Source: an uncultured archaeon | Lineage (GTDB): Archaea; Thermoproteota; Nitrososphaeria; JACIWG01 | Assembly (NCBI GenBank): GCA_938034445.1 | Contig: CALHLD010000022.1 | Span: 1 to 34,463, forward strand | Reading direction: 5' to 3' | DNA: 34,463 nt | Shown here: positions 1 through 34,463 of the stretch, piece by piece | How the letters are laid out: each line of letters opens with the position of its first letter | Numbering within the stretch: the first letter of the stretch is position 1 | Translations under genes and position numbers: made by a program | The notes under the pieces: generated by a model | Database searches by the model: none | Told to the model about the DNA's origin: nothing | What the model saw: the letters and a program-made list of their open reading frames with translations, nothing else

Positions 1-1
1 G

Positions 2-1396
2 AGAAGCTTTATCTACGCCGGCCTTGGTGCTGTAGCTTTAATTGCTATTGGTGCAGCAGCATACTTTGCGACAAGACCAGCAGAAGTAGTAACCACAATA
101 GTAACACAACCTACAACAACAGTAGTGACAACAACAGTACCAACAACAGAAAAAAGGAAACTTACTGTATGGGGAAGAGCTTCGTTCGCACCAGCCCAAA
201 TGTATTGGGCTAACGACCTAATTTATGATTGGGCTAAAAAGAAAGGTATAGATGTAGAAATAACATGGATTCCTGTTGCTGAGCAGGCACCTAAACTTGC
301 TGCTGCAATAGCTGCTGGATATCCACCAGATGTGCTTGTAGGAGGCGAACCCTATGCCATTTATGCAGAAAGAGGGCTTTTAGCTCAACTTGACGACATA
401 GTAAATGAACTAGGAAAGGACGACATATTTAAAACCAAGATAGATCAAGCAACCTTCGACGGCCACCTATATGCTATTTCCACTGGATTTGAAATGACAT
501 GGTTGCATGTTAGGTGGGATCTGGTTGAAAAAGCTGGCGTGACTAATCTCTTCCCGTTTAAAAATGAAAAAGACGTGTTAGAAGCTGCTGAAAAACTTTC
601 TAAAGTGGCGGAAGGTGTTTATGGAATAGGTATTCCACTTGGCAGCAGTGGTTTTGATTGCTCATGGACCTTCCAAATATATTTTGAAGCATTTGGTGGC
701 GGCTACGCTAGTGGTAAACGTTCTACCGACGTAGTTTTTGGTAAAGAACCGTACCGTTCTGCCGCTAAAAAGACTTTTAACTTTCTAAGAACCATCTGGG
801 AAAATAAATGGACACCTCCTGATTCTGATACATGGGTTGATGTATCAAATAATTTAGCATATTTAGATGGACGTATTGCAATGACATCTAATCCAATGAG
901 TATATATTACGCAATAATGACAGGTAAACAAGAGCTCGCTCCAAAGACTAAGCTAGTCCCAGATTGGTATCCGCTCGACTTGGGCGGTGAATCCTGTGTG
1001 GTCTTTAAAGGCAAAAATGAAGATCTAGCAAAAGAGTTAGTACTCTACTTCTTTAAAGATAAAGAAAGATACAGAAAGGGATGGTGTCAACTGTCCTGGT
1101 GGTATAACTTACCAATATTCAAGAGTCAGATGGAAGCAATACAGAAGGAATGGAAAGAGGGTAAGCATCCTTATTGGGGTATTGATCCGCTTGAGGCGCT
1201 TAGCCGAGTTCCACGTGGTTCAGGTTGCTGGCCACCATTCATGAAGCCCATAGGCGCAATAGAGGAATGGAATATGGCTTTTGGTCTGAATGAAGTGGTT
1301 GTTAGAGCTGTTGTAAAAGGGGAAGATCCAGACAAGGTGCTCGATGAAACTCAAAGAAAGTTAGAGGATATATTCCGTAAAGAATATGGTGTATAA
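2..1396 (+). CDS. Sugar-type ABC transporter substrate-binding protein (5' end cut by window edge)
   Basis: Extracytoplasmic binding protein of the family 1 (MalE-like) type that would capture a sugar or oligosaccharide for the two permeases that follow. The reading frame is open to the left edge. The visible part begins with a hydrophobic membrane/signal segment (SFIYAGLGAVALIAIGAAA), then a Thr/Val-rich linker typical of membrane-tethered archaeal binding proteins, then about 410 residues of mature domain rich in Trp, Gly and Asp. An internal GTG at 125 could be mistaken for a start but would remove the membrane anchor. An Arg just before the hydrophobic stretch hints at a Tat-type signal, but the residues needed to judge this lie outside the window. 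The next gene starts 12 bases after the stop, so the three genes look like one operon. The substrate cannot be read from sequence. Confidence 0.88.
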   Translation, partial: RSFIYAGLGAVALIAIGAAAYFATRPAEVVTTIVTQPTTTVVTTTVPTTEKRKLTVWGRASFAPAQMYWANDLIYDWAKKKGIDVEITWIPVAEQAPKLAAAIAAGYPPDVLVGGEPYAIYAERGLLAQLDDIVNELGKDDIFKTKIDQATFDGHLYAISTGFEMTWLHVRWDLVEKAGVTNLFPFKNEKDVLEAAEKLSKVAEGVYGIGIPLGSSGFDCSWTFQIYFEAFGGGYASGKRSTDVVFGKEPYRSAAKKTFNFLRTIWENKWTPPDSDTWVDVSNNLAYLDGRIAMTSNPMSIYYAIMTGKQELAPKTKLVPDWYPLDLGGESCVVFKGKNEDLAKELVLYFFKDKERYRKGWCQLSWWYNLPIFKSQMEAIQKEWKEGKHPYWGIDPLEALSRVPRGSGCWPPFMKPIGAIEEWNMAFGLNEVVVRAVVKGEDPDKVLDETQRKLEDIFRKEYGV

Positions 1397-1407
1397 GAAA
1401 GATTTCC

Positions 1408-2265
1408 ATGAGAGTAAAAAAGGATAGTATAATTAAATGGTTATATGCTGCACCCGGCATAGCAGCAATCTCAGTCTTCCTTATAATTCCCCTACTTCTT
1501 ATTTTTTGGCTTTCCTTACACTACATGCCAACAGGTCTTCCACCAAAATTTACGGGTATATCAAATTTCATTGAAGTTTTTACAATGCCAGAACTTTATG
1601 TAAGTATTCAAAGAACATTAGTATATGCATTTACGGCTGTGTTATTGAAAGCATTAATTGGTCTAGGTGTGGCCCTCTTACTTAACCTAAATTTCTTTGG
1701 ACGAGGACTAGTAAGGGGCTTAGCCCTTATACCATATGCAATTCCACCTTTTCTTTGTGCTCTAATATTTTGGTTTGTTTATGATCATAGGGGTGTATTA
1801 AATGCTATATTAGGTATTTTTGGACTGGGACCCGTGTACCCACTTCGATATGAAACGGCGATGTTTTCTGTTATCATGGTAAATGTGTGGCATGGCTGGC
1901 CCTTTTTTTTCTTAGGATTGCTTGCTGGTCTGCAGGCTATTCCAATAGAATTGTATGAGTCTGCATCAGTTGATGGTGCCTCTACTTTTGTTAAATTTAA
2001 GTCTATCACACTTCCATTATTGAAGCCAGTTTTTGCTATTGTATGTGGGTTATCATTGATGTGGACCATGGGTGATTTTGTTATACCATGGATGCTTACT
2101 GGTGGTGGACCGATTGATGCAACCTTAACTGTTCCCATTGCAACCTATAAGATTGCATTTCTCACAAGATTAAACATTCCCCTTGCTGCAGCTTATTCTG
2201 CCACCATTTTGCCATTGTATTTAACAATAATATACTATATAATTAAGCAGATGGAGGTGAAATGA
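1408..2265 (+). CDS. ABC sugar transporter permease, MalF/UgpA type
   Basis: Integral membrane subunit of a carbohydrate importer, with about six hydrophobic helices. The cytoplasmic EAA loop that docks on the ATPase is clear: E184-S-A, D189-G-A, then L202-P203. Length (285 aa) is usual for the family. It begins 12 bases after the binding protein gene and its stop codon lies one base before the GTG of the second permease, so the two permeases are almost certainly cotranslated. Pairing with a MalG-type partner gives the heterodimeric membrane domain of the importer. Confidence 0.9.
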   Translation: MRVKKDSIIKWLYAAPGIAAISVFLIIPLLLIFWLSLHYMPTGLPPKFTGISNFIEVFTMPELYVSIQRTLVYAFTAVLLKALIGLGVALLLNLNFFGRGLVRGLALIPYAIPPFLCALIFWFVYDHRGVLNAILGIFGLGPVYPLRYETAMFSVIMVNVWHGWPFFFLGLLAGLQAIPIELYESASVDGASTFVKFKSITLPLLKPVFAIVCGLSLMWTMGDFVIPWMLTGGGPIDATLTVPIATYKIAFLTRLNIPLAAAYSATILPLYLTIIYYIIKQMEVK

Positions 2266-2266
2266 A

Positions 2267-3130
2267 GTGAACAAACTTGTGGTTTGTTTATTTGTTATTC
2301 TTCTTCTAGCTTTTATATGCATTCCCCTTTATTGGGTCTTTAAAACTTCCATTTCTCCAGAAACAGAAGTTTGGGATAAAGGTCTGCCTAGAAACCCTAC
2401 ATTAAAAAATTTTATAGACATACTCTCCCCAGCACCTCCTAGGGGAAGGATGGCTGAAGTTGTAGGAACATACGCTGTGATTACATCTTCAGCTCTAACA
2501 CCACTATTTAATTCATTTAGGGTCGCATTAACTACAGTAATTTTAACTTTAATTGTTAGTCCTTTAACTGCCTATAATTTAGCTCGTTTCGAATATAAGG
2601 GTAAAAAATTTGTTTCAATCCTTATCCTTTTCGCCTACATTTTTCCAGGATTTATTTTGATGGTCCCAATTATGTATATGGTGGCTTCACTCAAGCTTTT
2701 AGATAACCTAATAATTCTTTCTTTCGTTCAGTTAGCCTACACCACACCATTTTCAGTCTACATGCTTAGGGGATATTTTATGGGGATCCCTAAAGAGTTA
2801 GAAGAAGCAGCCTTAGTAGATGGTTGCACTAGGTTTAAAGTGTTAAGGAAGATTGTTTTACCATTAGCCTTACCAGGTTTGGTTACAGTAGCTGTATTCT
2901 CATTCACCATGTCATGGGGTGACGTCCTTTTCCCCCTAGTCCTCTTAAGAACTGCAAACAACTATACCTTACCATTGTATATGAGTTTCTATTTATGGGG
3001 TGGTGAAATAACTGATCCGGGACCATTTTCTGCTTTAATAATTTTCTCCGCCATGATTCCTGTAGTACTATTTATGGCTATTCAAAGATTTGTCAGAATG
3101 GGTTTGGTTGCGGGAGCCGTTAAAGCGTAA
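2267..3130 (+). CDS. ABC sugar transporter permease, MalG/UgpE type
   Basis: Second membrane subunit of the sugar importer. The EAA motif is at residues 180-182, followed by D185-G186 and L198-P199, and about six hydrophobic helices are visible. The GTG start is supported by a strong ribosome binding site, GGAGGTGA, six bases upstream inside the end of the preceding gene. No ATPase gene follows in the operon, so the transporter probably uses an ATPase encoded elsewhere or upstream of the window, as is common for MsmK/MalK-type shared ATPases. Confidence 0.9.
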   Translation: MNKLVVCLFVILLLAFICIPLYWVFKTSISPETEVWDKGLPRNPTLKNFIDILSPAPPRGRMAEVVGTYAVITSSALTPLFNSFRVALTTVILTLIVSPLTAYNLARFEYKGKKFVSILILFAYIFPGFILMVPIMYMVASLKLLDNLIILSFVQLAYTTPFSVYMLRGYFMGIPKELEEAALVDGCTRFKVLRKIVLPLALPGLVTVAVFSFTMSWGDVLFPLVLLRTANNYTLPLYMSFYLWGGEITDPGPFSALIIFSAMIPVVLFMAIQRFVRMGLVAGAVKA

Positions 3131-3476
3131 AGGTTGCAATCTTTATATAGAGATTATGATATCTTAATTTTCTAATTTTTATAAAATATTTCCATATAAT
3201 TTTCGTGAAAGGTTTACAGACTAATAGAACATGCATCTTTATTCACAACAGATCTTTCTCTCTACATTCAAAGTTCCTTTGTATAAATTAGTTAGCTTTT
3301 CTTCCAAATACTTAAAGTAGCTGTTGGGAAACTAAATTTTTAAGCTCTTTCAATGTCCTTTGATGAATTCTCCGCATTTTCTCCTTTCCAAGAGAATTGT
3401 TCATGCGTGAATAATAGAACGTCTCTCGTTCTAATGTCTAAAGAGTTTAAATAGTATAAGTAAGATGTAAATTTCT
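3131..3476. other. Intergenic stretch without a gene
   Basis: AT-rich stretch between the sugar importer operon and the MscL gene. Apart from the MscL promoter at its right end I see no coding potential, no tRNA-like fold and no repeat. Scattered T-runs after the permease stop would suit archaeal termination. Confidence 0.5.
3446..3453 (+). promoter_or_regulatory. TATA box of the MscL gene
   Basis: TTTAAATA with an A/G-rich BRE-like stretch before it, centred about 27 bases before the ATG. The spacing implies transcription starts at or next to the start codon (leaderless mRNA), and it fixes the MscL start. Confidence 0.6.
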
Positions 3477-3920
3477 ATGTCTAGAAAAATGGATGATGAA
3501 ATGCTGCAGGTTCTAAAAGAGATAAAGGCTCTTCTTGAACCGAAACCTTCTCCTCCACCGCCTCCCTCTCCAAAAGGTCTCTGGAATGAGTTCGTGGACT
3601 TTATATCAAAGTACAAGGTTATGGGAATGGCTGTCGCCTTCATAATGGGTCTCTATCTCGGTACTCTTGTTCAAGCACTTGTTAAGGATCTGATAATGCC
3701 ATTAATTGGTCTTGCGTTGCCCGGCCTTGGGAACCTGGCTACATTTAAGATTCCAATACCTCCAACGGCATTAGATGCTCAAGGAAACCCAATTGACCCA
3801 AATTGGAAAGGACAGCTTTTCGGCATTGGCGATTTTCTGGTCGCCCTAATAACCTTCATAATTGTTGCCTTCGTGATATTTCTGATTGTTGAGGTTACCA
3901 AAAAGTGGGGAGTAGAATAG
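3477..3920 (+). CDS. mscL: Large-conductance mechanosensitive channel, MscL family
   Basis: Homo-oligomeric inner membrane channel that opens on membrane tension and lets solutes out during osmotic downshock. The first 20 residues are amphipathic and charged, followed by a proline run (PSPPPPPSP). Next comes the MscL signature: LWNEFVDF resembles the N-terminal helix, then TM1 with GMAVAFIMGLYLGTLV and the DLIMP loop seen in MscL. A periplasmic loop rich in Pro/Asn leads to TM2 (FLVALITFIIVAFVIFLIV) and a short charged tail. The N-terminal extension before the channel core (about 33 aa with the Pro-rich hinge) is longer than in the bacterial protein. The gene is single and converges with alaX. 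Confidence 0.85.
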   Translation: MSRKMDDEMLQVLKEIKALLEPKPSPPPPPSPKGLWNEFVDFISKYKVMGMAVAFIMGLYLGTLVQALVKDLIMPLIGLALPGLGNLATFKIPIPPTALDAQGNPIDPNWKGQLFGIGDFLVALITFIIVAFVIFLIVEVTKKWGVE

Positions 3921-3935
3921 CACCCTCACAATTTT

Positions 3936-4679
3936 TTAAATTGAATAAAATACCTTAAACTTATTTATGCTTTCTTCTATTCTATTGATCTTGATTTTCT
4001 CAATCTCCTTTGTGTTGGCTACATGTGTTCCCCCGCATGGCATAGCATTTACGTCTTCTATTTCCACTATTCTGTAAACTTCTAAATCCGGTACTCGTCC
4101 CAAATTTGGTGCGTTAAAAATAAATTTATCAACCAATTCCTTTCGAACATAGTATGACTTAACATTTTTTCCCAAGCTTACTATTTCATTTGCTACTTCC
4201 ATAATCTTACATATATTAAGGTTTTTTGAAAAGTTTCCCTCATATTCTATGTAAGCGTTTGGACCATGATTTGCTGAAAGTGTGGTAATAGGTTTACCCA
4301 TTACCTTTAATAGTGCATAGTCAAGTATGTGACCTGCAGTATGAGCTCTCATGTTATAAAATCTTTCAGGCCAACTTAACTCACATTTAACAGCCTCATT
4401 TTCAACAAAATTTCCTTCAACCTTTCCCCAATGAACTATAACGTTTCCTTTCTCCATAACCTTTCTAACATCCATTTTACCCATACTTCCAACAATCTGA
4501 CCAACATCACTTGGCTGTCCACCACCTTGAGGATGAAATATAGTCTTATCTAAGACAAGATAGCCTTTAGAACCTTCGTGGACGAACTTGAGAACAGTTG
4601 CATCGTAAACTTTCGAATATGGTTCATCATAAAAGATTTTTATCGTAGATTTTAAAGAAGTTAATAGACTTAAATCCAT
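3936..4679 (-). CDS. alaX: AlaX-type alanyl-tRNA editing protein
   Basis: Free-standing relative of the AlaRS editing domain that hydrolyses mischarged Ser-tRNA(Ala) or Gly-tRNA(Ala). The zinc ligands are intact: H113 and H117 in the HxxxH motif, and C215 and H219 in CGGTH. The GGGQPSD motif of the N-terminal barrel (residues 52-58) is also present. At 247 aa it is the size of the AlaX-M class. The ATG is the only suitable start, leaving about 12 residues ahead of the usual beginning (KIFYDEPY...). A G-rich stretch (TTGGGGGA) lies just upstream of the start. It stands alone and converges with mscL. Confidence 0.9.
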   Translation of the reverse strand: MDLSLLTSLKSTIKIFYDEPYSKVYDATVLKFVHEGSKGYLVLDKTIFHPQGGGQPSDVGQIVGSMGKMDVRKVMEKGNVIVHWGKVEGNFVENEAVKCELSWPERFYNMRAHTAGHILDYALLKVMGKPITTLSANHGPNAYIEYEGNFSKNLNICKIMEVANEIVSLGKNVKSYYVRKELVDKFIFNAPNLGRVPDLEVYRIVEIEDVNAMPCGGTHVANTKEIEKIKINRIEESINKFKVFYSI

Positions 4680-4862
4680 TATCCCCCAACAAGAATTAAA
4701 TTCATGTCTTAATTAAATTTTCAAAACAAATTCTGTTCTTGAGAAAATGTTTACTATAAAATGTTTGTTGCGTTTACAATACTGCAAAAAGACTCATCCT
4801 CTTAGAAAAAATCAAAATTCTAATAAATTTTTTTAGAATACTACTGGCTTTTAGTAGAAATT

Positions 4863-5525
4863 CTATTTTAAGCCTATTTTCTCCTTTATAAGGGATATCT
4901 CATGTTCTATTTTAGCGAACCTTTCTTCCATAAAACTTCTAAAATCGTATCTAAGCATCCTTACCTCGTTTATCAAAGTATCCTGTTTCCCCAGCATTAA
5001 ATCCTGTTTCTTTAGCATGAGATCTTGTTTCTCCAGCATTTGATCTTGCCTCTTTAACATTAAATCCTGTTTTTCTAGCATTTTATCCTGTTTCTCTAGC
5101 ATTTTATCCTGCTTCTCTAGCATTTTATCCTGTTTTTCTAGCATAAGATCCTGTTTTCCAAGCATTAGGTCCTGTTTTTCAAGCAACTTATTTTGTCCAT
5201 CTAGTAAATCCAATCCTACGTTCACAATTTTTGTAAGCTGCTGTAAACTTAAACTTCTATAGAAGCTTTCCACTGAAGTTACTGGACCATCATAGTCTTT
5301 TACACTAATGTTTTTGACCAGCGCATATGGGGGATAAGATTTTGTCACCTCTTTAAGAAAATCTTCTACTAAGATGTCGTCCCCTTCAACTAAAACTTCA
5401 ACGTTTTTGTCAACATTTTTTGCATAAAAACCTTTTAGGCCATAGGATTCGGCTATGTCAAAAAGGAATAGTCTATATCCAACATCTTGAACTCTATCTC
5501 CCTCAATAATAAGTTTTTTCTTCAT
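4863..5525 (-). CDS. Acylphosphatase-like domain fused to a ten-heptad coiled coil
   Basis: Residues 1-80 form an acylphosphatase-type domain. The GxRVQxVGYR loop keeps the phosphate-binding Arg (R18) and the catalytic Asn is present (N37), so it may hydrolyse acyl phosphates or bind such groups. A conserved ESFYRSLSL segment (86-94) links it to ten tandem heptads of the form (K/R)QDxMLx at residues 117-186, which should form a long coiled coil, and a charged helical tail follows. Typical acylphosphatases stop near 90 residues, so the tail is an addition. A TTTAAATA box about 27 bases upstream suggests a leaderless mRNA. A shorter paralogue lies near 17 kb. Its cellular role is unknown; the coil suggests oligomerisation or a partner-binding rod. 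Confidence 0.8.
   Translation of the reverse strand: MKKKLIIEGDRVQDVGYRLFLFDIAESYGLKGFYAKNVDKNVEVLVEGDDILVEDFLKEVTKSYPPYALVKNISVKDYDGPVTSVESFYRSLSLQQLTKIVNVGLDLLDGQNKLLEKQDLMLGKQDLMLEKQDKMLEKQDKMLEKQDKMLEKQDLMLKRQDQMLEKQDLMLKKQDLMLGKQDTLINEVRMLRYDFRSFMEERFAKIEHEISLIKEKIGLK
4968..5177 (-). repeat. In-frame 21-bp tandem repeats (ten units) encoding heptads
   Basis: Ten adjacent 21-base units inside the acylphosphatase-like gene, each encoding one (K/R)QDxMLx heptad. Units differ at a few positions, mostly codon 4 (Leu/Lys/Gln/Thr) and codon 7 (Glu/Lys/Gly/Asn). Near identity at the DNA level points to recent expansion or ongoing homogenisation, so copy number may vary between strains. Confidence 0.85.
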
Positions 5526-5548
5526 CTAAAAAATGTATGATTAACCTG

Positions 5549-5556
5549 TATTTAAA
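5549..5556 (-). promoter_or_regulatory. TATA box of the acylphosphatase-coiled-coil gene
   Basis: Reads TTTAAATA on the minus strand, centred about 27 bases before the ATG, consistent with a leaderless transcript. Confidence 0.5.
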
Positions 5557-5603
5557 GTTAAAACTTTTTAGCCACACAATATAATATAGAGAGAATAGGT
5601 TTA

Positions 5604-6020
5604 TTATTTGACACTCTTAATTAATATTGCTGGACACACTCTTATAACACCATCTAACCCATCAATCCTTCTATGTACCTCCTCTAAACTATCTATTTTA
5701 TCTGTAACAATTTCAGCCAACATCATATGATCTCCACTAGTTAACATTATTGTCTTGACCTCGTTAAATGTTTTCAACTTTTCAATGACCTTCCAAAGCT
5801 TTTCTGGCACGGTATCTATTCCAGTTAATGATGCGATATATCCTACCTTTTGATAATCTATTATAGCCTTATAGCCAACTATTATACCGGAACTTTCAAG
5901 CTTTTTCAGCCTCTTTCTTACAGCCGCCTCTGTAAGATTAAGTCTTCTAGCTAAAACAGCCTTTGACGTTCTAGCATTTCTCATTAAAATTTCTATAATT
6001 GTATTGTCAACTTCATCCAT
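5604..6020 (-). CDS. Lrp/AsnC family transcriptional regulator
   Basis: DNA-binding regulator of the feast/famine type. The N-terminal winged helix-turn-helix (about residues 5-55, with SKAVLARRLNLTEAAVRKRL) is followed by the ligand-binding, octamer-forming RAM domain, with the usual MMLAEIVTD-type strand near residue 105. Length (138 aa) is slightly below the usual 150. It is divergent from the peroxiredoxin gene and the two share a 63-base intergenic region with one symmetrical TATA-like box, so it may control itself and the peroxiredoxin. Its ligand is unknown. Confidence 0.88.
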   Translation of the reverse strand: MDEVDNTIIEILMRNARTSKAVLARRLNLTEAAVRKRLKKLESSGIIVGYKAIIDYQKVGYIASLTGIDTVPEKLWKVIEKLKTFNEVKTIMLTSGDHMMLAEIVTDKIDSLEEVHRRIDGLDGVIRVCPAILIKSVK

Positions 6021-6043
6021 AGGTTTATTTTTCGAACTAAATG

Positions 6044-6051
6044 TTTATAAA
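6044..6051. promoter_or_regulatory. Symmetrical TATA box shared by divergent lrp and peroxiredoxin genes
   Basis: TTTATAAA, a perfect palindrome, lies about 27 bases from the ATG of the Lrp gene on one side and a similar distance from the start region of the peroxiredoxin gene on the other. It could serve both directions. Confidence 0.5.
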
Positions 6052-6083
6052 CTTTTATTATTAAATCTAATTAGGTGATAATT

Positions 6084-6740
6084 TTGTCCGAAATAAGAAT
6101 CCCACTTCTTGGAGAAAGTTTTCCAGAAATGAAAGTACAGACAACACATGGTGTAATGGAACTTCCTAAAGCTTTTTCAGGCAAATGGTTTATTCTATTT
6201 AGTCATCCAGCAGACTTTACACCCGTTTGTACAACAGAATTTGTAGCTTTTCAGAAAAGGTATAGTAAATTTAGGGCATTAAATTGTGAACTGATAGGTT
6301 TAAGTGTTGACCAAGTTTTTTCTCACATTAAGTGGGAGGAGTGGATAAAAGAAAAGCTTGATGTTGAAATCGAATTTCCAATTATCGCTGACACAGGCGA
6401 AGTTGCAAAGAAACTTGGGTTAATCCATCCAGGAAAAGGTACAAACACAGTCAGAGCAGTTTTTGTAGTTGATCCAGAATCAAAAATACGTGTGATCCTC
6501 TACTATCCTCAAGAATTAGGTAGAAACATAGATGAAATCTTGCGAATTATTGAAGCAATACAGATTTCTGACAGAAATAATGTGGCTATGCCCGCAAACT
6601 GGCCTAATAATGAGTTAATAGGCGATAAGGTAATAATACCCCCTCCAAAGGATGTGAAAACTGCAAAAGAGCGGCTTGAGAAAGCTAAGGCTGGAGAATT
6701 TGAATGCTTTGATTGGTGGCTATGCTATAAAAAGCTATAA
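6084..6740 (+). CDS. Archaeal peroxiredoxin (1-Cys/Prx6-like family, ApTPx type)
   Basis: Cytoplasmic thiol peroxidase that reduces hydrogen and alkyl peroxides. The peroxidatic Cys is C49 in the [10 protein letters not shown] motif. The C-terminal extension carries C208 and C214 (CFDWWLC), the same six-residue spacing as the resolving pair of the Aeropyrum pernix enzyme. I prefer the TTG at 6084: it is preceded by an AGGTGATA ribosome binding site at suitable spacing, and it gives an N terminus ([11 protein letters not shown]) matching known family members. A GTG nine bases upstream would add three residues and cannot be excluded. It is divergent from an Lrp-type regulator. Confidence 0.92.
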
Positions 6741-6770
6741 TTGTAACAAAATTTTTTAAGTAATTTTTTT
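6741..6770. terminator. T-rich convergent terminator region
   Basis: After the peroxiredoxin stop the plus strand has two T-runs (ATTTTTT and ATTTTTTT) within 30 bases, as expected for archaeal oligo-T termination. The MacB-like operon ends on the other strand in the same place. Confidence 0.4.
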
Positions 6771-8004
6771 ATTCATACCTTAGAGCCTTTATAGGCTCCA
6801 TTTTTGACGCTCTCCACGCAGGATATAATCCTGATAACATGCTGACCGAAATTGCTGTTAGCAATGCTATGCCAACCAAATCTAATGTTATTATTGGAGT
6901 GTATGTGAAGGAAGCTATACCCTGTGTTCCCATAGGGCCACTAGATGGCATAGACGAAGTGCTAAAGTATGTGCTAACTAGGGTGGGAACGATTTGTGAA
7001 GCGGCTGCACCAGCAGCTAATCCGAGAATTCCTCCAACTAAACCTATTATTAATGCCTCTGAAAGAAATATTATTAGTATGTTTCTATCCTTAAATCCTA
7101 TAGCCTTCAGTAGGCCGATCTCTTTTGTTCTCTCATATACCGATACAAGCATTATATTCATTATTCCAAGTCCTGCTACTGAGAGTGAGATTGCTGCTAC
7201 GGAGCCTAAAAGTATGCTGAAGAAGCCCATGATTGTTGAGACAGTTTGTGTTATTTGTTGCACGTTTAAGATGTTTATATTGCGACCATATATTGTGGTT
7301 AAGTATTCTGAGACGATGTTCACATTTTCTATATTTGTAACTTTAACAATAATGTAACTGTATGCTCTTCTATTGAGTACGTTCATTGCATATTCTATTG
7401 GTATAAAGATAGAGTTGTCTATTGAAAGGAATGCGCTTGCTCCATATTTGTCTAAAACTCCAGCAACTTGTAATGTTATTCTCCTAGATGATGTACCAAT
7501 TTGTTGTTCAAGTATTATTGGTTGTCCAACATAAACTTCTTGTGCCTGTTGTGTGCTAGAAAATGCTATATTATTTCCTACAACAGCTAAGGGTGTAGCA
7601 GAAGGGGTGTATATTTCACCATCTAATAACCTTATTTCTCCTAAAAGTGTTTGTAAGCCTACACTATCAACACCGACAATATTAACCTGAACCATCTCAT
7701 TAGCTTTCGCCAGCCTCATTTGTGCACCTACTACTGGAACAACATTTTCTACTCCAGGAATTGACATTATTCTAGCAACATCGGCTTGGGTTAAAGTTGT
7801 TGTTCTTGTTGGAGTTATAAGGAGTGTTGTAGGGCCTAGAGCTTGTAATGTTTTTAAAACGCTTGCCTGTATTCCAGTTGTTTGTGCAACGAGACCTATA
7901 ATACTTGCTACCCCAATCACTACACTTAATATTGTGAGTGCACCTCTTACTTTTCTTGTCTTTAAACTTTTGAAGCCAAGCCACAGTATGTCTTCTATTC
8001 TCAT
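6769..8004 (-). CDS. MacB/FtsX-type ABC transporter permease
   Basis: Membrane subunit with the MacB topology: one N-terminal helix (about 22-44), a large extracytoplasmic domain (45-260), then three C-terminal helices. Family hallmarks are RGALTILSVVIGVASI at the N terminus, RTKEIGLLKAIGF after TM2 and YPAWRASKMEPIKALRYE at the C terminus. MacB-type systems do not pump substrate through a pore; they transmit mechanical force to extracytoplasmic partners. The ATG overlaps the stop of the NEW3 protein gene by four bases (ATGA), so ATPase, surface protein and permease are translationally coupled. Confidence 0.9.
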   Translation of the reverse strand: MRIEDILWLGFKSLKTRKVRGALTILSVVIGVASIIGLVAQTTGIQASVLKTLQALGPTTLLITPTRTTTLTQADVARIMSIPGVENVVPVVGAQMRLAKANEMVQVNIVGVDSVGLQTLLGEIRLLDGEIYTPSATPLAVVGNNIAFSSTQQAQEVYVGQPIILEQQIGTSSRRITLQVAGVLDKYGASAFLSIDNSIFIPIEYAMNVLNRRAYSYIIVKVTNIENVNIVSEYLTTIYGRNINILNVQQITQTVSTIMGFFSILLGSVAAISLSVAGLGIMNIMLVSVYERTKEIGLLKAIGFKDRNILIIFLSEALIIGLVGGILGLAAGAAASQIVPTLVSTYFSTSSMPSSGPMGTQGIASFTYTPIITLDLVGIALLTAISVSMLSGLYPAWRASKMEPIKALRYE

Positions 8005-9908
8005 TTATGTTTAACCCTCTTACCAATAATATATCCTATTACAAATAATACTACTCCCAAAATAGCTGGTAATGTCCAATAGGTTAAATATGTACTACTT
8101 GATTTTGAAGTTACTGTTTGAGTAATATTTTTTTCTTGTATATTGATTGTAAGGTTTAAGGTCATATTGTGTTGGTTTCTTAAATTGTCATAATATGTTA
8201 TTATAATTGGTATCTGATATGTTTGAGGTTTTGTTGTGTTTAAAGCCTGTATACTTAGTGTGAAAGTTGCTGGCGTATTAACTTGCATGTCTCCAATAAA
8301 AACCGATTTTGAGCCAAACATTCTGAATCCCTCAGGAAGTTTAGGGGCTACTGTAACTGATGATGCTGCTATTGTTCCAACGTTAGTTATTGTTATTGTT
8401 GCAGAAAATATTTGTCCAGGTACAGGTTGTTCTGGCAATGTTGCAATATCAACGATTTTTAACTCTATTATTCCTTGTGAAAGTATTCCAATGTTCCTGC
8501 TTTCTTGGTAGAATGTTCCACTTTCGTCATAATATTTTAATATTACCTGCAAAATTGTTGAAGTTATTGCTGTTGGAGGATTATACGCTCTTGCCCGTAT
8601 CACTAGATTTTCTCCTGGCAATATTTTTTCAGCTTGAAATATGTCTGGTGTAAGCCATGTTATCTGGCTAGTTGTGAATGCAAATGTTGCTGAAACATCC
8701 TTTAATGTGGTTGTTTTCTCGTTTGTTATTGTTATTTCTATATCGTTTATTTTTCCAGCAACCAAGGTTGTTGGATTAACCTTTATAGAGATTGGTGAAG
8801 TTTTTGTTGTAGTGTTTAATAAAAATGTGAGGTATCTGCTTTCGCTTTTTAAATTTCCTGTAGTATCATAGTATGTTATTGCAAGTGCTAAAGTTGAAGT
8901 AGTCTGTGATGTTGGGGTAACATACAATTTTAGGCTTGTATCCACTTTTTCATTTACTTTTAATGTTCCTAAAAATATTTTTCCATCGCTTTCAATTAGA
9001 TTTAGGGGTGGTGATGGTGTGACTCCTATTGTAAAGTTATTTAATGTAACGCTTCCAAAATTTTCTACTAAAATTTTAACTGTATTCACTTCCCCTATTT
9101 TTAAATAGGTTTCTTTTGCTGTTATCCTAAATTCAGTTGCCTTGATAGGTTTGACGATGAAACCTATACTTTGACTAAAACTTTTTAGGTTGGAATAAGC
9201 ATCCCTATAATTTCCAGTTAAGGCTAATGAAATGGGTTGATTTGCTAAGCTTGCGGCGACAAAAACCTTGATACTAAAACTTATTTCCGAATTAGGTTCA
9301 AGCTTATCTACTGTTTTTGAACTCTCTAGAACAACTGTTTGGGCTGGGTTTACAACATTTACATTCAAATTTTTTGCTTCCCCACTTCCATAATTTTTTA
9401 CAGTAATAGTTACGTCATTAAGTTGTCCAGGATCCAAATAAAGGTTTGCGGTTTGAAAGTCTAGCTTAACTTTGCCATTCAAATTTACTGTAACATTAAC
9501 TTCTTCAACCATGTTATATTCCCATGTTGTATTCCACATTATCCTTAAAGGTAAAATGTATTTTCCAAGAGACGCATTCGGTGAAATATTCAAGTAATAT
9601 GTTAAAGTGAATAGTGAGTTAGGCGCTATATTGACTGCTACAGCCTCAGGTTCATTTTCGTCAATGGCATTAGAGAATTCATTTGAAACAATTAATTTTG
9701 CATGAATACTGTTTGCTACATAGTACCCAAAATATTGGATTGTAATGGTTAATGGAACATTAAAATCACTTGGTCCAGCCTCAATAGGATTTAAGCTTGT
9801 ACCCCATAATGCTCCAATAAAACTAAAATGTGATTGTTGAGCATCAGTTCTAATATAGGGTATGTTAATTAGAAGCAGTATGATTAGTAAGATATTCTCT
9901 TTTTTCAA
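8001..9908 (-). CDS. NEW3/COG1361-type extracellular protein anchored at the C terminus
   Basis: Surface protein of 635 aa. It has a signal peptide (KKENILLIILLLINIPYIRT), several repeated beta-sandwich units of about 110-130 residues carrying the NEW3-type pattern (for example TVKNYGSGEAKNLNV, VENFGSVTLNNFT, TITNVGTIAASSVTV), a Thr/Ser-rich linker and one C-terminal helix (about 607-630) ending in KRVKHK. The start is a TTG with an AGGAGGT ribosome binding site nine bases upstream, and it overlaps the end of the ATPase gene. Proteins of this kind are often found beside MacB-type ABC genes in archaea. A role as the extracytoplasmic partner of the transporter is inferred from the operon. Confidence 0.85.
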   Translation of the reverse strand: MKKENILLIILLLINIPYIRTDAQQSHFSFIGALWGTSLNPIEAGPSDFNVPLTITIQYFGYYVANSIHAKLIVSNEFSNAIDENEPEAVAVNIAPNSLFTLTYYLNISPNASLGKYILPLRIMWNTTWEYNMVEEVNVTVNLNGKVKLDFQTANLYLDPGQLNDVTITVKNYGSGEAKNLNVNVVNPAQTVVLESSKTVDKLEPNSEISFSIKVFVAASLANQPISLALTGNYRDAYSNLKSFSQSIGFIVKPIKATEFRITAKETYLKIGEVNTVKILVENFGSVTLNNFTIGVTPSPPLNLIESDGKIFLGTLKVNEKVDTSLKLYVTPTSQTTSTLALAITYYDTTGNLKSESRYLTFLLNTTTKTSPISIKVNPTTLVAGKINDIEITITNEKTTTLKDVSATFAFTTSQITWLTPDIFQAEKILPGENLVIRARAYNPPTAITSTILQVILKYYDESGTFYQESRNIGILSQGIIELKIVDIATLPEQPVPGQIFSATITITNVGTIAASSVTVAPKLPEGFRMFGSKSVFIGDMQVNTPATFTLSIQALNTTKPQTYQIPIIITYYDNLRNQHNMTLNLTINIQEKNITQTVTSKSSSTYLTYWTLPAILGVVLFVIGYIIGKRVKHK

Positions 9909-10606
9909 TTTTGTACAACCTCCTTCTCTACAACTCCATCTCTTAAATAAATGATTTTATTACATAATTTAGTGATTTCAAGATTATGTGTGACCATAAT
10001 AACTGTTACACCAGAATCACATACGTTTTTTAGTATTGAAGCAACAACTTGTGCTGTTTTAGAGTCAAGATTTCCTGTAGGCTCGTCTGCGAGAATTAAT
10101 GATGGGTCATTAACTAATGCTCTGGCTATAGCGACTCTTTGTTGTTCACCACCACTTAACTCATTAGGCATTTTATTTAATTTTTCCCCTAAACCAAGTT
10201 GCTCAAGAACCTTTCTAGCCTTCTCATGCCTTCTAGAACGTGGTATGTTTGAAGCTATCAATGGAAGTTCAACGTTTTCTAAAACATTCAAGTACGGTAC
10301 AAGATTGTATATTTGGAAAACGAAACCTAAAGTTCTGTTTCTAAAGTTGGCAAGCTGATTGCCTCTCATTTTAGAAACAGGCGTTCCATTAAGGTACACT
10401 TCTCCTCTAGTTATTGAATCGAGTGTGCCAATTAAATTTAGTAGGGTGGTTTTCCCGCTTCCTGAAGGCCCCACCACCGCAACAAATTCCCCTCTCAAAA
10501 TTTTTATTGAAATTCCTTTAAGTGCAGGATATTCTAACTGGCCACTTTTGTAAATCTTCCATAAATCTTCTGTTTTAACAACAACCTCATTTTCTTTTAA
10601 AGCCAT
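9905..10606 (-). CDS. ABC transporter ATPase, MacB/LolD family
   Basis: Cytoplasmic motor of the three-gene operon. Walker A GPSGSGKT at 46-53, Q-loop Q98, signature LSGGEQ at 150-155, Walker B ILADEP at 171-176 with the family-typical TGNLD, and the switch His207. At 233 aa it is a stand-alone ATPase. It is the first gene of the operon; its stop overlaps the TTG start of the NEW3 gene by three bases. The upstream region holds two copies of a 12-base direct repeat that may be promoter or operator elements. Confidence 0.92.
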   Translation of the reverse strand: MALKENEVVVKTEDLWKIYKSGQLEYPALKGISIKILRGEFVAVVGPSGSGKTTLLNLIGTLDSITRGEVYLNGTPVSKMRGNQLANFRNRTLGFVFQIYNLVPYLNVLENVELPLIASNIPRSRRHEKARKVLEQLGLGEKLNKMPNELSGGEQQRVAIARALVNDPSLILADEPTGNLDSKTAQVVASILKNVCDSGVTVIMVTHNLEITKLCNKIIYLRDGVVEKEVVQN

Positions 10607-10636
10607 TTAATGTCACGTTATTCTAAAATGTATTTG

Positions 10637-10679
10637 ATTTAAAGGTTACTTAACTTTGTTATCCTTTATTTAAAGGTTA
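10637..10679. repeat. 12-bp direct repeat upstream of the MacB-like operon
   Basis: ATTTAAAGGTTA occurs twice, 31 bases apart start to start (about three helical turns). The copies lie between the start of the ATPase gene and the end of the DedA gene. Same-face spacing would fit binding of a regulator as a tandem dimer. Each copy contains a TTTAAA core, so they could instead be TATA-like. Confidence 0.45.
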
Positions 10680-10702
10680 GATTGGGACCTAATTTTTTTA
10701 TT

Positions 10703-11377
10703 CTATTTCTTGTACTTTAGGGTTTCAATTATTGCGGGTAAAAGTGATACCATAATTATCATGTAAATGACTAAGGTTAAGTTATCTTTAACAAATTGGA
10801 GGTTTCCAAAAAGGAATATGGTCACCCATAAAATTCCACCTAATATATTATAGATAATGAACCTTTTATAACTCATTTTTCCTATGCCTGCAACAAATGG
10901 TGCAAATGTTCTAATGATAGGAATAAATCTTGCAAGCACAATAGTTTTTCCACCATATTTTTCATAAAAATCATGGGCTCTCTGCAAGTGTCTTTTGTTA
11001 AAAAGTTTACTATTTTCTTTACTAAAAACCTTTGGGCCTACAAAATTTCCTATCCAATAATTTACTGTATCACCTAATACTGCAGCAGAAATGTATAGGA
11101 TGTAAAGCAATTCTATCATAAACAATCCTTTTGAAGAAAAAGTGCCGGATAGGAAGATGAGGGAATCTCCAGGCAAAAATGGGAATATGACTAAGCCTGT
11201 TTCACAAAATATGATTAGAAAAAGTAGTATATATGTCCACATTCCAAACTCTTGTATTATGTAGGCTAATCCTTGATCCAAATGTATTAAAAAGTCTATA
11301 AGCTCTGTAATTTGAAGCAATTCTTTAATCGTATAAGGTCTATATGCTACTAATATAATCTTTTTCGGTAAGATCAT
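10703..11377 (-). CDS. DedA/SNARE-associated family membrane protein
   Basis: Polytopic membrane protein of the DedA superfamily, whose members are implicated in lipid (undecaprenyl- or polyprenyl-phosphate) recycling and membrane homeostasis. Seen here: the re-entrant hairpin segment with PFLPGDSLIFLSG (66-78), the GDTVNYWIG motif (102-110) and the diagnostic ARFIPIIRTFAP (149-160) followed by G-x-G. Length 224 aa is normal. It is divergent from the ferritin-VIT gene with only 32 bases between start codons, so their promoters overlap. A PAP2 phosphatase lies 1.8 kb away on the same strand; both families act on lipid phosphates, but this is only suggestive. Confidence 0.85.
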   Translation of the reverse strand: MILPKKIILVAYRPYTIKELLQITELIDFLIHLDQGLAYIIQEFGMWTYILLFLIIFCETGLVIFPFLPGDSLIFLSGTFSSKGLFMIELLYILYISAAVLGDTVNYWIGNFVGPKVFSKENSKLFNKRHLQRAHDFYEKYGGKTIVLARFIPIIRTFAPFVAGIGKMSYKRFIIYNILGGILWVTIFLFGNLQFVKDNLTLVIYMIIMVSLLPAIIETLKYKK

Positions 11378-11383
11378 TTAAAA

Positions 11384-11393
11384 TTTTTAAATA
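11384..11393 (+). promoter_or_regulatory. TATA box of the ferritin-VIT gene
   Basis: TTTTTAAATA centred 20-25 bases upstream of the ATG at 11410 and of a second in-frame ATG at 11416. It implies a leaderless transcript and lies inside the divergent promoter shared with the DedA gene. Confidence 0.45.
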
Positions 11394-11409
11394 CATTTAA
11401 TTTCTGAAA

Positions 11410-12522
11410 ATGTGTATGCATGATTCTTATAAAATGCGTTTTAAAAGTTTTTGGGAAGATGAAGTGATCTCATCGATAATTTATGCAGAAATTGCGAGAA
11501 AGGTTAAGGGACAGTCTTCTTTCTTCAATAACCTTTCAGCTATGGAACACTCACATGCTAAACTTTGGTCTACTCTTTCAAAAAACCTTTATGGTGTAGA
11601 ATTGAAGCCTTCTTTAGCCCTTAAGCTCAAACTTTATTTTATGAAGTTTTTAATTTCTATGATAGGATTTAAGCTTACTCTAAAAATGTTTGAATTAAAT
11701 GAAATGAAGGCTGTAAGAGAATATTATCGATTGTTAACTGAACCTGGATTGATTGAATATAAAGGAGAAATCTTAATACTTCTTAAAGATGAAATGTTTC
11801 ATGAAATAGAATTTTTGAAGCAGACTATAGGATACAAGCGTGAAATAGAAGGTTTAAAGGATGCACTTTATGGGTTGCTTGACGCTCTTGTTGAAATTGA
11901 AGCTGCAGTTATAGGTATTGCATCATTTCTACCTAACCCCATTTTAATAGGATTAGCTGGTCTGATTTCTGCAATATCTGGAACATTTTCGATGAGTACA
12001 GGTGCTTATGTATCTTCAAAGTCTGAAAAGATTATATACAATAGTAAAGTTGAAGAAGTTGATATTAGAAGTAGTATAGATAAAGATAATATTATAAACG
12101 ATGTTTTGGATGACATTAAATCATCAACATCCGATAAAACAATAGTAGAGAGATTGTCCCAAATCCTAAAGTCCGAGGAAGGCCTTGCTAAAAAGCTTTA
12201 TACCCTATCAAGGATAGGTTCGCCTGAAATAGCTTTAGAAGATCCTAGAGTCGCTGTAAAAAATGCTGCAATATTCTATTTTATGGGCGCCTTAGCTCCG
12301 ATAGCTCCATTCTTTTTAGGCCTCTCCGGATCCTATGCAATATTACTTTCTATAGCTTTAACGATAGCAATATTATCTTTAGCCTCCACATTTGTGGCAG
12401 TTGTTTCAGGAACCAGTATAAAAAAGAAGGCTGCAGAAACGATAGCTATAACATTGTTGGCAACATTATCAACATACTTGATAGGAACCTTTGCAAAGAG
12501 CCTTTTAGGTATAGAGATTTGA
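11410..12522 (+). CDS. Ferritin-like domain fused to VIT1/CCC1 iron transporter (MbfA-like)
   Basis: Two-part iron handling protein. Residues about 10-145 form a ferritin/rubrerythrin-like four-helix domain with iron ligands of the expected pattern: E18, E27, the E46-x-x-H49 motif, E95/E98 and E128-x-x-H131. The C-terminal half is a VIT1/CCC1 membrane domain: ALVEIEAAVIGIASF, then GLISAISGTFSMSTGAYVSSKSE, a charged cytoplasmic region (about 205-280) and three more helices. Bacterial MbfA has this architecture and exports iron, with the ferritin domain as sensor or collector. I infer ferrous iron (or manganese) efflux. A second in-frame ATG six bases downstream is an alternative start. Converges with the uracil-DNA glycosylase gene. 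Confidence 0.85.
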   Translation: MCMHDSYKMRFKSFWEDEVISSIIYAEIARKVKGQSSFFNNLSAMEHSHAKLWSTLSKNLYGVELKPSLALKLKLYFMKFLISMIGFKLTLKMFELNEMKAVREYYRLLTEPGLIEYKGEILILLKDEMFHEIEFLKQTIGYKREIEGLKDALYGLLDALVEIEAAVIGIASFLPNPILIGLAGLISAISGTFSMSTGAYVSSKSEKIIYNSKVEEVDIRSSIDKDNIINDVLDDIKSSTSDKTIVERLSQILKSEEGLAKKLYTLSRIGSPEIALEDPRVAVKNAAIFYFMGALAPIAPFFLGLSGSYAILLSIALTIAILSLASTFVAVVSGTSIKKKAAETIAITLLATLSTYLIGTFAKSLLGIEI

Positions 12523-12525
12523 TCA

Positions 12526-13122
12526 TTAAAAACTTGTGTTAACAAAGTTTTTTAATTTTCTAAAATCTTCTTCAATTTGAACCTTTAGCTGTGGATTATA
12601 TAATGCAGCGGCAGGATGTAATGTTGGCATAACATTTAATAGCATGTCGAACATGAAGAGACTGAACATTTTACCTCTAACATCAGTTACACCTTTAATC
12701 TTTATACCAGCCTTACCCAGTATGTAGTTGCTTGAATGTCTTCCTAATGTTATGAGAACTTTAGGCTTAATTAGCATAATCTGCCTATCAAGGTACTGTG
12801 AACAAGCTTCAACCTCATTTGGAAGTGGGTCTCTATTTTCAGGCGGCCTACACTTTACAATATTGGTAATGAATACAGATGGTCTTGGTATACAGAGTAT
12901 ATTTTCAATTAATTCTGTAAGAAGTTTTCCAGCTGCACCTACAAAAGGTCTTCCTTGTACGTCTTCATAAAATCCTGGCGCTTCTCCAACAAACATTATT
13001 TTTGCAAGTGGATCGCCTTCACCTGGAACAGCATTTTTTCTAGTCTGATGTAATGGGCATTTTGTGCAAATTTTCACTTCCTCAGCAATCACATGTATCC
13101 CATCGCTCATTAATCTCGCCAA
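12526..13122 (-). CDS. udg: Uracil-DNA glycosylase, family 4 (4Fe-4S)
   Basis: Removes uracil from DNA, mainly from deaminated cytosine, an important repair task at high temperature. Iron-sulfur ligands are C19 and C22 (CTKC), C91 (KCRPPENRD) and C107, matching the CxxC...C...C pattern of family 4. The catalytic motif is GEAPGFYED (46-54) and the DNA-intercalating motif is around HP 169-170. Length 198 aa is normal. An alternative start at the Met four codons in (MSDG) is possible. The neighbouring PAP2 gene is upstream on the same strand. Confidence 0.94.
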   Translation of the reverse strand: MARLMSDGIHVIAEEVKICTKCPLHQTRKNAVPGEGDPLAKIMFVGEAPGFYEDVQGRPFVGAAGKLLTELIENILCIPRPSVFITNIVKCRPPENRDPLPNEVEACSQYLDRQIMLIKPKVLITLGRHSSNYILGKAGIKIKGVTDVRGKMFSLFMFDMLLNVMPTLHPAAALYNPQLKVQIEEDFRKLKNFVNTSF

Positions 13123-13137
13123 ATTGAATCCTATTCT

Positions 13138-13788
13138 TTAAATATTAATTTTTTCATTTATTTTGTTGTTGACAATTTTGAATGTCATGCTTGTAACCTT
13201 TAAAGAAAATAGTGTAAGGAAGACCGCTCCAACTAAGTCAGTTATATAATGTGCTCCAAGAACAATTCTGCTTAAAGAAATTAGTGTTGTCAAAGTAATG
13301 GTTATCATGTTTTTCTCTCTAGATCGGCCAAAAATAATAGCGTATGCGCCTAAAGATCTTGAGACATGTCCTGAAGGATAAGAGAATCCATTATCATCAG
13401 TATATGGTACAATATCTGCTGAATATAGGTATGGTCTTTCACGTCTAAAAAATTCTTTTAAAATATATGTGGATAAGGTGACGATTGCTAGAAAAGCTAA
13501 GAGTTTGAATCCGTTGTCCAATCTTCTTAGTTTGTAATAGGAGTAAGCAAAATATAATGTTGAAATGATAAGTAAAAATCTTAAATCGCCTAAATAGGTG
13601 ATTATAACGAAAACTTGTACTGGTATAACATTGAGTACAGCATTTTGAAACTGTGACACATAAAACTCTTCAATCTTATTAAATTGAAATCCTTCTATCA
13701 AAAAGCCTAGAATTATAGTGGCTAGAAAACAGCAAAAAATTACTGGCAAATCCTTTCTAAATATAGTTTTTTCCAAAAATTTCACCAA
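13138..13788 (-). CDS. PAP2 superfamily membrane phosphatase
   Basis: Membrane-bound lipid phosphatase family. All three catalytic motifs are complete: K111...R118-P119 (KEFFRRERP), P138-SGH141, and S173-R174 with H180 and D184 (SRIVLGAHYITD). About six hydrophobic helices. It probably removes phosphate from polyprenyl pyrophosphate or a phospholipid at the outer membrane face, which would fit the glycosyltransferase gene just upstream on the same strand, but the substrate is not fixed by sequence. Confidence 0.88.
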   Translation of the reverse strand: MVKFLEKTIFRKDLPVIFCCFLATIILGFLIEGFQFNKIEEFYVSQFQNAVLNVIPVQVFVIITYLGDLRFLLIISTLYFAYSYYKLRRLDNGFKLLAFLAIVTLSTYILKEFFRRERPYLYSADIVPYTDDNGFSYPSGHVSRSLGAYAIIFGRSREKNMITITLTTLISLSRIVLGAHYITDLVGAVFLTLFSLKVTSMTFKIVNNKINEKINI

Positions 13789-13828
13789 CTTAGCAATATC
13801 ATAAACTATATTTTAGGAAACAAAAATA

Positions 13829-15067
13829 TTAGATAAGTGATGAATATATTTCAATTGTCTCTTCAGCAGCCTTTCTCCAAGTAAAATACTCTTGAACCCT
13901 CTTTCTACCATTTTCTCCCCAAACCTTAGCCCTTTGAGGGTCTCTTAAAACTTCCTTAATACCCCAAGCAATATCAGAGGGATCTTCACCATTAACGTGT
14001 ACGCCATTCTGTTCCGGTCCAGAGGCTATAACCTGCTCCCTGAAGCCTACAACTCCACGCGCTCCAACAACAACAGGCTTTTTCATTGACATTGCCTCTA
14101 AGCTGACTATGCCAAAAGGCTCATATATTGAGGGGAAGACGCAAACGTCTGCTGCAGCATAATGTAATATTCTCTCGTTTTCTGGGACAAACTCAAAGTT
14201 ACATATCACGTTATCCTTTATTCCCAATCTTTTCGCTGTCTCTATAATATCCTTTTCTTCTTCGCCTTTACCAAGTATTATAAGTTTAGCTTTAGGGTAT
14301 TCGTTCAATATAAGAGGCATAGCTTGTACTAGATTCCTTATCCCCTTTACCCATGTCAGACGGCCTAAGAATAGTATCATTTGACAATCTTCCATTACAC
14401 CATATCTTTCCCTCAATCTTCTAACATCTTCTGGGTTACATTTTTCAGGATCATATCTTTCTGGGTCTACACCATTCCATACAACACTAATTTTTGGTGC
14501 ACTCCAACCATGTCTTATAAGGTCGTCTCTCATGGCATAACTTACCGTTATAATATGGTCTGCAACTTCCGCCATAGAATGTTCAAGATATGAGACTACA
14601 GTTGAACCCTGTCCACCACTTCTACCCCATTCAGTACTGTGGACGTGGAAGACGACAGGTATCTTTGTCTCATTCTTTACGATCATTCCAGCAATACTAC
14701 TTAACCAGTCGTGGACACATACAATATCATAATGTATGTTATCCTTTCTTATAAGCTCGTTAATAAACTTGGTTGCGCTTAGTATATTATAAATGAAGAT
14801 GTCGTTGAAAAATCTGATGTTAGTTCCCCATCTTTTCAAATCTTCTGTAACAATAAATGGGAACACATTACTCGCGTCAGCTATAAGTGGACGATGCACT
14901 TCCACCCCCCTTAATATTTCTCTTGTTTTCAGATTTCCGGGATTTAGTGTGAAAACAGTAACATCATGTCCCAGTTCAACAAATTCTCTTGTTATATATT
15001 CTGCATATGTTCCAAGCCCTCCTACGAGTCGAGGTGGATATTCCCAAACAAAGAACGCTATTCTCAA
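13829..15067 (-). CDS. GT-B fold glycosyltransferase (GT4/GT5 type)
   Basis: Retaining glycosyltransferase of 412 aa with two Rossmann-like halves. The N-terminal half begins FVWEYPPRLVGGLGTYAEY, with the acceptor/donor loop GGLG at 16-19, and resembles starch/glycogen synthase catalytic domains. The C-terminal half has LGRLTWVKG (234-242) and the E316-x7-E324 motif (EPFGIVSLE) of nucleotide-sugar enzymes. It could be an archaeal glycogen synthase-like enzyme or act in glycolipid or glycoprotein assembly; GGLG and the E-x7-E spacing do not decide this. No glycogen gene is nearby. It is the last gene of a minus-strand block and divergent from the ABC-2 exporter. Confidence 0.85.
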   Translation of the reverse strand: MRIAFFVWEYPPRLVGGLGTYAEYITREFVELGHDVTVFTLNPGNLKTREILRGVEVHRPLIADASNVFPFIVTEDLKRWGTNIRFFNDIFIYNILSATKFINELIRKDNIHYDIVCVHDWLSSIAGMIVKNETKIPVVFHVHSTEWGRSGGQGSTVVSYLEHSMAEVADHIITVSYAMRDDLIRHGWSAPKISVVWNGVDPERYDPEKCNPEDVRRLRERYGVMEDCQMILFLGRLTWVKGIRNLVQAMPLILNEYPKAKLIILGKGEEEKDIIETAKRLGIKDNVICNFEFVPENERILHYAAADVCVFPSIYEPFGIVSLEAMSMKKPVVVGARGVVGFREQVIASGPEQNGVHVNGEDPSDIAWGIKEVLRDPQRAKVWGENGRKRVQEYFTWRKAAEETIEIYSSLI

Positions 15068-15165
15068 TTTACATCATTTCCCAATAAAATTATCCTGTAT
15101 AAATGATTTTCTCCACAAATTCTTGCATAACACTTATCGTAATAATAATTCTTTAATATTTAATT

Positions 15166-16206
15166 ATGGGCAGATTATGGGCAGAATATGGTATAAAGGC
15201 GACCTTTTTGGAGACCGCTATTGAGGTAAAGGATGTTGTCAAGATTTTTAATGGAAACTTTAGAGCCCTTAATGGAATAAGCTTAAAAGTTGACTCAGGA
15301 CGTATTTTTGCACTTTTAGGCCCAAATGGTGCAGGTAAAACAACTCTTATGAGAATCTTGACAACACAAATAAATCCTTCTTCTGGCAACGCTTATGTTT
15401 TCGGCTTAGATACCGTAAGGGAAGGCTCACAAGTTAGGAAACTTATAAGTTATGTTCCACAAGAAATGAGTGTTTGGACTGATATAAGTGGTTACGAAAA
15501 CCTTCTAATCTATTCTAAAATTTATGGTATTCCAAGAGAAGAAAGGGGTGCAATTATCAATGATGTTTTGGAAAGCATGGGTTTATATGATTTCTCGGAT
15601 AAGCTTGTTAAAACATATTCGGGAGGCATGGTACGAAGGCTTGAAATTGCCTGCGCTCTCCTCATTAGGCCAAAAATTTTGTTTCTTGATGAGCCAACTA
15701 TTGGACTTGATCCTTCAGCTAGAAAGGTGGTTTGGGAAAAGTTAAAGATGTTCAAAAAGGATTATGGTACAACCATATTCTTTAACACTCACTATATGGA
15801 TGAGGCGGAAATTTATTCTGACTTGATTGCCATTATTAATAAGGGTAAGATTGTGACTATAGGTACTTCTGAAGAGCTCAAGCATTCTGTTGGCGGGGAA
15901 ATACTACATTTTATATTAGAAGAAAATGGCCTGAATGAAGACGTTTTAAGAGAATTGGAAAAGGTTGATGGTATAAAAGATGTTATGGTCTCAAATTCAG
16001 ACGCTACCCTTGTAGTGGACGATGCTGAAACTATTCTCCCCTATATTATGACCTTTTTCAATAAAAAGAATATCTTGGTTAAAAGGGTCTCTATAACCAG
16101 GCCCACATTAGATGACGTTTTCCTCAAATATGCTGGAACAAGAATCGATGCCAGTGGGAGGTTGAGTGAAGTGACGCAAGTTAGGAGAATGATGCGGAGG
16201 GGTTAA
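15166..16206 (+). CDS. ABC-2 type exporter ATPase (DrrA/CcmA-like)
   Basis: ATPase of a drug/lipid/polysaccharide exporter. Walker A GPNGAGKT at 52-59, signature YSGGM at 151-155, Walker B ILFLDEP at 171-177, switch His209 (NTHYMDEAE). The roughly 80-residue C-terminal extension ends with RPTLDDVFLKYAGTRI, typical of the DrrA group. The start is uncertain: a TTTAATATTT box directly before the ATG at 15166 would put transcription start inside the frame, so the TTG at 15208 (giving LETAIEVKDVVKIF) may be the real start; domain homology begins just after it. Its partner permease follows three bases after the stop. Confidence 0.9.
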   Translation: MGRLWAEYGIKATFLETAIEVKDVVKIFNGNFRALNGISLKVDSGRIFALLGPNGAGKTTLMRILTTQINPSSGNAYVFGLDTVREGSQVRKLISYVPQEMSVWTDISGYENLLIYSKIYGIPREERGAIINDVLESMGLYDFSDKLVKTYSGGMVRRLEIACALLIRPKILFLDEPTIGLDPSARKVVWEKLKMFKKDYGTTIFFNTHYMDEAEIYSDLIAIINKGKIVTIGTSEELKHSVGGEILHFILEENGLNEDVLRELEKVDGIKDVMVSNSDATLVVDDAETILPYIMTFFNKKNILVKRVSITRPTLDDVFLKYAGTRIDASGRLSEVTQVRRMMRRG

Positions 16207-16209
16207 AGG

Positions 16210-16974
16210 TTGAAAGACTCTTTTAGAACATTTTTTTCTATGATAGAGCTTGAGCTTAGAAGGCTTAAGCATGACCGAACTGAAATATATTCGAGGGCTG
16301 TGCAGCCTATACTATGGTTAGCAGTTTATGGTCCAATAATGAGTGGTATTCGAGCTATACCCACTGGAGAAATTTCCTACATCGACTTTATAACACCAGG
16401 CGTATTAATTCAGAGCACAACTTTCATATCAATCTTTTATGGACTAACAATCGTATGGGAAAGAGAATCTGGTATATTAAAAAAACTTCTTGTTACGCCA
16501 GCTCCAAGGTATGCTACTGTTATTGGAAGGGCTGTGGCATCAGGCATAAGGGCAATATTCCAGACTTTCATAATAATTCTGGTGGCTTTAATTATTGGTG
16601 TAAAAGTTATTCCAAACCCATTCTATTTCATTCTAGCACTTATCATAATATTCTTTTCAAGTGGAGGTTTTGCCGCCATATCCATACTTGTAGCATCTTT
16701 TATGAAAACGAGGGAAAGGTTCATGGGTATTGGTCAAGCTTTGACAATGCCGCTTTTCTTTGCAAGCAACGCCCTATATCCTATTACAATGATGCCTAAA
16801 GCTTTACAATATTTTGCTACAATAAATCCTATGAGTTATGTCGTTGACGCAGTAAGGTCTCTTATAATAAAGGGTGATTTAACTAACCTGTGGCTTGATA
16901 TAGTGGTTATTGTTCTTTTCGACATAATAATGTTTGCACTTGCATCAATAAGCTTCAAAAAGATTATAGAATAA
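16210..16974 (+). CDS. ABC-2 type exporter permease
   Basis: Membrane subunit with six hydrophobic helices and the ABC-2 signature region near the C terminus (FFASNALYPITMMPKALQ, then INPMSYVVDAVR). The TTG start is supported by a GGAGGGGT ribosome binding site six bases upstream, overlapping the end of the ATPase gene. It forms the exporter with the preceding ATPase. The cargo is unknown. The gene converges on the second acylphosphatase-like gene with only eight bases between stops. Confidence 0.88.
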   Translation: MKDSFRTFFSMIELELRRLKHDRTEIYSRAVQPILWLAVYGPIMSGIRAIPTGEISYIDFITPGVLIQSTTFISIFYGLTIVWERESGILKKLLVTPAPRYATVIGRAVASGIRAIFQTFIIILVALIIGVKVIPNPFYFILALIIIFFSSGGFAAISILVASFMKTRERFMGIGQALTMPLFFASNALYPITMMPKALQYFATINPMSYVVDAVRSLIIKGDLTNLWLDIVVIVLFDIIMFALASISFKKIIE

Positions 16975-16982
16975 ATTGAATT

Positions 16983-17297
16983 CTATCTTTTTTGTCCAAT
17001 AAACTCAAGTAATTTATTTAACTGTTCTAGAACCAAAATTCTATAGAAGCCTTCAATTGACATTACATTACCATAATAATCTTCAGTCTTAACTGAACTC
17101 AAATTAAATATATTTTCCATGTTAGATAGAAAATTTTTTACACTCAAAACATCACCTTCCACAAAGGCTTCACTGCCAGACTCTGTATCTTTTATGTAGA
17201 TTCCCTTTAATCCAAACAATTCTGCAGCCTCAAAAAGTCTGATTTTATACTCTATTTCCTTAGCTTTTACATCATTGATAAAAATTCTTTTTTTCAC
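16983..17297 (-). CDS. Acylphosphatase-like protein lacking catalytic residues, paralogue of the 4.9-5.5 kb protein
   Basis: 104 aa. It aligns along its whole length with the first 105 residues of the acylphosphatase-coiled-coil protein: same start (MKK(K/R)), shared GLKG(F/I)Y and VEGD blocks, and the linker (V/I)E(S/G)FYRxLxLxQL. It differs in two telling ways. The phosphate-binding Arg is Lys (YR to YK) and the catalytic Asn is Asp (AKN to IKD), so ordinary acylphosphatase chemistry is unlikely. The heptad coiled coil is absent. A leaderless promoter box lies upstream. It may be a binding or regulatory partner of its paralogue. Function unknown. Confidence 0.75.
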   Translation of the reverse strand: MKKRIFINDVKAKEIEYKIRLFEAAELFGLKGIYIKDTESGSEAFVEGDVLSVKNFLSNMENIFNLSSVKTEDYYGNVMSIEGFYRILVLEQLNKLLEFIGQKR

Positions 17298-17320
17298 ATC
17301 AAAACGTTAGACTGTTGATT

Positions 17321-17330
17321 ATTTAAAAAT
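17321..17330 (-). promoter_or_regulatory. TATA box of the small acylphosphatase-like gene
   Basis: Reads ATTTTTAAAT on the minus strand, centred about 28 bases before the ATG, consistent with a leaderless mRNA. Confidence 0.45.
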
Positions 17331-17356
17331 TTGTTTCGATTATAAAATTTTTATAA

Positions 17357-18397
17357 ATGTCATTTGAAGGATATATTACTGTGATAGATTTGAGTGAAGG
17401 GATTTTTGTCGCCATTACAGACTCTGACTACCCAGATTTCAGCATTGAGGCAGAAGTTTTAGAAAAAATTGGGGCCAAAGTGGAACGGTACCATTCAAAG
17501 ACAGACGATGATGTTATCAACTTGGCAAGAGATGCTGATGCGCTTCTCAACCAATATGCGCCTATCACTGAAAAGGTTTTCCAGTCACTTGATCGACTTA
17601 AGATTGTAGTAAGATATGGTGTCGGAGTTGATAACATCGATGTTGAAGCCGCCACAAGAGCAGGTGTCCTAGTATGCAATGTAATATACGATATTACGGA
17701 TGTAGCGGATCATACAGTAGCATTGCTTCTTGCATCATGGAGGCGTCTTAAAAACATTGACAACTTTGTTTTTGAAGGAAAATGGGACTGGAAACTTTTA
17801 GGCCCTCTACCTAGATTTTCAGGTTCAACTGTGGGTATAGTAGGCTATGGAAAGATTGGCAAGCTTGTGGCTAAGAGGTTAAAGGGATTTGATGTAAAGG
17901 TTCTTGTTTATGACCCATATGTCAGGGTTGAAGAAATTGTTAAAGAAGGTTTTATTCCGAAAAGTTTTGAGGAGCTTTTGAAAGAATCCGATGCGATAAC
18001 ATTACATGTTCCATTAACGAAAGAAACATATCACCTTTTAAATGAAAGGAGTCTATCAATTATGAAAGATGGTGCGATAGTGGTAAATACGTGTAGGGGG
18101 AAGGTTGTTGATACAAGAGCATTAGTAAATGCAATTAAGAGCGGAAAAATCTCTTATGCTGGCTTAGATGTTCTGGAAGAGGAGCCGCCTTCAAAGGAGC
18201 TTTTAGAGGAATTAAAAAGATGTGGCAACATTATCTTAACACCACATACTGCATGGTACAGTAATAGTTCATTGCATGAGGTAAGGTTTAAGGCTGCATT
18301 GCAAATAGTTCAATTATTTGAAGGTAGAGTGCCAGAATACTTAGTCAATAAAAATGTTTTAGGAAATGCAAGATGCAAAAGTATGTTAAAGGCTTAA
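17357..18397 (+). CDS. D-isomer-specific 2-hydroxyacid dehydrogenase (SerA/CtBP-like)
   Basis: NAD-dependent oxidoreductase for 2-hydroxy/2-keto acids. The nucleotide fold has GYGKIG (163-168) with D186 as NAD selector, and the catalytic triad is R247 (CRGKVVD), E276 (EEEPP) and H297 (PHTAWYS). HTAWYS followed by a helix with R310 resembles the CtBP-like subgroup. It lacks the C-terminal ACT domain of many PGDH enzymes. The start is doubtful: TTTATAAA lies immediately before the ATG, so transcription probably begins downstream and the GTG at 17381 is a likely start (MIDLSEGIFVAITDSDYP). Substrate not determined; a role in sugar-acid metabolism would fit the mannonate dehydratase 0.7 kb downstream. 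Confidence 0.87.
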   Translation: MSFEGYITVIDLSEGIFVAITDSDYPDFSIEAEVLEKIGAKVERYHSKTDDDVINLARDADALLNQYAPITEKVFQSLDRLKIVVRYGVGVDNIDVEAATRAGVLVCNVIYDITDVADHTVALLLASWRRLKNIDNFVFEGKWDWKLLGPLPRFSGSTVGIVGYGKIGKLVAKRLKGFDVKVLVYDPYVRVEEIVKEGFIPKSFEELLKESDAITLHVPLTKETYHLLNERSLSIMKDGAIVVNTCRGKVVDTRALVNAIKSGKISYAGLDVLEEEPPSKELLEELKRCGNIILTPHTAWYSNSSLHEVRFKAALQIVQLFEGRVPEYLVNKNVLGNARCKSMLKA

Positions 18398-18510
18398 GTG
18401 CAAATTTTTCTTTACATAATAATTCGTAGACTCACAATTTTTTGTACGAATATTTTTATAACCGGAATATTTTTAGAGCAAATTAGAATATGCTTTATGG
18501 TTGATGGCTG

Positions 18511-19023
18511 ATGCTTGGCTTAAAATATAGGCGGACTAGGACTCTGATAGAAGTCAACAACATTCTCAATCCCACTCTAAGGACTATTGTAGAATATTAT
18601 AATAGTGGCATGCCAGTAAAGGAGATTGCGAAAAAGCTAGGCTATTCTGTTAACACAATAGAAGCATACCTTTATAAGGCTAGACATCCAGAAAAAGTTA
18701 GAGAAGGAAACTTGAAAAGAATAGAAAAGTTTTGGCAAAAGAATTTTGAGAAAAGGTTCAAACCAAGCCTAACATTCAACATACCTGGCACGGGAAGGAG
18801 AAGCGAGTGCAGAATATGGCTTCTCGAGCTATTTGCAAGCAAAAAGCTGCAAAACAGAAAAATATACTTTAACACACAAGAAGAAAGAATAAATTTCCTA
18901 ACACAACTTTTTATGGGACAGAATATAGAAGGTAGAAGGAAAGCAATACTAACGATGTGGCTCAAAGATAACTTCCTAACACCAGAAGAGATCGAAAAAT
19001 TTTACGGGAGTATAATATCATGA
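18511..19023 (+). CDS. Helix-turn-helix protein of unknown family
   Basis: 170 aa. Residues about 23-62 look like a LuxR/sigma-4-type HTH (IVEYYNSGMPVKEIAKKLG then YSVNTIEAYLYKARHPEKV). The remainder is basic and helical, with a FNIPGTGRRSECRIWLLEL segment and an E/K-rich C terminus (LTPEEIEKFYGSIIS); I do not recognise that domain. An in-frame stop nine bases upstream limits the start to this ATG or a later codon. It is followed on the same strand by the mannonate dehydratase gene and could regulate it, but there is a separate promoter-like region between them. Confidence 0.6.
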   Translation: MLGLKYRRTRTLIEVNNILNPTLRTIVEYYNSGMPVKEIAKKLGYSVNTIEAYLYKARHPEKVREGNLKRIEKFWQKNFEKRFKPSLTFNIPGTGRRSECRIWLLELFASKKLQNRKIYFNTQEERINFLTQLFMGQNIEGRRKAILTMWLKDNFLTPEEIEKFYGSIIS

Positions 19024-19101
19024 AATAATCTTATTCAGTTTCCATTAAAGATTAAAATATTTATATAAAATTGTATATAATCATTATATTGTGAATATTA
19101 A

Positions 19102-20139
19102 ATGGTTAGAATGAGATTTGCTGAAATCTTACCTTTTGGAGACATATATGATACAAAAAACTTGATTCTCATGAAACAGCTTGGATGTACGGACGTTATA
19201 GGCCACGGTCCGCCAACACCTCAAAATTCTGAAGTCTGGGAATACGGTGACCTTATACAAATAAAGAGACATGTTGAAAGGCATGATCTAAAACTTGAAG
19301 TTTTGGAAGACGGTCCTCCAATGCAGAAGATAATTTATAATCTTCCAGGTAAAGAGGAACAGCTTGAATCATTCTGTAAATCTTTAGAAAACATAGGAAA
19401 GGCTGGGATAAAGGTGATAAAGCCACAGCATATGCCTCCTGTACCGAACATGATATGGAGGACAGAAATAGATAAGGTAACAAGAGGTGGTGCAACGTCT
19501 ACGGCATTTGATTACGAGCTTGTAAAGGACATTCCTCCAACAGTAAAGTTTGGTTCATATAAAGAAGAGGATGTTTGGAAAAACCTTGAATATTTTTTAA
19601 AGAATGTTGTGCCTGTAGCCGAAGCATCTAATGTGATAATAACATTTCATCCAGACGACCCACCAATATCTCCCATACAAGGTTTCCCAAGAATTTTAAG
19701 AAGTGTAGAAGCATTTGATAAATTATTTGAGCTAGTTCCAAGTAAGAATGTAGGAATGTGTTTTTGTCAAGGCTGTTTTGCAGAAATGGGTGTAGACGTT
19801 CCTAGTGCAATAAGATATTTTGGTAAAAAGGGGAAAATATTTTTTGCACACTTCAGAAATGTTAAAGGAACCGTATACACGCCAGGTGGTTTTCAAGAAA
19901 TTTTTCACGATGACCCATCAGGTAATGTAGACATGTTTGAAGCAATGATAGCATATTATGAGATAGGGTTTGAGGGGCCGATGAGACCTGACCATGCGCC
20001 TAAAACGATAGCTGATGAAGTGTTTGGGGGAAAACCAGGATACTATATGATAGGAAAGATCTTGGCATTAGGTTACATGAAAGGCCTAGCAGAAAGTATA
20101 GAAAAAATTTTCTATTCACAGCAAAAATCTAGTATATAA
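19102..20139 (+). CDS. uxuA: Mannonate dehydratase
   Basis: TIM-barrel enzyme converting D-mannonate to 2-keto-3-deoxygluconate in hexuronate breakdown. The metal ligands match the UxuA pattern in order and spacing: H183 (FHPDDPP), C222 (CFCQGC), H250 (FAHFRNV) and D297 (RPDHAPK). Other family blocks: FGDIYDTKN near the N terminus and FHDDPSGNVDM (269-279). Length 345 aa is normal. The upstream region has TTTATATAAA. With the 2-hydroxyacid dehydrogenase and the sugar importer it suggests use of plant-type or polysaccharide-derived sugars, though the genes are not in one operon. Confidence 0.9.
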   Translation: MVRMRFAEILPFGDIYDTKNLILMKQLGCTDVIGHGPPTPQNSEVWEYGDLIQIKRHVERHDLKLEVLEDGPPMQKIIYNLPGKEEQLESFCKSLENIGKAGIKVIKPQHMPPVPNMIWRTEIDKVTRGGATSTAFDYELVKDIPPTVKFGSYKEEDVWKNLEYFLKNVVPVAEASNVIITFHPDDPPISPIQGFPRILRSVEAFDKLFELVPSKNVGMCFCQGCFAEMGVDVPSAIRYFGKKGKIFFAHFRNVKGTVYTPGGFQEIFHDDPSGNVDMFEAMIAYYEIGFEGPMRPDHAPKTIADEVFGGKPGYYMIGKILALGYMKGLAESIEKIFYSQQKSSI

Positions 20140-20183
20140 TCCACTTTTCTAAGATAGGTGAACTTAAATAGGTGGTTACTATA

Positions 20184-20624
20184 ATGTCAAATTACGGAAC
20201 ACACGCTTTAGATGGTGAAATAATGCAAAGAGAAAAATTGAATATGTTAAAAAGAATTTTGGAGGATGAGAAGGAGGTTCAAGTAGCCTACCTTTTCGGT
20301 TCATATGCGAGGAAAGTTAATATTTTAAAGAGTGATGTAGACATCGCTATTCTACTTTCTGAAGTTCCTAAAAAGCTTCTTGACTACAGTTTATACTTAA
20401 TTAACAGACTGTCAGAAATAGTTGGCGACAATCTTGATTTAGTAATACTTAACATTGCCCCTCCTATGCTTACATATCAAGTAATAAAGTATGGTAGGGT
20501 TATCTTTTCGAGAAGTGAACGTGTGAGAATAATGTTTGAAGTAAAGGCTTTAAAGGAATATTTGGATTTATGCAGAGTTTTAGAGAGGTATGATAAATGT
20601 TTAGTGGATCAGCTTCTAGCATAG
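20184..20624 (+). CDS. mntA: MNT-type nucleotidyltransferase, antitoxin of a MNT/HEPN pair
   Basis: Minimal nucleotidyltransferase that in MntA-HepT systems neutralises the toxin by AMPylating it. The active site has G39-S40, D51-x-D53 (SDVDIAILL) and a third acidic residue near D85. I chose the ATG at 20184 because GGTGG lies eight bases upstream; a GTG at 20172 overlaps this site and would add four residues. The gene overlaps the HEPN gene by 28 bases, the usual tight arrangement of such modules. Confidence 0.85.
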   Translation: MSNYGTHALDGEIMQREKLNMLKRILEDEKEVQVAYLFGSYARKVNILKSDVDIAILLSEVPKKLLDYSLYLINRLSEIVGDNLDLVILNIAPPMLTYQVIKYGRVIFSRSERVRIMFEVKALKEYLDLCRVLERYDKCLVDQLLA

Positions 20625-21046
20625 ATAGGGCTCTAATCTTATCTAAACTTGATAGACTCAGACAATATCTAAGGTATTTAAAAGAGCTTCAGAAAAGTTC
20701 TTTAGAGGATTTTATAAAAGACTTTAAATTAAGCGGTGCAACAGAAAGATATCTTCAGTTAGCTATTGAAAATATAGTAGATATAGGTAACGAAATAATC
20801 TCGTCCCTTCAACTTAGGAGACCTGAGCGCTATAGGGATATCCCCTACATATTATCTGAATCGAATATTATATCGAAAACTTTTGCTGAAACAATCGCAT
20901 CAATGATAGGTTTCAGAAACTTGCTCGTGCACAATTATGCCTCAATAAACTTAAACCTTGTTTACGAATTCTTACAGACAAGACTAGCAGACTTTGAAAT
21001 ATTCATAAAATATATTGTTAAATGGCTTGAAGGAAGGAACACTTAA
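20597..21046 (+). CDS. hepT: HEPN (DUF86/HepT-like) ribonuclease toxin
   Basis: Helical RNase of the HEPN superfamily. The catalytic motif R107-x4-H112-x-Y114 (RNLLVHNY) is intact, and Y114 is the position that MntA AMPylates in studied systems. Hydrophobic helices with the DUF86 pattern (YLQLAIENIVDIGNEIIS at 52-69) are present. It probably cleaves RNA when released from its antitoxin. The reading frame starts inside the last codons of the MNT gene, giving coupled translation. Confidence 0.87.
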   Translation: MFSGSASSIDRALILSKLDRLRQYLRYLKELQKSSLEDFIKDFKLSGATERYLQLAIENIVDIGNEIISSLQLRRPERYRDIPYILSESNIISKTFAETIASMIGFRNLLVHNYASINLNLVYEFLQTRLADFEIFIKYIVKWLEGRNT

Positions 21047-21307
21047 TTAACAATATAGTATACTATGTATTAAGGGTCAGAAAAACTTCATCCATTTTTA
21101 CAACCTCATTTGTCTAAAGCCTCACTTCTCACTGGTTTCATCTAATGTTTTGAAATCCTTTTATCGTCTTCTAATTCGATTTTGGCTTCACTTGTTATCA
21201 TGGAATTCGCTTTAGTTTATGTTAACTTTCTTCATAAGCTATTTTAATTTTGGAGCCTCTACAGAAATATAAACTGTTAAGTTCATAGTTTACTTGCCAT
21301 ACAAAAA
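21047..21307. other. Intergenic stretch without a gene
   Basis: Pyrimidine-rich plus strand after the toxin gene. I see no reading frame with codon-like pattern, no tRNA-like fold and no repeat until the palindrome that begins at the right end. Confidence 0.4.
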
Positions 21308-21330
21308 CTTTTATAACATTGTTATAAAAG
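21308..21330. promoter_or_regulatory. Operator-like palindrome, site 1 (upstream of the ThiF-like gene)
   Basis: Perfect inverted repeat of 11 bases around one central base. The half-site is CTTTTATAACA, core AACATTGTT. It contains TATA-like sequence on both strands, so a bound protein should block the promoter. It is the most complete copy of the element found seven times between 21.3 and 34 kb. Confidence 0.75.
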
Positions 21331-21341
21331 TATGTTGGGTG

Positions 21342-22415
21342 ATGTACTTGTTATCATTAGATAATGAATTGAATGATGAAGAATTAGAAAGGTACTCTCG
21401 TCAGATAATCTTAAAGTATATTGGCTATAGTGGTCAGCTAAAGCTTAAACGGGCAAGAGCATGTATTGTTGGATTGGGTGGTTTAGGCTCAATTCTTGCC
21501 CTGCAGCTTACTGCTATGGGCTTTGGATACATAAGACTTGTTGACAGGGATGTCGTGGAAAGATCAAATCTTCATAGGCAGGTTATCTATGATGTGGATT
21601 CTATGGGCCTTTCAAAAGCTGAAGTTGCTTATGAGAAACTGAGAAAGTTGAATCCTAACGTGGAATTGGAGCCCTTTCCTATTTCAGTAAACGATTTGAC
21701 GGCTGAAGAAGTTGTTAAAGGTGTTGATTTTGTTGTAGACGGTTTTGATAGGATATCACCGAGATATGCCGTAAACAGAGCATGTATAAAACTTGGTATT
21801 CCTTATATATTTGGGGCTGCGTTGGAAACCTACGGAAACGTGTCTACTATAATACCAGGAAAGACGCCCTGCCTTGAATGCATTTTTCCAAGTTTAGATG
21901 ATCGTAGACTACCTACTTGTTCAACGGTAGGGGTTCATCCTTCACTACTTTCTGTGATAGCTAGTATAGAGGCTTCTGAGGCCGTAAACTTAGTGTTAGG
22001 CCGTCCTAGGTTAGCGGGTAAGCTCCTATATTTTGATCTAGCTGAGTTAACCACAGTTGAAGTAAATGTCCCAAGAGCAAGTGATTGTCCTGTATGCAGT
22101 AATAAGGCTATGATTAAAAGATATTTTGATGAAGTTTTGGTTGAAGAGGTTTGTGGTAGGATGGGTTTACCAACACATATTGTTTCTCCAACCAAAATCA
22201 TGAATTTAGACATGGATCATATTAGGGAGCATTTAGTTAGATTAGGTCTAAAAGTAAATAGTGTGGGGAGGCTGGGTATAACATTTGATTTCCAAAACTT
22301 TACCATAAGTATTCTAAAAAGTGGTGTAGTAATAATTGTGGGAGCACGGAATACTACTGATGCAAAAAGTTTGTATAATGAAATCAAAAGTATGCTGTTA
22401 ATGGACCGTGCATAA
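21342..22415 (+). CDS. ThiF/MoeB/HesA-type E1-like adenylyltransferase
   Basis: Activates the C terminus of a ubiquitin-like sulfur carrier (ThiS, MoaD or SAMP-like) by adenylation, the first step of sulfur transfer for thiamine, molybdopterin or tRNA thiolation. Nucleotide loop GLGGLGS at 44-50, zinc ligands C177/C180 and C249/C252, and a candidate catalytic Cys193 (PTCSTVG). An extra domain of about 95 residues follows the zinc site. The frame is open further upstream, but that would place the palindrome and promoter inside the gene. The real start is the ATG here or a TTG two codons on, preceded by GGGTGAT. It lies 23-35 bases ahead of thiI, a likely functional partner. Confidence 0.87.
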   Translation: MYLLSLDNELNDEELERYSRQIILKYIGYSGQLKLKRARACIVGLGGLGSILALQLTAMGFGYIRLVDRDVVERSNLHRQVIYDVDSMGLSKAEVAYEKLRKLNPNVELEPFPISVNDLTAEEVVKGVDFVVDGFDRISPRYAVNRACIKLGIPYIFGAALETYGNVSTIIPGKTPCLECIFPSLDDRRLPTCSTVGVHPSLLSVIASIEASEAVNLVLGRPRLAGKLLYFDLAELTTVEVNVPRASDCPVCSNKAMIKRYFDEVLVEEVCGRMGLPTHIVSPTKIMNLDMDHIREHLVRLGLKVNSVGRLGITFDFQNFTISILKSGVVIIVGARNTTDAKSLYNEIKSMLLMDRA

Positions 22416-22450
22416 ACTCTATTTAAAGAAGTTTAGTTTTGTTAGAAGAT

Positions 22451-23617
22451 ATGGATTTTGATGCAATAGTCATTCATTATGGTGAGATAGGTTTAAAAGG
22501 AAAAAATAGGGTTGGTTTCGAAAAAATTCTCATTAGGAACATAAAAAATTTGTTAGACAATTTTGGAACCTCCGTATACAGGAGATATGGTAGAATTATT
22601 TGTAGGCCAACACTAAAACAGGAAACAATTATCAAAGAGGCTTTAAAGGTAGTGCCTGGAATACAATACTTTGCTTTCGCTATCTCATCAGACCTTTCTT
22701 TAGATAGAATTCAAGAATCCGCTATAAAACTTTTGAGCGAAAAAGAGTTTACAACTTTTAAGGTTGAAGCTAGAAGGTCAAACAAAAATTTTCCATTAAA
22801 TTCATTTGAAATAAACAATAGACTTGGTGCCTCCATAGCTAGAATATTAAATAAAAGGGTGTCAATGAAACCTGATATAAAATTGTATGTTGAAGTTTGT
22901 GAGAAAGAAGCTTTCCTTTATACAGAAAAGTGTGAAAGTTTAGGTGGTCTGCCTGTGGGCTCATCTGGAAAGGTTGTATCTCTCATCTCAGGTGGCATAG
23001 ATAGTCCTGTAGCCTCGTTTCTTATGATGAAGAGGGGGTGTAATGTAGTGTTTGTACACTTTTATAATAGAATAATAAATTCTGACACAGCTGTTTCTAA
23101 ACTAGAAAAAATTGTCAACGTTTTGACAAGGTTTCAGCTAGAATCGAAGCTTTATTTGATCCCTTTTGAAAAACTCCAACTAGAGGTAGTTAAAAATGTT
23201 CCATCAAAATATAGAATGATCATTTACAGGAGGGCTATGGACAGGGTGGCTAACGCGGTCGCTCGAAGAGAGAATGCGAAGGCACTTGTGACAGGAGATA
23301 ACCTTGGGCAGGTCGCATCACAGACCCTAGAAAATTTAAGCGTAATACATAAGGTTTCAGAGGTACAGGTGTTTATGCCGTTGATAGGATTAGATAAGCT
23401 TGAAATCATCAGTATTGCAAAAAAGATTGGAAGCTACGAGTATTCAATACTACCATATCAAGACTGTTGTTCTTTTATGCTGTCTCCACATCCTGCGCTA
23501 AGAGTGACCCTTGAGGAGGTTGAAAAATTGGAGGCTGGTATAAAGTTTGATTCTGAAGAATGTTTGGAAAAGTCAAGGATTGTTGAATTCAAATATAAGC
23601 CATGCCCCTCTACTTAA
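22451..23617 (+). CDS. thiI: tRNA sulfurtransferase ThiI (4-thiouridine synthase)
   Basis: Adenylates U8 of tRNA and inserts sulfur. An N-terminal ferredoxin-like/THUMP region (about residues 1-165) is followed by the PP-loop ATPase domain with SGGIDSPVAS. No rhodanese domain is present, as usual in archaea, so sulfur must come from another donor. A C-rich QDCCSFML segment and a final CPST end the protein. I prefer the ATG at 22451 because TATTTAAAG lies about 25 bases upstream; a TTG four codons earlier is possible. It follows the ThiF-like gene closely. It converges with the YHS gene, whose stop is six bases away. Confidence 0.9.
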   Translation: MDFDAIVIHYGEIGLKGKNRVGFEKILIRNIKNLLDNFGTSVYRRYGRIICRPTLKQETIIKEALKVVPGIQYFAFAISSDLSLDRIQESAIKLLSEKEFTTFKVEARRSNKNFPLNSFEINNRLGASIARILNKRVSMKPDIKLYVEVCEKEAFLYTEKCESLGGLPVGSSGKVVSLISGGIDSPVASFLMMKRGCNVVFVHFYNRIINSDTAVSKLEKIVNVLTRFQLESKLYLIPFEKLQLEVVKNVPSKYRMIIYRRAMDRVANAVARRENAKALVTGDNLGQVASQTLENLSVIHKVSEVQVFMPLIGLDKLEIISIAKKIGSYEYSILPYQDCCSFMLSPHPALRVTLEEVEKLEAGIKFDSEECLEKSRIVEFKYKPCPST

Positions 23618-23623
23618 TAAAAT

Positions 23624-23797
23624 TTAGCAACAGCACATATGATGTTTATGTTCCTTTGCCAAATATTTTGAAGGATTTTGTTGAAAGGCTTTTTGGCAGC
23701 TTTCAGAGCAGAAATAATATGTCTCACCCCCATATTCTATCTTATAGTTTGTCTTTTTAGGGTCAACATCCATATTGCAGACGACATCTTTTACCAT
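23624..23797 (-). CDS. Small YHS-domain metal-binding protein with a His/Cys tail
   Basis: 57 aa. YHS pattern: VCNM (first Cys C7), then YYFCSESCQKAF, which gives a CxxxC pair. The C terminus is HKHHMCCC, a strong soft-metal ligand cluster. It probably binds Cu(I) or a similar metal in the cytoplasm, alongside the HMA protein and the copper ATPase divergent from it. Start chosen at the Met before KDVVCNMD because GAGGGGTG lies just upstream and because a longer frame would run through the two operator-like sites. Confidence 0.8.
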   Translation of the reverse strand: MVKDVVCNMDVDPKKTNYKIEYGGETYYFCSESCQKAFQQNPSKYLAKEHKHHMCCC

Positions 23798-23820
23798 ATC
23801 TTTCACACCCCTCTTATTAG

Positions 23821-23835
23821 TTAACGGTGTTATAA
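23821..23835. promoter_or_regulatory. Operator-like palindrome, site 2 (YHS side)
   Basis: TTAACGGTGTTATAA, core AACGGTGTT with one departure from AACANTGTT. It lies 24 bases upstream of the YHS start codon. Centre-to-centre distance to the next site is 35 bases. Confidence 0.55.
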
Positions 23836-23855
23836 ATGTTTTACTAAAAGTAAAT

Positions 23856-23870
23856 ATAACAGTGTTAAAG
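23856..23870. promoter_or_regulatory. Operator-like palindrome, site 3 (HMA-CopA side)
   Basis: ATAACAGTGTTAAAG with a perfect AACANTGTT core. It is only eight bases upstream of the ATG of the HMA protein, at the expected transcription start. With site 2 it covers the divergent promoter region of the copper genes. Confidence 0.65.
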
Positions 23871-23877
23871 TACCTAT

Positions 23878-24117
23878 ATGGTGCCAATGTCTTTAGAAGG
23901 TTTAAAGCACAAAACAATATTTCTCGAAGGACCATTATGCTATTCTTGTATTAAGCGTTTGATAGAAAATGTTAAATTGATTGAAAATGTTGTAGACGCT
24001 AAAGTTAATATTGTTGCAAGCATACTAATAATTTACTTCAACGATAATATCAATTTAGAGAAGGTTAAGAATGTTATTGAAATGTCTGGTTTTAAAATTA
24101 CTGTTTTAAGAGGTTGA
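23878..24117 (+). CDS. HMA-domain copper chaperone-like protein
   Basis: 79 aa with the ferredoxin-like HMA pattern: LCYSCIKRLIENV (CxxC on the first loop/helix), the middle ENVVDAKVNIVASILIIYF strand pair and a final VKNVIEMSGFKI helix. It should carry Cu(I) to the P-type ATPase encoded ten bases downstream, which itself lacks an HMA domain. The metal loop CYSC differs from the common MxCxxC. An internal Met at codon 4 is an alternative start. Confidence 0.8.
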   Translation: MVPMSLEGLKHKTIFLEGPLCYSCIKRLIENVKLIENVVDAKVNIVASILIIYFNDNINLEKVKNVIEMSGFKITVLRG

Positions 24118-24126
24118 AATTGTAGG

Positions 24127-26271
24127 ATGGCCAAGGATCCAGTTTGTGGAATGCATGTTGATGAAAATAGAACACCATTTAAAGTTGAAAAAGGTGGTAT
24201 AACGTACTACTTTTGCAGTCAAAGCTGTTTAGACACTTTCCTCAAGCCTGAAAGGGAACTTAGTAACTTAAAGAGGATGACAGCATTTGCTTTAACTGTA
24301 GGTTCTGTCATAGCTTTCCTCGAATACGTTTATCCAATAAACTATGTTTTTCCAAACTATTTCTGGCTTTTTATTTTAGCGACTCCCGTTCAGTTTATTG
24401 CAGGTTGGCGTTTTTACCTAGGCACAAGAGACGCTATAATCGCTAGGCAAGCCAACATGGACAGCCTAATTGCTATAGGTACAACAGCCGCTTGGCTATA
24501 CAGTACAATATATACGTTCCAGACGCTAGGTTGGATTCCTCAGCTTTTTCCAAAAGTTTCTACTGGCGTTTCTGAAGTCTACTTTACTGAAAGTGGGTTG
24601 ATAATAGGTTTTATCTTACTAGGCAAGACTATGGAGCATATAGTTAAGGGGAAGGCTTCAGATGCGATAAGGAAGCTTCTGGAACTTCAGCCTAAAATGG
24701 CCAGGGTTCTAGAAGGTGATGTGGAAAGGGAAGTTCCTGCCGAAGAGGTTAAGGTAGATGATATTGTTGTTGTTCGTCCTGGTGAAAGGATTCCAGTTGA
24801 TGGAGTTGTAGTAGAAGGCTATTCTTGGGTTGACCAGTCTATTGTAACTGGTGAAAGTGTTCCTGTTGAAAAGAAGGTTGGTGATGAAGTAATGTGTGCC
24901 TCCATAAATAGGGCTGGTGTTCTAAAAATTAAGGCGATAAAAGTAGGCTCTGACACCTCTCTTGCACAGATTGTTAAAATGGTTGAGGAAGCCATAGTTT
25001 CTAAAGCGCCCATTCAGAGGCTTGCTGATTTTGTATCCTCATATTTTGTGCCAGTTGTTATTGCTATTGCGATATTGTCCTTCTTGTTCTGGTATACTGT
25101 GGGAGGCTTACCGTTTGGTCTTTCCTTGACAATAATGATTTCTGTGCTCGTTATTGCATGTCCCTGTGCTTTGGGAATTGCTACACCATCGGCTATAATG
25201 ATTGGTGCAAGTAAAGGTGCGCAGTATGGTGTGCTAATTAAGGGTGGAGAATACCTTGAAAAAGCTTACAAGATAAATGTTATCGTATTTGACAAGACGG
25301 GAACTCTCACTGAAGGAAAGCCTACTGTAACAGATATTATTGCTGTAGAAGATGAAAATGAAGATAGGATATTAGAGTTTGCAGCCTTAGCTGAAAGGGG
25401 TTCGGAGCATCCATTAGGGTTAGCAATTGTAGAGGCTGCTAGGGGAAAGGGGATTAATCCTCCATATCCTGAATCTTTCGAAGCTGTACCTGGGAAAGGT
25501 GTTATAGCACTGTTTGATGGAAACGAAATACTTTTAGGAAATAGAAGGTTGATGCTCGACCATAATATTCTGATAGAACATGTTGAAGATATTTTAAAAA
25601 GATTAGAGGATGAAGGAAAAACTTTAGTAATGTTGGCCGTAAACAAGAAGCTCTTAGGAGTTATTGCAATAGCGGATACCCTAAAAGAGTATAGTGATGA
25701 AGTAATTTCTGCCATTAAAAGAATGGGTATCGAAGTTATTATGTTAACTGGAGATAATAGAAGGACTGCTGAAGCTATAGCGAAAAAGTTAGGAATCACA
25801 AGGGTTTACGCGGAAGTACTGCCAGCTGATAAAGTGACAGTTATAAACGATCTAAAGAGCGAGGGAAAAATTGTGGCTATGGTTGGAGATGGAATAAATG
25901 ATGCGCCAGCATTAGCTGCAGCCGATATTGGTATCGCTATAGGAAGTGGTACAGATGTTGCAAAAGAAACGGGCGGAATAGTGCTTGTAAAAGATGATTT
26001 AAGGGACGTTGTTGTAAGTATAGAATTGAGCAAAGCTACTGTAAGAAAGATTAAACAAAACCTTTTCTGGGCATTCTTCTACAATATAGTTTTAATACCT
26101 ATAGCAGCAGGCCTACTTTATCCATTCTTCAAAATATTATTAAATCCGATTTTTGCTGCGATAGCTATGGCCTCAAGTTCAGTAACTGTTGTCTCAAATT
26201 CGCTACTCCTAAACAGGTATAGACCACCGTTAGTAGAAAAATTTATGATGAAACCCCTTCTGATGATGTGA
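24127..26271 (+). CDS. copA: Copper-exporting P1B-type ATPase with N-terminal YHS domain
   Basis: Pumps Cu(I) out of the cell using ATP. The N-terminal YHS domain (1-40; C7, C30, C34) takes the place of the usual HMA domain. Membrane metal site: CPC at 345-347, YN at 652-653 and MASS at 681-684, the set expected for Cu(I) P1B-1 pumps. Catalytic motifs: TGES at 241, phosphorylated D389 in DKTGT, HP at 428-429, TGDN at 541 and GDGINDAP at 587. 714 aa, intact. It is in one operon with the HMA protein. A degenerate second copy lies near 30.5-31.3 kb. Confidence 0.95.
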   Translation: MAKDPVCGMHVDENRTPFKVEKGGITYYFCSQSCLDTFLKPERELSNLKRMTAFALTVGSVIAFLEYVYPINYVFPNYFWLFILATPVQFIAGWRFYLGTRDAIIARQANMDSLIAIGTTAAWLYSTIYTFQTLGWIPQLFPKVSTGVSEVYFTESGLIIGFILLGKTMEHIVKGKASDAIRKLLELQPKMARVLEGDVEREVPAEEVKVDDIVVVRPGERIPVDGVVVEGYSWVDQSIVTGESVPVEKKVGDEVMCASINRAGVLKIKAIKVGSDTSLAQIVKMVEEAIVSKAPIQRLADFVSSYFVPVVIAIAILSFLFWYTVGGLPFGLSLTIMISVLVIACPCALGIATPSAIMIGASKGAQYGVLIKGGEYLEKAYKINVIVFDKTGTLTEGKPTVTDIIAVEDENEDRILEFAALAERGSEHPLGLAIVEAARGKGINPPYPESFEAVPGKGVIALFDGNEILLGNRRLMLDHNILIEHVEDILKRLEDEGKTLVMLAVNKKLLGVIAIADTLKEYSDEVISAIKRMGIEVIMLTGDNRRTAEAIAKKLGITRVYAEVLPADKVTVINDLKSEGKIVAMVGDGINDAPALAAADIGIAIGSGTDVAKETGGIVLVKDDLRDVVVSIELSKATVRKIKQNLFWAFFYNIVLIPIAAGLLYPFFKILLNPIFAAIAMASSSVTVVSNSLLLNRYRPPLVEKFMMKPLLMM

Positions 26272-26313
26272 AAAATTGTTTATCCAAAATTCTAGGAAAT
26301 AAATTTTGTAAGC

Positions 26314-26766
26314 TCATTTAAGAAGCTTAAGTGGTACGTTTACAGTGGGCTCAAGGACAGAAATGTGTATTTCTCTACCACCTAAATCTATAACATGTTT
26401 TGTAGTTTTTGGTGGAAAAATTTTTCCACTAAGCCCTGCCTCTATAACAGAATATTTGGAAATCTCTTTACCATCACGCCATGATCGTACCTTTAAAATT
26501 GGAGAAAAATAGTCTATTAATATTGCCGGAATTTTTAGGCATCCCAACTCCTTTAACACATTCCATCGATGGTGGCCGTCAATGATTATGTGCGTGTTTA
26601 AGTCTATTGCAATAGCCTTTTTTATAAAACCATCTTTTTCTATCTCATTAAGTAATTTAATGAACCTTTTCTTATCAATTTCCTCATGTACAATAAGTTT
26701 ATCTATCTCCATTAGTTTAAGCTTTGTTTTGAGTGATGTTTGTATGTTGGGTGTTTCCAACACCAT
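26314..26766 (-). CDS. ParB-fold protein related to SerK free-serine kinase
   Basis: 150 aa. It carries the DGHHRW motif (63-68), IVHEEID near residue 25-31, IDYF (84-87), KVRSW (92-96) and a late PKTTKHV block (119-125). From memory these blocks occur in the same order in the archaeal ATP/ADP-dependent serine kinase SerK, which makes O-phosphoserine for cysteine synthesis, rather than in chromosome-partition ParB. E29 would correspond to the catalytic acidic residue of SerK. The protein is shorter than the Thermococcus enzyme (about 240 aa), lacking a central insertion, so activity is inferred. The ATG directly abuts operator site 4, so the mRNA is leaderless. Confidence 0.65.
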   Translation of the reverse strand: MVLETPNIQTSLKTKLKLMEIDKLIVHEEIDKKRFIKLLNEIEKDGFIKKAIAIDLNTHIIIDGHHRWNVLKELGCLKIPAILIDYFSPILKVRSWRDGKEISKYSVIEAGLSGKIFPPKTTKHVIDLGGREIHISVLEPTVNVPLKLLK

Positions 26767-26785
26767 TTTATAACGTTGTTATAAA
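26767..26785. promoter_or_regulatory. Operator-like palindrome, site 4 (SerK-like gene)
   Basis: Half-sites TTTATAACG and TGTTATAAA flank a central T. Eight of nine positions are symmetric. It begins on the base next to the start codon and reaches into the presumed TATA box of the SerK-like gene. Confidence 0.65.
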
Positions 26786-26840
26786 TATAAGTTTTATTGA
26801 TACGAGCTTAAATTTAGAAATGTTTTTATACCTAACTTTA

Positions 26841-26853
26841 ATAACACTGTTAT
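26841..26853. promoter_or_regulatory. Operator-like palindrome, site 5 (overlapping a start codon)
   Basis: ATAACACTGTTAT, a perfect six-base inverted repeat around one base. It overlaps the ATG of the four-helix membrane protein. A TATA-like TTTTTATAC ends ten bases upstream, so the element sits on the transcription start of a leaderless mRNA. Confidence 0.65.
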
Positions 26854-27232
26854 GGAAAGCGAGTTTAAACAAAAAATAAATTTAGCTTACGCACTATCCC
26901 TGGCTTCAGGAATCCTTATCCTTTCAACTTCACTAGTTTCTACCTTGATTCGTACTACAGTTAACCCAATAGATTTCGATGAAATCTATCATTGTCCTAT
27001 GACTCATATGATGCCTTTCTTTAATGGAATTTTTTGGTTCTTTTTCCCTTTAGGTATCGTTTCTGGTATAGTGGTGCTTGTTGCTTCACTATTGCTTAAG
27101 GAAAGGCCTAAAGAAAGAATCCCTATAGGTACTCTTATAATAGTCTTCTCTACATTAAGTGTGTTTTCTGGTGGAGGTTTTATAATTGGTGCTCTACTTG
27201 GACTTCTAGGGGGGATTATAGCTATCATCTAA
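26852..27232 (+). CDS. Small four-helix membrane protein, copy 1
   Basis: 126 aa with four hydrophobic segments. A loop with HCPMTHMMPF between helix 1 and helix 2 is rich in soft-metal ligands. After helix 2 comes a basic RPKER turn, then VFSGGGFIIGALLGLLGGII at the C terminus. It is a paralogue of the protein at 32.1 kb, sharing the (K/A)ER turn and the GALLG(L/I) ending. I do not recognise a named family. Placement beside copper genes and the Met/His/Cys loop suggest a metal-related membrane role. It converges with the regulator gene (reading frames meet within four bases). Confidence 0.65.
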   Translation: MESEFKQKINLAYALSLASGILILSTSLVSTLIRTTVNPIDFDEIYHCPMTHMMPFFNGIFWFFFPLGIVSGIVVLVASLLLKERPKERIPIGTLIIVFSTLSVFSGGGFIIGALLGLLGGIIAII

Positions 27233-27552
27233 AAGCCTACATAATTGTCCAATATTTTGCATACGTCACAGAGGTTTAGGTTAACTTTCTCTAAATCTTT
27301 TGTCTCCGCTATCTTCTTGGCCATAGCCTTAATCATATCCATTACCTTCTTATCATCTTCAAGTTTTTTACTAATCTTGCTACCCCTTTTAGAACTTACA
27401 TAGTAGCTTACTGCTGCCTGTGTTATACCAAGCATCTTAGCAACATTAGATTGTGAAAACCCATATTCTTCTACAAGACTTTTTGCAATAAGCCCCCTTA
27501 CAGCGGGTATAATATATCTTGTAACTGACTCACATCGTGATTTGACTATCAT
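27229..27552 (-). CDS. COG2522-type HTH transcriptional regulator, candidate master regulator
   Basis: 107 aa. The N-terminal half matches the archaeal regulator type with IIPAVRGLIAKSLVEEYGFS followed by the HTH QSNVAKMLGITQAAVSYYV and KRG (residues 33-57). This is the HTH found alone in COG2522 or fused to ThiN in ThiR regulators. C7 and the C-terminal C95-x-x-C98 could bind a metal or Fe-S cluster or sense thiols and persulfides. No ThiN domain follows. The start is ATG here or an adjacent TTG one codon earlier; TATA spacing suits either as leaderless. Operator site 6 lies in its own promoter, so autoregulation is likely. Confidence 0.75.
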   Translation of the reverse strand: MIVKSRCESVTRYIIPAVRGLIAKSLVEEYGFSQSNVAKMLGITQAAVSYYVSSKRGSKISKKLEDDKKVMDMIKAMAKKIAETKDLEKVNLNLCDVCKILDNYVGF

Positions 27553-27565
27553 CAAAAATTTAAAG

Positions 27566-27580
27566 TTAACACTGTTTTAA
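27566..27580. promoter_or_regulatory. Operator-like palindrome, site 6 (regulator promoter)
   Basis: TTAACACTGTTTTAA with a perfect AACANTGTT core, located between the presumed TATA box (TATTTAAAAC on the minus strand) and the start of the COG2522-type regulator gene. Confidence 0.65.
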
Positions 27581-27871
27581 ATACTTTTAATGAAACTGTC
27601 AGTAGCATATCATATCCAGAAGTTGCCCCCTCCCTAAAAAGGCTGAATAATATACACTTCTAACAGTATCATGAACGGTTTAAAGTTGAATAATACTCCC
27701 CCCAATTTAGAGTAAGAGTATTCTAGATGACGTTCTCTAGAAAGAAGAGATATGTGATGTTGTATAATATGTTAAAAAAGATGGAGGGTGGGAGAAATTA
27801 TAGTCTCCAAACTAATATATGTAGCCATAGGGCTTTAGGCAAGGCCGGCGTTAAGCTTGAAGCAATGTAGC
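27581..27871. other. Stretch without a recognisable gene
   Basis: Between the regulator promoter and the SDR remnant. Only very short frames occur, including a 33-codon plus-strand one starting at 27771 that resembles nothing I know. Possibly the left part of the decayed zone. Confidence 0.4.
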
Positions 27872-28150
27872 TTATTGTATCGTGTAGCCTCCATCAACAA
27901 TTACGTTCTGTCCAGTTATAAAATCTGATTTATCGCTTGCTAAGAAAAGTGCTAGATTCGCTACATCTTCTGGTCTCCCCCATCTGCCCAACGGTATGCT
28001 TCTCCTTATTTGCTCAAAATTCTCTTCTACCATGCCTTTTGTGCCTGGTGTTAAAATTGGTCCAGGAGAAATGGCATTAACATTTATACCATATTGGGCT
28101 ACCTCGAGAGCTAATGCTCTAGTAAAGCCAACCATAACACTGCCTCTTGT
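27872..28150 (-). pseudogene. C-terminal half of a short-chain dehydrogenase/reductase
   Basis: Encodes only the second half of a classical SDR: GFTRALALEVAQYGINVNAI, then SPGPILTPG, PLGRWGRPEDVANLALFLAS and a final GQNVIVDGG. The NAD-binding GxxxGxG half and the catalytic YxxxK are missing. Upstream the frame runs directly into the 3' end of a truncated HTH_10 regulator in another frame, so a deletion has joined two genes. A short product from the ATG at 28135 is possible but could not be an active enzyme. Confidence 0.8.
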
Positions 28151-28632
28151 TCCTCAGTTAAAATTGGACTCTTCCTCTTATATTTCTCCATTCCTAAAAC
28201 CTTAATATCGAATTTAAGTTTCTCTAGCATTAAAATAATTTTTTGCGCAACCCTAATATTTGGAACAATAAATGTGTAAGCAATCTCATCCTCCCTCGTA
28301 TTCCATCCAGTTATAAGGAAAGCTCCCTCAGAAACTATTGTGTTACATACTTCACATCCATCCGTCTCGAACCATGCAGCTACTTCATTACCAACTTTGA
28401 TGCTGTCCTGTATTCTCGCATAACTATGCCTCGGAATTTGGTTGAGATAGTTAATGGGTATTCTGACTAAATGTCTAGTTACTCCAGTATACAGACGTCT
28501 AATGTCAACTACTGCAAACTTATGGACGCCTAATTCTCTAAATAATTTCATAATTTTACATTTCTCGTTAACTGCCCTAACAGTTACACGATATGGAACA
28601 TTTTCTTCATAAAATTTATTTTTTTCCAACAC
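28111..28632 (-). pseudogene. Bat/HTH_10-type regulator truncated before its DNA-binding domain
   Basis: 173 aa of the archaeal COG3413 kind: an N-terminal sensor-like region of about 150 residues with several Cys (C24, and CEVC in the middle) and then the very beginning of the HTH_10 domain (LTEEQEAVLWLALLEH). The rest of that domain, normally starting GYF.YPR, is absent because the frame enters SDR sequence and stops. The protein should not bind DNA through this domain, though the sensor part is intact. Its start is normal and a T/A-rich promoter region precedes it. Confidence 0.72.
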
Positions 28633-28692
28633 AATTAGTAGCCATCAATCCCTATTAATTCTTAACCATAATACACCCTTTGTTTTAAATAA

Positions 28693-28854
28693 CTAGGGGA
28701 AATATACTGCTTTCTTAGTAATCTCAATGGAACAGGTGTTCGTCTTCTTACACCATTCCTCACATCTTTTAGCACTCTCCAAATCTAAATAGCCGAGACC
28801 ACATAAGCTGCATAAGTAAACAACTTTATCATCTATCTTCTTCTTCCTAACCAA
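28693..28854 (-). CDS. Small Cys-rich zinc-binding protein
   Basis: 53 aa: LVRKKKIDDKVVYLC at the start, then CSLCGLGYLD, SAKRCEEWC and NTCSIEITKKAV. The pattern CxxCGxGY...AxxCExWC...C resembles a family of small uncharacterised archaeal and bacterial zinc-finger-like proteins, often found near metal or redox genes. An in-frame stop lies directly before the TTG start. Five Cys could bind one zinc ion. Function unknown. Confidence 0.6.
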   Translation of the reverse strand: MVRKKKIDDKVVYLCSLCGLGYLDLESAKRCEEWCKKTNTCSIEITKKAVYFP

Positions 28855-29288
28855 CTAAATCCACCGTAACCGAATTATTATATTAAAAATCTAGTTAATA
28901 TACTTATCTGTAGTAATGTCTATTTTTCTTAAATTTTCAAAACTTTTTAATGTAGGATGATGTTAGCAAAATGTCAACTGTCTTCTTGTTAAAAATGTTT
29001 GTTTACAAATGGAACATTTTTGTTTGCCACTGCAAGAAGATAAGAGTTCATTTTCTTAATAAGTTCCAGTATATTATCGAAGACAACACTGCAGCGGCTA
29101 CAAAGGCGGCTACGGTTTTGAATTTGCTGATAATGCTGTAGCCGTGGCATGGGTCCTCGTATAGGATACAAGCGTAAAAAGTCGAAATCTATTTTATCCA
29201 TATCTGCAGACGACATAGCTATTCTAGATGTATCTTTTATCGATATATTTATATACCACAACTTTATAATTGTTTTGTAGGAATAAAA
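28855..29288. other. Stretch with no clear intact gene
   Basis: A minus-strand frame over 28989-29261 exists, but a second minus-strand frame in the same place (29048-29188, no start codon) encodes a convincing single helix (KTVAAFVAAAVLSSIIYW), so I read this as a gene remnant rather than a gene. The right end holds a TTTATAAT box about 20 bases before the next gene. Confidence 0.4.
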
Positions 29289-29762
29289 ATGCTTTGCTGT
29301 TTAGGGCTCTTTGTAGGTTTTGTCATTGGCTCCCTGCTAGGCGGACCATGGTCATTCATCATCCCAGCAATAGGTTTCATTTTAGGTTTCATAGGAGATA
29401 CTCGACTCTCGCGAGGCTTTCACAAGGGTCATGGAGGCTCTGGAATCGGATGTTGTGGAAGTTCTCATATGCGAAGTGAGAAGACGGAGAAAAGAGCTAA
29501 GGACCCCGTCTGCGGTACGGAAGTTGATGAAACAACAGCACAGTATAGGACGGAGTTTCACGGAAAAACGTACTATTTCTGTTCTTCAATGTGTGAATCT
29601 ACATTTAAGGAGAATCCGAGAGATATGTTAAATGATTACAAAGAAGGCGTATCATGGCGTGAGGCTGGCAGAGAGACTGCTACAAAAATGTTCAAACTTT
29701 TAGATAATCCTTCATTTCTCCTCCTCGAGAAGCTATCTGTAGCAGTCCTAAATTTCCAGTAG
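29289..29762 (+). CDS. Membrane protein with YHS domain
   Basis: 157 aa. The first 37 residues contain one or two hydrophobic segments (CCLGLFVGFVIGSLLGG and IIPAIGFILGFIG), then a His/Gly/Cys-rich linker (GFHKGHGGSGIGCCGSSH), then a YHS domain: DPVCG with C75, and YYFCSSMCESTF with C98 and C102. The tail of about 50 residues is not typical and the reading may have been extended by an upstream-altered stop. It probably presents a metal-binding domain at the membrane. First gene of a second copper-type cluster. A TATA-like box fits a leaderless start. Confidence 0.7.
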   Translation: MLCCLGLFVGFVIGSLLGGPWSFIIPAIGFILGFIGDTRLSRGFHKGHGGSGIGCCGSSHMRSEKTEKRAKDPVCGTEVDETTAQYRTEFHGKTYYFCSSMCESTFKENPRDMLNDYKEGVSWREAGRETATKMFKLLDNPSFLLLEKLSVAVLNFQ

Positions 29763-29793
29763 GAAGTAGTTGTTATAGGCGGAGCGTGATTAC

Positions 29794-30561
29794 TTGAACC
29801 TATTTGGTGACTGGTTTCTGGTAATCACATCCATCCTGTTGTTCACAGCTTTCATCTTAGCTTTTATCAAGCCTATTAGAAAAAGAGATTGGAAAAGCTT
29901 AAGTCTGTATGAAGCCTTTATCGTTTCATTGTTCACGGAAATGTTTGGAATACCACTTACGATTTACATTCTATCTTCCTTAGGCTTACCTCTCGTGGCT
30001 GATCCTTTGCAGGGGCATCTTCTCGCTGCGTTACTTGCTCTGGTAGGTGTATGGGACTTAGAAACAGGAGTGACTGTTGTGATGGTTGTTAGCCTTCTCA
30101 TGCTTTTGTTAGGTGGCTACCTTGTGGTAACTGGATGGCGTCAAATTTACAGCGCGGGGGAACCCCTAGTCACCAATGGTCTTTACGGCGTTGTCAGGCA
30201 CCCTCAATACTTGGGTATAATTATTGGCACAGCCGCCTTTCTCATACAATGGCCAACAATAATAACGGTTGCTATGTGGCCTATCCTAACTTACGCCTAT
30301 TATCGGCAGGCCAAAAGAGAAGAAGAAGAGCTGCAAGAAAAGTTTGGAGAAGAATATTGCCGATACAAAGAGAGTGCCTATGATGATTCCGCGTTTGAAG
30401 TTCAGATAGACACAGGAGGCGCGGAACTTACGGTAAGAGACCTCATACGTGGCAGGGACATAGATAAGGAAAAGCCATTAAAAGAAGGTTTGGCGATAAA
30501 ACATACTATTTTTGCAGTGAAACTTACGCCAGAAGCTACGAGCAATCAGAACAAGAGTTGA
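29794..30561 (+). CDS. Isoprenylcysteine/phospholipid methyltransferase-like membrane protein with an altered C terminus
   Basis: Integral membrane protein of the ICMT/PEMT superfamily. Hydrophobic helices occupy residues 1-125, followed by the family motif LVTNGLYGVVRHPQYLG and a C-terminal EEELQEKFGEEYCRYKE. These elements bind S-adenosylmethionine. The last 50 or so residues do not fit the family and read in another frame through a YHS fragment of the following CopA pseudogene, so the original C terminus has probably been lost and the frame extended. The start is a TTG with a GGAG/GTGAT-type leader. Substrate unknown; such genes often accompany metal-resistance clusters. Confidence 0.75.
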   Translation: MNLFGDWFLVITSILLFTAFILAFIKPIRKRDWKSLSLYEAFIVSLFTEMFGIPLTIYILSSLGLPLVADPLQGHLLAALLALVGVWDLETGVTVVMVVSLLMLLLGGYLVVTGWRQIYSAGEPLVTNGLYGVVRHPQYLGIIIGTAAFLIQWPTIITVAMWPILTYAYYRQAKREEEELQEKFGEEYCRYKESAYDDSAFEVQIDTGGAELTVRDLIRGRDIDKEKPLKEGLAIKHTIFAVKLTPEATSNQNKS

Positions 30562-31258
30562 AGGCTATAAAACACCGAGTAACTCTAGCGCTTGCTAGCG
30601 TCGTAAGCGTCGCCGCCCTACGCCTCATAGCTATGTTCGGCTTAGCTGTGGCGATAATGACTTTCCAAATTGTTGGAATCCCAGCTTGGGACCTAGCCTT
30701 CTTCATCTTGTCAACGCCAGAAAATTGACAAAAGTCGTCTTTGATAAGACTGGCACATTGACAAAGGGTGAGTCTCAATAACAGACTTTGCAGGCTACAA
30801 GGAAGATGAGGTCTTGATGTAGCGGCAATTTCGGAGAAGGATTCAGAACATCCATTAACTGGAGCAATAGTGAAAGCCGCCAACAAAGCAAAATTAAAAT
30901 TCCAGACGCTGATCCGTTTGAGGTAGTTCCTGAGCATGGAGTCAAAACTTCCTACAAAAACAAGCAATTTCTCTTCATAAGCATAGCCATAGGTAACGGA
31001 ACAGACATTGCAAAGGAAACGGGCGGAATAGTTCTCATAAAAGATGATTTGCGTGGTGTAGCGCGGGGAATAAAACTTAGTAAGGCAACGATAAGAAAGA
31101 TAAAGCATAACTTGTTCTGGGTTTTCATATACCATGTAGTTGCTATCCCAACAGCCGCCATTGGATTGCTAAGTCCAATCATAGCTGCTTGTGTAATAGC
31201 TTTCAGCTCGCTTTTTGTGGTAAGTAACTTGGCAACACTAAAACTTCTAAAATTATAA
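30477..31258 (+). pseudogene. Degenerate second copper P-type ATPase with internal deletions
   Basis: Three separate pieces of a CopA-like protein in different frames. Piece 1 (to about 30728): YHS end (GDKTYYFCSETYARSYEQ) plus first helices, ending in ILSTPEN, equal to residues 22-87 of the intact pump. Piece 2: the phosphorylation motif VVFDKTGTLTKGE, then SEHPLTGAIVKAA with frameshifts between. Piece 3: GNGTDIAKETGGIVLIKDD to the C terminus. Missing are the transmembrane metal site with CPC, the actuator domain TGES, TGDN and GDGxND. It cannot make a working pump. The pieces are clearly diverged from the intact copy, so it is an old or foreign paralogue, not a recent duplicate. Confidence 0.88.
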
Positions 31259-31282
31259 ACGTGAACAGAGGTGAATTCATGC

Positions 31283-31426
31283 ATGGCGAAAGATTCTGTT
31301 TGCGGCATGGATCTGGACGAAAACGCCAAGTTCTGGTTGGAACATATGGGCAAAACCTACTACTTCTGCAACACAGCTTACATAGAAAGGTTTAAGGCTA
31401 ACTCTAACACGTACATGAGAAAGTAA
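31283..31426 (+). CDS. Mini YHS-domain protein
   Basis: 47 aa: KDSVCGMDLDE, then GKTYYFCNTAYIERF. A GAGGTGA ribosome binding site lies eight bases before the ATG. The second Cys of the usual CxxxC pair is Tyr, as in the YHS remnant of the neighbouring pseudogene. It follows the CopA pseudogene on the same strand and could be a remaining functional part of that cluster, or itself a fragment. Confidence 0.65.
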   Translation: MAKDSVCGMDLDENAKFWLEHMGKTYYFCNTAYIERFKANSNTYMRK

Positions 31427-31527
31427 GAGAGGAATGGCGCACGTGCCTCTTAGGATAATTCTTCAGTAAGGTTTAGTTAGTTACCTTATTCGTATTAGGT
31501 GAGCCTAATTCTGGTAAGTGATCTTAG

Positions 31528-32101
31528 ATGCAGAAACGCTTTTCGACAACAGCTATTCTGACTTTAGTAGCTGGTTTAGTAGTTGTAGTTATGGTACTTG
31601 CATTTTCATCTACATCCAATTTTAATCCTTCAGCCTCTGTCACTAATATAGATCGGGCAAAAACATTGGCAGAACAGTATGCCTCCTCACAGGGTTTAGA
31701 TCTACATGTTAAGGAAATCATGGAGTTTTCAGATCATTATTACGTCATTATTCAGGAAGATAGCAGTTGCGTTAACGCCTTTGAAGTGTTGGTCGATAAG
31801 GCTACTGGACGCGTTTTTCTCGAACCCGGCCCAACCATGATGTGGAACACAAAATATGGGCACATGCGCTCCAAGAATCCAAATGCAATAATGCCATTGA
31901 GTATAGAACAAGCGTTGCAAAAACGCGCAGGAGTGGCTGGATGCTTATTTCCCAGATGCAAGAACCGAGGAAGCAGAGACTTTTTATGGATACTATACTA
32001 TTGATTTCTCAAGAAACAATCAGATAACCGGGATGCTAAGCGTGAACGGTTATTCAGGAGACGTTTGGTACCACATTTGGCATGGACAATCATGGGAATG
32101 A
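31528..32101 (+). pseudogene. PepSY-like membrane-anchored protein with a frameshift
   Basis: An N-terminal membrane anchor (STTAILTLVAGLVVVVMVLAF) is followed by a PepSY-like extracytoplasmic region: AKTLAEQYASSQGLDLHVKE, FEVLVDKATGRVFLEPGP and MMWNTKYGHM. In frame 1 the protein would end at 32004 with an unlike tail. Skipping one base (the C at 31918) restores KNAQEWLDAYFPDARTEEAE and then YYTIDF, NGYSGDVWYHIWHG and a stop at 32101. So a one-base insertion has broken a roughly 190-residue protein. Such proteins are seen near heavy-metal genes, which fits this cluster. A sequencing error beside the run of five A is possible. Confidence 0.78.
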
Positions 32102-32126
32102 TAGAATATGATTAGGGTAAAAAAAC

Positions 32127-32504
32127 ATGAACGCGGTTATGGGTAGAAGTTCAAGCATAAGTATGATAGCGTTTACTTTATCATTAATAGGAGGCATATT
32201 GATGCTTTTAAATAGCGCCATGAATTTTATGATGCTTACCTATTACGACACATATTTTGGTTGGATGAGGGGCTACATGGGCATGATGGGCAGTTTCGGA
32301 TTTCCTTTCGGCTTGTTCCTTGGGCTCATGCTAGTAGGCTTGGTTTGCGGAATAATTGTGACAATAGGCGCGTTTATGCTTAACTCTCGTCCAGCAGAGC
32401 GTAGATCATGGGGGCTGGTAATTCTAATATTCTCACTAATCAGCTTCTTGGGCATGGGCAGATTCTTCGTAGGAGCATTACTGGGTATAGTAGGGGCGCT
32501 TTAG
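32127..32504 (+). CDS. Small four-helix membrane protein, copy 2
   Basis: 125 aa, a paralogue of the protein at 26.9 kb: similar layout of four helices, a Met/Gly-rich loop (WMRGYMGMMGSFGFPFG) in place of the HCPMTHMMPF loop, RPAERRSWG turn and a GRFFVGALLGIVGAL ending. Met-rich loops are common in Cu(I)-handling proteins. The downstream hairpin (CTTTAGC-GTTGA-GCTAAAG) covers its stop codon. Unlike copy 1 it has no operator-like palindrome in front. Confidence 0.65.
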   Translation: MNAVMGRSSSISMIAFTLSLIGGILMLLNSAMNFMMLTYYDTYFGWMRGYMGMMGSFGFPFGLFLGLMLVGLVCGIIVTIGAFMLNSRPAERRSWGLVILIFSLISFLGMGRFFVGALLGIVGAL

Positions 32505-32517
32505 CGTTGAGCTAAAG
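32499..32517. terminator. Hairpin over the stop codon of the second four-helix protein gene
   Basis: CTTTAGC, loop GTTGA, GCTAAAG: a perfect seven-base stem that includes the TAG stop. No T-run follows, so it may not terminate transcription; an RNA structure or chance inverted repeat is also possible. Confidence 0.35.
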
Positions 32518-33392
32518 AACTTGGCAGAAAGCTTGCACCTTAGCAAGGAAGACGATAAGAGCAACAGGACCATGAAAATGTAAAATAGATTAGGCAAAAA
32601 CGTTTCTGAATATACAGTAACTGCACTGGGAAGAGGCGTATTCAGAAAAGCTTGATTTCTTTGGCAAAGCGCAATATTCTTCGCCGAAAATAGGTTCTAA
32701 GTTTACGCCTTTGATTACATTGAAAATGCAGTTGAAGCGATAAATCCAAAAGCTCGAAAACTGAGGCTGTCGCATTTATCAAAGCAATTCGTCATGACAT
32801 TAAGAAACCTCTTCCATTCAATAATGAGTCGCTTGGCGGCTGCTATTAATGCATGCCTTATTCTATGGTACTCCTTACAGGAGAACTTGATTTGTTTATT
32901 TAGTGTCTGATGTTTCTATTGATGTTTCTGTTACTGTTTTAAAGTAGGAGAAGTCTGCAACCTTGACTTTTTCCAGTTGCTTTCTCGAAAACCGCCATGG
33001 CAAGCAAGGGGCGTATTACGTCTTCTGGTTTGGGTTCCTCATGAATGTGGCTTGCCACATATAATCATCAACTTTTAGAATATATTTTTCAGGACTAACT
33101 TTTGATAAGCAAAAAGCAAGGAATGAAATAACGTTGTAATGTCTTACATGTAATGGTATTCCAATTTAACACCAAGTAATGATAACGAATTGTAAACGCC
33201 ATAAATAAGTTATGAATCTCAAATTAATGTTTAGAGATCAAAATAATCTCTTTCTGTTTATTAAGGTCTTTGTTGCCCTATTTTTAAGTAAATAAAATAT
33301 CATTTGAGCATATTTTCTGTTAACTTTGTTATTATTTCTAAAACTTTTTCTTTGTCCAGATACTAACCCTGCAGTGGAAGGGCTCCTAAGAA
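32518..33392. other. Gene-free stretch, probably decayed
   Basis: No intact reading frame longer than about 60 codons with a convincing pattern. Fragments such as a plus-strand frame near 32700-32900 (YAFDYIENAVEAINPKARKL) have coding-like composition but no recognisable family. This looks like the remains of several genes. Confidence 0.45.
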
Positions 33393-33542
33393 ATGGACTA
33401 TAGCGAATACCGTGAAGTTGATGGTGAGGTCTCCATGTTTGTGTACAAGAGCGGGGTTAATGTGGGCGCTATTGTACCCAAAAGGGAAAAAAGTGAATTC
33501 AGAAGAGAACACATTGTGATCTCGCTTAACTTGAAAAAATAG
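33393..33542 (+). CDS. Short hypothetical protein (49 aa)
   Basis: ATG-initiated frame encoding a charged peptide with a VDGEVSMFVYKSGVNVGAIV segment. No recognisable family. It may be a remnant. Low confidence because the surrounding DNA is decayed and there is no clear ribosome binding site. Confidence 0.25.
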   Translation: MDYSEYREVDGEVSMFVYKSGVNVGAIVPKREKSEFRREHIVISLNLKK

Positions 33543-33921
33543 AGAATGCATAAAAAGAACAATGTTCCCTCTTCCTTCCACTAAATATTTTTCAAGCCCC
33601 CTTCTTGTAGATCATTCTTTGTGAGTTGTGTTTTTACCTCCCTAAGCTTTAAGAATCCTGTCAAGCTCTTCTTTGCTTGGCATCCGCCCATCGGCTATTT
33701 TTGACGTTTCAGCTCCCCTTAACTCCTGTTAAGCTTGCAATAAAATCCAAGATTTCTAAGGTAAACAGTAGCTATCAAATAAGACTTAGCCGCAAGATTA
33801 TCAAACCAGAGCCGACATCCCCGTCCTCAAGTAGATGTGTGTACTTACTCTTCAACCCTTATCAAATAATGGAAAAGTTTGAAGTTATATTTAAGGATTC
33901 GCTTAAAAAATTAAGTAAAAA
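33543..33921. other. Gene-free stretch with a decayed minus-strand fragment
   Basis: On the minus strand from about 33780 down to 33645 frames can be joined with one frameshift to read EILDFIASLTGVKG then ETSKIADGRMPSKEELDRIL and a stop. The ending has the GRMPSKEEL style of small thioredoxin-like redox proteins, but this is not certain. Otherwise no gene seen before the tusA promoter. Confidence 0.35.
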
Positions 33922-33934
33922 TTTATAAATATGA

Positions 33935-33953
33935 TTTATAACAGTGTTATAGA
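33935..33953. promoter_or_regulatory. Operator-like palindrome, site 7 (tusA promoter)
   Basis: TTTATAACA and TGTTATAGA around a central G, eight of nine positions symmetric, perfect AACANTGTT core. It lies nine bases upstream of the tusA start codon and just after a TTTATAAAT TATA-like box (33922-33930). Confidence 0.7.
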
Positions 33954-33962
33954 TGGTGGTGT

Positions 33963-34211
33963 ATGAACATAGGAAAGGTTTCAAACGGAAAATATTTGGT
34001 TGACCTTAAGGGTCTTGTCTGCCCCTATCCGGTTCTATTCACTAAAAAGGCTCTTGAAAAATTAAAGAGTGGAGAAATTCTTGAAATAGTAATCGATAAC
34101 CCGCCTTCATTAGATACAGTACCAGAAGCAGTTAAAGCCTCAGGCCACGAAATTGTGGAAGTTATCGAAATTGAACCTTCAGTCTGGAAGATTAGTGTAA
34201 GGAAGAGGTGA
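33963..34211 (+). CDS. tusA: TusA/SirA-family sulfurtransferase
   Basis: 82 aa, two-layer alpha/beta TusA fold. It receives and passes persulfide sulfur through C20 in the CPxP motif (LVCPYPVLFTKKAL). A GGTGG ribosome binding site lies just upstream of the ATG. It is the first gene of an operon with a SelD-like protein (GTG six bases after its stop) and stands under operator-like site 7. Confidence 0.92.
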   Translation: MNIGKVSNGKYLVDLKGLVCPYPVLFTKKALEKLKSGEILEIVIDNPPSLDTVPEAVKASGHEIVEVIEIEPSVWKISVRKR

Positions 34212-34217
34212 AAAAGC

Positions 34218-34463
34218 GTGGATAATAATGTTTTTGGAAAATACAATAAAATTGGAGTGAATCCTCTAGAGCTTGCATGTGGTTGTGCTGTTAAAGTTGA
34301 CCTCTATGATGTAGTCTATCCGGCTGTAGGTGAACTTAGAAACAAATTTAGAGGTAGAGGTCTTGAAATTTCTCCAAGAAATGATGCAGAGATTGTGAAA
34401 GCGAAGGAGATTATAGAAATCTATAGGCGCTTCTATGCTCTTGGTGATAAAGCTAACGTTGAC
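34218..34463 (+). CDS. SelD-like (AIR synthase-related) protein, 3' end cut by window edge
   Basis: The first 82 residues are visible. NPLELACGCAVKVD (C21, C23) recalls the active-site GCGCK loop of selenide, water dikinase SelD. The following residues (RNKFRGRGLEISPRNDAE) do not settle the family. The GTG start has a GAGGTGA ribosome binding site six bases upstream, within the end of tusA. I think a SelD-like ATP-dependent phosphotransferase for a sulfur or selenium compound is most likely, but the ATP-binding and metal parts lie outside the window. Pairing with tusA suggests that TusA hands it a chalcogen. Confidence 0.55.
   Translation, partial: MDNNVFGKYNKIGVNPLELACGCAVKVDLYDVVYPAVGELRNKFRGRGLEISPRNDAEIVKAKEIIEIYRRFYALGDKANVD

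Follow-up and report, generated by a model that had tools for sequence, protein, structure and literature searches.

The small helix-turn-helix (HTH) regulator encoded within the sulfur-related island described here is, at a probability of roughly 0.6, an autoregulated repressor of the COG2522 family that controls a cysteine, sulfur and Fe-S regulon and responds to a cluster or thiol state sensed by its cysteines. The gene lies in a stretch of 34,463 nucleotides of archaeal DNA, referred to as the window. The predicted operator, its conservation, its position in promoters and the content of its targets are supported by sequence comparison. From these we infer that the protein represses, that it binds as a dimer and that its signal is cysteine-based. 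Genomes are numbered with G (G000 is the genome of the window), families with f, loci with L and contigs with C; the genomes compared are for the most part drafts, and their start codons were set by rule.

The open reading frame at 27229-27555 on the minus strand was confirmed, and the ATG at 27552 yields a protein of 107 amino acids. The gene and the operator in its promoter are as follows; here and below, operators are given without a strand.

27229..27552, minus strand: stand-alone COG2522-type HTH regulator, 107 aa, based on the reading frame, the Cys positions, the orthologues, HTH_3 and the AlphaFold2 helices
27565..27579: TAAAACAGTGTTAAC, the operator of the regulator's promoter; it spans -27 to -13 and overlaps the TATA-like TATTTAAAAC; same position in G002 and G001

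The regulator has two known orthologues (G001 and G002), with 75% and 67-68% identity. Its HTH is matched by HTH_3 in the middle of the protein (E 2e-4, slightly below the Pfam cut-off). This is the best of its Pfam matches, among which the ArsR-type HTH_5 is absent, and no Rrf2 domain was matched in Pfam and NCBIfam scans. A PDB fold search with the regulator gave nothing at E<=0.001, and a sequence search gave generic HTH proteins only. Its own genome encodes two more relatives, a paralogue of 143 aa on contig C5 and one of 314 aa on contig C14. The latter carries the same N-terminal HTH type fused to ThiN (PF10120, E 4.6e-42) and is, by this domain content, ThiR; the sequence-only reading was thus right to compare the regulator's HTH with that of ThiR. 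In an alignment of 30 members, C7-E8, P16, R19, S49, Y51, R56 and C98 are invariant or at least 90% conserved. The shared HTH with these positions places the regulator, by sequence, in the COG2522/ThiR-type HTH family, and we take it to belong to COG2522 itself.

The domain scan found ThiN only in the C14 paralogue and not in the 107-aa regulator. Instead of it, as had been predicted from the sequence, about 50 residues follow the HTH, with no additional ligand-binding domain, and the AlphaFold2 model (pLDDT 78) places the CxxC on a C-terminal helix, residues 94-105. The protein has exactly three cysteines, C7, C95 and C98, which agrees with the earlier count. That it is the only stand-alone HTH protein of the island holds for about 21.3-34.5 kb; outside this range, the window has further HTH genes at 18511-19023 and 5604-6020.

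The site in the regulator's own promoter, TAAAACAGTGTTAAC, has three mismatches to TATAACANTGTTATA. It lies at -27 and overlaps the TATA-like TATTTAAAAC in all three species. G002 has exactly the same promoter block, TAAAAGTATTTAAAACAGTGTTAAC; in G001 the site reads TAAAACGCTGTTAAC, at the same place with two bases different. The same palindrome recurs in the promoters of related genes. Across 59 COG2522-type genes of the same class, the 70 bases 5' of the start codon contain TAAC-N3-GTTA in 13 promoters against 0.13 expected, the largest of 300 shuffles giving 1, and the shorter AAC-N3-GTT in 16 against 1.07 expected; 43 of the 59 promoters are without the palindrome. The promoters that bear it belong to families f1, f2, f6, f13 and f16, and the trait changes at least six times on a quick tree. 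Beyond the class, the near-perfect TAATAACATTGTTATTA and ATAACATTGTTAT precede short three-Cys relatives in two f41 genomes. The proposal of the sequence-only reading that this COG2522 protein binds the operator and regulates itself is, as a prediction from sequence, well supported by the conserved site in three species, by the 59 promoters and by the f41 relatives.

It is also conceivable that a different regulator binds these operators and that the COG2522 gene is a mere target. One genome, G004, would agree with this. It has a single likely site, TATTACACTGTTATA, before a TusA-DsrE-IscS (cysteine desulfurase) operon (L080, contig C10, site at 1501); no close regulator orthologue was found in it, and its only COG2522 protein found has no site in its own promoter. 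However, the palindrome recurs in the own promoters of COG2522 genes of five families, far beyond chance, and the regulator clusters physically with targets in f1 and f16, which makes a different binder decidedly unlikely.

The exact TATAAC-N3-GTTATA occurs 56 times, against 3 in reversed controls, in 14 genomes, a count that does not stand for a random sample because these genomes were picked for carrying relatives of interest. In the ammonia-oxidiser-type families f3 and f10, the exact-pattern count is at control level. The ThiR promoters of four genomes (L003, L010, L012, L013) carry another palindrome, TTATTAAACTTTTTTAATAA, and no TAAC-N3-GTTA; TTATTAAACTTTTTTAATAA is probably an operator of ThiR. 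A second COG2522 paralogue (L002, L006, L008) has its own inverted repeat upstream, about ATTACTATTGTAAT. This suggests that every COG2522 paralogue has its own site.

Within the window, 14 operator matches with up to three mismatches were found against 5.3 expected, and none of 100 shuffles reached 14. At up to one mismatch, four of the seven sites of the whole genome fall in the window, which makes up 1.9% of it (binomial p 4.5e-6). At up to two mismatches, the genome holds 50 sites and the reversed controls 62, which is background, so that weak sites elsewhere are untrustworthy. The sites of the island and the genes next to them are listed below.

21312..21326: operator TATAACATTGTTATA before ThiF-ThiI, at -30; exact match, exact in G001 too
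21342..23617, plus strand: ThiF/MoeB-like adenylyltransferase (PF00899, E 5e-68) and ThiI tRNA 4-sulfurtransferase (TIGR00342, E 3e-120)
23624..23797, minus strand: small YHS-domain (metal-binding) protein (PF04945, E 3e-16)
23820..23834: YHS-side operator of the divergent promoter, at -37; paired site in G001 too
23855..23869: operator TATAACAGTGTTAAA, upstream of HMA-CopA; one mismatch, retained in G001 and, with two mismatches, in G002
23878..26271, plus strand: HMA copper-chaperone-like protein (PF00403, E 1e-3) and YHS-fused copper-type P-type ATPase (TIGR01511, E 5e-186)
26314..26766, minus strand: compact homologue of the ADP-dependent free serine kinase SerK (PDB 5x0b, E 6.5e-15; NF053625, E 4e-22)
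26769..26783: operator TATAACGTTGTTATA, upstream of the SerK homologue at -17; retained in G001 as TATAACAATGTTATA, at -16
26840..26854: operator over the start codon of the DUF4064-like gene; the overlap recurs in G001
26852..27232, plus strand: DUF4064-like small membrane protein (PF13273, E 1.5e-5, under the cut-off)
33937..33951: operator TATAACAGTGTTATA before TusA, at -26; exact, exact in G001 too
33963..34463, plus strand: TusA (PF01206, E 1e-21) and the first part of a SelD-related sulfur protein (NF038049, E 6e-161 in G001)

The operator sites of the window recur in G001 and partly in G002; neither the CopA nor the ThiF genes were found in G003. The last 141 bases of the window (34323-34463) are identical to bases 1-141 of contig C47 of the same genome, an exact overlap inside the SelD-related gene, so that the island continues on that contig with the rest of this gene, a YedE/YeeE-type transporter and an FTR1-type permease. 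Further sites lie at a YeeE-type/ferredoxin-AOR-Se/S-carrier locus in G001 and G002, and before IscS-IscU in G000 and G002. In Thermococcus, free serine kinase supplies O-phosphoserine for cysteine (PMC5120207).

Two other readings of these genes were set aside. The match of 26314-26766 to SerK (5x0b, NF053625) displaced a ParB-like reading, and a selenium reading of TusA/SelD/YedE gave way to a sulfur one, as the SelD homologue fits the sulfur-metabolism model NF038049 (536 bits) far above SelD proper. The window also contains a further set of YHS sequence and broken P-type ATPase sequence (29289-31335) that resembles CopA at 24127-26271 and appears to be a decayed copy. In addition, a coding tandem repeat of 21 bases (KQDxMLE heptads) occupies 4958-5230 within the open reading frame 4863-5525, the start of which looks acylphosphatase-like by eye.

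Among the identified genes downstream of sites, three groups recur. SepCysS and cysteine synthase/CBS belong to cysteine synthesis; TusA, DsrE, rhodanese and ThiS/ThiF to sulfur relay; and SufS, SufC, FeS_assembly_P, NUBPL and CDGSH to Fe-S assembly. In G268 (f16), SepCysS adjoins the regulator gene, which carries its own site, and more sites lie near the genes for SepCysS and SufS, near that for a ThrRS editing domain and near a threonine-synthase-like/ThiS pair. Sites are followed by CBS/cysteine synthase in G029, G038 and G020, by CDGSH in G029 and G035, by FeS_assembly_P in G038, by SufC in G020 (Pfam gives an ABC ATPase, which reads as SufC by eye), by FTR1, AOR, rhodanese and NUBPL in G023, by DsrE in G150 and G191, by thioredoxin in G031 and by a pyridine nucleotide-disulphide oxidoreductase in G034. 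Read by eye, SufB-like proteins stand before sites in G016 and G066, and cysteine-synthase- and rhodanese-like proteins in G007 and G195. Some sites precede TFB-like or phosphorylase-like genes with no evident link to sulfur, and a few sites fall within genes. In both f13 genomes (L229 in G191, L231 in G150), the palindrome stands before a gene for a TFB-like transcription factor. The content of the regulon indicates a role in the supply of cysteine, sulfur and Fe-S clusters, one arm of it being copper efflux.

The copper genes fit a metal sensor too. Such a copper or soft-metal sensor would bind Cu(I) with its three cysteines and leave the DNA, thereby inducing the HMA-CopA pair together with the sulfur genes. 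Paired operators at the divergent YHS/HMA-CopA promoter in G000 and G001 agree with this, and a three-Cys site is possible. In other families, however, the targets are mostly cysteine, sulfur and Fe-S genes rather than metal efflux genes, the CopA homologues of G004 and G029 have no exact sites upstream, and the cysteines are family-wide, all of which makes a copper sensor very improbable.

The distribution of the cysteines bears on all readings of the signal. C7, C95 and C98 are retained in both orthologues, as the sequence-only reading had expected of close relatives, and they are at least 90% conserved among the 30 relatives, including members with other promoter palindromes. Many relatives have a second set, C-x2-H...C-x2-C, which is absent from the island protein. 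ThiR retains the N-terminal Cys and the second set and lacks the CxxC. The f2 regulators, which bear the operator, are without C7 and CxxC but retain C-x2-H...C-x2-C. Cys/His clusters are thus a theme of the family, none of them specific to the operator. By this comparison, C7/C95/C98 is a signature of the whole family and does not prove copper or selenium sensing. Because the three cysteines are shared by members with other palindromes, they do not identify the signal, and their earlier use as a pointer to Cu(I) or selenium sensing is not upheld. Nor did the expectation of conserved cysteines next to the same operators extend to the distant f2 regulators.

The cysteines may instead hold zinc in a structural role. 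The signal would then be a small molecule from cysteine metabolism (e.g. O-phosphoserine or cysteine), or the Fe-S status conveyed by a partner. Their near-invariance despite differing operators speaks for this, as does a regulon that includes SerK, SepCysS and cysteine synthase. The tail of about 50 residues with no extra ligand domain, and the f2 regulators that do without C7/C95/C98, speak against it, and we consider it unlikely. Somewhat more credible, though still doubtful, is a thiol or persulfide switch with neither metal nor cluster, in which sulfane sulfur would oxidise or persulfidate the CxxC (with C7) and free the DNA. The CxxC sits on the C-terminal helix, sulfur-relay genes are targets, and a CxxC redox switch has an archaeal precedent in SurR (PMC7278568). 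Against it, C7 is conserved as well as the CxxC, the C-x2-H...C-x2-C added in many relatives looks more like metal or cluster ligands, and Fe-S assembly genes are prominent among the targets.

The autoregulated repressor of a cysteine, sulfur and Fe-S regulon proposed at the outset would work as follows. A dimeric ThiR-type HTH repressor would bind TATAAC-N3-GTTATA operators, which lie across TATA boxes or immediately after them, and by occluding TATA/TSS it would block TBP/TFB or RNA polymerase. The regulon would comprise thiosulfate/sulfur import, TusA, the SelD-like protein, ThiF/ThiI, the serine kinase and IscS/IscU, with copper efflux as its protective arm. In sulfur- or cluster-replete cells, the affinity for DNA would be set by a labile Fe-S cluster on the C7-C95-C98 thiols (or by their thiol/persulfide state), and the loss of this state would release the genes. 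Because the regulon most resembles those of IscR and SufR, our first choice for C7/C95/C98 is an Fe-S cluster or a persulfide state. The f2 regulators that bear the operator but lack C7 and CxxC, the site in G004 with no bearer and the 43 promoters without the palindrome count against this explanation.

Compared with known systems, the regulator shares with ThiR the HTH architecture, the N-terminal Cys-Glu and a palindrome at the autoregulatory position. ThiR differs in having the ThiN ligand domain, no C95/C98 CxxC and the palindrome TTATTAAACTTTTTTAATAA in place of TAAAACAGTGTTAAC. The likeness to IscR (Rrf2) and SufR would lie in autoregulation combined with control of genes for Fe-S assembly and sulfur, here predicted from conserved operators, which stand at the own promoter and before IscS/IscU, SufC, FeS_assembly_P and NUBPL. 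IscR has a Rrf2 winged helix with its Cys in one loop, whereas in the regulator the HTH is of the COG2522 type, Cys are found at either end and the cluster is hypothetical. SurR is an ArsR-type winged HTH protein, and its operator differs from that of the regulator. The cluster ligands of IscR are three Cys and one His (PMC8593673). SurR of the Thermococcales resembles the regulator as an archaeal sulfur-responsive protein with a CxxC switch (PMC7278568). It belongs to an unrelated family and controls hydrogen and S0 metabolism. Another small archaeal thiol-based regulator is the single-domain TrmB-family protein of Haloferax volcanii (PMC9426492). It differs in its TrmB winged helix and its role in oxidative stress and is not a COG2522 protein. 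By analogy, the best reading is that the regulator acts like IscR, SufR or SurR while coming from a different family.

A broader view, which we consider less likely than not, is that stand-alone COG2522 proteins are an archaeal counterpart of IscR. They would be direct Fe-S or persulfide sensors through C7 and CxxC, with a common AAC-N3-GTT operator, and would be ancestral in the Nitrososphaeria at the least and perhaps throughout the Thermoproteota. No mention of COG2522 was found in the literature searched. To our knowledge, this family has almost no known function. These results give a widespread family a predicted operator and regulon, together with a sensing site that can be tested.
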